Origin: Myxococcus eversor
GTDB lineage: Bacteria > Myxococcota > Myxococcia > Myxococcales > Myxococcaceae
Assembly (NCBI RefSeq): GCF_010894455.1
Contig: NZ_JAAIXY010000001.1
Coordinates: 744,001 to 808,000, forward strand
Length of the DNA stretch: 64,000 nt
Reading direction: 5' to 3'
The notes beneath the pieces are model-generated. The model was not told the origin of the DNA. It ran no database searches and worked only from the letters and a program-made list of their open reading frames with translations. Position numbers and translations under genes: made by a program. Below, in pieces: positions 1-64,000 of the stretch; within the stretch, counting starts at the first letter, position 1; every line of letters begins with the position of its first letter.

Positions 1-688
1 TGTCCAGGGCAATCTGCCGGCCGACCTGGTTGTTGTAGAGGTCCATCGCCTCGCGGTCCGCCGGGTTGCCAGGCATTCCCTCATGGGCGGTGGCGAACTG
101 CTGCGTCCACTCGGCGCCGAACTCACGCGTCATCAGCGCGTTCCAGTAGGCATGGCGGAAGGCGTCGCGGTGGCCGTCCTGGCCCCGCCACTCGCCCACC
201 CGCTCCTCCGGCACATGGCCTGGAGGCGTGCCCGTGGTCGGATAGAGACGCGAGGACGTCTCCAGGGCCTGGTCCTTGATGTTGTTGAAGGTGTTCAGAC
301 CCAGCAGCCCGTTCGAGGCCGCGAGCCCGTCCAGCATCCGCCCCTCGGTGGCGGTGACGTCGTACTCAGGCGCGAAAGGGATGGGAATGAGGCCGCCCGC
401 CTTCGGGCTCCAGCTCACCACCGAGTCGTCCGCCGTCTGGAAGTCGCGCTGAATCTGGGCGAGGTCCGGCCGCGTCGCGCCGCCGGGCTCTGGCGTCGCC
501 GTCGCGGTCGTCCGGGAGGCCTCGAAGCTGTCTCTGCCATCCCATCCTGGAACCTGGGCGCGCGCCGCGGGAGCGGGGGCCGTCCCAGACGCCGTCTCGG
601 TCTTCGCTCGCGTCGGCTCGGCTCCGTCCACCCCGAGGCGCCGGGTGATGCCTCCGATGAGATCTCGGCCGATGGAAGAAATGGACAT
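1..688 (-). CDS. DUF6973-type protein, 3' end cut by window edge
   Basis: About 229 residues are visible, read leftward, and the frame leaves the window without a stop. The ATG at 688 follows a GGGGGAG ribosome-binding site. Residues 1-100 are low-complexity, rich in Ala, Thr and Pro, with no signal peptide. The C-terminal part carries a His/Asp/Arg-rich motif (HRDAFRHAYWNAL, residues 173-185), then AHE (201-203) and a DLYNNQVG stretch. This pattern resembles DUF6973 domains, which are often at the C-terminus of modular or effector-like proteins; that link is recalled, not searched. Biochemical function is unknown. The long flexible N-terminus before a compact His-rich domain would suit an exported effector, but nothing here proves it. 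Confidence 0.6.
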   Translation of the reverse strand, partial: MSISSIGRDLIGGITRRLGVDGAEPTRAKTETASGTAPAPAARAQVPGWDGRDSFEASRTTATATPEPGGATRPDLAQIQRDFQTADDSVVSWSPKAGGLIPIPFAPEYDVTATEGRMLDGLAASNGLLGLNTFNNIKDQALETSSRLYPTTGTPPGHVPEERVGEWRGQDGHRDAFRHAYWNALMTREFGAEWTQQFATAHEGMPGNPADREAMDLYNNQVGRQIALD

Positions 689-814
689 GTGGCGCTCCCC
701 CTGGAAATAGGACTTTTCCAATTATCAACGGGTGGGGGAGAGAAGTTGCGTCAGGCGGGATGCAGGCCCGCCCGCGCGCCGGTGCGGGGTACCCCGCACC
801 GTGTCATCTTCCGC

Positions 815-2278
815 TCAAAGCCGTTGGAGGAACCGCAGCAGGTCCTGCTTCTGCGTGGGATTGAGGGACTCGGGAGGTCCGCCCGGGGTCTCCGGTGGAT
901 GGACGGGTGGGAGGTTCAGGGGCGCGGTGAAGGGCAGGACGAACTGGCTGTAGATGTCCACGACGTCCTCCAGACTCCCGCTGCTGTTGTCGTGGTAGTA
1001 GGGCGCCGTCCGCGCGATGCCCCGCAGCGTGGGGATGTCGAAGGCCTCGAAGTCCAGCGGGTTGCCGGTGATGAGCGCCCGGCCAGGGTCCGTGGAGAAC
1101 CACTGAGGAAAGAGATTGGGGCCGACGATGGGCGCTCCGCTCTCATCCACCGCGGGAGTTGGATCATACGGCGCTCCGCTGGCCGTCACCGGGATGGGAG
1201 GAAGGTCGGTCACCGGGTGCTGGCGTGTGCCGTCCGTATAGAAGCGGAACCGGTAGCGCGGCAGTTCGAGGTCCGCGTTGAACAGCGCGGGGAACAGGCC
1301 AACCTGCCCCAGGTAGGAGAAGCTCGCGAACCCGATGTTCAGGATGTCCGGCGGCGAGCGCGGCGCCTGCATGGGCACGGGGCCCGCCCCGGGGACGTGG
1401 GTGAACAGGACGTTGCCATCGGCCTTCGTCACCGGGAAATGGGAGGCGAGCTCCCGCATGGCTGGCGTTGATATCCGGCTCAGCGTCGGGCCGCCATGGC
1501 AGGGCTCGCAGCCGACCTTGAAGACCTCGCGACCTCGTTGCTCCTGGGGCGTGAGCCACATGAAGTCCTCGGGGAGGGGAATCCTCGCGAGCGGCACTCC
1601 CGCGTTGCTCAAGTCCGAGACGAACCGCGCGCGGGCGGATGTGAATTCCCCTCGCTGGAAGTCCGCCACCTGCCGGAGCTGGTTGCGAGGCACGGCGGCT
1701 CCCTCGCTGTGACTGGTGATGGCGGCCTGGGCCTGGTCCTCCAGGTTCGACTCGCGCCCGTCGAGCTGGAAGAACGGCCCGGTGAGGGCGAGGTCCTGGA
1801 TGCTCGGGACGCCTCGCCAGACGGAAATCTTCCGGTCGCCTGGCGTGACGACGTGTCCCTGGACGTCGATGACGTCCATGTTGGCGGGGAGGGGGATGAC
1901 GACGCGGACGAGCCCCTTCTGGAGGTGCTCGTAGGTGGGCACCGCCGCGTTCGGGTCATCCGCGTCAATGCGGTTGAACAGCGGGTCCGCCGGATTCGAG
2001 GCGAACAGGGCCCGGACGTGCTCGGGACGCAGGGCCGTGCTGTCCTCGAGCACATGGCACGTGGCGCACGAGCGCCCGTTGGTGTTCGGGAAGGCCTGGC
2101 TGAACAGCCTCTTGCCCATGCCGCCGTGATGAAGGGAGGCCTGGCCCTCTTCCAGCTCGGGAGCCGTGCCCTGGGTGCCGTCGACCGGGTCCTGCTCCGG
2201 GGCCGCTGGGGTGCACTGGGTCAGTCCGCCCAGTGCGAACGCACCGGTCAGACACGCGATGAGGCGCGTGGGAATCAT
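815..2278 (-). CDS. di-haem cytochrome c peroxidase/MauG-like lipoprotein
   Basis: Predicted 487-residue exported cytochrome. The ATG at 2278 follows GGAGA and begins a lipoprotein signal with lipobox GLTQC (Cys22); an upstream in-frame ATG would spoil the signal. Two haem-binding CXXCH motifs are visible, CATCH (71-75) and CEPCH (257-261). Near the C-terminus is the DIPTLRG...APYYHD pattern typical of the second half of bacterial cytochrome c peroxidase/MauG proteins. Family members reduce peroxide or oxidise protein or small substrates in the periplasm; the substrate here is unknown. It is longer than the classic ~320-residue CcpA, so a MauG-like side branch is likely. It sits downstream of, and in the same direction as, the M36 protease, with a strong terminator between them, so it is probably transcribed separately. 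Confidence 0.85.
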   Translation of the reverse strand: MIPTRLIACLTGAFALGGLTQCTPAAPEQDPVDGTQGTAPELEEGQASLHHGGMGKRLFSQAFPNTNGRSCATCHVLEDSTALRPEHVRALFASNPADPLFNRIDADDPNAAVPTYEHLQKGLVRVVIPLPANMDVIDVQGHVVTPGDRKISVWRGVPSIQDLALTGPFFQLDGRESNLEDQAQAAITSHSEGAAVPRNQLRQVADFQRGEFTSARARFVSDLSNAGVPLARIPLPEDFMWLTPQEQRGREVFKVGCEPCHGGPTLSRISTPAMRELASHFPVTKADGNVLFTHVPGAGPVPMQAPRSPPDILNIGFASFSYLGQVGLFPALFNADLELPRYRFRFYTDGTRQHPVTDLPPIPVTASGAPYDPTPAVDESGAPIVGPNLFPQWFSTDPGRALITGNPLDFEAFDIPTLRGIARTAPYYHDNSSGSLEDVVDIYSQFVLPFTAPLNLPPVHPPETPGGPPESLNPTQKQDLLRFLQRL

Positions 2279-2352
2279 GGGGATGTCTCCAGGGGTGTGG
2301 AACTCCCAACGAAACACCCGAGGCCTCCGCGAGTGTCACCCGGCCGTCCGCC

Positions 2353-2395
2353 GCGAAAAAGAAACCGGGGGCCCCTCGTGAGAGAGGCCCCCGGT
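2353..2395 (-). terminator. intrinsic terminator of the M36 protease gene
   Basis: A perfect 10-bp stem, ACCGGGGGCC (2364-2373) with GGCCCCCGGT (2386-2395), has a 12-base loop. Read leftward it is followed by a T-rich tract (TTTCTTTTT). It lies 24 bases past the stop of the M36 gene, a textbook Rho-independent arrangement. Confidence 0.85.
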
Positions 2396-2418
2396 CCGGT
2401 GCGTCGGTGTGTCAGGAA

Positions 2419-4500
2419 TTACAGGCGCGTCTCGCCGTCGAACGTCGCGGGGCAGGTGGTGGGCAGCGCGAAGCCGTTGGTCGGCGTGGTGCTGGTCGAG
2501 CCGCCGGAGACGGCGTTGGTGCCCAGGCCGAAGGCGGCGAACGCCTTCCACAGACGGCAGACGTCCTCGCCGTTGTGCAGGGTGGTGGCGGCGCTGATGA
2601 TGCCGTCACGCACCTGGGTGAACGTCGGGCTGCAAGCGGTGCGCTTCAGGCCCTCGGTGAAGTACAGCATCATGCGCTGGTTACCGGCGTTGCCATTGGC
2701 GTTGTAGAGGTTCGAGTCGAAGCCCCACTGCGTGACGAGGGCCCAGTAGGCCTCCCACATCGCCTGGGTGAACACGGAGCCCACGCCGTGCGGAACGGCC
2801 ATGCCGTTGATGCTCGCGTACGTCCAGGTGTTGCGCGTCGAGTCCAGGGTGTACGGCTGGGTGCGGATGCCGTTGCCGGTGGTGGCCTGGTTCAGGGCGT
2901 AGGTGCCCACGCCGCGAATCTTGTTGGCCGTGTCACCGACGCGCGCCGTGTAGAACAGCGAGAGGAAGTCGCTGATGCCCTCGCCCGGCTGCTGCCGGTT
3001 GCCGAGGCACGACACGTTGCTGGGGCCACCGACGAGGCGGTTGGAGATGCCATGGCCGAACTCGTGGACGATGATGCCGCTGTCCAGGTCGCCGTCCTTG
3101 TCCGGCGTCGGCGCCGTCCAGATGTACATCTGCATGCGCGGGCGGCTGCCGTCCGCGGGCGTGGAGAAGTTGGCGTTGTTGGTGCCGCTGCCGTCCTGCG
3201 CTTCGGCCTGCACGTAGTCGTTGCCCGCGCCGCCGCGGCCGTAGTTGTTCTGCTGGAAGTTGCCGGCCACTTCGTTGAAGCCGTACTGGTACTGGACGTC
3301 GTGGATGATGTTGTTCCAGTAGAACAGGTTGGTGACGGCCGCGGGGATGTACGCGGACGGAGCGGAGGAGAGGTTGATGGGGAAGACGCAGTTGATCGCC
3401 GCGCCGCAGTCCGGCTGGCCGGTGGTGGGCGGGGCGTTGTTGGCGTCGCGGTCCTCGTACGCGTGCACGTTGTTGCCGCGCGGAATCGTGTACTCCGCGC
3501 CGGCGACTCCGTTGGTGTCGTGCCAGCCGTAGGGTGAAGCCGTGGCGTTGGCGGGGTTGGCCACCGTCGTGCGGCCGTCCGCGGGGGGAAGGGGCGTGGT
3601 GTGATTGGGGCTCTCCACCGGCACCGGATAGACCTGGTAGGAATCCGCGGCCACCCAGTCAAGGCGCGTCAACACCTCGCCGGAGCTGGCGTCCACCGTC
3701 ACGTCGTAGTCGTGCTGCGAGTCCAGGGTGTGGACCTGGAAGTGCCACACCAGGCGCGCCTCGCCCCGGCGCATGGGCAGCACGGCCAGCTCCGCGACGA
3801 TGGGCTCGCGCGACAGGCCATCCACTTCCACGCCCGTGCGGCGCTTCACTCCGGACTCCGCCTTCAGGGAGCGCGGGGCGCTCGGCAGGCTCACGCCCAG
3901 GTGCCGGGCCAGGCCCGCGACGGCCTCGCCAGCGCTCAGGCGCGGCTCCACGCCGGAGATGGAGGACTCGATGGAGGGCAGGAAGTCGCTGTGGACGCCC
4001 AGGACGCTGCCATCCTTGCCCACGTTGATCTGCAACTGCGCGTTGTACACGGGCAGGCCCTTGAACGTCTGCCGCAGGTACAGGTGCGTGGCGCCGCTCA
4101 CGTCGGAGAAGACGCGGTCGGTGACTTCGAGGTTCGCCAGGTCATTGAGACCCAGGCCGAGCGCCTCGTGGTGCTTCTGGACGAAGTCCAGGGCGATGGC
4201 CATCGGGTCACCGCTGCTCGGACCGGAGAGCGCGCCCACGGGGTTGGTGAGCGAACGGACGAGGCCGCTCGACTCGTCCACTTCCACCAGCAGGTCGGGG
4301 ATGGCCTGGCGCAGCGCCGCGACGTGCGCCTTCTGCACCGTCGAGAAGCCGAAGCGCGCCTGCGCGTTGTAGGCGGTACGGGCATCGAAATGCCGCTCGC
4401 CGCCGGACTCCGGCGCCACTGCGAGCGCCGTGGACCCGGAGAGGGTCGCCGTGAAAACCACCGCCTGGAACAGTCGCCTTCGGTATGCACCTACGGACAT
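2419..4500 (-). CDS. secreted fungalysin-type metalloprotease (M36)
   Basis: 693-residue zinc metalloprotease with an N-terminal signal peptide (roughly residues 1-28) and an AGGAGC ribosome-binding site ahead of the ATG at 4500. Residues ~45-220 look like an FTP/PepSY-type propeptide that would act as chaperone and inhibitor. The catalytic half contains HEFGH (479-483), where His479 and His483 bind zinc and Glu480 is the general base. Downstream GEGISD supplies the likely third ligand, Glu507. Length and order match bacterial M36 enzymes. The protein is probably autoprocessed after export and degrades extracellular protein, which fits a predatory or saprophytic lifestyle. An AT-rich promoter region lies upstream and a strong terminator downstream, so it is likely monocistronic. 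Confidence 0.92.
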   Translation of the reverse strand: MSVGAYRRRLFQAVVFTATLSGSTALAVAPESGGERHFDARTAYNAQARFGFSTVQKAHVAALRQAIPDLLVEVDESSGLVRSLTNPVGALSGPSSGDPMAIALDFVQKHHEALGLGLNDLANLEVTDRVFSDVSGATHLYLRQTFKGLPVYNAQLQINVGKDGSVLGVHSDFLPSIESSISGVEPRLSAGEAVAGLARHLGVSLPSAPRSLKAESGVKRRTGVEVDGLSREPIVAELAVLPMRRGEARLVWHFQVHTLDSQHDYDVTVDASSGEVLTRLDWVAADSYQVYPVPVESPNHTTPLPPADGRTTVANPANATASPYGWHDTNGVAGAEYTIPRGNNVHAYEDRDANNAPPTTGQPDCGAAINCVFPINLSSAPSAYIPAAVTNLFYWNNIIHDVQYQYGFNEVAGNFQQNNYGRGGAGNDYVQAEAQDGSGTNNANFSTPADGSRPRMQMYIWTAPTPDKDGDLDSGIIVHEFGHGISNRLVGGPSNVSCLGNRQQPGEGISDFLSLFYTARVGDTANKIRGVGTYALNQATTGNGIRTQPYTLDSTRNTWTYASINGMAVPHGVGSVFTQAMWEAYWALVTQWGFDSNLYNANGNAGNQRMMLYFTEGLKRTACSPTFTQVRDGIISAATTLHNGEDVCRLWKAFAAFGLGTNAVSGGSTSTTPTNGFALPTTCPATFDGETRL

Positions 4501-4570
4501 GTCGTGCTCCTGCGCTGCGGGTCAGCCGCCCCTGTGCGGGGCGGTACTGGGCGTGCGAGGAAACACGTAT

Positions 4571-4625
4571 TCCTAGTTTAATGCAAATGATCCGAAATAT
4601 ATGAAAAATTTGGTTTAATTGTAGT
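4571..4625 (-). promoter_or_regulatory. AT-rich promoter region of the M36 protease
   Basis: A roughly 55-base AT-rich island in otherwise GC-rich DNA, about 70-125 bases upstream of the protease start. It contains runs such as AAATTTTTCATATATTTC on the minus strand. The position and composition suit a promoter with an UP-like element. No exact -35/-10 pair can be fixed by eye. Confidence 0.45.
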
Positions 4626-5150
4626 TGTGGTGGGGGCTCCCAGTATTTGACGCGCGGGTGCGGGACGACCTCTCGGAGGGGGCTGGATGTGAGCTGTTTT
4701 TGGCCTGGTGCGTCTGGGTGATTCCTACCAACCGGGTGTCCGGCTCGGAGCCGTGGCCTGCTGTGTCAGATTCAAGGGTGCGGGATGACCCTGTCTGGTA
4801 TGGACAGCCGGAGCCGAACTTCTCAGTTTGTCGGTACCTGCGTTCAGGGATGCGACGTGGACTGTGCCGGGGCTGAGCCGTCTGGGTTTCCCGAGGACAT
4901 GTGTATCTGAATTGCGTTGAGCGATTCGCGAGGTGACTTCCTCGCTGTCCGAGCCTCCGGGCGGCGGCGGCGAGGTCACGCCGCGTGTGCGGGTCCGCGG
5001 TACCGCGGGAGGGGCGCGCCACGGGGCACGTGAGGCGCGGAGTCCCCATGGCCGGGCGGAGGGTGTTGCCCGCGACACGTCAGAGGGCAGGGCGCTGGCA
5101 ACGTCCTTGACGCTCGCTGGGGCCTGCGGTACATCCGGCCTCGTTGGTTC
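4626..5150. other. intergenic region without a convincing gene
   Basis: About 525 bases with no open frame showing myxobacterial codon bias, a signal peptide or a good ribosome-binding site. An imperfect short repeat, GGGTGCGGGA(C/T)GACC, occurs near 4657 and 4778. The right end probably contains the promoter of the tRNA-Gly gene. Confidence 0.5.
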
Positions 5151-5223
5151 GCGGTGGTAGCTCAGTTGGTAGAGCACGAGCTTCCCAAGCTCGGGGTCGA
5201 GGGTTCGAATCCCTTCCGCCGCT
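5151..5223 (+). tRNA. tRNA-Gly (anticodon CCC)
   Basis: A complete 73-nt cloverleaf. The acceptor stem GCGGTGG pairs with CCGCCGC (one G-T wobble). The D-arm has TAGCTCAGTTGGTAGAGC. The anticodon stem-loop is CGAGC-TTCCCAA-GCTCG with CCC at 5184-5186. The T-arm is GAGGG-TTCGAAT-CCCTT. CCA is not encoded. A hairpin follows directly. A related 3' tRNA-Gly-like fragment lies at about 11509-11558. Confidence 0.95.
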
Positions 5224-5230
5224 CACTCGT

Positions 5231-5272
5231 AAAGGCCGGTAGTTCTTGAGGAAACTCGGGACTACCGGCCTT
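5231..5272 (+). terminator. terminator after tRNA-Gly
   Basis: An inverted repeat AAGGCCGGTAGT / ACTACCGGCCTT with a 17-base loop begins 8 bases after the tRNA. The T-tract is weak (TTCGTGTTT). It lies between the tRNA and the convergent Cys-rich lipoprotein gene, so it may work in both directions. Confidence 0.7.
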
Positions 5273-5312
5273 CGTGTTTCCGGGCCTCGGGCCGCTCTTC
5301 AGCTTGGCTCGC

Positions 5313-5720
5313 TCAGAAGTAGAGCCACCGGGCTCCCGTGGGCGAGTTGGAGCTGAGCCCACATATCAGCGCGTCTTGCCCGGACGCTGTGCAGCACGCC
5401 ATCGTCGTCCCCACCTGCCTCCGCAAGCAGGGCTGGTTCCCGTAGTCGCCGCATGCGGGGAGGCCCGAGCAGGAGGGTGGAGCGCAGGCAGTAAACACTC
5501 CATCACACGTCACGCCCTGGCCATTCGTGGAGGAGCATGTGGCGCCGGAGCAGGACACGGAGGGGGCATTGCCGTTACAGATCGCGATGCAGGTCGCGAA
5601 CTGGGAATGTGTAGCCACCTCCTCGGGCGGCATGACGGGAGTGGGCTCCAACTCCGCTCCACCACACCCGATGAGTGAAAGACCGACGAACAACGCCGAC
5701 ATGATTCCAGACGGCTTCAT
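5313..5720 (-). CDS. small Cys-rich lipoprotein
   Basis: 135 residues. It begins with a lipoprotein signal (lipobox LIGC, Cys19) and has GGGAG ahead of the ATG at 5720. The mature part has a Pro/Glu-rich linker and then a domain with about 12 cysteines, including CIAIC and ACC, suggesting a disulphide-stabilised fold outside the cytoplasm. No family is recognised. Small secreted Cys-rich proteins of this kind are common in myxobacteria. It is flanked by the tRNA-Gly gene and a LysR gene and shows no operon partner. Confidence 0.7.
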   Translation of the reverse strand: MKPSGIMSALFVGLSLIGCGGAELEPTPVMPPEEVATHSQFATCIAICNGNAPSVSCSGATCSSTNGQGVTCDGVFTACAPPSCSGLPACGDYGNQPCLRRQVGTTMACCTASGQDALICGLSSNSPTGARWLYF

Positions 5721-5981
5721 GTGTGTACTCCCGGTATGGAATGGACAGCCTTGTCATTCTACACGGGCTTGCTTGTCATTTCGATGCGAGGGGGATTGCG
5801 CCGCGCCTGTCGTGAGGTGCATCGGATGATTCAGCGGCGTGCCCGGAATATTCTCGGCGCTGGCCTCTTCCGATGCCGGTGACGTGTATCCATGAGCCTT
5901 CTCCAGGTCCGGTACATCCCATGACTGGGGGCTCATCTATGCAGGCGAATGGATCGCCCACTGACGACTCGACGCGCCCCA

Positions 5982-6890
5982 TCACGAGCGCTTTCGCCGC
6001 GAAGGTCCGTGCAGAGGCAACATGGGTTCGACCAGGGTCGCCATCGCATCCACGAAGAGCCGGACCCTCGCGGGGAGGTTCAGCCGACTCGGGTAGAGGG
6101 CGTAGACGCTTCTCACCATCGCTGGCTTGGGACCGAAGACGACCTTCAGTCGACCCTCACGCACGGCATCTCGGCAGAGGATCGCCGGAACGCGCGCGAT
6201 TCCGACTCCAGCCAGGGCCGCCTCACACGCGACCTCCAGGTCATTCACAATCAGCACCGGGTCGATCCGCGACTTCACCCCCATGACCTGCCAGGTCTCG
6301 AACGCGCTGAAGCCGACGCATCGGGCGGAGGCGAGGTCCTGGGCGCGCGGCACTCCATGCTTCGACAGATACCCAGGGCTCGCGACGCAGTAGACAGGCG
6401 CCTCTCCGAGCTTGCGCGAGACGAGCGATGCGTCGTCGAGTGGTCCGATGTGAATCGCGAGGTCCAGTCCCTCCTCGATGAGGTTGACGCGGCGATCCGC
6501 CAGCACCACTTCAATCCGTGCCTTGGGATAGCGTCCGAGGAACTTCGAGACCACCGGAGCCAGGTAGCGGCGGCCGTAGAGCACCGGCGAGGACACCCGC
6601 AACAGACCGACCGGCTCCACCTGCTGTTGCTGTACCTCTTTGTTGGCCTCGTCGATCTGCGCGGCGATGGCGGAACAGCGCTCGAAGTACACCGCGCCCG
6701 AACCCGTGACGCGCAGCCGCCGAGTGGTCCGCTCCAGGAGTCGCACCCCGAGCTGTTTCTCCAGCTTCCCGATTCGCTCACTGGTGGTCTGCTTCGTGAT
6801 GCCGAGCTGCCGCGCGGCTCCGCTGAAGCTGCCTTCGCGAACCACTGCCGCGAAGAGAACCATGTCGGCCGGTGAAATCATCATCGTCAA
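5982..6890 (-). CDS. LysR-family transcriptional regulator
   Basis: 302 residues. The N-terminal winged helix-turn-helix (about 1-65) has the LysR signature (FSGAARQLGITKQTTSERIGKL). Residues 90-300 form the periplasmic-binding-protein-like effector domain. The start could be 6890 or the next in-frame Met at 6881. The gene is divergent from the glutathione S-transferase gene with a 96-bp gap containing inverted repeats, the usual layout for a LysR protein controlling its neighbour and itself. Its sequence is close to the group of LTTRs that pair with GST or oxidoreductase genes. The effector is unknown. Confidence 0.9.
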   Translation of the reverse strand: MTMMISPADMVLFAAVVREGSFSGAARQLGITKQTTSERIGKLEKQLGVRLLERTTRRLRVTGSGAVYFERCSAIAAQIDEANKEVQQQQVEPVGLLRVSSPVLYGRRYLAPVVSKFLGRYPKARIEVVLADRRVNLIEEGLDLAIHIGPLDDASLVSRKLGEAPVYCVASPGYLSKHGVPRAQDLASARCVGFSAFETWQVMGVKSRIDPVLIVNDLEVACEAALAGVGIARVPAILCRDAVREGRLKVVFGPKPAMVRSVYALYPSRLNLPARVRLFVDAMATLVEPMLPLHGPSRRKRS

Positions 6891-6898
6891 GGCTAGCC

Positions 6899-6925
6899 TG
6901 ACAAAGAGTCAGCATGCGAGCGCAT
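6899..6925. promoter_or_regulatory. candidate LysR operator between lysR and gst
   Basis: Two adjacent inverted repeats lie in the 96-bp divergent gap: TGAC-AAAGA-GTCA (6899-6911) and ATGCG-AG-CGCAT (6914-6925). LysR proteins bind dyads in exactly such gaps. Assignment rests on position and symmetry only. Confidence 0.4.
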
Positions 6926-6986
6926 TGTCCAACAGTCGCCCGGACCGCATGGTGGCACCCGATGACCCCGTCGCAGGAGTGCTCAC

Positions 6987-7583
6987 ATGAAGCTCTACTT
7001 CGCGCCCCGGACCCGGGCGACGCGTCCCCGATGGCTGCTCGAGGAGCTCGAAGTCCCCTACGAGCTCGTCAAACTCGACCTGTCGAAGCAGGAGAACCGG
7101 ACACCGGCCCATCTGGCGTTGCACCCATTCGGAGAGGTCCCTGTCCTGGTGGATGGAGACGTCACCTTGTTCGAATCACCGGCGATCTGCCTCTACCTGG
7201 CCGACCGATTTCCAGAGAAGCGTCTGGCACCACCCCCGGCGTCGAGCGAGCGCGGTCCCTACCTTCAATGGCTGCTGTTCGCCGAGGTGACGCTCGAACC
7301 CCTGGTGCTGGAGCAGTACCGGAACGCCCAACTGCCCGACGAACACCAGGCCGACCTCTCGAAGCAGCTCGCCCGGCTTGATGAAGTGCTCACCGTCATC
7401 GACACCCGGCTCGACGGCAGGGAATTCGTGGCCGGGGCCTCCTTCACCGCCGCCGACCTGGTCCTGGCGTCGATTCTTCACCTGGCGAACACGATGAAGC
7501 TCCTTGAGAGACATTCGCGGCTCGTCGACTACGTCGTGTGCCAGACCCGGCGCCCCGCCATCAGGCGCGCCGTCGCGGGATGA
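6987..7583 (+). CDS. glutathione S-transferase family protein
   Basis: 198 residues. The N-terminal thioredoxin-like domain (about 1-78) shows the GST layout, with the cis-Pro segment GEVPVLVDGD and the glutathione-contact motif FESPAICLYL. An alpha-helical domain follows, with the N-capping/hydrophobic-staple region FTAADLVLASILH. Proteins of this type conjugate or transfer glutathione or act as isomerases or dehalogenases. Regulation by the divergent LysR gene is likely. The specific substrate cannot be read from the sequence. Confidence 0.92.
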   Translation: MKLYFAPRTRATRPRWLLEELEVPYELVKLDLSKQENRTPAHLALHPFGEVPVLVDGDVTLFESPAICLYLADRFPEKRLAPPPASSERGPYLQWLLFAEVTLEPLVLEQYRNAQLPDEHQADLSKQLARLDEVLTVIDTRLDGREFVAGASFTAADLVLASILHLANTMKLLERHSRLVDYVVCQTRRPAIRRAVAG

Positions 7584-7681
7584 CAGCCCAGGGCTCTCCG
7601 TTCGAATCGAGGGTCGCCCCGCGGCGTCCCGTCCGGGGGGATGCGCGTGTGGAGGGGTTGGCGGATACGGGCAGAACAGGG

Positions 7682-8326
7682 ATGCTCACGGGAATGAGCG
7701 GGATACACATGGGCATCTTTTCCAGCGTCTTCGGCGTCGGCCTTGGGGTCGCGAGCCTCATCGGCTACGTCCGCTGGCAGCGCTGGAAGCAGCAACTCAA
7801 GACCTGGCAGGACTTCGCGAACACTCGCGGCTGGTCCTTCGTCGCGAAGCCCGGGTTCATGTACTCCGCGGGGACGATGGAGATGAAGGGCCGCCACGCC
7901 GGGCGGACGATCACCGTGGAGACCGAGCACCGGGGCTTCGGCAGGCATTTCCACATCGTCACCATCATCCGGCACGGGCTGGGTGATGGCTTTCCGCGCG
8001 AGGTGACCATCCGGCCCGAGACGCTGGGCGACACGTTCCTCAGACTGTTCGGCGTGAAAGACGAGGATATTGGAGATGCCAGCCTTGATAACGCGTTGGA
8101 CCTGAGGAACGTCACTCCCAAGGCCCGCGCCTTCCTCCTCGGCGCGGGAATGCGGCGGCCCCTGCTGGACCTGGCCCGCGTCTTCGAGACCTTCGCCATC
8201 GACAACGGCGTCCTGACGGTGGAGGTGATTGCCGTCCCGCGCACCCCCATCGAGATGTATGGATTGCTGACGCCCGTACGTGAACTGGCTGATGCTGTCC
8301 GGGGCGCGCGCGGCGATACCGACTGA
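7682..8326 (+). CDS. membrane-anchored protein of unknown function
   Basis: About 214 residues from the ATG at 7682. Starts at 7694 or 7709 are also possible, and the longer frame from 7538 would overlap the GST gene. One hydrophobic segment near the N-terminus (IFSSVFGVGLGVASLIGY) precedes a basic stretch and a soluble domain of about 170 residues with no recognised family. The last 23 codons are nearly repeated in a gene fragment at 10183-10254 (17 of 23 residues identical), so a paralogue once lay nearby. It follows the GST gene and may be co-transcribed with it. Confidence 0.65.
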   Translation: MLTGMSGIHMGIFSSVFGVGLGVASLIGYVRWQRWKQQLKTWQDFANTRGWSFVAKPGFMYSAGTMEMKGRHAGRTITVETEHRGFGRHFHIVTIIRHGLGDGFPREVTIRPETLGDTFLRLFGVKDEDIGDASLDNALDLRNVTPKARAFLLGAGMRRPLLDLARVFETFAIDNGVLTVEVIAVPRTPIEMYGLLTPVRELADAVRGARGDTD

Positions 8327-8514
8327 CGGATGCGTTTGGGCGTGGGAAGAGTGACGAACCGTCGGGCTCACCTCCCTCACAGCCCACAGCGGACGAAAAC
8401 GATGCGACTTCACCGGACGTCCTCCAGGTGGGCCTTCGCGCGGAAAGGCAGGCCGCTGCGGCTCCCTGGAGGAGGCCTGCCCGGGCCACTGGAGGCGGCC
8501 CGGGCGGGAGCTCA

Positions 8515-9903
8515 TCACCAGTCGTAGCCGTGGTAGCTCTTCAGTGAGATGACCTTGCCGCTGTTCGGGTAGTACAGGACGCCGTACTCGGCGTAACTGT
8601 GGCAGTTGTTGCAGGGGAGTTCCTCCCAGGCGAACCACGCCTGGATGGGGCCACCGCCCGCGAACGTGTCGATGGCGGCCAGCAGCGGGGAGCTGCTCGC
8701 GTCGAAGAAGTAGTTGTCCACCACCAGGCCGGCGCGGTCGGTGGCCTCGCCCCAATCGAACGGCGGCACTACCTGCGTCGTCTCGTGGAGGTGGTCCACC
8801 ACCGCCTGGATGGTCACCGGCGTGGCCGGGCACTCCGGGGTGCTGTACGCGTCGATGCCGACCCACCCGTACCACGTCGTGGCCAAGGCGTCGGAGTCGG
8901 GCGCCTGGAGCGCGAGCGCCGGGGGCGGGAAGCCGATTTCGGTGAGCGACAGCGGCTGGCCGGGGAGCACCTCGCAGGCGCTCGCGTACGTGCAGCGCTG
9001 CACCTGGCGGTAGGTACCGCACGAGCTGAAGTCCAGCGTGCCCGCGGGCTTCGAGTGGTAGCAGTTGTAGACGGACGGCTGGCAGGCGGGGGACGGCCAC
9101 GTGTTGTACGGGTCGTCGTTGGTGCTGATGGCCAGCCCGGTGACTCGCACCACGAGGCGCGCCGTCTCGTCCACCACGGCGCCGGTGTACAGCGCGGCGG
9201 TGAAGGTGAGGGGAATGGTGTGCGGGTCCACGGCCTGGTGCACGGCCGGGTAGCGCCAGTCCAGGTTGAAGGTGTCCGCGTCCACGCGGGAGACCGTCGG
9301 CACGCCGTCCGGCGCGGTGACGGTGAGCGACGTGGCCGCCGAGTCCACCCGGCCGCGGTACATCAGGGCCTCGGTGCCGGCCGTGTTGCGCACGTAGACC
9401 GGGTCGACGTTCTCGAAGACGGAGATGGAGTTCGGCCCCCGGAAGTCGAAGAAGCGGGGCGCGAGGATGATCTGCGCGTAGTACCGCGTCGGCGAGCCCG
9501 TGAAGGTGTCGATGGAGACCAGCAGCGGCAGGCCGGAGAGCATCGTGTTCAGCTCGTGGCCCTCCTCCAGCACCACCTCGAAGCGCCGCTCGCTGATGAC
9601 GCTCGCCGTGCCAAAGGCGTCATCCGGCACGAAGCTGAAGACATCGCTGATGTAGCGGTTGGTGGTGCCTCGAATCACGAGCACGCGGCGGTTGTTGCGC
9701 GTTTCGAAGGTGCCCAGCGTCTCGAAGCTGAGTTCGTGCGTGCCGGTGGGCTCGTACGCGTAGATGCGGGTGGCCGTCGCCGCGGCGGTGGAGACACCCG
9801 TCTCCTCGACAGGGACGACTGGCGACTCGTCGGGGGCCGTGCTGCCACAGGCCGTGACTCCGAGAGACAGCGCTAAAGCGAGCGCGAAATTGCGGAAATT
9901 CAT
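8515..9903 (-). CDS. lipoprotein with a single C-terminal CXXCH motif
   Basis: 462 residues from the ATG at 9903, which has a strong GGAGGAAACGC ribosome-binding site. The signal ends in lipobox VTAC. The body is beta-rich, contains several Cys pairs and has no family I recognise. Near the C-terminus is LPCNNCHS, a CXXCH that could bind one c-type haem, although an isolated motif can also arise by chance. The export signal and the motif would fit a surface electron-transfer or metal-binding protein. It has no operon partner: the membrane-protein gene faces it from the left, and to the right is remnant-containing DNA. Confidence 0.7.
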   Translation of the reverse strand: MNFRNFALALALSLGVTACGSTAPDESPVVPVEETGVSTAAATATRIYAYEPTGTHELSFETLGTFETRNNRRVLVIRGTTNRYISDVFSFVPDDAFGTASVISERRFEVVLEEGHELNTMLSGLPLLVSIDTFTGSPTRYYAQIILAPRFFDFRGPNSISVFENVDPVYVRNTAGTEALMYRGRVDSAATSLTVTAPDGVPTVSRVDADTFNLDWRYPAVHQAVDPHTIPLTFTAALYTGAVVDETARLVVRVTGLAISTNDDPYNTWPSPACQPSVYNCYHSKPAGTLDFSSCGTYRQVQRCTYASACEVLPGQPLSLTEIGFPPPALALQAPDSDALATTWYGWVGIDAYSTPECPATPVTIQAVVDHLHETTQVVPPFDWGEATDRAGLVVDNYFFDASSSPLLAAIDTFAGGGPIQAWFAWEELPCNNCHSYAEYGVLYYPNSGKVISLKSYHGYDW

Positions 9904-10012
9904 GCGTTTCCTCCAGGTGAAGAATTCCGGGGGATAGCACATGCGCCTGACGCAAGCGTGACGCGGCATGTCTCAGCCGTGTGACGACACCGGGGTACAT
10001 GCCTTCGGAGGA

Positions 10013-10096
10013 CGGACCTCGTTCCGGGGCCGACCTCGCACATGCCGTGGGCAAGCCCAGGTGCTCCAGAATCGCCCGCACTCCGGTGGCCCCTTC
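10013..10096 (-). pseudogene. possible IS transposase 3' remnant
   Basis: Read leftward, this short stretch encodes GATGVRAILEHLGLPT followed by a Pro/Arg/Ala tail. That resembles the extreme C-terminus of zinc-binding IS91/IS801-like transposases (…ILEHLGLPT…APARGP). No start, catalytic region or terminal repeats remain. Recognition is from memory of that family. If right, it is an insertion-sequence scar next to another gene fragment. Confidence 0.4.
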
Positions 10097-10182
10097 ACGT
10101 AAGGCAAGACCCGCTGCCTGCCTCCACACCTCACGCAGGCGAGCACGTCGAAGTCGAACGTCCTGCTGACTCAGCCAACGCT

Positions 10183-10254
10183 ATGGATGGGTTGCTGCCG
10201 CCCGTGGGTGAGTTGGCCGACGCTGTCCGAGGCGCGTGCGGCCATTCCGACTGA
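10183..10254 (+). pseudogene. duplicated 3' fragment of the 7682-8326 gene
   Basis: Encodes MDGLLPPVGELADAVRGACG-HSD and a stop. It matches the last 23 codons of the gene at 7682-8326 at 17 of 23 positions, including the TGACGG just after the coding end. Similarity stops abruptly upstream of the ATG. It is best read as the leftover 3' end of a deleted paralogue. Confidence 0.65.
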
Positions 10255-10613
10255 CGGGCGGAGGGCACCCGACGGGAATGCGCCCGCTGGCTGTCTTGTG
10301 CCTCAACACCGCGCGGCCGTCCATCAGGCGCCGCAGGATGCGATTTTCGTCTGGAGTCATGCAATGGTTTGCTGGACGACATGTCGCGTCTTGGTTTCGC
10401 GGAAAAGGCAAATCAATCGCGTGTGAATCCAGACGCCCTCATGGGGAAAATCCCGCGCCCCTGCAAGAGCTTGCACTCAAAGGCAGGCTTGCCTTACAGA
10501 CCTCGCGCCGCGGAGGGCGGTTCCGCTTGTGCATCTCGGGGCGGTGCCACGACGTGAGTGTGTGCCTTGTCCTCCGTGGCATTCCTGGGCCCATGGCCCG
10601 AAATGGAGACACC
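10255..10613 (+). other. upstream region of the trypsin-like lipoprotein gene
   Basis: About 360 bases without a convincing gene. Two small dyads stand out: GCAAG-AG-CTTGC (10463-10474) and AAGGCA-GGCT-TGCCTT (10480-10495), some 120-150 bases ahead of the protease start. They could be regulatory; nothing else supports that. Confidence 0.4.
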
Positions 10614-11453
10614 ATGAAGCGGCAGATGTTGTTCGCGGGGTTCATCGCGGCGGGACTCGTCGGCTGTGGCGTGCCCGTGGAGCCCCAGCAGGACCCCCAG
10701 CAGACTCCGCCTCCGGCCGAAGTCACTCCTGCTCCCGAGGCCAACGCGGCCGTGGGTGAGGCGGAGCAGGAGATCATCGGTGGCGCCTATGCCTACCAGA
10801 ACCAGTTCCCGTACCAGGTCCGCCTGCTGGTCAATGGCGGTCACTATTGCGGTGGGACCATCGTCAACGCGAACTGGATTGTCACCGCGGCCCACTGCGT
10901 CGTCGGCGTGAGCCCCCAGTCGATTGTGGTTGTCGCGGGCGACAACATCATCAACACCTACGAGTCCACCGAGCAGGCGCGGACCATCGTCAACTACGCG
11001 TACCACCCGGCATTCGGTTACGCGGGCAACGCGCCGGTGCACGACGTGGCGGTCATCCTGCTGTCCTCACCGTTGGCGTTCAACTACGCGGTGCTGCCGC
11101 TCGCGCTGCCGACTGACACGGCGCCGCTGACCTACCTCACCGCGAGCGGTTGGGGGAATACGTTCGCGGGCAGCGGCCAGTCCAACAGCCTGAAGTACGC
11201 AAACCTGCCCAACAACCCCGTCTCCGCCTGCGACGGCTACCTGCTGCGCAATCTCTACCCCAACTTCGAGCTCTGTGTGGGCTACGCCAACGGCATCGAG
11301 GGGGGCTGCCACGGTGACAGCGGGGGCCCGCTGGCCGCCGGCGGCGTGCTGCGCGGCATCGTGAGCTGGGGCCGTGGCTACTCCTGCGACTCGTACACGG
11401 TCTTCACCGACGTGCTCACGTACGTGCCCTGGATTCGCTCCTTCACCGGGTAA
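10614..11453 (+). CDS. trypsin-fold serine protease lipoprotein (S1A)
   Basis: 279 residues from the ATG at 10614 (GGAGA six bases upstream). The signal ends in lipobox LVGC (Cys18). A Pro/Gln/Glu-rich pro-segment runs to about residue 53, followed by the activation-type N-terminus IIGG (54-57). The triad is visible: His94 in TAAHC, Asp144 in HDVAVILL, Ser236 in GCHGDSGGP. The residue equivalent to trypsin Asp189 is Gly230, so cleavage after Arg/Lys is unlikely; an elastase- or chymotrypsin-like preference is more plausible. Processing at IIGG would require a protease and would free the domain from its lipid-anchored pro-segment. It stands alone, ending at a palindromic tRNA-like element. Confidence 0.92.
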   Translation: MKRQMLFAGFIAAGLVGCGVPVEPQQDPQQTPPPAEVTPAPEANAAVGEAEQEIIGGAYAYQNQFPYQVRLLVNGGHYCGGTIVNANWIVTAAHCVVGVSPQSIVVVAGDNIINTYESTEQARTIVNYAYHPAFGYAGNAPVHDVAVILLSSPLAFNYAVLPLALPTDTAPLTYLTASGWGNTFAGSGQSNSLKYANLPNNPVSACDGYLLRNLYPNFELCVGYANGIEGGCHGDSGGPLAAGGVLRGIVSWGRGYSCDSYTVFTDVLTYVPWIRSFTG

Positions 11454-11508
11454 CGGGCCCCTGGCCGCGTCACCAAGTGGACTCCTTGGATTCCGTCGAC
11501 CGGGAGAC

Positions 11509-11558
11509 CCCAAGCTTTCCAAGCTTGGGGTCGAAGGTTCGAATCCCGTCCGTCGCCA
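11509..11558 (+). repeat. 3' tRNA-Gly-like fragment with embedded palindrome
   Basis: Positions 11511-11558 read as the 3' half of a glycine tRNA: anticodon arm CAAGC-TTTCCAA-GCTTG (anticodon UCC), variable loop, T-arm with GGTTCGAATCCC, and a terminal CCA. No D-arm or 5' acceptor strand precedes it. A perfect 12-bp dyad, GACCCCAAGCTT-TCC-AAGCTTGGGGTC, spans 11506-11532 and could act as a bidirectional terminator between the convergent genes on either side. The same orientation and similar sequence as tRNA-Gly at 5151-5223 raise the possibility of an attachment-site remnant. Confidence 0.65.
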
Positions 11559-11576
11559 GGGCTCCGCGCTCCTCGA

Positions 11577-13523
11577 CTACTCGCCCTCTTCGACGGTGAG
11601 CTGGTACGAGTCCTGGAAGTTGGCCTCGCGGTTCTTCGCGTCACGCACCTCGAAGATGTAGACGCCGGGCTCCGCGCTGAACCGGATGCTTTCCGGCTGG
11701 TCTCCCTTGGCGCGGTCCGCCGTCTGCACCAGCGACAGCTTCCCGTCCGGCTGCACGCGGTGCAGGTACAGGCCCACGTCGACCTTCAGGATGCCCAGCA
11801 GCGTCGCCCTGAGCGGCGTGCGCACCGGCCGGTCCGACAGGTCCACCCGGTAGTAGTCCGTGTCCTTCACCGGGAACACCGTGCCGCGCACCGCCTTGCC
11901 CAACGTCAGCTCCTGCGCGCGCTCCACCGTGTTGTTCGGCTCTCGCTCCTCGCCACCGTTGTCCGGCACCGTGGTGACGCTGATGCGGTAGGGCTGCTCC
12001 GAGTTCTCGAAGTCCTTCACCCACTTGCCCTCCACCTTGCGCGACGCGCCCTCCACGCGGAAGTAGCAGGCGCCGGTGCACGCGACGTTGTTGAGGCGCT
12101 CGGGCTCCTTCAGCGCGCCGTCATTGGCTCGCAGGAGCACCGTCTCCTGCTGCCCGTCACCCTGCGGCGGCTCCACCATGGACAACACCAGGTCCAGGCG
12201 CTCCACGCCGGTCAGCTCCACCTTCGCCAGCACCGGCTCCGTCGTGCGCAGCACGAAGTGGTCCACGTCGCCCTTGGGCGCCAGGAACCCCTCGCGGTAC
12301 CCACCGGCCGTCAGCGGCGTGGCCTTGTAGAGTTCGTCATTGGGCTCCAGCTCCGCGTTCGCCCCAGCCTCCTCCTGCGTCACGGTGAGCGTGTACGGCG
12401 TGCCCGGGTTGAACGTGCGGCGCGCTTCCTTGCCCGCCCCCGTCCAGCCGCCCTTCACCACCACGTAGACGACCCGGTCCGTCGCACGCACCCCGATGTT
12501 GCGCAGCGACAGGGCCTCGCCCTCCTTGCCACGCAGCGAGAACAGGGGCGCCTCGGCCGCCGACAGCACCGAGATTTCCGGACGCACGCTCTCCACCGCC
12601 GACAGGTCGATCTTCAGCGCCACCGAGGGAGGCTCGGGCGGAGGCGCCGCCACTCCCGCGTCCGTCACCTGCGCCACGCCCGTCTCCGGAGCCGGCGCGG
12701 CGGGAGGCTCACCCCCACCGAACGTGCCCGTGGGGGAGGGGGGCGCTTCCAGCGGGGCCTCGCCCTCCTCGGGCGTCCCCGTGGCCGCTCCAGGCACGGG
12801 GCTCGGAGGAGGCGTCGTCGCTCCCTCCGCGGGCGCTTCACCCGGAGACGAGGCGCCTTGGGGCGCCGTGCCCCCGGCCCCCGAGTCCGCGTCGTTCGCC
12901 GCGGGCGCGCTCGTGGGCGCGGCGGTCTCCGGCAGCTCCACCCGGTACCAGTCCTCGTCGCCCGCGTGGCCCAGGAACGCCGTCACCGTCTGACCCAGGG
13001 GGAGGGCAATGGCGTCCACCGCCCTGTCGTTGGGCTCGTGCTCCTCGCCGTCGTTCGCGGCGCGCATCTTCACGGTGAGGGTGTAGGCCCCACCCACGCC
13101 CTTGCGCGCGGGGGCCACGCGCAGCCAGCGCTCACCCTCCACGTAGAGGTTGGGGAAGCGCTCCGGCTTGCCATCGCCCTCGCTGTTGATGGAGGCCAGC
13201 CGGTTGCGGTCCCGGTCATAGACCTCCAGGGTGATGTCTCCGCCGGGCAACCCGGACACGGTGACGTCCGCCACGCGGGGGGCGGGGGGCGCGAGCCGAT
13301 ACCAGTCCTCGTCCGCCTTGTTCGGTTGGGCCGCCAGGTCCGCCGTCACCACGCTGTCCCGAGTCAGCGCCAGGGCCTGCTCGGGCCGCTCGTTGGGCTC
13401 CTGCTCCGTGAGGGCCGAAGGCCCCGTCTCCACGGGCCCCGCGTCGGGCACCTCGCTCGGCTTGTCGTCCTTGCAGGCGACCAGCGTCGCGGCCAGCACA
13501 CAGACCCACCCCCAGCGTCGCAT
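11577..13523 (-). CDS. multi-PPC-domain lipoprotein
   Basis: 648 residues from the ATG at 13523. The lipobox is LVAC. The protein contains three to four repeats of a beta-sandwich module beginning EPN(E/D)…A and containing DEDWYR or DTDYYRV, typical of bacterial pre-peptidase C-terminal (PPC) domains. Repeats start near residues 42, 155, 360 and 500. Between the second and third is a ~100-residue linker rich in Pro, Ala, Gly and Ser (about 12640-12930). PPC domains usually accompany secreted proteases, but no catalytic domain is present, so this is probably a surface scaffold or binding protein. It is divergent from the next gene. Confidence 0.8.
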   Translation of the reverse strand: MRRWGWVCVLAATLVACKDDKPSEVPDAGPVETGPSALTEQEPNERPEQALALTRDSVVTADLAAQPNKADEDWYRLAPPAPRVADVTVSGLPGGDITLEVYDRDRNRLASINSEGDGKPERFPNLYVEGERWLRVAPARKGVGGAYTLTVKMRAANDGEEHEPNDRAVDAIALPLGQTVTAFLGHAGDEDWYRVELPETAAPTSAPAANDADSGAGGTAPQGASSPGEAPAEGATTPPPSPVPGAATGTPEEGEAPLEAPPSPTGTFGGGEPPAAPAPETGVAQVTDAGVAAPPPEPPSVALKIDLSAVESVRPEISVLSAAEAPLFSLRGKEGEALSLRNIGVRATDRVVYVVVKGGWTGAGKEARRTFNPGTPYTLTVTQEEAGANAELEPNDELYKATPLTAGGYREGFLAPKGDVDHFVLRTTEPVLAKVELTGVERLDLVLSMVEPPQGDGQQETVLLRANDGALKEPERLNNVACTGACYFRVEGASRKVEGKWVKDFENSEQPYRISVTTVPDNGGEEREPNNTVERAQELTLGKAVRGTVFPVKDTDYYRVDLSDRPVRTPLRATLLGILKVDVGLYLHRVQPDGKLSLVQTADRAKGDQPESIRFSAEPGVYIFEVRDAKNREANFQDSYQLTVEEGE

Positions 13524-13700
13524 CACGTTTTCTCTCCGCATCGGGCCGCATCACTTCCTCGCGGCGTCCAGGTGTCAAGCACCCCAACACCCGGGCCCGT
13601 GCTTTCATCCGTGTCGCAAAGCGGGCCCCTGGCCCCCCTCGGCACGGCGTTCCTGGCCAGGGACTGGAGCCATCCGCGTGGAGCGATCCAAGATGGGGCC

Positions 13701-14537
13701 ATGAGCCGCCTCCCCCTCGCCTTGCTGCTGCTCTCCACCGCCGCTCCCGCCGCGTCCAACGCCCCGCCGGGGTACGCCCAGGCCTCCGACTATCTGGAGC
13801 GCGAGCGTCAGCCCGAGCGTTACTCGCCCCTCCACCTGCTCGACGGCCGCGACACCACCGCGTGGTGCGCCACCGGTGCCACCCCGGCCCCCGTCACCAT
13901 CGGCTTCAAGGACGTCGTCACCATCGACGAGGTGCGCGTCTACACGGGAGATGGGACGGACAAGGCCGCGTACAAGGCCCACGCCCGCGCGAAGAAGCTC
14001 ACCCTCACCAGCGTGGACTCCGCCAAGAGCCTCAAGGTGGAGGACAAGCGCGGCCTCCAGGCGGTCCCCATCAGCCCCTCCCTCACGGGCAATCGCTTCA
14101 CGCTGGAGGTGGCCGAGCGCTTCCCCGGCGCCGAAGAGGGCGCCCCGGTCTGCGTCACCGACTTGATTTTCTACTCGGGAGGCAAGGCGCTCAACGGCAC
14201 GTGGCTCGCGCCCCGCCTGCGCTACGACGCGCGCCTGGCGCCCCTGCTGGGGACGTGGTTCAGCGGCATGGACGGCGCCCCGGAGCGCTTCCTGTCCATC
14301 TTCGTCGACGGGACGTACCGCTTCACCCACGAGCCGCTGGAGGGCGAGCCGAGCACCGTGACGGGCGGTTATGCCCTGTCCGGTTCCCGACTCACGCTGG
14401 AGGTGCCCCATCGCGGAAAGGTGACGGTGCGCCTCCAGAAGGCCGCCCCGGAAGGGGCCACCTCGGCTGGAGCCACGCTGGAGCTCGACGGCGCGGCGGC
14501 CGAGGAGTGGGGCCGCGCTTTCCGCGGCCAACCCTGA
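13701..14537 (+). CDS. secreted discoidin-like domain protein
   Basis: 278 residues from the ATG at 13701 with a short signal peptide (about 1-20, ending APAA). Residues ~35-165 resemble a galactose-binding/F5-8 type C (NADase-type glycan-binding) sandwich: LHLLDGRDTTAWCATG, then IGFKDVVTIDEVRVYTGDG. The C-terminal ~100 residues (GTWFSGMDGAPERFLSIFVDGTYRF…) look like a small beta-barrel. It is probably a periplasmic or surface carbohydrate- or protein-binding protein. No enzymatic motif is seen. It is divergent from the PPC lipoprotein and convergent with the zinc-ribbon gene. Confidence 0.7.
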   Translation: MSRLPLALLLLSTAAPAASNAPPGYAQASDYLERERQPERYSPLHLLDGRDTTAWCATGATPAPVTIGFKDVVTIDEVRVYTGDGTDKAAYKAHARAKKLTLTSVDSAKSLKVEDKRGLQAVPISPSLTGNRFTLEVAERFPGAEEGAPVCVTDLIFYSGGKALNGTWLAPRLRYDARLAPLLGTWFSGMDGAPERFLSIFVDGTYRFTHEPLEGEPSTVTGGYALSGSRLTLEVPHRGKVTVRLQKAAPEGATSAGATLELDGAAAEEWGRAFRGQP

Positions 14538-14563
14538 GCCGGAGCGACTGTCCGGTCGTCCGC

Positions 14564-14953
14564 CTAGAGGGAGGCTGCCTTCTTCTTGCCACTGAAGTGG
14601 CGGAAGAACGCGATGATTTCCTCGACGGCGATCTTCACGTCGGTGGCGTCCTGGAATTCCGATTCCAGGAAGATACCGCCGCAGGACTCACAGGTGTCGT
14701 AGGTCAGCGGGTGCTGGCGGTCGCCGCCATTCACGCGGACCAGGTCGACGTGGCACTCGGGACAGTGGCCAGTCAACGCCTCTGCGTCTACCTTACCGCC
14801 CTGGCTCTCCAGCCCGGTGAGGTTGTTGTGGAGGAGGACCCGGTTCAGGTCCGCGACGTCAATCCACAGTCCGCCGCAATCTCCACACTTTCGCAACGTC
14901 TGGTCATCCCCCTCGAGATCAACCATCTCGACGTTGCAGCTGGGGCAATCCAT
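14564..14953 (-). CDS. double zinc-ribbon protein (zf-TFIIB type)
   Basis: About 129 residues. It carries two zinc ribbons: CPSC…CGDCGGLW near the N-terminus and CPEC…CESCGGIFLE near residues 65-100. The CGGxW/F pattern is that of the TFIIB-type zinc-finger family found in many small bacterial proteins. The start was taken as the ATG at 14953; an in-frame TTG at 14965 is nearly on top of the GGAG and is less likely. It is cytoplasmic. The function is unknown, possibly nucleic-acid or protein binding. Confidence 0.85.
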   Translation of the reverse strand: MDCPSCNVEMVDLEGDDQTLRKCGDCGGLWIDVADLNRVLLHNNLTGLESQGGKVDAEALTGHCPECHVDLVRVNGGDRQHPLTYDTCESCGGIFLESEFQDATDVKIAVEEIIAFFRHFSGKKKAASL

Positions 14954-15102
14954 GGCGCGGGTCAATCTCCTTCAATGGGGGACACGCGTCCCCAGTGGTT
15001 CGGAGAATGATAGGTCGTGCGAAATTTGGGATGCAACCCAGGTTGCTGCTTCTGTTGGCAACGCGCCTTCTGGGGTCGTCCGGCCCCGTGGCCCCCAATC
15101 CC

Positions 15103-16374
<1,272 letters not shown>

Positions 16375-16388
16375 GCTGTGTCCGGCCC

Positions 16389-17270
16389 TCAGCCCTGTGG
16401 CCCGCTGGCCGCGGGCTGTGTCCCAAATGCCATGCGCTCCCGCCGCTCCAGGTCCTTCTCCACGCGCGCGTCCTCGTAACCGGCCGCGCGCAGCAGCTCC
16501 AGGACAGCGGGGCCCTGCGTCTCGCCCATCTCCAATGCAAGGAGGCCGCCAGGCTCCAACCACTTGCGCGCCTCCGTCACCACCCGTCGCAGGGCGACCA
16601 GCCCGTCGTTCCCACCGTCGAGCGCCAGCTTGGGCTCGCGCCGCACCTCCGCGGACAGGCCGGGAATCTCGTGCGAGGCGATGTAGGGCGGGTTGGAGAC
16701 GACGACGTGGAAGCTCGCGTCGGCGGGCAGGGGGGAGAACAGGTCTCCCTGGAGCACCGTCACCCGGTCAGAGACCTTGAGCGTCTCCGCGTTCTCCCTC
16801 GCCAATGCGCAGGCGTCCGGGGACAGGTCCGTGGCCGTCACGGCGAGCTGGGGGCGCTCGGCCGCGAGGCTGATGGCGATGCAGCCGGAGCCGGTGCACA
16901 CATCGAGCACGCGAGCGGGCGCGTCCTTGGGCAGGACGCTCAGGGCCGCCGCGACGAGCAGCTCCGTCTCCGGCCGGGGGATGAGCACACGGGCATCCAC
17001 CTTGAATGCGCGGTTGTAGAACTCGCGCGTTCCGGTGAGGTACTGCGTGGGCTCGCCCGCCAGGCGCCGCTCAATCAGCGCGCGGAAGGAGGTCAGCTCC
17101 TCCTTGGTCAGGGGGCGGTCCAGGTCCACGTACAGCCGCACGCGCCCCGTCTTCAGCACGTGCGACAGGAGGATTTCCGCCGTGAGTCGCGGCGCATCCA
17201 CCTGCCGCTTCTCGAAGTGCTGCGTCGTCCAGGTGAGGACCTTGCGGATGGTCCAGGGCTCGCTGCTCAT
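16389..17270 (-). CDS. prmC: peptide chain release factor N5-glutamine methyltransferase
   Basis: 293 residues. PrmC methylates the glutamine of the GGQ motif in release factors using S-adenosylmethionine. It has an N-terminal helical release-factor-binding domain (1-85) and a Rossmann methyltransferase domain with SAM loop DVCTGSGC (123-130) and catalytic NPPY (193-196). The start overlaps the prfA stop by 4 bp (ATGA), so it is translationally coupled to its own substrate gene. Confidence 0.96.
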
Positions 17271-18358
17271 GCTTCGGACTGGGGCCTCGGGCCGCCCATC
17301 TGAGCCTTGAGCGCCTCCGCCTGGTAGTAGGTGCGGCAGGCGGTGATGATGTCCTCGATGTCGCCCATCATCACGGCGGGCAGGTTGTGCACCGTCAGGC
17401 TGATGCGGTGGTCCGTCAGCCGGTCCTGCGGAAAGTTGTAGGTGCGAATCTTCTCGCTGCGGTCGCCGGTGCCCACCTGCGAGCGGCGCGTGGAGTCGCG
17501 CTCGGCGCGGATGCGCTCCTGCTCCATCTCGTAGATCTTCGCGCGCAGCATGCGAAGGGCCATGTTGTAGTTCTTCAACTGGCTCTTCTCCTGCTGGCAC
17601 TTCACCACGATGCCCGTGGGCCGGTGGGTGAGGCGCACCGCGGAGTCCGTCGTGTTGACGCTCTGACCGCCCGCGCCCGTGGAGCGCATCGCCTGTCGGT
17701 CGATGTCCGCCTCGTTGAGCTTCACGTCCACTTCCTCCGCCTCCGGCATGACGGCCACGGTGATGGTGGAGGTGTGGATGCGGCCCTGGGTCTCCGTCGC
17801 GGGCACGCGCTGGACGCGGTGCACCCCGGACTCGTACTTCAGGTTGCTGAAGACGGCGTCGCCGGACAGCGTCACGGTGGCGTCCTTCACCCCGCCCGCG
17901 TTGCCCGCGCTCATGTCGATGATGTCCGCCTTCCAGCCCCGCTGATCCGCGTACCGGAGGTACATCTGCATGACCTCCTCCGCGAACAGCGCCGCCTCGT
18001 CGCCACCGGCGCCCGCGCGGATTTCCAGGATGACGTTCTTCTCGTCATTCGGGTCCTTGGGCAGCAGGAGCAGCTTGAGCGAGCTCTCCAGGGTGTCGCG
18101 CTGCTCCTTCAGTCCGGGGAGGGCCTCGCGGGCATAGCTCTTCTCGTCGGCGCTGCCGGCGTCGAGCCACGCCTCCACCTCCTTGAGGTCGGCGAGCACC
18201 TGGCGGTACGTGCGGAACGTGTCCACCAGCTTCTCCAGGCCCGCACGCTCCTTGGAGACCTTCTGGAGCCTCGCCGAATCGGCGAGGACGTCGGGGTTCG
18301 ACAGGTCCGCGGTGAGGCGTTCGAACCGGCGCTCGACGTCTTCAAGTTTGTCAATCAT
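17267..18358 (-). CDS. prfA: peptide chain release factor 1
   Basis: 363 residues. It recognises UAA and UAG in the ribosomal A site and triggers peptide release. It has the GGQ motif at 230-232 in [11 protein letters not shown] and the anticodon-like tripeptide PAT (186-188) in [12 protein letters not shown], the RF1 signature rather than the SPF of RF2. First gene of the prfA-prmC-murA operon, divergent from a tiny basic-protein gene. Confidence 0.97.
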
Positions 18359-18519
18359 CGTCGTTCCAGGGGGTATTGCCCCTTTGTCCGGCTGCTGGCA
18401 AGGGAGGACGGAGTCAAGAAATTCCTTGGCCGCTCGGGCGGTAGCATGAAAGAAGGGCCGCCCTCACCGCCGGATCCACTTGGCGGTCGGTCTCACATCA
18501 CCACACGGAGTCCTTCCAC

Positions 18520-18642
18520 ATGCCCGCCCAGAAGGGAAATCGTTCCAAGAAGAAGGTCGCCAACCGTGCCAAGGGCCGTAAGGCCCAGCTGAAGCGCCGC
18601 CGCAGCCGCGCCAAGAAGGGCCAGTCCAACAACAAGGTCTGA
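18520..18642 (+). CDS. 40-residue highly basic protein
   Basis: Begins MPAQKGNRSKKKVANRAKG and ends QSNNKV. About 16 of 40 residues are Lys or Arg and there are no acidic residues. GGAG lies ten bases upstream of the ATG at 18520, and the codons show the strong G/C third-position bias of neighbouring genes. The composition suits a ribosome- or nucleic-acid-binding protein; no family is recognised. It is divergent from prfA and ends 8 bp before the convergent capA-like stop. It is short enough to be missed by automatic annotation. Confidence 0.7.
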   Translation: MPAQKGNRSKKKVANRAKGRKAQLKRRRSRAKKGQSNNKV

Positions 18643-18650
18643 CGCTCCGG

Positions 18651-19871
18651 TTACTCCCTCCCGCCTGTCGCGGGGGAGGGAGACGGCCTTGCCCACGGTT
18701 CCAGCTCGGGGAGCATCCGCTCCACCCCGGAGGAGCTGTTGGCCAACAGGCGCAGCACCTCCTCGGCCGCCTCCCCGGTGACGGGTACGGGCTGGAAGGG
18801 GAGTTCCGGGAAGCGGTCCGTGCGCAGCGGCAACACCTCGCTGGAGAGGTAGCCCCCCGGACCGAAGCGGCCCTTCCACAGGGCGCCCCGCTTGTCGCGC
18901 GGATTCCAGTTTCCTCCGAAGACGAAGTTGCCCAGCGAGTAGACGACGGGCGCCCCCCGGTGCAGCTCCATCGCCTGGAGCACGTGGGGGTGGCTGCCCA
19001 GCACTCCGGCGGCCCCCGCGTCGATGGCGGCGTGGGCGAGTCTCACCTGGTAGGGCTCCGGCACGTAGGTGCCCTCGCGGCCCCAGTGGAAGAAGGGCAG
19101 TACTACGTCCGCCTGGTGCTTCGCGGCGAGGATGTCCTCGCGCAGCATGCGCTCCATGACGTCCACGTCCGAGAAGTGGCCGGCCACCCCCGGCGTCGTC
19201 TCCGTGGCGTAGACCTCCGGGGGCTCGATGTTGCGCTCGCCCAGGAAGAAGTACCCCAGCAGGGCGACCTTCACTCCGCCCACGGTGATGACGGCGGGGC
19301 GGCGCGCCTCGGCGAGCGTCCTGCCCGCGCCGAAGTAGGGGATTTGGGCGGCCTCCAGCGTCACCAGCGTGTCCACCAGCCCCTGGGGCCCGTAGTCCAT
19401 GAGGTGGTTGTTGGCCAGGCTGACCACGTCCACGCCGCCCGAGAGGAGCGCGCCCACCAGCTCCGGCCGGGCTCGGAAGTTGAAGTTCTTGGCCAGCTTC
19501 TCGCCGCCCTCGGTGAAGGGGCACTCCAGGTTGACGACGAAGAGGTCGGCCGCGTCGCCCAGGGCCCGGACCTCCTTGAAGCCGTAGGCGAGCATCTCCT
19601 CTCGGGAGCGGCCCTTGGCCACCTGGTCGTCGAAGTACTTCTGGTGGTTGTGGCCCAGCGTCACGTCCCCTCCCACCACGAGGGTGATGGGGCGGGCGGG
19701 GGGCCCGGCGTCCAGGGGGCCGGTCGCTTCGGCGCTCGCGGGAGGGCCCGCGTCCTCTGGAGAACGGGTCTCCACCGAGGGGGCGGTGGAGGGGGTGGGA
19801 GCCTCCGGCACGGGGGCGGGGCGGGGGTGACAGGCGGAGAACAGGAGGAGCAGGAGGGCGGCGTGGCGCAT
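18651..19871 (-). CDS. CapA-family (poly-gamma-glutamate synthesis-like) lipoprotein
   Basis: 406 residues. A lipoprotein signal with FSAC (Cys14) is followed by a Pro/Ala-rich linker and a metallophosphatase-like CapA domain from about residue 60: GGDVTLGHN, NLECPFTEGG, SLANNHLMDYG, FFHWGREG, GSHPHVLQAME and YSLGNFVFG. In Bacillus, CapA/PgsA is part of poly-gamma-glutamate production, but stand-alone homologues are widespread and mostly uncharacterised. No capB or capC genes are nearby, so capsule synthesis should not be assumed. Confidence 0.9.
   Translation of the reverse strand: MRHAALLLLLFSACHPRPAPVPEAPTPSTAPSVETRSPEDAGPPASAEATGPLDAGPPARPITLVVGGDVTLGHNHQKYFDDQVAKGRSREEMLAYGFKEVRALGDAADLFVVNLECPFTEGGEKLAKNFNFRARPELVGALLSGGVDVVSLANNHLMDYGPQGLVDTLVTLEAAQIPYFGAGRTLAEARRPAVITVGGVKVALLGYFFLGERNIEPPEVYATETTPGVAGHFSDVDVMERMLREDILAAKHQADVVLPFFHWGREGTYVPEPYQVRLAHAAIDAGAAGVLGSHPHVLQAMELHRGAPVVYSLGNFVFGGNWNPRDKRGALWKGRFGPGGYLSSEVLPLRTDRFPELPFQPVPVTGEAAEEVLRLLANSSSGVERMLPELEPWARPSPSPATGGRE
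18654..18682 (+). terminator. hairpin at the convergent small-protein/capA ends
   Basis: CTCCCTCCCGC (18654-18664) can pair with the G-rich run ending GGGGAGGGAG (to 18682), with two unpaired G. It lies just past the small basic gene and inside the last codons of the capA-like gene. There is no T-tract, so termination is only a suggestion. Confidence 0.35.
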
Positions 19872-19934
19872 GGACGGAGGGAAACTCTACCTTGCACCCT
19901 TCATTGCGCGACGCGTAGATTGCCCGGCGCTCTC

Positions 19935-20750
19935 ATGGCCCGGGAAAAGGACAACATCGCGCTCTCCGACGAGCACAACACTCGTGGAATCGAGCTGGCG
20001 GACCGGGGTTGGCTGGACGAGGCCATCAAGGAGTTCAAGAAGGCCATCGACCTGGACCCGAGCTCGGCGCACGCGCACGACAACCTGGCCACCGTCTACG
20101 CGGAGAAGAAGCTCTTCCGCGAGGCCCTCACCGAGTACCTCACCGCCCTGAAGCTGGAGCCGGAGAGCGCCACGGCGCACTACAACCTGGCCTGCTTCCT
20201 CTCCACGCACGCCGGGGAGATGGCGGTGGAGGAGTACAAGGAGGCCATCGAGTTGGATCCGGAGTACCCGGACGCGCACCTCAACCTGGGCCTCACGTAC
20301 GCGGACCAGGGCCGGGTGGAAGAGGCGATGCGCGAGCTGCAGGCGGCCATCGAGCTGGACCCCCAGGACGCGTTCCCCCGGCACGAACTGGCGGCGCTGA
20401 TGATGGACGAGGGCGACTACCGCTCGGCGATTACGTTGTTGAAGGACGTGGTGCGGCTGGAGCCGGACAACTTCGAGGCGCAGCTGGATCTGGGCATCTG
20501 CTACGCGCAGAAGGGCTTCTATGCGGAGGCCGAGCGCGCGTACGAGCGGGCTCGCGCGCTGAACGCGGAGGACCTGCTGCTCAACTACAACCTGTCGGCG
20601 CTGTACGCCCTGTGGGGCAGGCCGAAGGACGCGGTGCAGTACCTGAAGGCGGCGCTCACGGCGGACCGTCAGAAGGTGATGGGGTGGCTGTCCACGGACC
20701 CCATGTTCGACGCGCTCAAGGGCGACGCCGACTTCGACGCCTTGTTCTGA
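19935..20750 (+). CDS. tetratricopeptide-repeat protein
   Basis: 271 residues from the ATG at 19935, with no signal peptide. Six to seven tandem TPR units (34-residue helix pairs with the pattern …A…NLA…Y…G…EA…Y…AL.LDP) cover residues 12-245. They form a right-handed superhelix used for protein-protein contacts. The next gene, a CorC/CNNM protein, starts 3 bp after the stop, so the two are co-translated. A scaffold role for a membrane complex is a reasonable inference; a specific partner cannot be named. Confidence 0.9.
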   Translation: MAREKDNIALSDEHNTRGIELADRGWLDEAIKEFKKAIDLDPSSAHAHDNLATVYAEKKLFREALTEYLTALKLEPESATAHYNLACFLSTHAGEMAVEEYKEAIELDPEYPDAHLNLGLTYADQGRVEEAMRELQAAIELDPQDAFPRHELAALMMDEGDYRSAITLLKDVVRLEPDNFEAQLDLGICYAQKGFYAEAERAYERARALNAEDLLLNYNLSALYALWGRPKDAVQYLKAALTADRQKVMGWLSTDPMFDALKGDADFDALF

Positions 20751-20753
20751 GCC

Positions 20754-22181
20754 ATGGGAATGGAATGGGTGTTCCTGGGGCTGGCGATCCTCCTGGTCTT
20801 CGCCAACGGCTTCTTCGTGGCGACCGAGTTCGCCATCGTGAAGATTCGCGCCACGCGCCTGCAGTCGCTCGTGGACGAGGGCACGCCGGGCGCCGCGCAG
20901 GCGCTGCGGATGGTGGAGAAGCTGGACGCGTACCTGTCCGCCACGCAGTTCGGAATCACGCTGGCCTCGCTGGGCCTGGGCTGGCTGGGTGAGCCCGCCT
21001 TCGCCAAGCTGCTGGAGCCCGTGCTGACGCAGCTGGTGCCCGAGGGCGCGAGCCCCACGCTGGCCCACACCGTGTCGGTGGTCATCGGCTTCAGCATCAT
21101 CACCTTCCTGCACATCGTCCTGGGAGAGCTGGCGCCCAAGAGCCTGGCGATCCAGCGCGCGGAGGCGACCACGCTGGCCGTGGCGCTGCCGATGCGGGCG
21201 TTCTACTTCCTCTTCTATCCCGCCATCATCCTGCTCAACGGGCTGGCCGCGTGGGTGTTGCGCGCCTTCGGCCTCCACTCGGTGGGGGAGTCGCACGAGG
21301 CGCACAGCGAGGATGAGCTGCGCGTCATCCTCCACAGCTCCGCGCAGGCGGGGGCGATTACGACGGCGCGCGCGGAGCTCCTGGAGCGCGCGCTGGAGAT
21401 GGCGCAGAAGACGGCGCGGCAGGTGATGGTGCCGCGAAACCAGGTGAAGTTCCTGGACGTGGAGGAGCCGCTGGAGAAGTGCATCTCCGACGCGCGCGCC
21501 GCGGGGCACACGTGGCTGCCGGTGTGCCGGGGCAACCTGGACGAGGTGGAGGGCGTGGTGAACGCCAAGGACCTCTTCTTCCTCCTGTCGCGCGGCGAGC
21601 TGCGCAGCCTGGCGCAGGTGCAGCGGCCGGTGCTCTTCATCCCGGAGAACGCGACGCTGGAGCAACTGCTCGCGGAGTTCCGCCGCCGGCGCCGTCAGAC
21701 GGCCCTGGTCGTGGATGAGCACGGCGGCACGTCGGGCCTCGTCACCATCTCCGACGTGGTGGCCGAAGTCGTCGGCGACGTGGCGGAGCTGGGCCGGCGG
21801 ATGGATGAGGTCCGCTCGCTGCCGGGTGGGCGCTTCGAGCTTCCGGGCACGGCGCAGCTGGATGACCTGGAGGAGCGGCTCGACGTCACCTTCGACCTGG
21901 ATGAGGACGAAGAGGGCGAGGTGACGACCATCGCCGGCTTCCTGATGGCGAAGCTGGGGCGCGTCCCGGAGAAGGGGGACTCGCTGCGGCTGGATATGTG
22001 GCGAATCCTGGTGGAGGAGGTGGACGGGCCCCGCGTCGTCCGCGTGACGGTGGAGCCCCAGTCCCGCGCCGCCGCGCCGCGCCCGGCCACGGAGACGCCG
22101 TCGTCGTCGGGCCCGGGAGAGTCGCAGCAGGGCACCCCGGACGAGACACCGCCCGCTTCTTCGGGCGGAGAGTCCGCGTAG
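20754..22181 (+). CDS. CNNM/CorC-family membrane protein with CBS pair
   Basis: 475 residues. An N-terminal DUF21/CNNM transmembrane domain (about 1-195, three to four helices, starting GLAILLVFANGFFVATEF) is followed by a CBS-domain pair (about 210-335) and a C-terminal CorC/HlyC module (about 350-435, with LDDLEERLDVTFD). The last 30 residues are a Pro/Ser/Glu tail. The family is linked to magnesium or cobalt efflux and was historically called 'hemolysin'; no haemolytic role should be inferred. It is coupled to the preceding TPR gene. Confidence 0.92.
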   Translation: MGMEWVFLGLAILLVFANGFFVATEFAIVKIRATRLQSLVDEGTPGAAQALRMVEKLDAYLSATQFGITLASLGLGWLGEPAFAKLLEPVLTQLVPEGASPTLAHTVSVVIGFSIITFLHIVLGELAPKSLAIQRAEATTLAVALPMRAFYFLFYPAIILLNGLAAWVLRAFGLHSVGESHEAHSEDELRVILHSSAQAGAITTARAELLERALEMAQKTARQVMVPRNQVKFLDVEEPLEKCISDARAAGHTWLPVCRGNLDEVEGVVNAKDLFFLLSRGELRSLAQVQRPVLFIPENATLEQLLAEFRRRRRQTALVVDEHGGTSGLVTISDVVAEVVGDVAELGRRMDEVRSLPGGRFELPGTAQLDDLEERLDVTFDLDEDEEGEVTTIAGFLMAKLGRVPEKGDSLRLDMWRILVEEVDGPRVVRVTVEPQSRAAAPRPATETPSSSGPGESQQGTPDETPPASSGGESA

Positions 22182-22210
22182 CGTTGAAGTCCCGGGCGTC
22201 CGGGCTCCGC

Positions 22211-23014
22211 TCAGGGCGCCGAAGGCACCTTCTTGTCGGCCGCGGCCTTCTTCACGGGCCGCTTCGCGTTGCCGGAGGACTTGGCCTGCACGGGCTGGGG
22301 CCGCTCCACCTTGAGCAGCTCCAAATCAGTGCCCTCGGCCGTGGCCAGCTTGAGGATGCCCACGCCCGGGGCGAACCAGATGTGGCTCTCCATGGAGCGG
22401 CCCTCTGAGCCGGGGCGGCTGGCGCGCGCGGTGACGATGTTCTTCACCTTCAGCGCCTTGAACGTGCCGGCCGCCACGGTGACTTCCTCTTCGCCCACGA
22501 CGGTCGACTCCTTGTCGAACGTGGTGGCGATGATGGGCCGGATGCCGTTCGTCTTGCCCACGGGGGGCTGGAGCTTCACCGACAGGCTGTTCTTCCACGT
22601 GCCGCCAATCACCATGCTCGACAGCGCGGGAACCGCCATGCCTTCCGAACTGACGACTTGCACATCCATGCCGGACGCGGACAGGAGCGTGCCCTCCAGG
22701 CCGCCCAGGCCCGTGCTCATGCCCGCGGCGGTGCAGGTGGCCTCCGTCTCTCCCTGGCGGCCCTTGAGCTTCACGGCCACCTTGCCGCGCAGCCCCTCCG
22801 GCGTCGGCGTCACGTCGTGGGTGCTCAGCACCATCTCCGACGACCTGCCCGCCCGGTAGGTGAGCGTCAGCCCTTCTTCCAACGGGAAATACGGGTGGGG
22901 GCAGGCGGCCGGAGCGGCTTGCACCGCCTGCGTGTCAGACCGGGGTGTTACCTCCGGCGTAGGGGACGCTCCCAGAAGGAGCGTCAGGGCAAGAAAGGGC
23001 TGGTACGTACGCAA
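22211..23014 (-). CDS. secreted protein, TapB/DUF3108-like
   Basis: 267 residues. It has a short signal sequence (LALTLLLGA). A beta-rich body follows, with PLEEGLTLTYRAG, GTWKNSL and VAAGTFKALKVKN…ESHIWFAPGVGILKL, the layout of periplasmic proteins annotated as TapB- or DUF3108-like; that link is tentative. The tail is rich in Lys, Ala and Pro. The only early start is TTG at 23014, directly abutting a GGAGG, which is unusually close spacing; upstream there is an in-frame stop. It is convergent with the CorC gene. The function is unknown. Confidence 0.7.
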   Translation of the reverse strand: MRTYQPFLALTLLLGASPTPEVTPRSDTQAVQAAPAACPHPYFPLEEGLTLTYRAGRSSEMVLSTHDVTPTPEGLRGKVAVKLKGRQGETEATCTAAGMSTGLGGLEGTLLSASGMDVQVVSSEGMAVPALSSMVIGGTWKNSLSVKLQPPVGKTNGIRPIIATTFDKESTVVGEEEVTVAAGTFKALKVKNIVTARASRPGSEGRSMESHIWFAPGVGILKLATAEGTDLELLKVERPQPVQAKSSGNAKRPVKKAAADKKVPSAP

Positions 23015-23259
23015 CCTCCAGAAAAGTCAATGGGAAGGTAGGGTGGGGCGGCCAGGGCGCAAGTCCAAGAGAGGACCCTCCTGTCAGACTCCCGTCCTTT
23101 TGAAGGGCAAGCAGCCGAACGTATGGCCACGCGTGGCATGGTCACGCTTGATCGCCTGGATGGCGGCTGGTACTCCTGCTGATCGTTCCGAGGCCGATTT
23201 TTCGGCCTCGCGCTCACTTTTCACTTCGTATCTCGCGCTTCATCCAGGAGCCCGCTGGC

Positions 23260-26200
23260 ATGCGTATCAAGCGGTTGGACATCACCGGCTTTAAGTCGTT
23301 CATGGAGCGCAGCGTCTTCACCTTCGACGAAGGCGTCACCGGCATCGTCGGCCCGAACGGCTGTGGAAAGTCCAACGTCGTGGACGCCATCCGCTGGGTG
23401 ATGGGTGAGCAGAGCGCGAAGAACCTCCGTGGCCGCGGCATGGAGGACGTCATCTTCAACGGCTCGGAGAACAAGCCGCCTCTGTCCATGGCGGAGGTGT
23501 CGCTCACCTTCCTGGTGGATGACACGGACCAGCTGTCGCCCCAGTACCAGGGCTACTCGGAGATCACCGTCACGCGGCGCCTGTTCCGCAACGGGGACTC
23601 GGAGTACCTCATCAACAAGACGCTGTGCCGGCTCCTGGATATCACCGAGCTGTTCCTGGGCACGGGCGTGGGCACCAAGGCCTACTCCATCATCGAGCAG
23701 GGCCGCGTGGGCCTCATCGTCTCCAGCAAGCCGGAGGACCGGCGCCACCTGCTGGAGGAGGCCGCGGGCGTCACCAAGTACAAGGCCCGCCGCAAGGCCG
23801 CCGAGCGGAAGATGGAGGCCACCGAGGCCAACCTCCTGCGCGTGACGGACATCACCAGCGAGCTGGAGAAGCGGCTGGACGCGCTGTCCCGCCAGTCGAA
23901 GAAGGCGGAGAAGTACAAGAAGCTCAAGCAGCGCATGCGGGACATCGACCTGCACGCGGCCAGCCACCGCCACCTGGAGCTGCTGGCGGAGAAGCAGGTC
24001 CTCCAGTCGCGCCTGCAGAACCTGGGCTCCGAGGAGCGCGAGAGCCTGGACCGGGTGAAGGAGCTGGAGGAGGCCATCACCCGTCGCCGCGCGGAGCTGG
24101 ACGCGGAGGCCGCCGCCCTCCAGACGCTGGCCGCGGAGGTGCACGCGCTGGAAAGCTCCGTGCAGCGCGACACGCAGGAGCTGGCCTACGGCCGCCGTGA
24201 CTTCGACGAGACGAACAGCCGCGTGACGCAGGCCCGCGCGGAGCTGGACGGGCTGCTCGCGCGGCAGGCGGAGATGTCCGACGCCATGGCCGCCCGCGAG
24301 GCGGAGCTGTCCGGCATCGCCGGCTCGTGGAAGGAGGACGAGGTCGCGATGCAGGTGGCGCAGGAGGAGCTGCGCCGCGTCAACCACCTCCAGACGGAGG
24401 TCGCCCTGCGGCTGGAGCAGGAGCGCGCCGGGCTGGTGGCGGTGGCCTCCCGGCTGGCCAACCACGAGAGCAACCTGGTCAACCTGGCCCGCCAGCGCAC
24501 GGACCTGGAGGCGCGCCGGGCCCGGCTCCAGGCGGAGCTGGACGGGCTGCGCGCGCAGGAGACGGAGCTGGAGTCGGTGCGCGGCGACGTGGCGAAGCGG
24601 GTGGAGGACACCCGGCACCTCGCCGCGGAGCTGGCCGAGCGCAAGGGGCAGGAGGAGGACGCCCTCTCCCGCACCCGGGCGACCTTCACGGAGAACGAAG
24701 TCCAGGTCATCGCCCTGCGCGAGGAGCTGAGCGACAAGCGCAGCCGCCTGTCGTCCCTGGAGGACATCCAGAAGAACTACGACGGGTTCGACCGGGGCGT
24801 GCGCGCCGTCATGATGCGCGCCGGCACGGTGGCCCGGGAGCAGGGCATCTTCGGCCTCGTGGCGGACGTGCTCACCGTCACCCAGCGCTACGAGCGCGCG
24901 GTGGAGGCCGCCCTGGGTGAGCGGCTCCAGCACGTCATCGTGGAGAGCCGCGACAAGGGCGTGGAGCTGGTGGAGTACCTCAAGGGCCACGCGGAGGGGC
25001 GAGGCAGCTTCCTGCCCGTGCCCATGCTGGACACGCTGCAGCCCGTGCTGGAGCCGGACTTCGAGCGCCCGGGCGTGCTGGCCCACGCGCTGCGCGAGGT
25101 GACGTGCGAGGAGGCCCTGGCGCCCGTGGTGCGGATGCTGCTGGGCGACGTGGTCATCGTCCAGGACCTGGCGTCGGCGCGCGCGTACTCGGAGGCCGGT
25201 GGCCCGCAGTGCACGCTCGTCACGCAGGAGGGCGAGGTCTTCCGCGCGGACGGGACGATTGTCGGCGGTGAGCGCGAGGGCGCGGCGGTGGGCGCGCTCC
25301 AGAAGAAGCGCGAAATCGCGGAGCTGGCCACCGAGGTGGCCCGGGTGGAGGAGCGCTACAACGAAATCCTCACCCGGCACTACACGCTCCAGAAGCAGAT
25401 GGGGCACACCGAGGGCGTCCTCAAGGGGCTGGCGAAGAACCAGCACGCCGAGGAGGTCAACCTCGCCAGCCAGGAGAAGGACCTCCACAAAGCCGGTGAG
25501 GACCTGGCGAAGGTGCGCGAGCGCCTGCGGGCCCAGGAGCATGAGGACGGGCAGCTGGGGCAGAGCCACATGGCGCTGGCCAACGAGGAGGAGACGAGCC
25601 GGGGCGAGGTGGCCCACGGCCAGACGGACCGGGAGGCGCGCGAGGAGCGCGTCCGGCAGCTCTCCTCCGAGCAGGAGTCCCTGCGCCAGCGCTCGGAGAC
25701 GGCCAACGGCGAGCTGACGGGGCTGCGCATCAAGGTCGCCGCCGGCAGCGAGCGTGGCGAGTCCGCGCGCAAGGAGCTCGACAGCCTGGTGACGCAGCGC
25801 CGGGAAATGGAGACGCGGGTGGCGCGCCTCCAGGCGACGCTGGCCGAGGGTGGCTCGCGCACCGAGGAGCTGGCGCGGCGCACGGCGGAGACGGAAGCGG
25901 GGCTGGCCCAGCGCGTGGAAGAGCACCGCGTGGCCGCGGAGGGCCTGGAGGCGCGGCGCACCGCGCACACCACGGCCTCCACGGAGGTGCGGGAGCAGGA
26001 CGCCCAGTTCCGCGAGCTGCGCGGCCGGGTGGAGGAGCTGATGCAGGGGCTGTCGCAGATTTCGCTGCGCGAGCGCGAGATTGCCCTGGAGCTGGAGCAC
26101 CTGTCGGCCGGCATCCGCGAGCGGCACCAGGTGGACCTGGCGCTGGAGCTGCACCGCTACCACCTCCTGCCTTCACTGGCCCCGGAGACGGAGGCCGAGC

Positions 26201-26859
26201 TCAAGGACTTGCGCGCCCAGGTGGAGAAGATGGGGGAGATCAACCTCACCGCCATCGACGAGCACGCGGAGCTGTCCAAGCGCTTCGACTTCCTCATCGC
26301 GCAGAAGAAGGACCTCCAGTCCTCCATGGAGCAGCTGCGCGAGGCGATTACTCGCATCGACGCCACCAGCCGCGAGCGCTTCAAGCAGACCTTCGACGTG
26401 GTGAACGAGAAGTTCCAGGCCATCTTCCCCCGCCTGTTCGGCGGCGGGCGGGCCAGCCTGGTCCTCACCAACGACGGGCCCAACGGCGAGCCGGGCGTGG
26501 AAATCGTCGCCCAGCCGCCGGGCAAGAAGCTCCAGAGCGTCAACCTGCTCTCCGGTGGCGAGAAGGCCCTCACCGCCGTGGCCCTCATCTTCGGCATCTT
26601 CCTCATCAAGCCCACGCCCTTCTGCCTCCTGGACGAGGTCGACGCGCCGCTGGATGAGGGCAACGTGGGCCGCTACAACGACATGGTGAAGGAGATGAGC
26701 AGCCAGTCGCAGTTCATCCTCATCACCCACAACAAGCGGACCATGGAGGTCTCCAACACCCTCTACGGTGTCACCATGGAGGAGCCGGGCATCTCCAAGC
26801 TCGTCAGCGTGCGCATCAGCGAGGCCAGCGCGGCCAACGACGACAAGATCAGCGCGTAG
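23260..26859 (+). CDS. smc: chromosome segregation SMC ATPase
   Basis: 1199 residues, full length. It forms the ring-shaped condensin core that compacts and segregates the chromosome. The N-terminal ATPase lobe has Walker A GPNGCGKSN (31-39). Two long coiled-coil arms (about 170-500 and 680-1000) flank the hinge (about 510-670, around GIFGLVADVL and LGDVVIVQD). The C-terminal lobe has the LSGGE signature (1097-1101) and Walker B CLLDEVDAPLDEGN. An AGGAG ribosome-binding site precedes the ATG at 23260. The ScpA/ScpB genes are not in the window. A terminator follows. Confidence 0.98.
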   Translation: MRIKRLDITGFKSFMERSVFTFDEGVTGIVGPNGCGKSNVVDAIRWVMGEQSAKNLRGRGMEDVIFNGSENKPPLSMAEVSLTFLVDDTDQLSPQYQGYSEITVTRRLFRNGDSEYLINKTLCRLLDITELFLGTGVGTKAYSIIEQGRVGLIVSSKPEDRRHLLEEAAGVTKYKARRKAAERKMEATEANLLRVTDITSELEKRLDALSRQSKKAEKYKKLKQRMRDIDLHAASHRHLELLAEKQVLQSRLQNLGSEERESLDRVKELEEAITRRRAELDAEAAALQTLAAEVHALESSVQRDTQELAYGRRDFDETNSRVTQARAELDGLLARQAEMSDAMAAREAELSGIAGSWKEDEVAMQVAQEELRRVNHLQTEVALRLEQERAGLVAVASRLANHESNLVNLARQRTDLEARRARLQAELDGLRAQETELESVRGDVAKRVEDTRHLAAELAERKGQEEDALSRTRATFTENEVQVIALREELSDKRSRLSSLEDIQKNYDGFDRGVRAVMMRAGTVAREQGIFGLVADVLTVTQRYERAVEAALGERLQHVIVESRDKGVELVEYLKGHAEGRGSFLPVPMLDTLQPVLEPDFERPGVLAHALREVTCEEALAPVVRMLLGDVVIVQDLASARAYSEAGGPQCTLVTQEGEVFRADGTIVGGEREGAAVGALQKKREIAELATEVARVEERYNEILTRHYTLQKQMGHTEGVLKGLAKNQHAEEVNLASQEKDLHKAGEDLAKVRERLRAQEHEDGQLGQSHMALANEEETSRGEVAHGQTDREAREERVRQLSSEQESLRQRSETANGELTGLRIKVAAGSERGESARKELDSLVTQRREMETRVARLQATLAEGGSRTEELARRTAETEAGLAQRVEEHRVAAEGLEARRTAHTTASTEVREQDAQFRELRGRVEELMQGLSQISLREREIALELEHLSAGIRERHQVDLALELHRYHLLPSLAPETEAELKDLRAQVEKMGEINLTAIDEHAELSKRFDFLIAQKKDLQSSMEQLREAITRIDATSRERFKQTFDVVNEKFQAIFPRLFGGGRASLVLTNDGPNGEPGVEIVAQPPGKKLQSVNLLSGGEKALTAVALIFGIFLIKPTPFCLLDEVDAPLDEGNVGRYNDMVKEMSSQSQFILITHNKRTMEVSNTLYGVTMEEPGISKLVSVRISEASAANDDKISA

Positions 26860-26885
26860 TCGTCCTCACGACGCTGGAAACACAG

Positions 26886-26921
26886 AAGGCGCGGGTCCCG
26901 GAAGTTCGGGTCCCGCGCCTT
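26886..26921. terminator. bidirectional terminator after smc
   Basis: A perfect 10-bp stem, AAGGCGCGGG / CCCGCGCCTT, with a 16-base loop that can itself pair in part. It lies 27 bp after smc and 28 bp after the stop of the convergent lipoprotein gene, so it can serve both. Confidence 0.75.
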
Positions 26922-26948
26922 CGTGCGTTTCAGCCCTGCTGGGGACTG

Positions 26949-28151
26949 CTACTTGCCCTTGTAGGTCTTCTTCGGGCACGCCTTCTGGTCCGCGTCCGCG
27001 CGGGCCTGGGCGGCCGTCAGGTCCTTCTGGGTGTTGGTCAGCGCCGCCTGGCTGGCCGTCTCCACCGGCGTCCAACCCTCGGCGTCCGTCGTCTTCAGCT
27101 CCTGCACCAGCGCCACGGAGGCCTGGTCCACGGCCTGCTGGGCCTCCAGCGCCTTCACCCAGCCCTGCGCGGCCTCCACCAGCGCGTTGCACTTGCCGGC
27201 CAGCTCGTCGAACAGCTTGTAGTCCTTGGTCTTCTGGTACTTGGCCACCACGGCCTCGAACGACTCGGCGGCCGCCGCGCGGGAACCGAAGGCGATGGCC
27301 GCGTCCGCGGCGCGCTGGTTGCGGACGACCTCGAGCTGGAAGAAGCGCAGCTGGGGAGGCAGCGCGTTGGCGGCCTCGGTGGCACCCGAGTTGAAGTGGA
27401 CGAAGCGGTGCGGGTAGCTCAGCTTGTCCGTGGCAAGCTTCGCGGGCACGGCGACGACTTTCGTCTTGAGGCACGCGGCGAGCTGGTCACCCTCGGTGCT
27501 GCCGGAGGCGTCGAACGTCACCTCGGCGACGGGCTGGCCCTTGGTGAGCGTCACGTGGGACGTCAGCACCGGAGGCGTCTGCTCCTTGAAGTTGGCGTAG
27601 CAGTCGCACCAGCCCTGCTGGGCCAGGCGCACGGCGCCGGAGAAGTCCGAGCCGTCGTTGACGCCGAACTTCACCGTGGCGCTGGCCGTGGTGTCGTGTT
27701 CGAAGGTCGCCGTGGACTCCAGCGGCTGGGCGCCCTTGGTCAGGGGCTTCGGCTTGACGAGCTTGTCCACCACGGCCTGGATGCACTGCGTGCCCGCGGG
27801 GGTGAGGTTCTCCCCGGTGACTGCGTGCGTGCCGCCCGCGTCCGTCACGGTGGTCTTCACCGAGGCGACCGTCTTCTCGGCGGGGCCCCGGTTCTCCGGG
27901 GACACGAGACACTCCAGCACTTCCGGCCGGGTGGTGAGCATGGCGCCCACCAGCACGCCCTGGTTGGAGGCCGGCAGGGTCAGCTCGCGCGGGAAGCAGG
28001 TGGCCACGTCGAACGCGGGCTGGTTGCCAATGCGCACTCGCTCCTCGGTGGTCAGCGGCTTGGCGGCCGCGTCGGCGCTCTCGGCGGGCTTCTGCTGACC
28101 GGCGCAGGCGGCGGTGAAGACGACGGAGGCTACGACGAGACGACGCAACAT
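26949..28151 (-). CDS. lipoprotein with C-terminal helical region
   Basis: 400 residues from the ATG at 28151 (GGGAGAA upstream). The lipobox is TAAC (Cys16). Two similar beta-rich halves (around TTRPEVLECL…VTDAGGTHAVTG and SHVTLTKGQPVAEVTFDASGS) precede a helical C-terminus of about 130 residues rich in Ala, Gln and Lys, probably coiled-coil. No family is recognised beyond general similarity to myxobacterial lipoproteins. It starts 38 bp after the FHA/AAA+ regulator gene and is likely in its operon. Confidence 0.75.
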   Translation of the reverse strand: MLRRLVVASVVFTAACAGQQKPAESADAAAKPLTTEERVRIGNQPAFDVATCFPRELTLPASNQGVLVGAMLTTRPEVLECLVSPENRGPAEKTVASVKTTVTDAGGTHAVTGENLTPAGTQCIQAVVDKLVKPKPLTKGAQPLESTATFEHDTTASATVKFGVNDGSDFSGAVRLAQQGWCDCYANFKEQTPPVLTSHVTLTKGQPVAEVTFDASGSTEGDQLAACLKTKVVAVPAKLATDKLSYPHRFVHFNSGATEAANALPPQLRFFQLEVVRNQRAADAAIAFGSRAAAAESFEAVVAKYQKTKDYKLFDELAGKCNALVEAAQGWVKALEAQQAVDQASVALVQELKTTDAEGWTPVETASQAALTNTQKDLTAAQARADADQKACPKKTYKGK

Positions 28152-28189
28152 GCGGTTGTTCTCCCTGGGGTGGAACTGCAAGGGGGCTT

Positions 28190-29578
<1,389 letters not shown>

Positions 29579-30039
29579 GGGTCCTCTTTAGGTGCGAGGG
29601 GACCGGGCGGGCAAGCCCGACGCACCATCTGCTCGTGCCCCATCAGCCCAGGGCAACGAGAGTGGAAGATTCTTCCTGGAGGGCTGTTGCACGCGAGCCT
29701 CCCTCGGAAGAAGGAAGACCCCGAGCGCGGAGCCCGGAGCCGGGGAGACAGCGGTGAGTCGTTGGCGGGTTCTCGGCGGTGCACATGCACGTGGCCCCAG
29801 TACGCCATGGACGTCTGGGGCCGGCGTGCTCGGCTTCGTCGGGAACTGTCCACCAGCGCACGTTCGTCGCCGTGCAAGCGGGGTGTCGCGCGACTGGAGC
29901 AAGGCCCTCGGGCGCTCTCCGGCCGCACGTGCGCCGGAAGTCGTCGTCCAGGGTGGGAAGGGCCGCTCGAGAAGCTCACGGCCGGCATCCAAGACGAACA
30001 CCCCGCGCGAATCCAGCGTCACGCGCGGACCAAGCCCAA
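29579..30039. other. intergenic region, no gene seen
   Basis: 461 bases between the regulator start and the small ferritin-like gene, both on the minus strand. Open frames here lack ribosome-binding sites and show coding bias in no consistent frame. It presumably holds the promoter of the regulator-lipoprotein operon. Confidence 0.5.
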
Positions 30040-30438
30040 TCAGTACGTCGAGGGCGAGTCGCTGGCGGGGAAGGACTCCTTGGAAAGCTCGTCGACCAGG
30101 TCGTCCGAGCTGGTTCCTCCGGACTTCACCCCGGCGTTGCTCTGGTCCCGGTACACGGGCCCCTTCGTGGAAGGCTTGCCCGAGCCCGCGCCGCGCTTGC
30201 GACCGGTGGACGTGTCCGTGTCCGGAGCCTTCCGCGGCGAGCCCAGTCGCGCGCCCAGGAGGTTCTTCGCCCGCTCCGCCAGGTGACGCTGCTCTTCCCG
30301 CCAGTCGCGGAAGAACTGAGCCAGCTCCGGGTCTCCCGCTCGCTCCGCGTCCTGGATGAACTGCTCCGCCGTCGAGGCGCCCTTGAGCAGGTGGTACAGC
30401 GTGCTGATGACGTTGTCGTGCGCGTCTTCACCTGCCAT
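30040..30438 (-). CDS. small helical protein with ESFPASDSPS tail
   Basis: 132 residues from the ATG at 30438, which has GGGAGG upstream. The N-terminal ~65 residues form an amphipathic helix pair reminiscent of ferritin-like/DUF2383 domains (VISTLYHLLKGASTAEQF…FRDWREEQRHLAERAKNLL). A basic low-complexity linker follows, and the end carries DELSKESFPASDSPSTY, a C-terminal motif recurrent in small bacterial proteins. It is cytoplasmic. A stress role is guessed from such proteins but is not shown here. Confidence 0.7.
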   Translation of the reverse strand: MAGEDAHDNVISTLYHLLKGASTAEQFIQDAERAGDPELAQFFRDWREEQRHLAERAKNLLGARLGSPRKAPDTDTSTGRKRGAGSGKPSTKGPVYRDQSNAGVKSGGTSSDDLVDELSKESFPASDSPSTY

Positions 30439-30491
30439 TGCCGCCTCCCGAGAAAGGGTGGTCCGCCATGGCGGTAAGGTAGGCACGGCGC

Positions 30492-30520
30492 GGCGAGCGG
30501 CCCCGTGAAGGGCGCTCGCC
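30492..30520 (-). terminator. hairpin after grxC
   Basis: GGCGAGCG (30492-30499) pairs with CGCTCGCC (30513-30520) around a 13-base loop. It lies 15 bases past the grxC stop, read leftward. No clear T-tract is present. Confidence 0.5.
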
Positions 30521-30534
30521 CGCCTGCTTGCGAC

Positions 30535-30792
30535 TCAGGCCTGGAGCATGGGCTCCAGCTTGCCTTCCTTGTCGAGCTGGGCCAGGTCCGAGTACCCGCC
30601 GACGTGCGTCTCGCCGATGAAGATTTGGGGCACGGTGCGCTGGCCTCCGCTCATCTCCACCAGCTTCTCGCGCGCCTCGTCGTCTCCGGTGACGTCCAGC
30701 TCCTGGTAGTCCACGCCCTTGCGCTTGAGCAGGTCCTTCGCGCGGACGCAAAAGCCACAGTAGTTCGTGGTGTAGATCTTCACGGGCTTCAC
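30535..30792 (-). CDS. grxC: glutaredoxin
   Basis: 85 residues from a GTG start at 30792 preceded by a strong AAGGAGGAGACACC. It is a dithiol glutaredoxin: YTTNYCGFC places the redox pair at Cys12/Cys15 (CGFC instead of the classic CPYC). The TVPQIFIGETHVGGY segment holds the cis-Pro and glutathione-binding residues. It reduces disulphides and protein-glutathione adducts in the cytoplasm. It lies downstream of groEL, beyond a hairpin, and is likely expressed from its own promoter. Confidence 0.93.
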   Translation of the reverse strand: MKPVKIYTTNYCGFCVRAKDLLKRKGVDYQELDVTGDDEAREKLVEMSGGQRTVPQIFIGETHVGGYSDLAQLDKEGKLEPMLQA

Positions 30793-30863
30793 GGTGTCTC
30801 CTCCTTCATTCCCAACGTAAGGGCGTGGCCTTCCGCGCGCCACCGGGCGCATGAAAGCACGAC

Positions 30864-30895
30864 GGCCCCCGGCTCCCTGAGAGGAACCGGAGGCC
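30864..30895 (-). terminator. terminator of groES-groEL
   Basis: Stem GGCCCCCGG / CCGGAGGCC with one central mismatch, 14-base loop. A second hairpin, CCACCCCGG / CCGGGGTGG, sits between it and the groEL stop (30909-30935). Two stacked hairpins directly past a highly expressed operon make a plausible terminator, though the T-rich tail is short. Confidence 0.6.
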
Positions 30896-30943
30896 GCCTG
30901 TGGTGCGTCCACCCCGGACGACAAGCCCGGGGTGGGGGGGCGA

Positions 30944-32599
<1,656 letters not shown>

Positions 32600-32627
32600 T
32601 TAAAGTGAAGGGGTGGGGGATGCCGGA

Positions 32628-32918
32628 TTAGGACTCGATGATCCCGAGCACATCCTCCTCGCGGAGGATGAGGTGCTCCTCGCCGTCGAGCTTGATCTCG
32701 GTCCCGGCGTACTTGCTGAAGAGGATGGTGTCGCCGGCCTTGATGTCGAGGGGACGCACCTTGCCGTCCTCCTGCACCTTGCCGTTGCCGACGGCGATGA
32801 CCTTGCCCTCGAGGGGCTTCTCCTTCGCCGTGTCCGGGATGAAGAGGCCGCCCTTGGTCTTGTTCTCCTCGGCGACCCGCTTGACGATGAGCCGATCCTG
32901 CAGGGGACGAATCTTCAT
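32628..32918 (-). CDS. groES: co-chaperonin GroES
   Basis: 96 residues from the ATG at 32918. It is the heptameric lid of Gro[16 protein letters not shown] at the N-terminus, the mobile loop around [13 protein letters not shown], and the C-terminal [16 protein letters not shown] longer frame extends upstream to 33023 but passes through the 5' leader next to the CIRCE element, so the short form is right. Confidence 0.98.
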
Positions 32919-33010
32919 GGTCTGCTCCTTGATGGGCGCCTCCGTCCGGGAGCTCCGGGCGGCTCTTGGCACCACTGGGGGTTGAAAAGGGCCGTGACGA
33001 CCCGCGGCAT

Positions 33011-33037
33011 TTAGCACTCGCACCTCGCGAGTGCTAA
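33011..33037 (-). promoter_or_regulatory. CIRCE operator of groES-groEL
   Basis: Perfect consensus TTAGCACTC-N9-GAGTGCTAA. It is the binding site of the HrcA repressor, which is released on heat shock. It lies about 93 bp upstream of groES and just downstream of the predicted promoter, where bound HrcA would block transcription. hrcA itself is not in the window. Confidence 0.97.
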
Positions 33038-33053
33038 CGCCTAGGCGCGGCGG

Positions 33054-33081
33054 ATAATAACCAGGGAAGTCGACCCGTCAA
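33054..33081 (-). promoter_or_regulatory. sigma-70-type promoter of groES-groEL
   Basis: Read leftward: -35 TTGACG (33076-33081), 16-base spacer, -10 TATTAT (33054-33059). The CIRCE dyad begins about 17 bases downstream, overlapping the probable start of transcription. It is the clearest promoter in the window. Confidence 0.85.
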
Positions 33082-33194
33082 GCGACGCTGACGGCCCGCG
33101 CTTCGACATGCCAAACGCCTGGCATTGCTGCTTTTTTCCCCGCACCGCGGACCTGCGGCGGAGGACGGCTGCTCGCCGCCCCCGCACGCGGAAA

Positions 33195-33221
33195 TTGGCA
33201 CTCTCAGAGGTCGAGTGCTAG
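33195..33221. promoter_or_regulatory. second CIRCE-like site
   Basis: TTGGCACTC-N9-GAGTGCTAG, one mismatch to consensus in each half. It lies 111 bp upstream of the rightward gene at 33332 and 277 bp upstream of groES. It may bring the rightward gene pair under HrcA, or be an auxiliary operator for groESL. Confidence 0.8.
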
Positions 33222-33331
33222 CGCAAGTGCTTGGAATCATTGAAACCTGATTTTGCGGCGCGGGGGGTCGGTTGTTACCGTTCCGTTATTCCCGAAGGCG
33301 CTGTCGGCCGGGTGGAAGGACGGGAGTGTCG

Positions 33332-33931
33332 ATGAGTCAACTGGTGGCGTCCCTGTCGCTGAAGGAGTTCTTCAAGTCGCTCCTGGACGAGGTCACTTCG
33401 CGTCAGCGCGTCTCGCTGGAAGAGGTGACGGAGTTCTATCTGGTGAACCTGCTGGTGGACTTCGCCAGCACCGACATGCTGTTCGACCGCCAGGAGGACG
33501 GCCGCAAGGGCCGCGAGCCCCTGGCGCTGCTCTACCACCAGGCGCTCCAGCAAGAGCGCGAGGCGCGCATCCGGACGCTGCGGCGGCTGGGGGATGTCTC
33601 CCTCTACACCGTGGGCTTCTTCTCCGGCGCGCTCCAGGGTGGGGTGGTGGGTCCGGACTATTACATCCAGATGGGAGGCACGGCGTACGGGCAGGTGGCG
33701 GACCTGTCCCCTCGCGCGGGCTTCGCGGGGATGTACCGGGAGCTGCACGACAAGTTCCGCGCGGTGGTGGAGGTGCTGGAGGAAATCTCGGCCAGGGGCA
33801 TGGTCCAGGCCGGGCCCTCCGGGGCGCTGAAGGTCTACGAGTCGTGGGCGCGCACGGGGAACGACAGGCTGGAGCGGGTGCTGGTGGACGCGGGGATGAT
33901 GCCGCACGCGAAGGGGCAGCTTCCCAACTAG
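33332..33931 (+). CDS. uncharacterised protein, possible HrcA-regulon member
   Basis: 199 residues from the ATG at 33332 (GGGAG seven bases upstream). It is soluble and mostly helical, rich in Leu, Glu and Arg, with no signal or transmembrane segment. No family is recognised. A CIRCE-like dyad lies 111 bp upstream. It is followed after 19 bp by a second unknown gene in the same direction. The pair, next to groESL and possibly heat-controlled, may encode a protein-quality or stress factor specific to this lineage; that is inference from position. Confidence 0.75.
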   Translation: MSQLVASLSLKEFFKSLLDEVTSRQRVSLEEVTEFYLVNLLVDFASTDMLFDRQEDGRKGREPLALLYHQALQQEREARIRTLRRLGDVSLYTVGFFSGALQGGVVGPDYYIQMGGTAYGQVADLSPRAGFAGMYRELHDKFRAVVEVLEEISARGMVQAGPSGALKVYESWARTGNDRLERVLVDAGMMPHAKGQLPN

Positions 33932-33950
33932 CGGTGGCACGGAGGTCGCG

Positions 33951-34592
33951 ATGATTGGCCGCGTTCAGGACCACCTGGAGGCCATCTATGGCTTCACGTG
34001 CGAAGCTCGGGCGGAGGTCTTCGTGGTGGACACGGAGGCCGCCGTCCAACTGGGGGCCACGGGCCGCAGCGACGAGGAGCTGCTGGTGCACGAGTCGGGG
34101 GACGCGCTGGAGATGGCGCTGTACCTGTCCCCCGCGCTGCTCGACCGGCTGAAGCCCTACGAGGCCGGGCCGCTGGGGTACCTGCTGGATGGGGACCTCG
34201 GGGGCTACTGCCAGGTGGCCGAGGGCGTCAGCCACTTCCTCTACATGGCCCACACGGCGGCGCACGGGCGGACGGTGTCGCTCCTGGAGCTGGAGGCGCA
34301 GGCGGAGGTGGACAAGTTCGCCATCTGCCTGTTGCCCCGCTGGGGGGAGGGGGTGGAGGCGTGGGCCCAGGAACTGCTCACCCGGCTGTTCGACCGGGTG
34401 TCCTACCGGGAGAAGCTGTCCACCCAGGAGCGCTGGCGGTACGAGGAGGCCAACCGCGTCTCCCGGCGCTTCTGCTCGCGGATGATGGGGCACGTCTCCC
34501 AACGGCGGTTGGACCGGCTGCTGTCGGACCTGCGGTACGCCTACCGGCTGGGGGCGGACGCGAAGCTGAGTCACTTCGTCCACGGTGGTTGA
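33951..34592 (+). CDS. uncharacterised protein, partner of the 33332 gene
   Basis: 213 residues, cytoplasmic, no recognised family. The N-terminal half has a beta-alpha pattern (AEVFVVDTEAAVQLG…DELLVHESGDALEMALYLS). The segment GVSHFLYMAHTAAHGRTVSLLELEAQAEVDKF is helical. The C-terminus is strongly basic (RRFCSRMMGHVSQRRLDRLL). It is probably co-transcribed with the preceding gene. The His/Glu-rich helix could bind metal, but no complete motif is present. Confidence 0.75.
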   Translation: MIGRVQDHLEAIYGFTCEARAEVFVVDTEAAVQLGATGRSDEELLVHESGDALEMALYLSPALLDRLKPYEAGPLGYLLDGDLGGYCQVAEGVSHFLYMAHTAAHGRTVSLLELEAQAEVDKFAICLLPRWGEGVEAWAQELLTRLFDRVSYREKLSTQERWRYEEANRVSRRFCSRMMGHVSQRRLDRLLSDLRYAYRLGADAKLSHFVHGG

Positions 34593-34631
34593 GTCCCCGC
34601 GGCCCTCCGCCTTCGGTTAGGGTAGGTGGGC

Positions 34632-35111
34632 ATGCCACGCGAGGCGTCCGCAGGCGGGATTGTCATCCGGGAGAGTGACGGCACCTGGGAGGTGGTCGTC
34701 ATCCGTCCGCATGGCCGTCCCCTGTGGGCGCTGCCCAAGGGACACGTGGACCCGGGCGAGACGCCGGAGCAGACGGCGAGCCGCGAGGTGCATGAGGAGA
34801 CGGGCCTCACCGCCGCGCTCGTCGCGCCGCTGGGTGAGATTCGCTACGTCTACCAGTTCCGGGGGCAGCGCATCTTCAAGCGCGTCCACTTCTTCCTCTT
34901 CCGGTACCAGGAAGGCGCGCTGGGGCCGCTGCCGGGGCCGCGCGTGGAGGTGGACGAGGTGCGCTGGGTGCCCGTCGTCCAACTGGTGCCGCTGCTCGGC
35001 TACAAGGGAGAGAAGGCCGTCGCCGCGCGCGCCGTGCGGTGGATGCGCGCCCAGGGGCTCATCCCGGAGGCCCCTTCCCCGGCCGTGAGGCCCGAGGGGA
35101 AGGGAACCTAG
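34632..35111 (+). CDS. NUDIX hydrolase
   Basis: 159 residues from the ATG at 34632; an upstream in-frame GTG at 34626 is possible. The Nudix box G-x5-E-x7-REVxEE-x-GL is complete at residues 37-59 (GHVDPGETPEQTASREVHEE). Such enzymes hydrolyse nucleoside diphosphates linked to another moiety, with Mg2+. The small size and short C-terminus fit the diadenosine-polyphosphate or 8-oxo-dGTP branches, but the substrate is not determined by the visible residues. It is convergent with rpoZ, 10 bp between stops. Confidence 0.93.
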   Translation: MPREASAGGIVIRESDGTWEVVVIRPHGRPLWALPKGHVDPGETPEQTASREVHEETGLTAALVAPLGEIRYVYQFRGQRIFKRVHFFLFRYQEGALGPLPGPRVEVDEVRWVPVVQLVPLLGYKGEKAVAARAVRWMRAQGLIPEAPSPAVRPEGKGT

Positions 35112-35121
35112 GACTTCAAGA

Positions 35122-35361
35122 CTACTTGCGGGCCTCTTCGGGGGTGTACTTCCCGGAGAGCGCCTCGCGCACGTCGCGGTCGAACTTCACGCGGCCGGTG
35201 GCCACCTCGCGCAGCGACAGCACGGGGGGCTTGTTCTTGGAGCTCTCGATGATGGGGCGGGCGCCGGCCATCAGCTGACGCGCGCGCTTCGCACCGAGCA
35301 GCACCAGCGCGAACCGGTTGTCGACGAGGGGGAGGCAGTCTTCGACTGTGACGCGAGCCAT
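35122..35361 (-). CDS. rpoZ: RNA polymerase omega subunit
   Basis: 79 residues. It has the conserved start [20 protein letters not shown], the basic helix LGAKRARQL, and a segment ending in [17 protein letters not shown]. Omega binds beta-prime, helps polymerase assembly and forms part of the ppGpp site. It stands alone here, without spoT or gmk, which often neighbour it in other bacteria. Confidence 0.95.
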
Positions 35362-35492
35362 GGAACGTCCTTCGGATTTCGGTGGGGCTACCTGAAACGG
35401 TGAAAACTAAAGACCACCCCGGGGGGAGTCAAGGAAGGACGCACGGGCAGGGCCGCCGGGCGGACAGGCGCCGTCCCGCCCGGACCTCTGGA

Positions 35493-35846
35493 TCAGGTGT
35501 ACCACCAGGCCCAGGCGATGAGGACGACCTGGAGGGGCAGCCGGGCCCAGAGCAGGGGGCGGGGAATCTTCTTGAAGCGCTCTGGCTGGAGGGCCATCTG
35601 GAGGTTGGCCGGGAAGATGGCGACGAACAGGGCGATGAGTCCCCAGGCGGACCCCCCTCGCGTGGCTGGCACCAGCAGGCCCACGCCCAGCAGGCCTTCC
35701 GCCACGCCGCTCAGGAACACCAGCGGGCCGTGCCACGGAAGGTACGGCGGCATCATCCGCACGTAGGCGCGCGGGTTCACGAAGTGATTGATGCCACCGG
35801 CCACCATGAACAGGCCGAGCACGTACATCAGGACGGTCTTCACCAT
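35493..35846 (-). CDS. DoxX-family membrane protein
   Basis: 117 residues with four predicted transmembrane helices (about 4-22, 42-60, 66-82, 99-115). It has the DoxX-like features GGINHFVNPRAYVRMMPPYLPWHG and LSGVAEGLLGVGLLVP. Family members are small inner-membrane proteins linked loosely to redox or thiosulphate metabolism; most lack a known role. It starts 12 bp after pgm and is probably co-transcribed with it. Confidence 0.85.
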   Translation of the reverse strand: MVKTVLMYVLGLFMVAGGINHFVNPRAYVRMMPPYLPWHGPLVFLSGVAEGLLGVGLLVPATRGGSAWGLIALFVAIFPANLQMALQPERFKKIPRPLLWARLPLQVVLIAWAWWYT

Positions 35847-35858
35847 GTGCGGGGAGTC

Positions 35859-37499
35859 CTACGCCCCCGCGAAGGCGGTGTCGACGATGGCGCGTGCTTC
35901 CTGGAGGATGGCCTGGAGGTGGGCGTCGTCGCGGAAGCTCTCCGCGTAGATTTTGTACACGTCCTCGGTGCCCGACGGCCGCGCGGCGAACCAGCCGTTC
36001 TGCGCCACGACCTTGAGCCCGCCGATGTCCGCGTCGTTGCCGGGCGCGCGCGTCAGGCGCTGGAGGATGGGCTCTCCGGCCAGGCTCGTCGCCTTCACCG
36101 CCTCCGGTGAGAGCTTCTTCAGCACGGACTTCTGCGCGGGCGTGGCCGCCTGGTCGATGCGCGCGTAGTACGGCGTGCCGAAGCGCTCCGCCAGCTCCTG
36201 GTAGTGCTGCCCCGGGTCCTTGCCGGTGCGCGCGAGAATCTCCACCGCGAGCAGGTCCAACAGCATGCCGTCCTTGTCGGTGGTCCACACGGTGCCGTCG
36301 CGGCGCAGGAAGGACGCGCCCGCGCTCTCCTCGCCACCGAAGCCGAGCGAGCCGTCCAGCAGCCCGTCCACGAACCACTTGAAGCCCACCGGCACCTCGA
36401 CGACGCGCCGGCCCAGGCTTCCGGCCACGCGGTCGATGAGGCCGCTGCTCACCAGCGTCTTGCCCACGGCGGTGTCCGCCTTCCAGCCGGGCCGATTCTG
36501 GAACAGGTAGTGGATGGCCACCGCGAGGTAGTGATTGGGATTCATCAACCCGATGGAGCGGGTGACGATGCCGTGCCGGTCCGAGTCCGCGTCGTTGCCG
36601 AAGGCGATGTCGTACTGGTCCTTGAGCTTCACCAGGTTCGCCATGGCGTACGGCGACGAGCAGTCCATGCGGATCTTCCCGTCATGGTCCACCGGCATGA
36701 AGCGGAACGTCGGGTCCACCGTCGGGTTCACCACGCGCAGGTTCAGCCCGTAGCGCGTGGCGATGGGCTCCCAGTACGCGGCGTTGGCTCCTCCCAGCGG
36801 ATCCGCGCCGATGTGCAGCTTCGCGCCGCGCAGGGCCTCCATGTCCACCACGGTGCCCAGGTCCTCGACATAGGGCGTGATGAAGTCGTAGGGCTTCACC
36901 GTCGGGGCCGTGCGCGCCTTCTCGTACGGCGTGCGCTTCACGCCCGCGTTGCGGGTGGCGAGCAGCGCGTTGGCGCGGCGTTCGATTCCCGCGGTGACGT
37001 TCGTGTCCGCGGGGCCGCCGTTGGGCGGGTTGTATTTGATGCCGCCGTCCTCGGGCGGGTTGTGGGACGGGGTGATGACGATGCCGTCCGCGAGCCCCCC
37101 GGCGCCCCGGCCCCTGTTGTACGTGAGGATGGCGTGGGAGATGACCGGCGTGGGCGTGGCGCCGTCGGTGAAGCGCACCTGGACGCCGTTGGCGGCCAGC
37201 ACCTCGAGCGCCGTCTGCTGCGCGGGCGCGGACAGCGCGTGGGTGTCCATGCCCAGGTACAGCGGCCCGTCGATGCCCTGCTGCTGGCGGTACTCGCAGA
37301 TGGCCTGCGTCACCGCGATGATGTGGGCCTCGTTGAAGCTGGTGCGCGCGGAGGAGCCCCGGTGGCCGGACGTGCCGAAGGCGACGCGGTGCTCGGGCAC
37401 GGCCACGTCGGGATGCTCCGCGTAGTAGCGCGCGCACAGCTTCTCGGGGTCGATGAGGAGGTCTTCCGGCGGGAGCTTTCCAGCGAGGGGATGGGCCAT
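35859..37499 (-). CDS. pgm: phosphoglucomutase (alpha-D-glucose specific)
   Basis: 546 residues, matching the length of the E. coli Pgm type. It interconverts glucose-1-phosphate and glucose-6-phosphate, feeding glycogen, trehalose and exopolysaccharide precursors. It has GTSGHRGS (42-49), the phosphoserine loop TPSHNP (143-148, Ser145) and a metal-binding DADSDRHG near residue 305. [14 protein letters not shown] is the sugar-binding loop. Confidence 0.96.
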
Positions 37500-37602
37500 G
37501 TCGCCGCCAACATAAACGCGGCGCGCGACGGATGGACAACCCTTGAGAGGGAGCTGTCCTCGGGTGGACCCGGACCCTCCCGGGCTCGAAGCGGGTGCCT
37601 CG

Positions 37603-39234
37603 CTAAGAGCCGGCGGCGCCGGAGGGGGTGGGGGGCGCCTCCTGCTCGGGCAGGTAGAACGCCCCGGAGCGCGCGGCGAGCACGGCCGCGGTGAGCAGGC
37701 CCACCGTCAACCCGAAGACGACGATGCCGGCCAGCGTCACCCAGTCGGTGACACCCGAGGGCTGGAACAGCGCGGTGAAGGGCGTGGCGAAGTCGAAGCC
37801 CTTCTCGGGGGCCTTGCGCAGGTTCTGCACGGCGGTGAGCAGCGCCGTCGTCATCGCGCCCAGCACCATGCCCACCACGGCCGCGAAGGCCGCGCTGCCC
37901 AGGAGGACGGGACGGGTGACGGCGCGGGTGGTGGGGCGACTCTGCACGTCGAAGTCCGGGTCCTTCACGCCCAGCGGCACGAAGCGCGCGAGCAGCAGCA
38001 GGCCGGGGATGCCACCCACCATGGTGAACCAGAAGAAGGGCTCCCAGCCGATGGCGTACACGAGGAAGCCGGCGATGGGACCCGCCACGACGCGTGGAAT
38101 CGAGAAGAGGCTGGAGAGCAGCGCGAACTGGGTGGCGGAGAAGCGCTTCTGGGTCAGCCGCATCAGCAGCACGGAGAAGGCGCCGGTGCCCAGGCCCTGC
38201 GTCACGTTCTCGAAGCCGATGGCGATGTACATCAGCCACGGCGTGGGGGCTCCCGCCCGCGCGACGAGCACGTAGCCGATGTTGGACACAATCTGGATGA
38301 CGCCGAACACCCAGAGCGCGCGGCCCAGACCCAGCACCGTCGTCCACGCGCCGCCCACGAGCGTGCCGGCGATGGTGCCGAACAGGCCGATGGTGCCCAG
38401 AGCCACGCCCCGGTGCAGGTCGCTGTAGCCCATGTCCACCAGGAAGGGCCGCAACAGCGTGCCGCCGAGGTTGTCGGCCAGCTTGTAGAGGAAGACGAAG
38501 GCGAGGATTTCGAGCGCCCGGTGCCGCGCGAGGAAGCCCACGAAGGGATACCAGACGGCGTCCTTGAGGGACTTCGGAGGCGTGAAGGTCTCCTCCGGCT
38601 CCGGCGCGAAGCGCGTGACGATGAGCATGGGCAGGTACAGCGCCGCCAGCCCGATGACGACCCACTTCCACGACACGCGGCCCGCGAGCGTGATCGCCGC
38701 CGAGCCCGCGATGAACATGGCCGCGCGGTACACCGCCACGCGCGCGCCCACCGCCACGCCCTGCTCCTCCTTGCGCAGCACCTCCACCGCGTACGCGTCG
38801 ATGGCGATGTCCTGCGTCGCCGCGGAGAACGCCACCGCCATGGCCAGCGCGCCCACCACCCACGCCGTCTCCGGATGTTCTCCGATTCCCGCCAGCGCCA
38901 ATGTCGTGGCGAAGAGGGCCACCTGCGCCACCGCCATCCAGCCCCGCCGCCGGCCCCAGAAGGGCGGCACATAGCGGTCCATCAGCGGTGACCAGAGGAA
39001 CTTGAAGGACCACGGCGCCTGCGCCAGCGTGATGATGCCCACCACGCGGATGTCCACGCCGATGCTGCGAAGCCAGTCGGGGATGGCGATCCACACCAGT
39101 CCGAGCGGCAGGCCCGAGGAGAACGAGAGCAGGGTGACGGAGGCCGTCCGCCAGGAGGCCATGGCCCGCGCCAGACTGGCCCAGGTTCCCGGCCGTGCTG
39201 TCTGCTCCGTACTCTTGCCCTGCTGCTCGCTCAT
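37603..39234 (-). CDS. AmpG-type major facilitator permease
   Basis: 543 residues, 12-14 transmembrane helices. The N-terminal region ([30 protein letters not shown]…[12 protein letters not shown]) is characteristic of AmpG, the inner-membrane importer of anhydromuropeptides for cell-wall recycling. The motif [16 protein letters not shown] in helix 4 also matches. Helices 13-14 with a loop near residue 450 are additional, as in longer AmpG homologues. Substrate and any link to beta-lactamase induction are unproven. It is separate from pgm by about 100 bp. Confidence 0.88.
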
Positions 39235-39307
39235 GGCGGCGGACTCTATACCAGCCGTGCACGCGGCCCAGGGTGTCCCGCGCGCTTCCGCTCGGAGGGT
39301 TGCCCGG

Positions 39308-40282
39308 TTACCGGTCCAGCGCCGACATGTCCGGGCAGGAGGCGCGCACGCCCTCCGTCGGATTGAGGAAGTCCCAGCTCCGGGAGATGAACGTCACCCG
39401 GCCCTGCGCGTCCCAGCACTCGGTGTACTTCGCCCCGACGATGTCCCCCGTGAGGATCTCCAGCAGGGCCGTGCCCCGGCCGTCCGGCGCCCAGCGGGTG
39501 ACGAGCGCCACGTTCTCCGGCAGTCCCCCCGGAACGAAGTCGGTGCCCCGCATCTCGAAGGTCATCTCCGCCAGGTCTCCCTCCGCCTCGCGGTACATGT
39601 ACCGCCCCGGGAAGACGTCCGGCAGGGGGCCGAAGTACTCCAGCTCCACCTTCGTCGGAAGCCGCTGCGTCTGGTAGCGGATCTCCTGTCCGTCCAGGAA
39701 GTCGACGGAGAAGAGCCACTCCTCCTCGCGCGCGCGCTTCCAGTCGACATAGAGGCGCCCCGTCCCCTTCCGGACGCCCCCGTCGGCCTGGAAGGTGCCC
39801 TCGAGGAAGCTCCACCAGTCCCCCTCGCCCCCGCCGGTCCGGCGGTACTGCGTCTGGTAGTCGAACCGCTCGCCTTCGCGGGTCATCACGAAGCGCGTGT
39901 CGAACTGCATGTCGTTCTTGCCCAGGACGGGTCCCCACACCCTGCGGTTCGGCTCCCGCTTCGTGGGGGGCAGCTTGGTGATGTTCTCCACGGAGTCGAG
40001 CAGGGAGCCAATCGACTCGTTGATGTCGCGCCCTGTCTCATCGGTGTTTCCGACGAGGGTCGACGCGTCACCCAGCTTCTCCATGAGGGCGCTGGGGCTT
40101 CCCACCTTGCCCTGGCGCACCAGTCGCTGGCCGGTGCCGCCGCCCATGCGCTCGCCCGGAGTCGTCACCGAGAGGTCCGCGCGCTGGGGCAGGGCGTTGA
40201 GGAACTCCAGGTCGTCATTGGAGAAGTCGCCGCCGCACGCGGTCAGGGCCAACAGGAGACAGGCAGGTGCCAGGTGTCGCAT
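39308..40282 (-). CDS. lipoprotein B of the sigma/caspase operon
   Basis: 324 residues from the ATG at 40282 (GGAG seven bases upstream; the ATG at 40297 has none). The lipobox is LTAC (Cys15). The body is beta-rich with a C-terminal motif RW-x4-GRG…GDIVG…TECWD. The lipoprotein at 43218-44192 has the same length and the matching elements PPxx…WGP, GxGx5DW and RW-x4-G-x-G…GDLFG…ECWD, so the two look like diverged paralogues. It starts 11 bp after the caspase gene and is probably the last gene of the operon. It is likely a surface or periplasmic sensor or substrate. No known family. Confidence 0.8.
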   Translation of the reverse strand: MRHLAPACLLLALTACGGDFSNDDLEFLNALPQRADLSVTTPGERMGGGTGQRLVRQGKVGSPSALMEKLGDASTLVGNTDETGRDINESIGSLLDSVENITKLPPTKREPNRRVWGPVLGKNDMQFDTRFVMTREGERFDYQTQYRRTGGGEGDWWSFLEGTFQADGGVRKGTGRLYVDWKRAREEEWLFSVDFLDGQEIRYQTQRLPTKVELEYFGPLPDVFPGRYMYREAEGDLAEMTFEMRGTDFVPGGLPENVALVTRWAPDGRGTALLEILTGDIVGAKYTECWDAQGRVTFISRSWDFLNPTEGVRASCPDMSALDR

Positions 40283-40293
40283 CGAAGGCTCCT

Positions 40294-41892
40294 TCATGGC
40301 TGGTACGTGACGAGCGCGCTCAGCTCCCAGAAGCCCAGGGAGCGCTGCTCGTCCACGGTGTAGAGGAGGTAGTGGAGACGGCCCCTGCCCGTCAGGTGCA
40401 GGCTCCGCAGCAGTTGCCAGCGCACTCCCCCCACCACGCCCGGAGAGAACATGGCGAACTTCTGGTCCGGGTAGGCCGCGTCCGCGAAGTCGCGCCGCAT
40501 CACCTGATACGCCATCCGCGCGCCGACGAATGGAGTCACCCGCCCCTGGGGCCACTCGGAGGTGAGCGTCGTGCCCAGGCTCGTCACCGAGTACCGGTAC
40601 GCGGGCCCCGACAGCGTGGGCAATGTCAGCACCGCCTGCTTCCCGCCCACCGCCACGTCCACGCCCCACACCCAGTCGCGGCGGAAGTAGTCGTGGAGCT
40701 GCGCCTCCGCACCCAGCATCCCCACGGACAAAAACAGCGTGTCGCGCGTGGGCGCATCGAGGAACGACTGCACGCCGCCGGACAGGCCCACCGTCCACCA
40801 TGCACCGCCCTCCGGCGCCGCGCCCTTCACCGGGTCGTCGGAGAACGGCGCGTCTCGCAGCCGCGCCTCCTCCAGCACCACCTGCCGCCCCCGGGAGACC
40901 TCCACCTCGCCGATGCGCAGCCGGTCCGACAGACGACGCTTCACGCGGTACGTGCCCGGAGCGAGCGCCACGCGGCGCTCCACGTCGGGCCGCTTGTCCA
41001 GCTCCGCCACCACCAAGCCGGCGGGGTCCACGAAGTAGTACGTGCCCGCGGGCGCGAGGCCAGGCACCACGAGCCCGTCACCGCCCGCGCGCAGGTCCGT
41101 CAGCACCAGGTCCCCGTTGCCCGCCAGGTCGTAGCTGAACGTCGGGTGCTGCGCGCCTCCGCTGCTGGCCGCCGTGTCCGCCACCGTGCGGGCGTAGGCA
41201 TGCGAGTACGCCTCGAACAACGTCACCCGTCCGTCGCCGCTCCTGTCCGCGTCTCCCAAGAGGCCGCTGGCCAGGTGGTGGGAGAAGTAGCTGCCGCTCA
41301 GCGCGTCCGACTCCTGAGAGTCCTCGTCCGCAGAACTGGAGGTGAGGATGACCAGCCCCCGTGCGTCGCGCGCGGCGCCGGACTCGATTTCGAAGCGGGG
41401 CGCCCGTCGCGCGCCCTTGGTGCGCGTCAGCGCTCCGGAGCGGCACGAGTCGAGAATCGCGATGCGGATGTCCGCGGGCGCATTCGACAGCCGCTGCTTG
41501 AGGTCCTCGAAGCCCAGCCGGCTGTTGCCCAGGCGGAGCGTGCCGTCCTTCGCGTGGCCGGAGTAGTAGACGAGCAGCGCCGTGCGCTCACCTCGCGATT
41601 GAGCCTCCTTCGCCCGCGCCTCCAGCGCCGTCAGCGCCGCGAGGAAGTCCTTGGAGGACTCGTTGAGCAGGAGCTTCGCGTCACCGGGAGCGACACCGCC
41701 CAGACGCGTCAGCAGGCCGTGCATCTTTCGCGCATCGTCCTGGGCGAAGCGCAGGGGCCGCGTCTCGTCGCCGCCCTCGTCGTTGCCCGCCACCAGCGCG
41801 AAGCGGCGCAGGCTGTCCGCGTGCGCTGCCGACGCGACGAGCAGGAAGAGGGCGGCCAGCGCGCGCCAGGAAGGGGGCAGGGGGAGCCTCAT
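40294..41892 (-). CDS. exported caspase-like protease with barrel-like C-terminus
   Basis: 532 residues from the ATG at 41892. Signal peptide about 1-25. Residues 28-240 form a peptidase C14 (caspase/metacaspase) domain with catalytic His113 in YYSGHAKDG and Cys150 in ILDSCRSGA. An EF-hand-like loop DRSGDGRVTLFE (216-227) suggests calcium dependence, as in metacaspases. Residues ~260-340 form a PEGA-like or carboxypeptidase-regulatory beta domain. The last ~170 residues have the alternating pattern of a small outer-membrane beta-barrel ending in aromatic residues. Its ATG overlaps the anti-sigma stop (ATGA). It is probably a periplasmic or outer-membrane regulated protease. Confidence 0.88.
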   Translation of the reverse strand: MRLPLPPSWRALAALFLLVASAAHADSLRRFALVAGNDEGGDETRPLRFAQDDARKMHGLLTRLGGVAPGDAKLLLNESSKDFLAALTALEARAKEAQSRGERTALLVYYSGHAKDGTLRLGNSRLGFEDLKQRLSNAPADIRIAILDSCRSGALTRTKGARRAPRFEIESGAARDARGLVILTSSSADEDSQESDALSGSYFSHHLASGLLGDADRSGDGRVTLFEAYSHAYARTVADTAASSGGAQHPTFSYDLAGNGDLVLTDLRAGGDGLVVPGLAPAGTYYFVDPAGLVVAELDKRPDVERRVALAPGTYRVKRRLSDRLRIGEVEVSRGRQVVLEEARLRDAPFSDDPVKGAAPEGGAWWTVGLSGGVQSFLDAPTRDTLFLSVGMLGAEAQLHDYFRRDWVWGVDVAVGGKQAVLTLPTLSGPAYRYSVTSLGTTLTSEWPQGRVTPFVGARMAYQVMRRDFADAAYPDQKFAMFSPGVVGGVRWQLLRSLHLTGRGRLHYLLYTVDEQRSLGFWELSALVTYQP

Positions 41893-42653
41893 GGCTTGAA
41901 CAGCATCCAGTGCGTCTGCGCACCCGGCACGTCGAGCGGGGACATCTGCGCCACTTCTCCGTTCGCCGCCGCGAAGGCGCGCCGCGTCGCCTCCACCAGC
42001 GACTCCACCGTGAAGGGCTCGTCGCCGAGCACCAGCACCACGCGCTCGGCCCCGGAGCCGGTGAACTCCCAGCTTCCCTCGAGCCAGTGCAGGTCCGCGC
42101 CTGGCTCCACGGGCGTGCTCGCGCCGGACTCCGGATGCAGCGCCGTCACCTCGCCGATGGCATCCACGGACACCGCGGCCACGTACCGGTGCGTGCCCGA
42201 CTTGTAGCCCAGCATCACCCGCTCGCCCGGCTCCAGCGCTTCGATGGAATCCGGCTTCACCTCGCGCTGGGGCCCGGAGCCCCCGCCGATGCGCAGCTCC
42301 GCCACGTCCGCGCTGCCCTTGCTCCGATCCCAACCTGGACCCTGGTTCAAGAGCGGTCGGGCCAGCACCACCAGCAGCACCGACGCGGCCAGGGCCACCG
42401 TCGTCGCCACCCAGCGCCGGGGGGAGGGCTTCAGGGCCGCCCGCCGCCGCTCCAGCGCGCGCTGCACTTCCAGCTCGAAGCGCTCGAAAGGAATCGCCGC
42501 CTCGAAGCCTGCCTGGTTCGACTCGAGGCCACGCAGCACGGCGCCACAGGCGTCGCAGCTCGACGCGTGGGTGCTGGCGCGAGCGGCCTCGGGTGCGGCC
42601 AGCTCACCGGCGTGCAGGCGTCGCAGTGTCCACTCAGACTCGTGCGCGCTCAT
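41889..42653 (-). CDS. zinc-finger anti-sigma factor with DUF4384-like sensor
   Basis: 254 residues from the ATG at 42653, overlapping the sigma gene by 4 bp. The N-terminal cytoplasmic domain has the HX3CX2C zinc motif (His29, Cys33, Cys36) of ZAS anti-sigma factors. One transmembrane helix spans about 81-100. The outside part (about 130-240: LEPGERVMLGYKSGTHRYVAA…EVTALHPESG…ERVVLVLGDEPF) resembles DUF4384 domains, often found with caspase-like proteins. It should hold the ECF factor until an envelope signal arrives. Membership of DUF4384 is by eye. Confidence 0.87.
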   Translation of the reverse strand: MSAHESEWTLRRLHAGELAAPEAARASTHASSCDACGAVLRGLESNQAGFEAAIPFERFELEVQRALERRRAALKPSPRRWVATTVALAASVLLVVLARPLLNQGPGWDRSKGSADVAELRIGGGSGPQREVKPDSIEALEPGERVMLGYKSGTHRYVAAVSVDAIGEVTALHPESGASTPVEPGADLHWLEGSWEFTGSGAERVVLVLGDEPFTVESLVEATRRAFAAANGEVAQMSPLDVPGAQTHWMLFKP

Positions 42654-43192
42654 CGGACCTTCAGCTCCTCTCCACCCAGCTCGGCGAAGCGTTCCAGCCG
42701 CTTGCGAATCGTGGGCACGGAACGCCCCAGCAACGCGGCCACCTCTTCCAATGTCATCCCGTCCACGTGGTAGTGGACCACCGCCGCTTGCGTCTCCTCG
42801 TCCACCCGGGCTAGCAGCCGGCGCACCAGGTCGCGCGTCTCCAGCTCTCCGGCGCCACCGTGGGCCTCGGAGCGTGCCTCCGCGTCCCGCTCGAACCACT
42901 GACGCCAGCCCGCGCGCTCCGAGCGGAGCTGGTTGAGACAGTGGTGCGTGGCGATCTTCATCAACCACGTCAGCGGCGAGGCGTCCGCGCGGAAGTCGTC
43001 CGCGTGGGTGAGGGCTCGGGCGAACACGTCATGCATCGCGTCCTCCGCCTTCGTCGCGTCCTTCAACAAGTAGCGGCAGCGTCCCATCACGCTGCCGCCA
43101 TACCGCGTGTACAAGTCGCGCAGGAAGTCACGCCGGTCCGGCTGGGGACCACCTGGGATGACCCTGAGGGCCGGCTGACGGGGACCTGTCAC
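42650..43192 (-). CDS. ECF-type RNA polymerase sigma factor
   Basis: 180 residues. Region 2 is at about 22-90 (YTRYGGSVMGRCRYLLKD, EDAMHDVFARAL) and region 4 at about 120-175 (LARVDEETQAAVVHYHVDGMT, then LEEVAALLGRSVPTIRKRL), the standard two-domain extracytoplasmic-function factor. The best start is GTG at 43192, with no strong ribosome-binding site, so translation may depend on coupling to the upstream lipoprotein gene (25 bp away). It overlaps its anti-sigma gene by 4 bp. It probably controls its own operon. Confidence 0.93.
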   Translation of the reverse strand: MTGPRQPALRVIPGGPQPDRRDFLRDLYTRYGGSVMGRCRYLLKDATKAEDAMHDVFARALTHADDFRADASPLTWLMKIATHHCLNQLRSERAGWRQWFERDAEARSEAHGGAGELETRDLVRRLLARVDEETQAAVVHYHVDGMTLEEVAALLGRSVPTIRKRLERFAELGGEELKVR

Positions 43193-43217
43193 GCGCCGCA
43201 GACTAGCGCGAGCGGGC

Positions 43218-44192
43218 TCACAGCGTGGAGTAGACCGCCGCGTTGAAGCTCCCGCAGGCGCCCACCGCCCCGTAGCCGATGGCCGGGTTGAAGCTCACCG
43301 CGTAGTAGACGCTGAGGAAGTTGCTGTCCCAGCACTCGTTGATGGTGGCCTCGCCGAAGAGGTCTCCGCCCGACAGCTTGATGTCCGAGCGACCAAGCCC
43401 CGTGCGCTCCCAGCGGCTCTTGATGGACAGCTTCTCCAACTGCGAACGCGAGGGGTCCACGTCGATGTTCTGCTTCACGACGTAGTCCAGCTCGCCCCCC
43501 ATGCCCGGCGCCTGCTTGAAGCGATAGTTCGCATCCACGAGGGTTCCGCCGCCGGCATCCACCTTGAAGTCCGCCTCCACCGAGGCCACCGTGCCGGGGG
43601 CCGTGCGCGCGTAGCGGATCTCCATCGTCGCCACGCCCGTCTCGTCCTCGTTGCCAGGCAGGGCGTTGCTCTTGTCCCAGTCGATGATGAACTGGCCGGA
43701 GCCGTAGCCGGAGCGGCGCTCGCCGTTCTCGTCGACCGCCGCCGTGTGCGAGCCGGACAGCACCGTCTTGAAGTTCGTGTCAGGCTCGATCTTGGCCTTG
43801 GCCGCCAGCACCCACGAGTAGGTGTCATCGTCGGTGCGCGTGACGGTCAGCTTCCAGGTGGTGGGGCTCAGGGCGTCCGTGTGAGGACCCCACACCGCGA
43901 CCTCTCCCTGGATGGAGGACGGCGGATACTTGACGATCTCCTCGACCAGGTTGAGCACCGCCAGCGTTCCGCCGTTGATGCTCGCGGCGGCGGCCACGGT
44001 GAGGAAGTAGTACTCCGCCGTCTGGCCCTGGGTGTACGCGGCGACCAGTCCCTGGCCGCCCGGACCCGGCGAGGCGACCTCCACCATCTGCTTGGACGGA
44101 AGTCCCTGGCGGAACGAATCAGCGTCCTGCTTCGAGTCAGGATCGCATCCAGCGAGCAACAGGGAGGCACACAGCAGGCTCTTGCGCAGCAT
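43218..44192 (-). CDS. lipoprotein A of the sigma/caspase operon
   Basis: 324 residues. Signal peptide with lipobox LAGC (Cys16). It is beta-rich, with no known family. It shares with lipoprotein B (39308-40282) the order of motifs WGP, GxGxFxxDW and a C-terminal RW-x4-G-x-G…GD-x2-G…ECWD. It is first in the operon, ahead of the sigma gene. A plausible role is an extracellular ligand-binding or sensor component, or a substrate of the caspase-like protease; both are inference. Confidence 0.8.
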   Translation of the reverse strand: MLRKSLLCASLLLAGCDPDSKQDADSFRQGLPSKQMVEVASPGPGGQGLVAAYTQGQTAEYYFLTVAAAASINGGTLAVLNLVEEIVKYPPSSIQGEVAVWGPHTDALSPTTWKLTVTRTDDDTYSWVLAAKAKIEPDTNFKTVLSGSHTAAVDENGERRSGYGSGQFIIDWDKSNALPGNEDETGVATMEIRYARTAPGTVASVEADFKVDAGGGTLVDANYRFKQAPGMGGELDYVVKQNIDVDPSRSQLEKLSIKSRWERTGLGRSDIKLSGGDLFGEATINECWDSNFLSVYYAVSFNPAIGYGAVGACGSFNAAVYSTL

Positions 44193-44376
44193 GGTCCTTC
44201 TACCTTTCGGATGGCCCCCGGCGGGCCGTGCGGCAGCGTGTTCGCTCCTATGGACACAGCCCTGGCGAAAAACAGAAAGCGCGCCTGCACGCTCTTTGAA
44301 AGCCTTGGGATTCCAGTGGGTTGGAGCTCGCTAGGACGCTCTTCGGGCGACTTCAGCCGGCCGGCGGACGACGGAA

Positions 44377-45258
44377 ATGAACCGTTCCTACCTTTCGCCC
44401 ATGGAAAAACGACACCCCAACCATCCCGGGGAGATGGGCACTGACGCGTCCCTCGCGGAGCGCGAGCGCACGCCGGATGAAATCAACGCCCGCGCGCGGG
44501 CGGTGGGGTTGTTGCGAGACGCGGGGGTGCCCTTCGTGGTGGGAGGCGCGTACGCGTACGCCACCTTCACCGGCATCTACCGGGACACGAAGGACCTGGA
44601 CCTGTTCCCCCGAAAGGCGGACGCGCTCCGGGCGCTCGAAGTGCTGGAGAAGGACGGCTGGCGCACCGAGCGCACCGACGAGGTGTGGCTCTACAAGGCC
44701 TTCAAGGGCGACTACTTCGTCGACTTCATCTTCTCGTCCGGCAACGGCGTGGCGGTGGTCGACGACGAGTGGTTCCAATACGCCAGGACGGCCACCATCT
44801 TCGGACACGAGTGCCTGGTGGCGCCCGCGGAGGAGATGATCTGGTCCAAGGCGTTCGTCGTCGAGCGCGAGCGCTACGACGGCGCGGACGTCAACCACCT
44901 CATCCTCAAGGCGGGCCGGGAGATGGACTGGGAGCGGCTGATGCGCCGCTTCGACCGGTATTGGGAGGTGTTGCTCAGCCACCTGATGATGTTCCGCTTC
45001 GCCTACCCGTCCGAGCGGGACGTGGTGCCGGACTGGGTGATGGCGGAGCTGATGCGCCGCACGCTGGACAGCGTCCACGAGGGGCGCTGGGAGGAGAAGT
45101 TGTGTCGCGGCAACCTCGTCTCCAAGGTGAACTACCACGTGGATATCCACCACTGGGGGTTCGGGGACGGGCGGGCCTGGGACGAGAACGAACGACAAGA
45201 GGGGGGCGTGCGTGGCGAGGGATCCGAGCTCGAAGATTCGATTGGCGGCGGTCGGTGA
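44377..45258 (+). CDS. nucleotidyltransferase-fold protein
   Basis: 293 residues from the ATG at 44377; the starts at 44401 or 44434 cannot be excluded. Residues 53-75 show the pol-beta-type nucleotidyltransferase signature: GG (56-57), then DLD with metal-binding Asp73 and Asp75. The third acidic residue is probably in YFVDFIF near residue 118. Family members transfer a nucleotide to a small molecule or protein (for example aminoglycoside or MNT-type enzymes). The C-terminus is charged and disordered. The gene overlaps the following phosphoesterase gene by 47 bp, so their functions are probably linked. Confidence 0.8.
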   Translation: MNRSYLSPMEKRHPNHPGEMGTDASLAERERTPDEINARARAVGLLRDAGVPFVVGGAYAYATFTGIYRDTKDLDLFPRKADALRALEVLEKDGWRTERTDEVWLYKAFKGDYFVDFIFSSGNGVAVVDDEWFQYARTATIFGHECLVAPAEEMIWSKAFVVERERYDGADVNHLILKAGREMDWERLMRRFDRYWEVLLSHLMMFRFAYPSERDVVPDWVMAELMRRTLDSVHEGRWEEKLCRGNLVSKVNYHVDIHHWGFGDGRAWDENERQEGGVRGEGSELEDSIGGGR

Positions 45259-45946
45259 CCTGCACTGCCGGGATGACCAGCACGGACGCTTTCGACACCT
45301 CGTCAAGCAGGTGAACGCCACGGCGGACCTGCTGGTGTTGTGCGGCGACCTCACGGACCGAGGCCTTCTCGAGGAGGGCAAGGTGCTCGCCGAGGAGCTG
45401 TCCGCGCTGCGCGTGCCGTGCGCGGCGGTGCTCGGCAATCACGACTACGAGCACGGCCAGGTGAAGGACATCTGCGTCGAGCTCGCGAAGGCGGGCGTCC
45501 ACATTCTCGATGGGGACCACTTCATCTTCGAGAAGGTGCTCGGCGTGGCGGGTGTGAAGGGCTTCTGCGGCGGCTTCGGCAACGCGACGCTGCAGGCCTT
45601 CGGCGAGGCCCAGACGAAGGGCTTCGTGCAGGAGGCGGTGACGGAGTCACTGAAGCTGGAGGCGGCGCTCAGCCACCTGGATACGCCCAGGAAGGTCGTC
45701 ATCATGCACTACGCCCCCATCCCGGAGACGCTGGAGGGGGAGAACATCGAGCTGCGTCCCTTCCTGGGGACGAGCCGCCTGGCGATGCCCATTGACCACT
45801 ACGGCGCGGAGGCGGTGTTCCACGGGCACGCGCACCACGGCGCGCTCCAGGGCAAGACGAAGAACGGCATCCCCGTCTTCAACGTGGCCATGCCCCTGCT
45901 GGCGAAGAACACGCCCGACCAGCGCTACGTGCTGCTGGAGGTGTGA
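45212..45946 (+). CDS. calcineurin-like metallophosphoesterase
   Basis: 244 residues from a GTG at 45212 preceded by AGAGGGGGG. All five metallophosphoesterase motifs are present: GDLH (Asp16/His18), GDLTDRG (Asp46), GNHDYEH (Asn76/His77), MHYAP and GHAHHG. It would hydrolyse a phosphomonoester or diester using two metal ions. Overlap with the nucleotidyltransferase gene suggests the two may add and remove the same group. It is convergent with, and overlaps by 22 bp, the Rieske gene. Confidence 0.92.
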   Translation: MARDPSSKIRLAAVGDLHCRDDQHGRFRHLVKQVNATADLLVLCGDLTDRGLLEEGKVLAEELSALRVPCAAVLGNHDYEHGQVKDICVELAKAGVHILDGDHFIFEKVLGVAGVKGFCGGFGNATLQAFGEAQTKGFVQEAVTESLKLEAALSHLDTPRKVVIMHYAPIPETLEGENIELRPFLGTSRLAMPIDHYGAEAVFHGHAHHGALQGKTKNGIPVFNVAMPLLAKNTPDQRYVLLEV

Positions 45947-46323
45947 GCGTCGGACTCGGCGGTGACGACCATTCCCGCTTCCACCTTCACGGGCCAGGAC
46001 GTCAGCGTCGCGCCCTTGCACGGGCCTCCGACGCACTTCCCGTCCTCGGGCTGGAACAGGGCGCCGTGCCACGAGCAGACGATGAGCTGCTTGTCCGGCG
46101 TCAGGTACTTGTCCAACACGCGCGCCAGCGGCAGCCCCGCATGCGGGCACCTGTCCACGTAGCCGTGGACCTCCGCGCCCCTGCGCACGAGGAAGCCGTG
46201 GAAGAAGGCCTCGCCAATCTGGAGCACGACGTTGCGCGCGCCCGGGTCCTCCAGCGAGTCCACCGGGCAGAGCTCGACGTCGGGGGGCGTCGTCAGGACG
46301 CGCTGCCTCGGAGGCAGGCTCAA
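45925..46323 (-). CDS. Rieske [2Fe-2S] protein
   Basis: About 132 residues. A Rieske cluster is clear: CPHAG (Cys59, His61) and CSWHGALF (Cys83, His86). The best start is a TTG at 46323 overlapping the hmgA stop (TTGA). The product resembles small stand-alone Rieske ferredoxins such as those serving ring-hydroxylating oxygenases. It is last in the hppD-hmgA operon, so it may donate electrons in aromatic catabolism, though neither dioxygenase here needs one. Confidence 0.85.
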
Positions 46324-47657
46324 GGCAGTCGGGCCTTCTCGAACCCGGCCCAGCAGTCGTCGTAGTCCAGTTGCATCGCCGCCGACTCCATCGCGAAGCG
46401 CGTGGGGCGGATGGTCCACCGGGACTCGAACATGAATGCGAGCGTGTCCTGGATTTTGTGCGGCTTCAGGTCCGCGCGGATGGCCTGCTCGTAGCTCGCC
46501 CGGTCCGGACCATGGCCGCTCATGCAGTTGTGCAGGGACGCGCCACCCGGAGCAAATCCTCCAGCCTTCGCGTCATAGACACCCTGCACCAGCCCCATGA
46601 ACTCACTCATCACGTTTCGGTGGAACCACGGCGGCCGGAACGTGTTCTCCGCCACCATCCATCGGGGCGGGAAGATGACGAAGTCGCAGTTGGCCGTGCC
46701 CGGCGATTCACTGGGCGAGGTCAGCACCGTGAAGATGGACGGGTCCGGATGGTCGTAGCTCACCGTGTTGATGGTGTTGAACCGCGACAAGTCGTACTTG
46801 TACGGCGCCAGGTTGCCGTGCCACGCCACCACGTCGAGCGGCGAGTGGTCGAACTGCGACGCCCACAGGCGCCCCTGGAACTTTTGAATCACGAGCGTGG
46901 GGCGGTCCACGTCCTCGAAGGCGGCCACCGGCGTCAGGAAGTCGCGCGCGTTCGCCAGTCCGTTGGAGCCGATGGGCCCCAGGTCCGGCAGGCGGAAGAG
47001 GGCGCCGTGGTTCTCACAGATGTAGCCGGCCACCGGCCCCTCGGGCAGCTCCGCGCGGAAGCGCACGCCCCGGGGCACCACGCCCATCTCGCCGGGCCGC
47101 AAGTCCAGCACGCCCAGCTCCGTCACGAGCGTGAGCCGCCCGGCCTGCGGAACGATGAGCAGCTCGCCGTCGGCGTCGTAGAACACCTTGTCCGTCATGG
47201 ACCGGTTGGCGTGGTACAGGTGGATGGCGATTCCCGCCCCCGTGCCCGGGTCCCCGTTGCCCGCGTAGGTGATGAGTCCCTCGACGAAGTCCGTGGGCAC
47301 CGTCGGCATGGGCTGGGGACTCCAGCGCAGCCGGTTGGGCGTGGGCGGCGTCTCATCGAACGGACCGCTTCGCAGCAGGCCGTGCGGATGGGCCTTGTAC
47401 GCGGGGTGGTTCGCGCTCGGCCGCAGCCGGTACAACCATGAGCGGCGGTTCTCCCGGCGCGCCACCGTGAAGGCCGTGCCGGAGAGCTGCTCCGCGTAGA
47501 GCCCGAACGGGGCGCGCTGCGGTGAGTTGCGGCCCACGGGCAGGGCACCTGGGACTGCCTCCGTGGCGAACTCATTGCCAAAGCCGGAGAGGTAGTCGCC
47601 GGGCGCCTGTCGCAGCCCGCTCTTCGGAGGTACAGCGGTTCGATTCTCGAGAGTCAC
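46320..47657 (-). CDS. hmgA: homogentisate 1,2-dioxygenase
   Basis: 445 residues, normal length. It cleaves the homogentisate ring to maleylacetoacetate using non-haem Fe(II). It starts [18 protein letters not shown], as in the family. [20 protein letters not shown] and [16 protein letters not shown] hold the Fe ligands (His, Glu, His). It is second in the tyrosine-degradation operon, 30 bp after hppD. Confidence 0.96.
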
Positions 47658-47687
47658 CGTGTCGCTCCTCCGAAGTCGGGCCGAGGA

Positions 47688-48764
47688 CTACTTCCGGGTC
47701 TTGTCGACCTTGATGACGCCGCGGCGGATCTGATCCAACTCGATGGACTCGAACAGGGCCTGGAAGTTGCCGTTGCCGAAGCCCTCGTTGCCCTTGCGCT
47801 GGATGATTTCGAAGAAGATGGGCCCGAACAGGTTCTCGGTGAAGATCTGAAGCAGCAGGCCTTCCTGCTCATTGCCGTCGATGAGGATGCGGTTCGCCTT
47901 CATCCGCGCCAGGTCCTCGCCGTGGTTGGGCACGCGCGAGTCGACCAGGTCGTAGTACGTCTCGATGGTGTCCTGGAGGTCCACGCCGCGAGCGCGCAGC
48001 TTCTCGACGGTGGTGTAGATGTCCTGGGTGGACAGGGCCAGGTGCTGGATGCCCTCGCCCTTGTACAGGCGGATGAACTCCTCGATCTGCGACTTCTCGT
48101 CCTGGCTCTCGTTGAGCGGAATCCGGATGGCGCGGTCGGGGGCAATCATGGCCTGGCTGAAGAGGCCGGTGGCCTGACCCTTGATGTCGAAGTACTTCTG
48201 CTCGGTGAAGCCGAAGATGCGGTTGTAGAAGGACGACCACGTGCGCATCTCGCCCCGGCGCACGTTGTGCGTCAGGTGGTCCAGCGACTCCAGGCCCACG
48301 CTGTTGCGGGCCTCGGCCTCGGCGGCGCCGGGAATCTGCACCCACGAGTCGTAGATGGTGCCGCTGGGGCCGTGCCGGTCGATGAGATACAGCAGGCTGC
48401 CACCGATGCCCTGGAGGACATAGAAGCCCTCGCCCAGGGAGCTGACGGCGGGGTCGGCCGGCTTGGCGCCGCGCTCCAGCGCCATCTCGTACGCGGTGCG
48501 GGCATTGGCCACGCGGAAGGCCATGGCGTTGGCGGACGGGCCGTGGGCGGCGCGGAACTCGGCGGCCTGTCCCGTCTCCTCACGGCTGATGAGCAGGTTG
48601 ATGTCGCCCTGCTTGTAGCGCACCAGGTCCTTGCTCGGGTGCTTGGAGTAGGCGGTGAACCCCAGCTTCTCCACCAGCTTCACCATCGCCTCGGGAGCGG
48701 GGCTCGTGAACTCCACGAACTCGAAGCCATTCAGGCCAATAGGGTTTTCCGCCGTGCTCACCAT
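47688..48764 (-). CDS. hppD: 4-hydroxyphenylpyruvate dioxygenase
   Basis: 358 residues from the ATG at 48764 with GGAGG upstream; the longer frame to 48869 lacks support. It converts 4-hydroxyphenylpyruvate to homogentisate. Two vicinal-oxygen-chelate halves are present with Fe ligands in SLDHLTHNV, IQHLALST and PIFFEIIQR. First gene of hppD-hmgA-Rieske. The later pathway gene fahA is not in the window. In other bacteria this pathway can lead to pyomelanin pigment. Confidence 0.96.
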   Translation of the reverse strand: MVSTAENPIGLNGFEFVEFTSPAPEAMVKLVEKLGFTAYSKHPSKDLVRYKQGDINLLISREETGQAAEFRAAHGPSANAMAFRVANARTAYEMALERGAKPADPAVSSLGEGFYVLQGIGGSLLYLIDRHGPSGTIYDSWVQIPGAAEAEARNSVGLESLDHLTHNVRRGEMRTWSSFYNRIFGFTEQKYFDIKGQATGLFSQAMIAPDRAIRIPLNESQDEKSQIEEFIRLYKGEGIQHLALSTQDIYTTVEKLRARGVDLQDTIETYYDLVDSRVPNHGEDLARMKANRILIDGNEQEGLLLQIFTENLFGPIFFEIIQRKGNEGFGNGNFQALFESIELDQIRRGVIKVDKTRK

Positions 48765-48946
48765 GACACTGCCTCCACGAGACGTCTTGGGGTGTGCATG
48801 GAAGCTAGGGAGCGAGGTCCAAGGAGGAAAGCACAAAGCACTGCCAGAGAATGTCAGCCCGTCGCACAATCTCCCGAGGGAAGGCCCGCGCGAATGCGCA
48901 CGGGTCGCGCGTCAAAGCGGGCACCGCGCCGCGTTACCTTCAGGAC

Positions 48947-48964
48947 GTAGTGGATTGTCACTAC
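48947..48964. promoter_or_regulatory. inverted repeat upstream of hppD
   Basis: GTAGTG-GATTGT-CACTAC, a perfect 6-bp dyad with a 6-base spacer. It lies 183 bp ahead of hppD and 17 bp past the end of the DUF4340 gene. It could be an operator for the tyrosine operon or a weak terminator for the upstream operon. Confidence 0.35.
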
Positions 48965-48980
48965 AAGGGCGGGTTCAGCC

Positions 48981-50486
48981 TCACGGACCGCGTGCTTCGG
49001 TGGGCGCCGGAGCCGGAGTGCCCTCCATCAGGTCCTCGGCCCGCATGGGGAGCGCGAGTCCTTCGACGGAGACCTCCATCACCTCGGGCCCGGAGCCGCG
49101 CGCGTAGCTCAGGCCCGACTCGTCCGGGACATCGCCACCCAGCCACAGCCTCGCCAGCTCGCGACCCTCCGCGCCCAACAGCACCGCGCCGCGCGAGGCA
49201 TCGCCAATGCCGTACTTCGCCCAGTTCTTGGGCCGGGCTTCGCCGAAGCTCGAGGCCTTCAGTGTGCCCAGCACGCGCAGCAGGGAGACCACGCGGAAAT
49301 GCTGAGCCTTGCCCTGCCTGGGCGACTCCACCTGCCACGACTCCGAGCCGCCATCCGTTCCGGCCGTGTTGACCAGGGTGATGGGCGCCACGCCGTTGCC
49401 AGGATGGAACACCACGCGTCGCACGTCCTCGCGGCGGAAGTTCAGCACGTGCTTGTCCTTCAACTCCAGGACGTCCACGTCGAGCGCCGCGAGCGCGCTC
49501 TCGGGCACCTCGCCCAGCACCGCGTCGGAGCCCTGCTCCCGCAGTGCATGGACGCGAGGCGCACCGTCTTCCATCACCTGGGCCAGCCGGATGCGGACGG
49601 GCTCGCCCGAGCGTGGCGTGAAGCGAGCATCGATGAGCGGCGACTCCAGGCCCCACTTCTTCCGCGTCTGTGGGGAGTCCGTGGGGAAGGAGAGCGCCCG
49701 GTGCTCCTTCAGATTTTTCAACAATGACGTCACCCGAGCCTCGTCCGCGCGCTCAGGCAGGGGCTTCGTCAGGCGCCACTTCGTCGTGCCTGCCTCGTGC
49801 TCCAGCACGTAGCCCCGTTCCTTGGCCCGCACCTCGATGAGCGTCAGCTCGTTCGCCTCCAGGTCGCCGAGCAGCTCCTTCGAGCGCAGCGCGAACGTGT
49901 CCTTGTCCAGGCTCCAGCGCACCGAGCCCTGGGCCGCATAGACCTTCGCGTCTCCATCCCGGCGCACATACACGGAGCCATCGAACATGTTCTCGACGCC
50001 ACCGTGCAGCGTCACCGTGTGCTGACGGCTGGGGACGTCTTCACCTCCGCCGCTCGCATCCGGCAGGAAGGCATGTGCCGTCACGCTGAAGACGGGCGAC
50101 TTGAGGCCGTACTTCTCCAGGTCCGCGTCGGTGGGGGCGTCCTTCACGAGCGGGCTCGACGCCGTGCTCCCCAGCGTCTCCAGCAGTGCCTCCACGGCGG
50201 CGGCCTCCGCGCGGGCCTTCACCGGAGCGACGATGCGCCACGTTCCATCCGGCTCGCGTGCTAGCTCCGTGGTGTCTCCTTGCGCGCGCACGGTGATGCG
50301 AGTGAACACGGGCGCCGCGGCCTTTGTGCCCTGCGTCCCGCTCGACGGCGGAGCGAACAGTGGCGCTGCCACCGCCGGAGGCTCGGTCGCTTTCCGCGAA
50401 GAACCCTCGGAGCACGCGGACAAGGCCAGCCCGCCCGCACCCAGCGCGAGGACCGCCGCCACCAATCTCTTGCCCGTGGCGCTCAC
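48981..50486 (-). CDS. DUF4340-domain lipoprotein of a Gld-like ABC operon
   Basis: 501 residues with a lipoprotein signal ending SAC (Cys25). It contains repeated DUF4340-type segments (…DLEKYGLKSP…, …TRKKWGLESPLIDARF…, …NWAKYGIGDASRG…), each with the LxxYGL pattern. This family regularly sits beside GldG-like genes. It overlaps the GldG-like gene by 4 bp. It is probably anchored at the outer face of the inner membrane or in the periplasm as part of the ABC complex. The transported substrate is unknown. Confidence 0.9.
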   Translation of the reverse strand: MSATGKRLVAAVLALGAGGLALSACSEGSSRKATEPPAVAAPLFAPPSSGTQGTKAAAPVFTRITVRAQGDTTELAREPDGTWRIVAPVKARAEAAAVEALLETLGSTASSPLVKDAPTDADLEKYGLKSPVFSVTAHAFLPDASGGGEDVPSRQHTVTLHGGVENMFDGSVYVRRDGDAKVYAAQGSVRWSLDKDTFALRSKELLGDLEANELTLIEVRAKERGYVLEHEAGTTKWRLTKPLPERADEARVTSLLKNLKEHRALSFPTDSPQTRKKWGLESPLIDARFTPRSGEPVRIRLAQVMEDGAPRVHALREQGSDAVLGEVPESALAALDVDVLELKDKHVLNFRREDVRRVVFHPGNGVAPITLVNTAGTDGGSESWQVESPRQGKAQHFRVVSLLRVLGTLKASSFGEARPKNWAKYGIGDASRGAVLLGAEGRELARLWLGGDVPDESGLSYARGSGPEVMEVSVEGLALPMRAEDLMEGTPAPAPTEARGP

Positions 50487-52042
50487 TTGTTCCGCCGCGT
50501 CAGCCAGATGGCCAGTCCCAGTCCCATCATCGAGAGGGGGAGCAGGTCCGTGGAGATGAAGCGGATGTGGTCCATGTCGTCCGCGTCCAGCTCCAGCGTC
50601 GACACTTCGCGGTCCGGAGGGCGCAGGGTGACCTTGGTCACCTGGTTGGACGCCCAGCCCAGCGCGTTCATCACCAGGTTGCGGTTGGGCTCATGGCCCC
50701 AGTTCGGGTCCAACAGCAGCTCGGAGTCGCCCATCACCACGAGCCGCGCCTCGTCGAAGCGCTTGTCCGGCGCGTCCTTCGTGTCGCGAATGATTGCGGC
50801 CACCAGCGTGAGCTGACCCGTCTTCTCTCCGTCGGAAGGAACGGCGTTCTCCTCGGGCTTCGTCTCCACCCAGCCGTACTGCGAGGTGTGCACCACGGGC
50901 TCCACCCGCACGCCGTCCGCGAGTCCCTCGCGCAGCAGGGTGAGGCTGCGCGGCGTGGGCAGCTCCACGTTCAGCCCGCGCTGACGCAGCGGGAGCACCA
51001 TCGCGTGGTTGCTGTAGAACCGTGAGAGCACGACATAGGGGTTGCCGCTGTTGAACTGCGCGTCCGCGGCGATGCCCTCGTCCAACTGGATGCCGTACTC
51101 GGCCAGCAGCGAGCCCAGGCCATCCTCCAGCCCCGCGTCGGTGAAGTAGAGCAGCCTGCCTCCGCCCGCGAGGTACTTGCGCAGCACCTCCACCTCCGGC
51201 GCGGTGAAGCGCACGCGAGCCCCCGCGATGATGACCAGCGAGGCGTCCCGGGGAACGTCCGTCGCGCCCGCCAGGTACATGGCCTCCGCGCCATAACCCT
51301 CCTGGAGCAACTGCCTGCGCAGCTCGGACATGGTGGCGCCGGGGTCGTTCGGAGCCGCCTCGTCCTTGGCCAGCGGCCACTCACCGTGACCGGTGACGAA
51401 GTACACCCGCTGGGTGCCCACCGCGTTCAGCTTGATGAGCGCATTCGTCAGGTCCTGCTCGGACACGGCCTGGAGCGTCGTGTGAGCCTCTCCGCGCACC
51501 AGCACCACGCTCGCCTGGTCTTCCTTGAGCTGGTACTTCGCGACCAGGTCCGGGCTGCGGCGAGCGTCCTTGAAGGTGAACTCAAAGCGCTCCGGGGCCT
51601 GCGCGCGGTAGCGCTGGAACAACGTGTCCAACAGTCCATAGGACTCGTGAGTCGGGGGCACGAAGCCGATGGCGAGGACCTTCTCTGGCAGGGCCTCCAG
51701 CGTGGCGAGCGTCTGTGGCGCGAGCGTGTGGATGCGCGCGTTCGTCAAATCCCAGCGAAGGCTCTTCTGGAACGCGGCGTAGTTGAGCGCCACCAGTCCG
51801 ACGAGGACGGCGAGCACGGTGACGCCCGTGCGCAGGAAGAAGAAGCTGGACCGGTGCGAGGCGAGCTTGCCGAAGTGCTTCAGGTTCGTCGCCAGATACA
51901 CGGCGATGAGCACGAGGCCCAGGCCCGCCTTCACACCCGTGGCGATGGGGCTGCCGGAGGTGATGAAGAGGGTGAAGGGGCTCGACAGCAGCAACAGGAG
52001 CCCGAAGGCGCCCAGGTACCGACCGAGGAGGGTCGCGTTCAT
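50483..52042 (-). CDS. GldG-like ABC transporter accessory protein
   Basis: 519 residues. Transmembrane helices are near the N-terminus (about 10-30, 36-52, 72-90) and at the C-terminus (about 497-515). The large periplasmic part has the ABC-type uncharacterised/DUF4350 pattern: RVYFVTGHGEWPL, LVIIAGARVRFTAPEVEVLRKYLAGGGRLLYFTD, and RLVVMGDSELL. It fits GldG in length and topology. In Flavobacterium GldA, GldF and GldG support gliding, but that system is unrelated to myxobacterial gliding, so the role here is open. Confidence 0.9.
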   Translation of the reverse strand: MNATLLGRYLGAFGLLLLLSSPFTLFITSGSPIATGVKAGLGLVLIAVYLATNLKHFGKLASHRSSFFFLRTGVTVLAVLVGLVALNYAAFQKSLRWDLTNARIHTLAPQTLATLEALPEKVLAIGFVPPTHESYGLLDTLFQRYRAQAPERFEFTFKDARRSPDLVAKYQLKEDQASVVLVRGEAHTTLQAVSEQDLTNALIKLNAVGTQRVYFVTGHGEWPLAKDEAAPNDPGATMSELRRQLLQEGYGAEAMYLAGATDVPRDASLVIIAGARVRFTAPEVEVLRKYLAGGGRLLYFTDAGLEDGLGSLLAEYGIQLDEGIAADAQFNSGNPYVVLSRFYSNHAMVLPLRQRGLNVELPTPRSLTLLREGLADGVRVEPVVHTSQYGWVETKPEENAVPSDGEKTGQLTLVAAIIRDTKDAPDKRFDEARLVVMGDSELLLDPNWGHEPNRNLVMNALGWASNQVTKVTLRPPDREVSTLELDADDMDHIRFISTDLLPLSMMGLGLAIWLTRRNK

Positions 52043-52078
52043 GTGCGGAGATTCCCTTTCGCGTGAGCGCGGGCCCTG

Positions 52079-52882
52079 TCAGGCCCAGCGCCGCGCTTCC
52101 ACGGTGCGGTGGGTGAGCAGCAGCGAGAAGACGATGACGGAGGCGAAGAACACGAACGTCTGCACATCCAGGATGCCCTTGAGCAGGTTCTGGAGCTGCG
52201 CGTCGAAGGACAGATACGTCAGCACCGAGCGCAGCGGCTCCTCGGTGGCCTGCGCCACGCCGGACAGCATCATCCACGGCAGCAGCACCGCGAAGGTGAG
52301 GAAGGCCGCCAGCATCTGGCTCTCCGTCAGCGCGGAGATGAACATGCCCACCGCCATGCACGTGGCGCCCCACAGCAGGACGCCGCCGTAGCCCAGCAGC
52401 ACGGTGGACCACTCCAGCGCGGTGCCGGACTCCGCCTGCCCGAATGATGAGAGCACCAGCGGGAAGACGAGCGTGAGGCCCAGCGTCGTGGAGATGATGC
52501 CCAGTCCGCCCAGGTACTTGCCCAGGACGATTTCGATGGGGCGCACGGGCGCGGTCATCAGCAGCTCGAACGTCTTGTTGCGCTTCTCCTCCGCGAACAG
52601 CCGCATGGAGAGGAAGGGCGCGACGAAGAGGGTGATGACGATGACCATGCCCCACAGCTGCACCATCACCCCGTCGGTGAGGTTGCGGTAGGCGGTCATG
52701 TCCGGCGGCATCATCGCCCACGTGACTTCGCGAGCCTGCGCCTGCACCTGCTGGAACGTCGCCAGCAGGTTCACGAAGAAGAAGGACGACAGCGCCACCA
52801 TCGCGGTGAAGACGCCATAGGCCCACGGGGTGGTGAAGAAGAGGGACAGTTCCTTGCGAGCGATGGCCAGGGCGATGCGCAT
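52079..52882 (-). CDS. ABC-2 type permease (GldF-like)
   Basis: 267 residues, six transmembrane helices. It has the ABC2-membrane pattern IARKELSLFFTTPWAYGVFTA near the N-terminus and MRLFAEEKRNKTFELLMTAPV, a signature for permeases of the GldF/NosY group, before residue 110. It lies between the ATPase and the GldG-like gene in one operon (gaps 40 and 36 bp). It probably forms the membrane pore with the ATPase at 52923. Confidence 0.93.
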   Translation of the reverse strand: MRIALAIARKELSLFFTTPWAYGVFTAMVALSSFFFVNLLATFQQVQAQAREVTWAMMPPDMTAYRNLTDGVMVQLWGMVIVITLFVAPFLSMRLFAEEKRNKTFELLMTAPVRPIEIVLGKYLGGLGIISTTLGLTLVFPLVLSSFGQAESGTALEWSTVLLGYGGVLLWGATCMAVGMFISALTESQMLAAFLTFAVLLPWMMLSGVAQATEEPLRSVLTYLSFDAQLQNLLKGILDVQTFVFFASVIVFSLLLTHRTVEARRWA

Positions 52883-52922
52883 GGACCGGGGGGTTCCTTG
52901 AAGAAGGGGACGGGCGCCGCGC

Positions 52923-53651
52923 TCAGGCGGCGGTCAGCTTGATGAAGACCTCTTCCAGCGACGCGCTCTCCGAGGTGCCCTGGGAGCCCGCCAGCTTGCG
53001 GAGGTCATCGTAGGCGACGATGCGCCCCTGATTGAGGATGAGGACCTTCTCGCACGTCATCGTCACTTCCGGGAGGATGTGCGTGGAGAGGATGACGGTG
53101 TGCTTGCCCGCGAGGCCCTTGATGAGCGCGCGCACCTCCGCGCGCTGCGCCGGGTCCAATCCCTCCGTCGGCTCGTCGAGGATGAGGACCTGGGGCGAGC
53201 CGAGCAGCGCCTGGGCGATGCCGACGCGCTGCTTGTAGCCCTTGGACAGGTTCTGGATGAGGCGGCCGAGCACGTGCGTGACGCCGGTGAGGCTGGCCAC
53301 CCGCTCGACTTCGCCCTTGAGCTCTCGGGAGGGCAGGCGCTTGAGCGCCGCGACGAACTTCAGGTACCCGTGCACCGTCATATCCGGGTAGAGGGGCGGC
53401 GTCTCCGGCAGGTAGCCGATGCGGCGCTTCACCTCCAGCGGATGGGTGAAGACGTCGAAGCCTCCCACGCGGGCGACTCCTTCCGATGGCGGGAGGAAGC
53501 CGGTGAGAATCTTCATCGTCGTGGACTTGCCCGCGCCGTTGGGCCCGAGGAAGCCGAGGATTTCGCCCTCTTCGACGCTGAAGGTGAGGTCGTCGATGGC
53601 CACGCGGTCGCGATACCGCTTGGTGAGGTGCTGTACCTCGATCATCGCCAT
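52923..53651 (-). CDS. ABC transporter ATP-binding protein (GldA-like)
   Basis: 242 residues. Walker [10 protein letters not shown] (36-44), signature [13 protein letters not shown] (a variant of LSGGQ), Walker [13 protein letters not shown], and the switch His in ILSTHILPE. It drives the GldF-like permease. First gene of a four-gene operon: ATPase, permease, GldG-like, DUF4340. GGAG seven bases upstream supports the start at 53651. Confidence 0.95.
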
Positions 53652-53873
53652 GGGCAGGCTCCAGGAGAGACGCGCTCGACCCTGGGCCGCCGGCCGTGGA
53701 GGTGTTTCTCGGACGGCCCGGGCAGACCGCCGCCGACTATAGGGGTCGATCCTGGGGTGTCAAGGCGACGCCCGGTGCTCGGCTCGGGTGCTTCCCCGCG
53801 CTGGCCGGGCTCCTGCAAGACTGCGCTTCGGTGTGGTTCCCCGGACACGCCCAACAGGGGTAGTGAGACGCTC

Positions 53874-55067
53874 ATGCCTATCGTGGTCCAGAAGTACGGC
53901 GGCTCGTCGGTGGCCGACGTGGAGAAGATTCGCAAGGTGGCGCGGCGGGTGAAGGACAAGCGCGACGCCGGGTACCAGGTGGTGGTGGTGGTGAGTGCCA
54001 TGGGCGACACCACGGACGAACTGCTCGCCCTGGCCAAGCAGGTGTCCCCGGACCCCGCGCGACGCGAGCTGGACATGCTGCTGACGTGCGGTGAGCGCAT
54101 CTCCATGGCGCTGCTCTCCATGGCGCTCCAGGAGATGGAGGTGCCGGCCATCAGCTTCACCGGCAGCCAGAGCGGCATCATTACGAACGACGCGCACGCG
54201 CAGGCGCGCATCGTCGAGGTGCGGCCCTATCGCATCCATGACGAGCTGGCGCGCGGCAAGGTGGTCATCGTCGCCGGCTACCAGGGCGTCTCGTACAAGA
54301 AGGAAGTGACGACGCTGGGGCGTGGAGGCTCGGACACCACGGCGGTGGCGCTGGCCGCGGCGCTGGAGGCGGAGGCGTGTGAAATCTACTCCGACGTGGA
54401 CGGCATCTTCAGCGCGGACCCGCGCGTGGTGCCGGACGCGCGCAAGCTGGAGTCGCTCAGCTACGACGAGATGCAGGAGCTGGCGAGCGCGGGCGCCAAG
54501 GTGCTCAACGCGCAGGCGGTGGAATGGGCGAAGTCGCGAGGCATCGCCATCCTCGCGCGCACGGCGCATGCGCCGGGCAACGGCACGGAGGTGCGCGAGC
54601 TGACGGCGCCGTCGGACCACCGGGTGAAGGGCGTCACCGCGGACGCGGAGCTGGCGGTGCTGGCGGTGAGCGAGCAGGTGCCTCTGCCGGAGCTGTTGGA
54701 GTTCCTCGATGCCCGAGGCGTGCGAGGCCGCTCCCTGGGCTTCGACGGGCTGCGGGGCGGCGCCGGCCACGCGTATCTCCTCGTCCCGCTGGCGGACATC
54801 CACGGCCCTGAGGCGCTGCGCAAGGAGCTGGCCACGCGCTTCGACGGCGCGGTGTCGTGGCGCGAGGAGCAGGGCACCGTCACCTGCGTGGGCGTGGGGC
54901 TCAACGCGGACTGGGCGCCGCTGCGTCAGGCCCTGGCGGTGGCGGAGGAGCTGGGCGCGAAGGTGCATGCGGCCCACACGTCGCCACTCCAGCTCACGCT
55001 GCTCGTGGACAAGCCCCACCTCAAGCCGCTGACGGCGAGGCTGCACCGCGAGCTGCTCGGAGGGTGA
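53874..55067 (+). CDS. lysC: aspartate kinase
   Basis: 397 residues from the ATG at 53874. It phosphorylates aspartate, the entry to lysine, threonine, methionine and diaminopimelate synthesis. The kinase domain has [13 protein letters not shown] (7-19), [35 protein letters not shown] and [13 protein letters not shown]. The two C-terminal ACT domains are present but diverged ([13 protein letters not shown]…, [12 protein letters not shown]…) and lack the usual metabolite-contact wording, so feedback control may differ. No riboswitch or leader peptide is recognisable upstream. Alone, divergent from the Gld-like operon. Confidence 0.95.
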
Positions 55068-55076
55068 AGCGCGTGA

Positions 55077-55105
55077 GGACCTCCAGGCTTGTCGCCAGGA
55101 GGTCC
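55077..55105. terminator. bidirectional hairpin between lysC and the beta-helix gene
   Basis: GGACCTCC / GGAGGTCC, perfect 8-bp stem with a 13-base loop. It lies 9 bp past lysC and 15 bp past the convergent lipoprotein stop. Confidence 0.65.
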
Positions 55106-55119
55106 CCCGTACCTTCTTG

Positions 55120-56745
55120 CTACTCGGTGAGCGTGGCGGTGGCGGTTTGCGCACCCGCCGCGCAGTCGGACTCCACCGCGCCGACATCGGGCGCGGAGCC
55201 GCAGAAGGGCAGGCCCAGGTCCATGCCCCGGTCCACCGCTCCAGCGCCTGGCATGAAGTCGTTCGTGTCCACCAGCGCGGTGTCGGACTCGTCCGAGCTC
55301 GTGTCCTGGCCTTGCTGCTTCCAGGCCGCGAGCAGCTCACCCACCCAGGAGTCCTCGGGGATGAAGAAGTTGCCCGTCGTGAAGTTCGCGCCCGGCTGGT
55401 AGACATTGGCGGACATGTCCAGCCCGGAGGTGTAGGGCCCCAGGTTGACGGCGTTGCGCGTGACGAAGAGGTTGTTGCGCACCGCCACGTTGGTGGAGTC
55501 GCCGCCGGTGCCGTGTCCGAGCACCAGCGCGAAGCCCTTCGTCCCGGTGACGGTGTTGTGCAGCACGCGCACGTCGACGCCGTTCTCGATTCGGATGGCG
55601 GAGCCCTCGGGCATCTTCAGCGAGTGGATGCGATTGCGCCGCACGGAGACGTTGGTCGGCGGAGCACCCACCCGGTTTCCGCCCACGGCGATGCCCAGCG
55701 CGGCGTCGGAGATGTCGTTGTCCTCCAGGATGATGTTCTTCGCGGAGTAGTGCACCACCACCGCCTCGCCCCGTGACGTGGTCGACTTGGTGAAGCCGTG
55801 CATGCGGTTGCCGCGCACCGTGACGTCGTGGCACGTCTTGAGGTCCACGGCATTCTCACGGTTGTCGTACATGTCGTTGTCCTCGATGAGGACCCCGCTC
55901 GCGGGAGCGTCATTGCTGAAGCCCTCGGGCCCGAGGCACTGCACGGAGTCACCCGAGTTGTCGTGGATGTCGTTGCCGCGCACGGTGATGTTCTTCGACG
56001 TGGGCGCGATGACGACGCCGTGCGAGTCGTCGGCCCCCCGGGCGAAGTGGTGGATGTGGTTGTTCTCGATGGTGACGCCGCGCGCGCTGGCATCGGTGCT
56101 GATGCCGCTGCCGAAGGAGCCATGGTGCAGCTCATTGTTGGCCAGCACCGTGCCTTGGGTGTCTCCAGCGAAGGTGACGGCGATCTGCCGCGCGCCCTTC
56201 ACGTCGAACTCGAAGCCCTCGATGCGCCAGTTCGGGCGCTGCACCAGGACCATGTACCAACCGGCGGAGGTGGGCACGAGCTTGGGCATACCCTCGCCGC
56301 GCAGGGTGATGGGAGCGCTGGCGGTGCCGGCGCGGACGTTGGAGTCGAGCACCAGCTTCTCCGCATAGGTGCCCTGCTGGACGCGGATGATTTCACCGGG
56401 CCCCACCAGGGTGAGCGCCTTGGCGATGGTGCGAAGCGGCCTGGCCTGCGTGCCCGCGGCGGTGTCATTGCCCGACGGGCTGACGTACCACTCGCGCGAA
56501 TACTGGGGCGGCGCCGGCTCCTCGGTGGGCGAGGGCCCTGGAGTGGGCGTGGGCGTCGGGACCTCCGTCACGGGAGGCGACGTCGGCTCGGGTGAGGGCT
56601 GGGTGGGAGTGCCCGTCGAGGGAGGCGAGGGACGGGTGGGGAGGGAAATGGTGCCCGAGGGGGAGGGGGGCTCCTTGTTTCCGTTACAGGCGAGGGCTCC
56701 CACGGAGAAAGCTCCGAGGAGGCACAGGCTGCGCAGCGTGGACAT
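55120..56745 (-). CDS. right-handed beta-helix lipoprotein (DUF1565/NosD-like)
   Basis: 541 residues from the ATG at 56745. Lipobox ALAC (Cys20). A ~65-residue Pro/Ser/Thr linker follows. Then WYVSPSGNDTAAGTQARPLR begins a parallel beta-helix with rungs such as VTIENNHIHH, ITVRGNDIHDNSGD, VLIEDNDMYDN and VTVRGNRMHGF, the pattern of polysaccharide lyases and NosD-like proteins. An acidic C-terminal segment ends the protein. Probably a surface carbohydrate-active or binding protein. No catalytic residues can be assigned by eye. Confidence 0.88.
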   Translation of the reverse strand: MSTLRSLCLLGAFSVGALACNGNKEPPSPSGTISLPTRPSPPSTGTPTQPSPEPTSPPVTEVPTPTPTPGPSPTEEPAPPQYSREWYVSPSGNDTAAGTQARPLRTIAKALTLVGPGEIIRVQQGTYAEKLVLDSNVRAGTASAPITLRGEGMPKLVPTSAGWYMVLVQRPNWRIEGFEFDVKGARQIAVTFAGDTQGTVLANNELHHGSFGSGISTDASARGVTIENNHIHHFARGADDSHGVVIAPTSKNITVRGNDIHDNSGDSVQCLGPEGFSNDAPASGVLIEDNDMYDNRENAVDLKTCHDVTVRGNRMHGFTKSTTSRGEAVVVHYSAKNIILEDNDISDAALGIAVGGNRVGAPPTNVSVRRNRIHSLKMPEGSAIRIENGVDVRVLHNTVTGTKGFALVLGHGTGGDSTNVAVRNNLFVTRNAVNLGPYTSGLDMSANVYQPGANFTTGNFFIPEDSWVGELLAAWKQQGQDTSSDESDTALVDTNDFMPGAGAVDRGMDLGLPFCGSAPDVGAVESDCAAGAQTATATLTE

Positions 56746-57154
56746 AGGGGGGTCGACTCCTCTGGGGGTTGAGCGAGCCAAGGAACGTTCGAGGGGGCGA
56801 GCGCTATTCTGCTTCCCCGCGCCGTCCGTTCCCTCGTACAGCAGGCGGCCTGTCATCCTTCCCGCGCGTGATGCACTGGTGAAGGAGCGCCGTGGCTCGG
56901 TGCCCAATCGCTATCACGAACTTGATGCGAAATGGAAAGGGCCCCTCGGCCGCACTACTGACGAGGGCCAGGGGCTCGCGGGGACTGTCGTTGAGCAGGG
57001 GAGCGCGCGCCCACACGCGACTGTTGAATGGCACGCAGTGATGAGGGCCTGGAGGGCGAGACGGGAGCCGAGGCCCACGTGCCTACAGTGCGCTCCCTCG
57101 CACGCCGACAGTCACGTGGACATCGTGCGACCTGACCCGATTGGAGGAACGCCC
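56746..57154. other. divergent intergenic region, no gene
   Basis: 409 bases between the beta-helix lipoprotein and the LysM gene. It must hold both promoters; no exact -35/-10 or dyad could be fixed. Open frames in it do not show coding bias. Confidence 0.5.
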
Positions 57155-57547
57155 ATGGCCCTGCAGAACGACTACAAGGACGTGCTCGACGTGGCGAAGA
57201 CGATTGGCGCGAAGGTCGAGTCCCGCGAGGAGGGTGGAAAGCTCATCCTCAAGGGCTCGGTGGACTACGCGTGGGACCGTGACCGCATCTGGGACCAGAT
57301 CAAGGCGAAGCACGCGCAGTGGCAACAGGAGGTCATGGTGAACCTCACCGTGACGAACGCGGAGCCGTATGGCCTCTACACGGTGAAGTCCGGCGACACG
57401 CTGGGCAAGCTGGCCAAGGACATCTACGGCGACGTGAAGCTGTACCCGAAGATTTTCGACGCCAACAAGGACCAGCTCAAGGACCCGGACCACATCAAGG
57501 TGGGCCAGGTGCTCAAGCTGCCGCCCAAGTCGATCGCCAACGCCTGA
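57155..57547 (+). CDS. BON/LysM-domain protein (YgaU/Kbp-like)
   Basis: 130 residues from the ATG at 57155 with TTGGAGGA upstream. Residues 1-70 resemble a BON domain (GAKVESREEGGKLILKGSVDY). Residues 75-124 form a LysM domain (YTVKSGDTLGKLAKDIYG…HIKVGQVLKLP). The layout is that of E. coli Kbp/YgaU, a cytoplasmic potassium-binding protein. There is no signal peptide, which fits. LysM alone would suggest peptidoglycan binding, but the cytoplasmic location argues against it. Confidence 0.9.
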   Translation: MALQNDYKDVLDVAKTIGAKVESREEGGKLILKGSVDYAWDRDRIWDQIKAKHAQWQQEVMVNLTVTNAEPYGLYTVKSGDTLGKLAKDIYGDVKLYPKIFDANKDQLKDPDHIKVGQVLKLPPKSIANA

Positions 57548-57656
57548 GTGGTCCGTCGTGCCGAGGGGGCCTCAGGGCTCTCTCGGCGCGCTCCCGTGCA
57601 CCTTCGCTCGGGCCGCCCTTGTCGCGAGTGGTCAGCGGCTCGGTGATGGGGAACGG

Positions 57657-58127
57657 TTAGGGCAGCAGGCCCGGGATGGTTCCCCCGGGCCTGGGGGCGA
57701 TGTGGAACCGGATGCTGCCCGGCGCCAGCATGCACGAGGACGGCACGGGCGCGGAGAGGATGGCGCCGTGCGGAGGGCGCGTGCACAAGCCCAGCATCTG
57801 AGGCGCGGAGTACGGCGACCAGGGCTGCTCCGTGAAGGACTCCACGGTGCCTCTTCGAGGTGGCGGTGCCTCGTCCTCGTCGGCTTCGGCGGGCTCGTCG
57901 AGCAGGGCGAGCGATTCGCCCGGCAGCGGCGTCGTGTCCGGAACGAAGGTGATGCCCTCGGGAATCGGCTCCTCGCGGTCCGCTCGGCCGATGATGTCCT
58001 CGATGCGCTCGGTGCCCTCGTCCTTCACCGCTCGAGGCGCGGTGGCGCACGCGCCCAGGAACGACGCTGACAGGAGCGTGGCGAGCACTCGGCGTGGAGG
58101 AGACCAGGCGGGACGGGGCATGGGCAT
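57657..58127 (-). CDS. small lipoprotein of unknown function
   Basis: 156 residues, start at 58127 (or Met3 at 58121). Lipobox LGAC. The mature part is acidic, with EEPIPEGITFVPDTTPLPG and a DEPAEADEDEAPPP stretch, then a Pro/Ser-rich C-terminus with two Cys. No family is recognised. It is divergent from the ClpC gene. The coding bias of this short frame is good, unlike that of the very long open frame extending antisense through clpC. Confidence 0.65.
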   Translation of the reverse strand: MPMPRPAWSPPRRVLATLLSASFLGACATAPRAVKDEGTERIEDIIGRADREEPIPEGITFVPDTTPLPGESLALLDEPAEADEDEAPPPRRGTVESFTEQPWSPYSAPQMLGLCTRPPHGAILSAPVPSSCMLAPGSIRFHIAPRPGGTIPGLLP

Positions 58128-58514
58128 CAGGGCTGCTCGCTCGGGTTCAGGGGACAGCGGCGCGTGGAGCCTCGTTCTCAGCGCGGATGGGCAGAACTTC
58201 CGACATGTTCGCTCGGGAAGGGGGAGCAGGGGAAGCGGCGCTGGCTCGGACTGAATAGGAGTCGGTCGTGGGACATCGCTCGGGCGCTGGAGGACTTTCT
58301 CCACATGCTTCGTCCGGAGCCGGGGCCGCGCCACGCCGCGCGCCGAAGTGTTCCTCGTTCCTCGGGGTAGGGCGAGGGCGTTGGAGCGCACTTCTTCCCG
58401 AGAGGGAGGAAGAGGCCTCGCCAGGATGCTCGCTCCGCATGGAGCGGCCTTCCGTGGTCCGCCGCCCACGCCATTCCTAGCTTGCCCGGAGGTGGAGCGC
58501 GGAGGTCGTCGACC
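58128..58514. other. divergent intergenic region upstream of clpC
   Basis: 387 bases with no gene seen. No CIRCE element, CtsR-type heptad repeat or clear sigma-32 promoter could be found, although a clp gene would often have one. Confidence 0.45.
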
Positions 58515-61193
<2,679 letters not shown>

Positions 61194-61208
61194 GTGCCTG
61201 GCGTCTGC

Positions 61209-61535
61209 TCAGGGCGCGGCGCGGGTGTTGTCGAGAATCCACGCGAGATAGGGCGCGTGGCCATCGGCGATGTCGACGCGGAGCACCTCGGGTACCTGGT
61301 AAGGGTGCAGCGAGACGATGCGAGCCCGCAGGGATTCGAAGAGCGTGGCCCTCGTCTTGAAGAGGATGAGCGCCTCCGCGTCGTCCTGCACCTTGCCTTC
61401 CCAGCGATAGATGGAGCGCAGGCCGGGAAGGATGTTGCCGCAGGCGGCGAGCTGTTCCTCGACGAGCGTCCGCGCCAGCTCCGCGGCCTTGTCGGCGGAG
61501 GGCGCGGTGACGAGGACCAGGATGGCGTCAGTCAT
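61209..61535 (-). CDS. cutA: CutA-like divalent-cation tolerance protein
   Basis: 108 residues, the full length of CutA1. LVLVTAPSADKAAELARTLVEEQLAAC, then RSIYRWEGKVQDDAEALILFKT and HPYQVPEVLRVDI are the diagnostic blocks. It forms a very stable trimer; a role in copper tolerance is historic and uncertain. It is convergent with clpC and 9 bp after the DnaC-like gene, so co-transcribed with it. Confidence 0.95.
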   Translation of the reverse strand: MTDAILVLVTAPSADKAAELARTLVEEQLAACGNILPGLRSIYRWEGKVQDDAEALILFKTRATLFESLRARIVSLHPYQVPEVLRVDIADGHAPYLAWILDNTRAAP

Positions 61536-61544
61536 GCGCCCGGG

Positions 61545-62507
61545 TCACCGCGCGGCGCCGCGAATTCCGGTGGGCGGCTGGTGCAGCGTGTCCATCTCCT
61601 GTCGGGTGCGTCGCCGGTCCGGCGTGTCCTTGGGCAGCTCCACGAAGGTGCACATCTCGCAGAGGCGGCTGTAGATGCGCTCTCCCACGCGCTCGCGCAG
61701 CAGCTCCGCCTCCTTCACCACGGCCTTCGCGTCTTCCGTCGTCCGGTAGCCCGTGGGGCTCAGGGGGCGCTGCTTCTTCTCGGGCTCCAGCGAGTAGTTC
61801 GTCGCGAACAGCGTGGTGCGGCCCGCGTTGTAGCGGCGGGCGATGAGTTCATCCAATGTCTCCATCTCGAACGGGCTGCCACGTCCCTTGCCCAGCTCGT
61901 CGATGGCCAGCACCTCCACCTCGGACAGCGGCCCGATGATTTCGCCGCCGCTCTTTCCGTCCTGGAAGCCTCGGCGGATGGTGGCGTAGAGCAGCGAAAT
62001 CTCCACGTAGCGCGCGCGCACGCCCATCTCGATGACGAGGTGGCCCAGCGTCGCCGCCAGCAGGTGCGTCTTCCCGGTGCCCACCGGACCGCTCAGGATG
62101 AAGCCCTTGGACGTGGCGCCCTTCACGTACTGGTGGCCGAAGTGCATCGCCACGCCACGGCCCCGGTCCTGGGCCTCGTTGAAGGCGCGGTAGTTGTCGA
62201 AGGACGCGTGCGCCATCACGCCGGGCATCCGCACGTCGTTGAAGATGGCCACCCGCCGCCGTCGTCGCGTGCAGGTGCACGGCTCCATCACCTCGTACTG
62301 CTTGGGCCCGACCTTCTTGCTGTAGACGCCCTCGCGCTCCACCAGCACGTGGCCCCGCCCGCCGCAGATGGAGCAGTTCTCCGAGCACACGCAGACGCGC
62401 GCCTGGGCCTGGTCTCCCTGCCGTTCGATGACATACGTCCGGCCGGCACAGACGCGGCACCCGTCCCCAGTCGCCTTCGCTCCCACACCCGTCTCGCGCA
62501 TCGCCAT
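61545..62507 (-). CDS. DnaC/IstB-like AAA+ ATPase with Cys-rich N-terminus
   Basis: 320 residues (start 62507 or 62501). Residues 17-79 carry eight cysteines in DnaJ-like pairs (CRVC, CVC, CSIC, CTC), likely zinc-binding. The AAA+ core has Walker A GPVGTGKT (140-147), Walker B VLAIDELGKG and a sensor segment TLFATNYS. DnaC-type proteins load the replicative helicase; IstB-type proteins serve transposition. No transposase gene is adjacent, so a chromosomal helicase loader is favoured. It precedes cutA and follows the 62566 gene. Confidence 0.88.
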   Translation of the reverse strand: MAMRETGVGAKATGDGCRVCAGRTYVIERQGDQAQARVCVCSENCSICGGRGHVLVEREGVYSKKVGPKQYEVMEPCTCTRRRRRVAIFNDVRMPGVMAHASFDNYRAFNEAQDRGRGVAMHFGHQYVKGATSKGFILSGPVGTGKTHLLAATLGHLVIEMGVRARYVEISLLYATIRRGFQDGKSGGEIIGPLSEVEVLAIDELGKGRGSPFEMETLDELIARRYNAGRTTLFATNYSLEPEKKQRPLSPTGYRTTEDAKAVVKEAELLRERVGERIYSRLCEMCTFVELPKDTPDRRRTRQEMDTLHQPPTGIRGAAR

Positions 62508-62565
62508 AGCAGAACCCTTCGCCGCCTCCTCGCAAACTGAACGGGCGAGCAGTAGTGCCGCGCTT

Positions 62566-63228
62566 TCAGACTTCCTTCACGCCCAGTCGCCGCCGCACCG
62601 CCGCCACCACCCGGAATCGCCGGGACAGCCTCCGCGCGCGCACCGACATCACCTGCTGTTCAGAACCCACCGAAAGCGCGTCGCGCCACACCTCGCGTCG
62701 CTGCCCGAAGGGAAGGGCCCTCAGAAGCGCCAGGAAACTCAAGGCTTCCTGCGCATCGAACGCCGCCGGCTCTCCCGGAATGGTCGCCAGCACCGTGCCG
62801 CGCAGCCATGCCACGCGAGGCGCCAGGGCCTGCTCCCGCCCCGCCAGGTCTTCCAATGCGTCGACGAGCCGGGCGTGTCGGGTCTCCTCCCACGACAGCG
62901 CCTTCCGACGTCTGGAGGGAGCTTCAGGGGCCGGTGTCTCACCCGCGCCCGCCGTCAGCGAGCGGTACTTCTTGATCTCCGCGTCCACCTGCCGCCGGCA
63001 CGCGCGCAGGTTGCGCAGCACGGGCTCACCGGGACGCGCATCCCACAGCGCCTTCTCCGCCGAGCGGGAGATGCCGCGCGCCACCACCTCGAACGGGACG
63101 CCTTCCCGCGCCCACGCGGTCAGCAACTCTGAGTCCAGAGCCGAGAGCATGAGCCCCGCGCCACGCACCGCGAGGAAGTAGTCCTGCACCAGCTCTTCGA
63201 AGCTGGCGCTCTCCGGCAACAGACTCAT
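62566..63228 (-). CDS. uncharacterised protein upstream of the DnaC-like gene
   Basis: 220 residues, no signal peptide, helical, Arg-rich at the C-terminus (RRLSRRFRVVAAVRRRL). A mid segment LLTAWAREGVPFEVVARGIS recalls DnaD-like or primosomal proteins, but this is weak. It is 58 bp ahead of the DnaC-like gene in the same direction. A joint role in replication initiation is a guess from context. Confidence 0.7.
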   Translation of the reverse strand: MSLLPESASFEELVQDYFLAVRGAGLMLSALDSELLTAWAREGVPFEVVARGISRSAEKALWDARPGEPVLRNLRACRRQVDAEIKKYRSLTAGAGETPAPEAPSRRRKALSWEETRHARLVDALEDLAGREQALAPRVAWLRGTVLATIPGEPAAFDAQEALSFLALLRALPFGQRREVWRDALSVGSEQQVMSVRARRLSRRFRVVAAVRRRLGVKEV

Positions 63229-63510
63229 GATCCGACACCCACTCCGAGCAGGGCGGCCGGGCAGACGGCCGTCCGCTCCCCCATACCCGGTGGGTCCGAC
63301 AAGGCAACCGTCTTGTCATCAATTTCACAGCAGTTCTGGAAGTTTGCCGGCCTGCTTTCCACTTCTGGCATGGCCAGCCAGTCAGGGTTGACCCTGCACT
63401 TGGAAACCGCGCATAGTGGTTCTCCCCGAATGGAAATTCCCGAAGATTCCCGGCCACTTGCCTGTTCGGTAGGCAACCGGGGACGCCGGTCCCCCCCGCT
63501 TAGGAAGACC

Positions 63511-64000
63511 ATGCGCCGTTCGCTCCTCGTCTGCCTCGTCCTCCTGGCCTCGGCCTCCGCCGCTCAGGAGAAGAAAGCGCCGCGTGACGCCGACCTTGGC
63601 CAGAAGTCCAGCACCGCGTTGGACAAGTCCCTGGCTGGCGACATCACCCGCGAGAAGAAGAAGGAAGAAGTCGCCCCCGCGCTCCAGTACGACCAGTTCC
63701 GACTGGGCGTGGAGCTGCAGGTGGCCTCCAAGCGTCGCGAGCAGATCGTCTCGCTGAAGAAGATCATCTCCCTGTCGCCGGATCCGCGAGAGGTCCCGAG
63801 CCTCCTGTTCCGCCTGGGCGAGTTCTACTGGGAGGAGTCGAAGTTCTACTTCTTCGAGGCCAACCGCAAGGACGACGACCTCATCAAGGCGATGAACCGC
63901 AACGACACCGCGGCCCAGCAGCAGGCCAAGGCGGAGAAGGCGGAGTTCGTCGCGAAGCAGAAGGAGTACGGAAAGCTCGCGGTGGAGCAGTACACCAAGA
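63511..64000 (+). CDS. secreted TPR-like protein, truncated at window edge
   Basis: The first 163 residues are visible from the ATG at 63511 (AGGA seven bases upstream). Signal peptide about 1-19 (LLVCLVLLASASA). A helical, charged region follows with a probable TPR start around SLLFRLGEFYWEESKFYFFEA. The frame is open at the window end. Secreted TPR proteins with this look are found in the myxobacterial agl/glt gliding-motility loci, and the presence of groESL some 30 kb away in the same window would match my memory of M. xanthus gene order. That link is inference. Confidence 0.75.
   Translation, partial: MRRSLLVCLVLLASASAAQEKKAPRDADLGQKSSTALDKSLAGDITREKKKEEVAPALQYDQFRLGVELQVASKRREQIVSLKKIISLSPDPREVPSLLFRLGEFYWEESKFYFFEANRKDDDLIKAMNRNDTAAQQQAKAEKAEFVAKQKEYGKLAVEQYTK

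Follow-up and report, generated by a model that had tools for sequence, protein, structure and literature searches.

A caspase encoded with an ECF sigma factor and its zinc anti-sigma factor in Myxococcus eversor: a proposed regulated-proteolysis switch

A five-gene operon of Myxococcus eversor encodes an ECF sigma factor, a zinc anti-sigma factor, an exported caspase and two lipoproteins, and we propose that it probably works as a switch by regulated proteolysis, with the caspase making the first attack on the anti-sigma factor. We read the operon as a probable envelope alarm. A lysine-glycine (KG) dipeptide is common to both proteins, and positions in the caspase and next to the KG of the anti-sigma factor covary. 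This evidence points to the anti-sigma factor as the substrate of the caspase.

The five-gene operon and its products

The window analysed here is a 64,000-nucleotide stretch of the M. eversor genome. A previous sequence-only reading of it described five same-strand genes with gaps of 25 and 11 bp and two 4-bp ATGA overlaps (sigma/anti-sigma and anti-sigma/caspase), and both the layout and the spacing are borne out:

44192-43218, minus strand: LipoA, 324 aa
43192-42650, minus strand: ECF sigma factor, 180 aa, GTG start
42653-41889, minus strand: zinc anti-sigma factor, 254 aa
41892-40294, minus strand: exported caspase, 532 aa
40282-39308, minus strand: LipoB, 324 aa
44252..44278, minus strand: promoter-like element TTTCTGTTTT-N11-GTGTCC, some 60 bp ahead of the LipoA gene

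The gene order anticipated for relatives is found there: all five genes lie together in 45 of 51 suitable named loci, while the flanking genes vary (start codons in relatives were set by rule, and gene gaps there are therefore rough). By these conservation counts the five-gene set is an old unit, beyond chance. That it is a single operon is supported by the conserved order, the varying flanks and the common upstream element, which recurs in looser form ahead of the leading gene in 48 of 60 loci. A relaxed pattern of this element has one match in the whole 11.4-Mb genome; the base before GTGTC is T in this genome. We infer that the element is read by the operon's own sigma factor. An AmpG-family transporter gene on the same strand just downstream was considered as a sixth member and rejected, being present in only 15 of 51 loci with room for it. 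A phage-defence reading was likewise set aside, as PADLOC gave weak matches only (a caspase model at 0.027; the sigma protein to mad1 at 0.004 and to BrxC at 0.0099).

The sigma protein contains sigma-70 regions 2 and 4 (PF04542, 1.4e-14; PF08281, 1.2e-9), and its partner carries an HX3CX2C motif and one membrane helix, which upholds their description as a classic ECF/zinc anti-sigma pair. Three features of the anti-sigma factor are used below:

42546..42569, minus strand: HX3CX2C zinc finger (H29, C33, C36), from the orthologue alignment
42348..42404, minus strand: single transmembrane helix, approximately residues 84-102, from hydropathy
42315..42326, minus strand: R110-S-K112-G113, predicted caspase cleavage site with the cut after K112, from conservation and covariation

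Among aligned orthologues H29 is kept in 45 of 46 (one gap) and C33 and C36 in 46/46. The anti-sigma factor itself scores under the zf-HC2 cut-off (10.8 vs 22.2 bits); at E<=0.1, 28 of the 50 members of its alignment match zf-HC2 and 31 of 50 match DUF4384. A DUF4384-like domain is predicted to follow the transmembrane helix on its periplasmic side.

The caspase combines a protease part with a predicted membrane barrel:

41554..41556, minus strand: catalytic His113, 49/49 orthologues
41443..41445, minus strand: catalytic Cys150, 49/49 orthologues
41413..41424, minus strand: R157-T-K159-G160, predicted self-processing site
41305..41307, minus strand: Asp196, predicted S3/S4 subsite residue, covarying with anti-sigma R110
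41212..41253, minus strand: EF-hand-like acidic loop D214-E227, from sequence alignment
40822..40827, minus strand: K356-G357, predicted site at which the protease part is released from the barrel, KG in 54/54
40303..40800, minus strand: predicted 8-stranded transmembrane beta-barrel, residues 365-530, from the structure model and Foldseek

Its only Pfam match is PF00656 (46.1 bits, cut-off 21.4); assignment to the EACC1-type caspases (NCBIfam NF047832) was rejected at 65.8 bits against a cut-off of 140. The His113/Cys150 dyad pointed out earlier is complete in every aligned orthologue, and the exported enzyme looks active. Residues 28-270 of the model match metacaspase 4 (Z 21.7, rmsd 2.7, 209 aligned), which places the His-Cys dyad of this C14 homologue within a caspase fold; a phmmer search against PDB sequences found no caspase, and fold comparison alone retrieved one. 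D148, two residues before the catalytic Cys, is present in 179/179 caspases and is the putative S1 residue; proteolytic activity with a basic P1 is predicted. Asp196 is presumably part of the S3/S4 subsite, by analogy to N208 of caspase-3. The acidic residues D216, D220 and E227 are conserved in 49/49, a conservation that does not amount to a need for calcium. The C-terminus had been called barrel-like, and its predicted model indeed matches the OmpA, NspA and OmpX barrels (Foldseek E 1.9e-9 to 4e-6, prob 1.00), indicating, as a prediction, an eight-stranded outer-membrane barrel of the OmpA/OmpX fold.

LipoA and LipoB are paralogous, as suggested from their shared motifs: they align over their full length (BLASTP E 3e-10, 24% identity). 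Their equal length of 324 residues holds in this genome but not in relatives, where complete proteins range from about 290 to 375 aa, and is thus a coincidence. The lipobox Cys is invariant among aligned orthologues (44/44 for LipoA, whose lipobox is LAGC, and 46/46 for LipoB). The predicted LipoA model (pLDDT 88.6) has 14 strands in succession and a single long helix (60-86). Neither protein has a Pfam family match, and a 73-member lipoprotein alignment compared with families gave five single-member matches only, at E 0.02-0.1. No confident match to a solved structure was obtained with the lipoprotein model (Foldseek best E 9.6e-3; VIA best Z 10.3, to ApoB, rmsd 6.4); an RseB/LolA-like fold is absent among the matches listed for this model, which excludes nothing.

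Lysine-glycine sites and their covariation

From 213 distinct caspases we retained 184 with an anti-sigma factor directly upstream and with a Cys motif, and from these 180 sigma/anti-sigma/caspase triads with a clear helix. The caspase has KG at nine residues past the catalytic Cys in 178 of these triads and at +11 in the other two. In 177/180 the anti-sigma factor carries [K/R]G at the column of K112, at a distance of 6-29 aa from the membrane helix. Across 54 caspases only two KG dipeptides are invariant, those at K159 and K356. The K159 site borders a loop modelled with low confidence (158-175, pLDDT <50). At the K356 position KG is found in 116 of 121 barrel-length caspase tails; P3 at this site is Pro, not Arg, in most orthologues, and K356 may be a poor cleavage site or none.

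Control loci set these counts in context. A search with zf-HC2 gave 52 matches, 30 of which were examined as loci; setting aside 14 without a clear helix and two with a caspase, the remaining 14 transmembrane zinc anti-sigma factors, with no caspase in the locus, include none with KG after the helix (0/14; one of them, L377, ends 3 aa after it). As for the two loci with a caspase, L376 has the KG and L381 has RSRG in its place. The PF00656 control comprised 30 loci from 43 matches. An anti-sigma-like ORF lies beside 18 of 19 caspases with KG, and seven caspases without such an ORF lack KG, including that of L188, which has a sigma-like ORF. Three caspases of another type also lack KG (L184 and L200 with an anti-sigma-like ORF, L186 with a sigma gene), and L185, whose catalytic Cys was not located, was counted neither way.

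Covariation was analysed in 179 triads, one (L179) having been dropped for masked residues, and was ranked among variable columns, an earlier mutual-information ranking having been cluttered by invariant ones. Among 42,140 pairs, caspase D196 with anti-sigma R110 ranks at the top, and caspase R157 with R110 ranks third. The score of the D196-R110 pair is 0.235, compared with at most 0.147 in 20 random re-pairings. Residue 120 came first in a raw single-column test and was discarded on falling to 310th and 479th after correction. P3, two residues before the Lys, agrees between the caspase linker and the anti-sigma factor (141 and 19 concordant, 13 and 6 discordant; Fisher 1.9e-12), with disagreement in 19 of the 179 triads. 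The triads are mutually related. With one triad per 60% cluster (n=51) the P3 match gives p=2.9e-4, and with one per 50% cluster (n=28) p=0.0028; correlated evolution on the tree is only moderately significant (LRT 16.5, p=0.0024). Shuffling of partners within 18 genomes yields 48/55 cognate P3 matches against 29.5 expected (p=5e-5).

A proposed cascade and its alternatives

We infer the cleavages, the order of events, the part played by the lipoproteins and the recognition of the promoter as follows. The anti-sigma factor would reside in the inner membrane, keep the ECF sigma factor bound on the cytoplasmic side and expose RxKG a few residues beyond the membrane. After export the caspase would be anchored to the outer membrane through its eight-stranded barrel; because the strand number is even, its N-terminal protease domain would be periplasmic. 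A signal from the envelope, for which LipoA and LipoB are possible sensors, would cause the caspase to cut itself after K159, for maturation, and after K356, for release from the barrel. The freed caspase could then reach the inner membrane and cut the anti-sigma factor after K112, whereupon intramembrane proteolysis would liberate the sigma factor; the genome encodes M50 proteases, the site-2 protease family (best E 4.2e-72). Free sigma factor would use the element before LipoA to transcribe the operon that encodes it, giving positive feedback. To act in this way, a protease held at the outer membrane has to traverse the periplasm, and structural demands of the caspase, of the linker before the barrel or of the DUF4384 domain may account for the KG dipeptides.

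The sequence-only reading suggested that the protease could act on partners, the lipoproteins or the anti-sigma sensor domain, as a feedback element. Of these partners only the anti-sigma factor, with its conserved KG that covaries with the caspase, finds support as a target, and feedback understates a role better described as that of an activating protease. We regard it as very improbable that LipoA and LipoB, or the sensor domain, are the main targets of the caspase in a negative-feedback role. The lipoproteins are co-conserved with the caspase, and one LipoB column has KG in half of 46 sequences; yet the best KG column reaches only 30% in 44 LipoA and 50% in 46 LipoB sequences, against 98% in 46 anti-sigma factors, which leaves the lipoproteins unsupported as substrates, and several triads outside the orthologue group (L173-L180) show no such lipoprotein. 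An output role for the caspase, as a sigma-controlled executioner of death or lysis, with another protease starting anti-sigma cleavage and the KGs separately constrained, is unlikely, if the least so of the alternatives. It agrees with the place of the caspase as fourth gene of a seemingly self-regulated operon and with the death or autolysis role proposed for Myxococcus metacaspases in the sections considered here of Asplund-Samuelsson et al. (2012, PMC3501461). It gives no reason to expect a covariation of D196 and the linker P3 with the anti-sigma P3 that exceeds almost all of the 42,140 pairs, or a lack of KG in other zinc anti-sigma factors.

We think it improbable, more so than an output role, that the KG represents no more than the first strand of a DUF4384 variant and part of the caspase p10 linker, with the P3 covariation reflecting shared descent of two paralogous triad types. 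The triads are homologous, the KG stands at a fairly fixed distance before DUF4384, and it is kept in 8 of 11 anti-sigma factors with no caspase in the stretch examined. Because of these 8/11, either caspase adjacency is not required for the anti-sigma KG or such anti-sigma factors are cut in trans. Against a purely structural KG, the sister loci L274 and L297, without a caspase, also lack it, and the clustered, tree-based and within-genome tests stay significant. In a DUF4384 control (50 listed matches gave 30 loci, of which 24 were judged and six lay too near a contig end), 9/9 proteins without a sigma neighbour have no KG at the usual place, and 14/15 with one do.

An extension of the proposed switch is conceivable, though we would not give it even odds. 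The operon would be a trans-envelope tripwire, its caspase stored on the outer membrane until damage to the outer membrane, a failure of barrel assembly or a signal from the lipoproteins led it to free itself at the KG before the barrel and to cut, at the inner membrane, the anti-sigma factor of its own operon. A code formed by P3 and residue 196 would insulate the triads from one another, and many sigma-linked caspases, in Myxococcota and some other phyla, would be dedicated anti-sigma proteases rather than killers.

Relation to known systems

In the sigmaE-RseA-DegS-RseB-RseP system of Escherichia coli, a first periplasmic cut of a single-pass anti-sigma factor is followed by site-2 proteolysis. 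The operon described here would share the near-membrane periplasmic first cut and the subsequent site-2 proteolysis, with a caspase as the proposed first protease instead of a PDZ serine protease. DegS, RseA and RseP are named in a report on the type III-E CRISPR system Csx29-Csx30-CASP-sigma, whose caspase-like protease cleaves a protein that inhibits an ECF-type sigma factor (PMC10028731). Csx29 is a TPR-CHAT protein that target RNA activates via Cas7-11, whereas the protease here is an exported C14-type caspase with an outer-membrane-type barrel. Membership of the CRISPR system was rejected, no Cas or CHAT family being among the matches listed for the five operon proteins (Pfam; NCBIfam, best 25 of 86 for the sigma factor).

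The sequence-only reading knew of no account of the exact set. Its core is known: a survey reports predicted sigma-70/metacaspase operons in Myxococcus xanthus DK1622, Anaeromyxobacter, Haliangium, Sorangium, Ralstonia and Fibrobacter, records 14 metacaspase operons with an OmpA domain and leaves 70 of 217 metacaspase operons without an assigned function (Asplund-Samuelsson et al., 2012, PMC3501461). The five-gene set, with its sigma and caspase genes in one predicted operon, belongs among these. In the sections of the survey considered here, the set itself, anti-sigma factors, DUF4384, zinc and beta-barrels do not appear, 'lipoprotein' occurs once (as lipoprotein metabolism), and the substrate, cleavage site and tether are proposed here only. 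Our literature search found no paper tying sigma-caspase operons to anti-sigma cleavage. EACC2-caspase systems share with this operon a caspase, proposed self-activation and a co-encoded ECF sigma factor; the portion of that account considered here mentions no anti-sigma factor, signal peptide, periplasm or outer membrane (Kaur et al., 2021, PMC8195603).

Those C14 proteases from outside the Metazoa that have been characterised favour Arg or Lys at P1, and orthocaspases self-process, active MaOC1 requiring its p20 to be cut from the chain (PMC5756287). Type I metacaspases make no self-cut between p20 and p10 (PMC5756287), a counterpoint to a self-cut at K159. The Microcystis orthocaspase MaOC1 is encoded beside a partner that it cuts, an antitoxin (PMC5756287, PMC6426788, PMC7935541). 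A bacterial C14 protease, basic P1 preference, self-processing and an adjoining partner gene would be common to both systems; the MaOC1 partner belongs to a toxin-antitoxin module and the enzyme has no extra C-terminal domain, whereas here the partners are a sigma/anti-sigma pair.

In the sources considered here, few bacterial caspase substrates are known, namely the CRISPR inhibitor Csx30 and the antitoxin cut by MaOC1. New in this work are a proposed named substrate with an exact site (after K112), candidate self-processing and tether-release sites, and a putative specificity residue. If the proposal is true, bacterial caspases would gain a concrete job as signal transducers that switch on transcription, the P3/residue-196 code would explain how many parallel triads coexist in one cell, and the presence of caspases in multicellular bacteria would have to be read differently.

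The five-gene operon and its conservation

The sequence-only reading proposed that two lipoproteins, LipoA and LipoB, bracket genes for an ECF sigma factor, an anti-sigma factor and an exported caspase in a single operon. This arrangement is present in the window as claimed; two gene pairs are separated, by 25 and 11 bp, and two overlap by 4 bp:

44192-43218, minus strand: LipoA
43192-42650, minus strand: ECF sigma factor (Pfam sigma-70 regions 2 and 4 above cut-offs)
42653-41889, minus strand: anti-sigma factor
41892-40294, minus strand: caspase (Pfam caspase domain above cut-off)
40282-39308, minus strand: LipoB

The suggestion that LipoA and LipoB are paralogous also holds (24% identity, E 3e-10); a Pfam search returned no match for either, and their predicted fold has no confident known relative.

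Among 117 genomes of the order, a caspase match at E<=1e-20 occurs in 96 (paralogues included) and a LipoA match at E<=1e-5 in 85 (paralogues and 62-residue remnants included). Fifty-one of 80 named loci were usable: their caspase is orthologue-level and at least 480 aa long, and the available sequence extends 2.6 kb upstream and 1 kb downstream of it. All five genes are retained in order in 45 of these, which span Myxococcus, Pyxidicoccus, Corallococcus, Archangium, Hyalangium and Anaeromyxobacter records together with many MAGs; of the other six, four are missing LipoA, one LipoB and one both lipoproteins. The closest named locus detected, at 97% caspase identity, belongs to Myxococcus qinghaiensis, in a comparison from which the M. 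eversor record itself may be absent. Since the window's flanking genes are kept in near relatives only (the AmpG-like neighbour in 15/51, the upstream neighbour in 24/55), the five genes travel together while their background changes. The former neighbour, an AmpG-family muropeptide transporter gene (37603-39234, minus strand), lies 73 bp past LipoB.

The M. eversor genome measures 11.4 Mb. Deletion seems to have removed the system from four congeners of 9.1-9.3 Mb (L054-L057): LipoA's start is joined in frame to the sigma gene's end, the anti-sigma frame is still open, the caspase is truncated or undetected, and LipoB was not found in the stretch examined. In another congener (L053), some 2.3-2.5 kb of extra sequence splits the caspase gene in two, and a stop is also seen. 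Loci L096, L100 and L101, in other genomes of the family, carry LipoA relatives, the caspase being absent from the stretch examined.

A promoter-like element, TTTC[T/C]GTTTT-N10-12-GTGTC, is common to the orthologues ahead of the first gene, which is LipoA, or sigma in loci lacking LipoA, and is retained at L054-L057. A looser form precedes the first gene in 48 of 60 loci, compared with 235 of 20,000 size-matched random windows. The element is single-copy in the M. eversor genome (44252-44278); across five other genomes, the strict pattern has a second copy in one and is absent from one. It fits a self-regulated operon, and we infer that the sigma factor itself reads it.

A Lys-Gly motif in caspase and anti-sigma factor

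In an AlphaFold model of the protein (pLDDT 84, 54 sequences), the caspase domain occupies approximately residues 28-257, and residues 158-175 form a low-confidence loop; there are also a small beta region and, at 365-530, eight strands. In this predicted model, the caspase part aligns with Arabidopsis metacaspase 4 (Z 21.7, rmsd 2.7, 209 aligned), and the barrel part resembles OmpA, NspA and OmpX (Foldseek probability 1.00, best E 1.9e-9). Given its signal peptide and even strand count, the protein should present its protease part to the periplasm. His113, Cys150, Asp148, Asp216, Asp220 and Glu227 are each present in 49/49 orthologues.

Both partners carry RxKG. In the caspase it lies in the low-confidence loop, its Lys (K159) nine residues past the catalytic Cys; in the anti-sigma factor (R110-S-K112-G113) it sits just outside the membrane, with K112 in 50/50 rows of alignment A4. 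LipoA and LipoB show no comparable KG conservation. Around related loci we gathered 213 distinct caspases. For 184 of them the Cys motif was recognisable and the gene immediately upstream encodes the cognate anti-sigma; 180 of these anti-sigmas have a clear helix. Across these 180 triads, the caspase KG falls at Cys+9 in 178 and Cys+11 in two; the anti-sigma K112 column holds K in 175 and R in three, with [K/R]G in 177, 6-29 residues past the helix. At L312 and L313, the caspase KG is shifted by two (Cys+11) and the cognate anti-sigma reads RVRG, as if enzyme and target had changed together.

KG is absent from the 30 residues past the helix in all 14 transmembrane zinc anti-sigmas whose locus has no caspase (in L377 the helix is followed by just 3 residues). 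Two further ones do have a caspase in the locus: KG occurs in one, and RSRG follows the helix in the other (L381). In a control set of 30 caspase loci from six genomes (L185 unreadable), 19 have KG at Cys+8 or +9, 18 of these also with an anti-sigma-like ORF; KG is absent from seven others that lack this ORF. The remaining three loci, L184, L186 and L200, hold another caspase type beside sigma genes, with TCHSGxGKS around the Cys and no KG linker; L184 and L200 (the latter in M. eversor itself) have an anti-sigma-like ORF, L186 a sigma gene only. Of 24 loci judged for DUF4384, the domain type that the anti-sigma periplasmic part resembles, 14/15 with a sigma neighbour have KG at the usual place (exception L338) versus 0/9 without.

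Eleven anti-sigma loci have no caspase in the stretch examined. Eight keep the KG, which weakens a strict caspase-KG link; one has KS; and two sister loci without KG (L274 and L297, each with a sigma/anti-sigma pair of the same family) perhaps represent natural loss of caspase and KG alike. At L281 and L306 (the latter in M. eversor, contig C30), a KG-bearing sigma/anti-sigma pair is followed, in the caspase's place, by a gene resembling, by eye, a lone outer-membrane barrel protein, with no KG near its start. KG-bearing triads also occur at L173, L176 and L178, in MAGs titled Gemmatimonadetes, Aminicenantes and Chrysiogenales; the triad is therefore not confined to Myxococcota.

Across 54 caspases, K159-G160 and K356-G357 are the only invariant KG pairs. 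The second adjoins a low-confidence stretch (357-361) just ahead of the barrel and looks like a release site. Among barrel-length tails (215-300 aa), 116/121 have KG 80-105 residues past the matched p20/p10 region, as do 54/59 with a caspase score <=325, a group that still includes at least four five-gene-type loci; in 25-residue windows drawn at random from more distal parts of the tails the rate is 85/3,760, and longer tails have KG at the expected place in 5/11. Its P3 residue (two before the Lys) is usually Pro in orthologues, however, which counts against this reading.

Covariation of enzyme and putative target

Of 179 triads, 141 have Arg at P3 of both RxKG sites, 19 have it at neither and 19 are discordant (Fisher 1.9e-12). 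The match persists after clustering at 60% (n=51, p=2.9e-4) and 50% (n=28, p=0.0028), and a tree test with residues 151-170 excluded from tree building favours correlated evolution (LRT 16.5, p 0.0024). Within 18 genomes holding both P3 types, cognate partners match in 48/55 triads versus 29.5 after shuffling (p 5e-5). When all 42,140 variable-column pairs were ranked by corrected mutual information, the pair of D196 in the caspase and R110 in the anti-sigma came first and R157 with R110 third under both weightings; the top value is 0.235, against 0.147 for the best of 20 random re-pairings. Residue 196 is Asp in 146/154 triads with a linker Arg versus 6/25 without. By caspase numbering, D196 probably corresponds to caspase-3 N208, on the substrate-binding strand; an acid here reading Arg at P3 would make sense.

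A proposed route to sigma factor release

A 2012 report described sigma-metacaspase operons, four of them in M. xanthus DK1622, and raised autolysis as a possible role (PMC3501461); its text has no match for anti-sigma or DUF4384. PMC5756287 describes type I metacaspases as unprocessed between p20 and p10, and orthocaspases as self-processing, with MaOC1 requiring that its p20 be cut from the chain. The accessible portions of the open-licence PMC literature yielded no report of a caspase cutting an anti-sigma factor in sigma-caspase operons, and a search there found nothing joining orthocaspase with anti-sigma. In type III-E CRISPR, a caspase-like protease relieves an inhibitor of an ECF-type sigma factor (PMC10028731), and EACC2 caspases are encoded beside ECF sigma genes (PMC8195603).

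The caspase is most likely the site-1 protease of the anti-sigma factor. It would mature by self-cleavage, be released from the outer membrane and cut the anti-sigma factor after K112, with LipoA and LipoB probably acting as sensors or brakes. Site-2 proteolysis would follow (M50 proteases are encoded in the genome), and the sigma factor, set free, would amplify its own operon.
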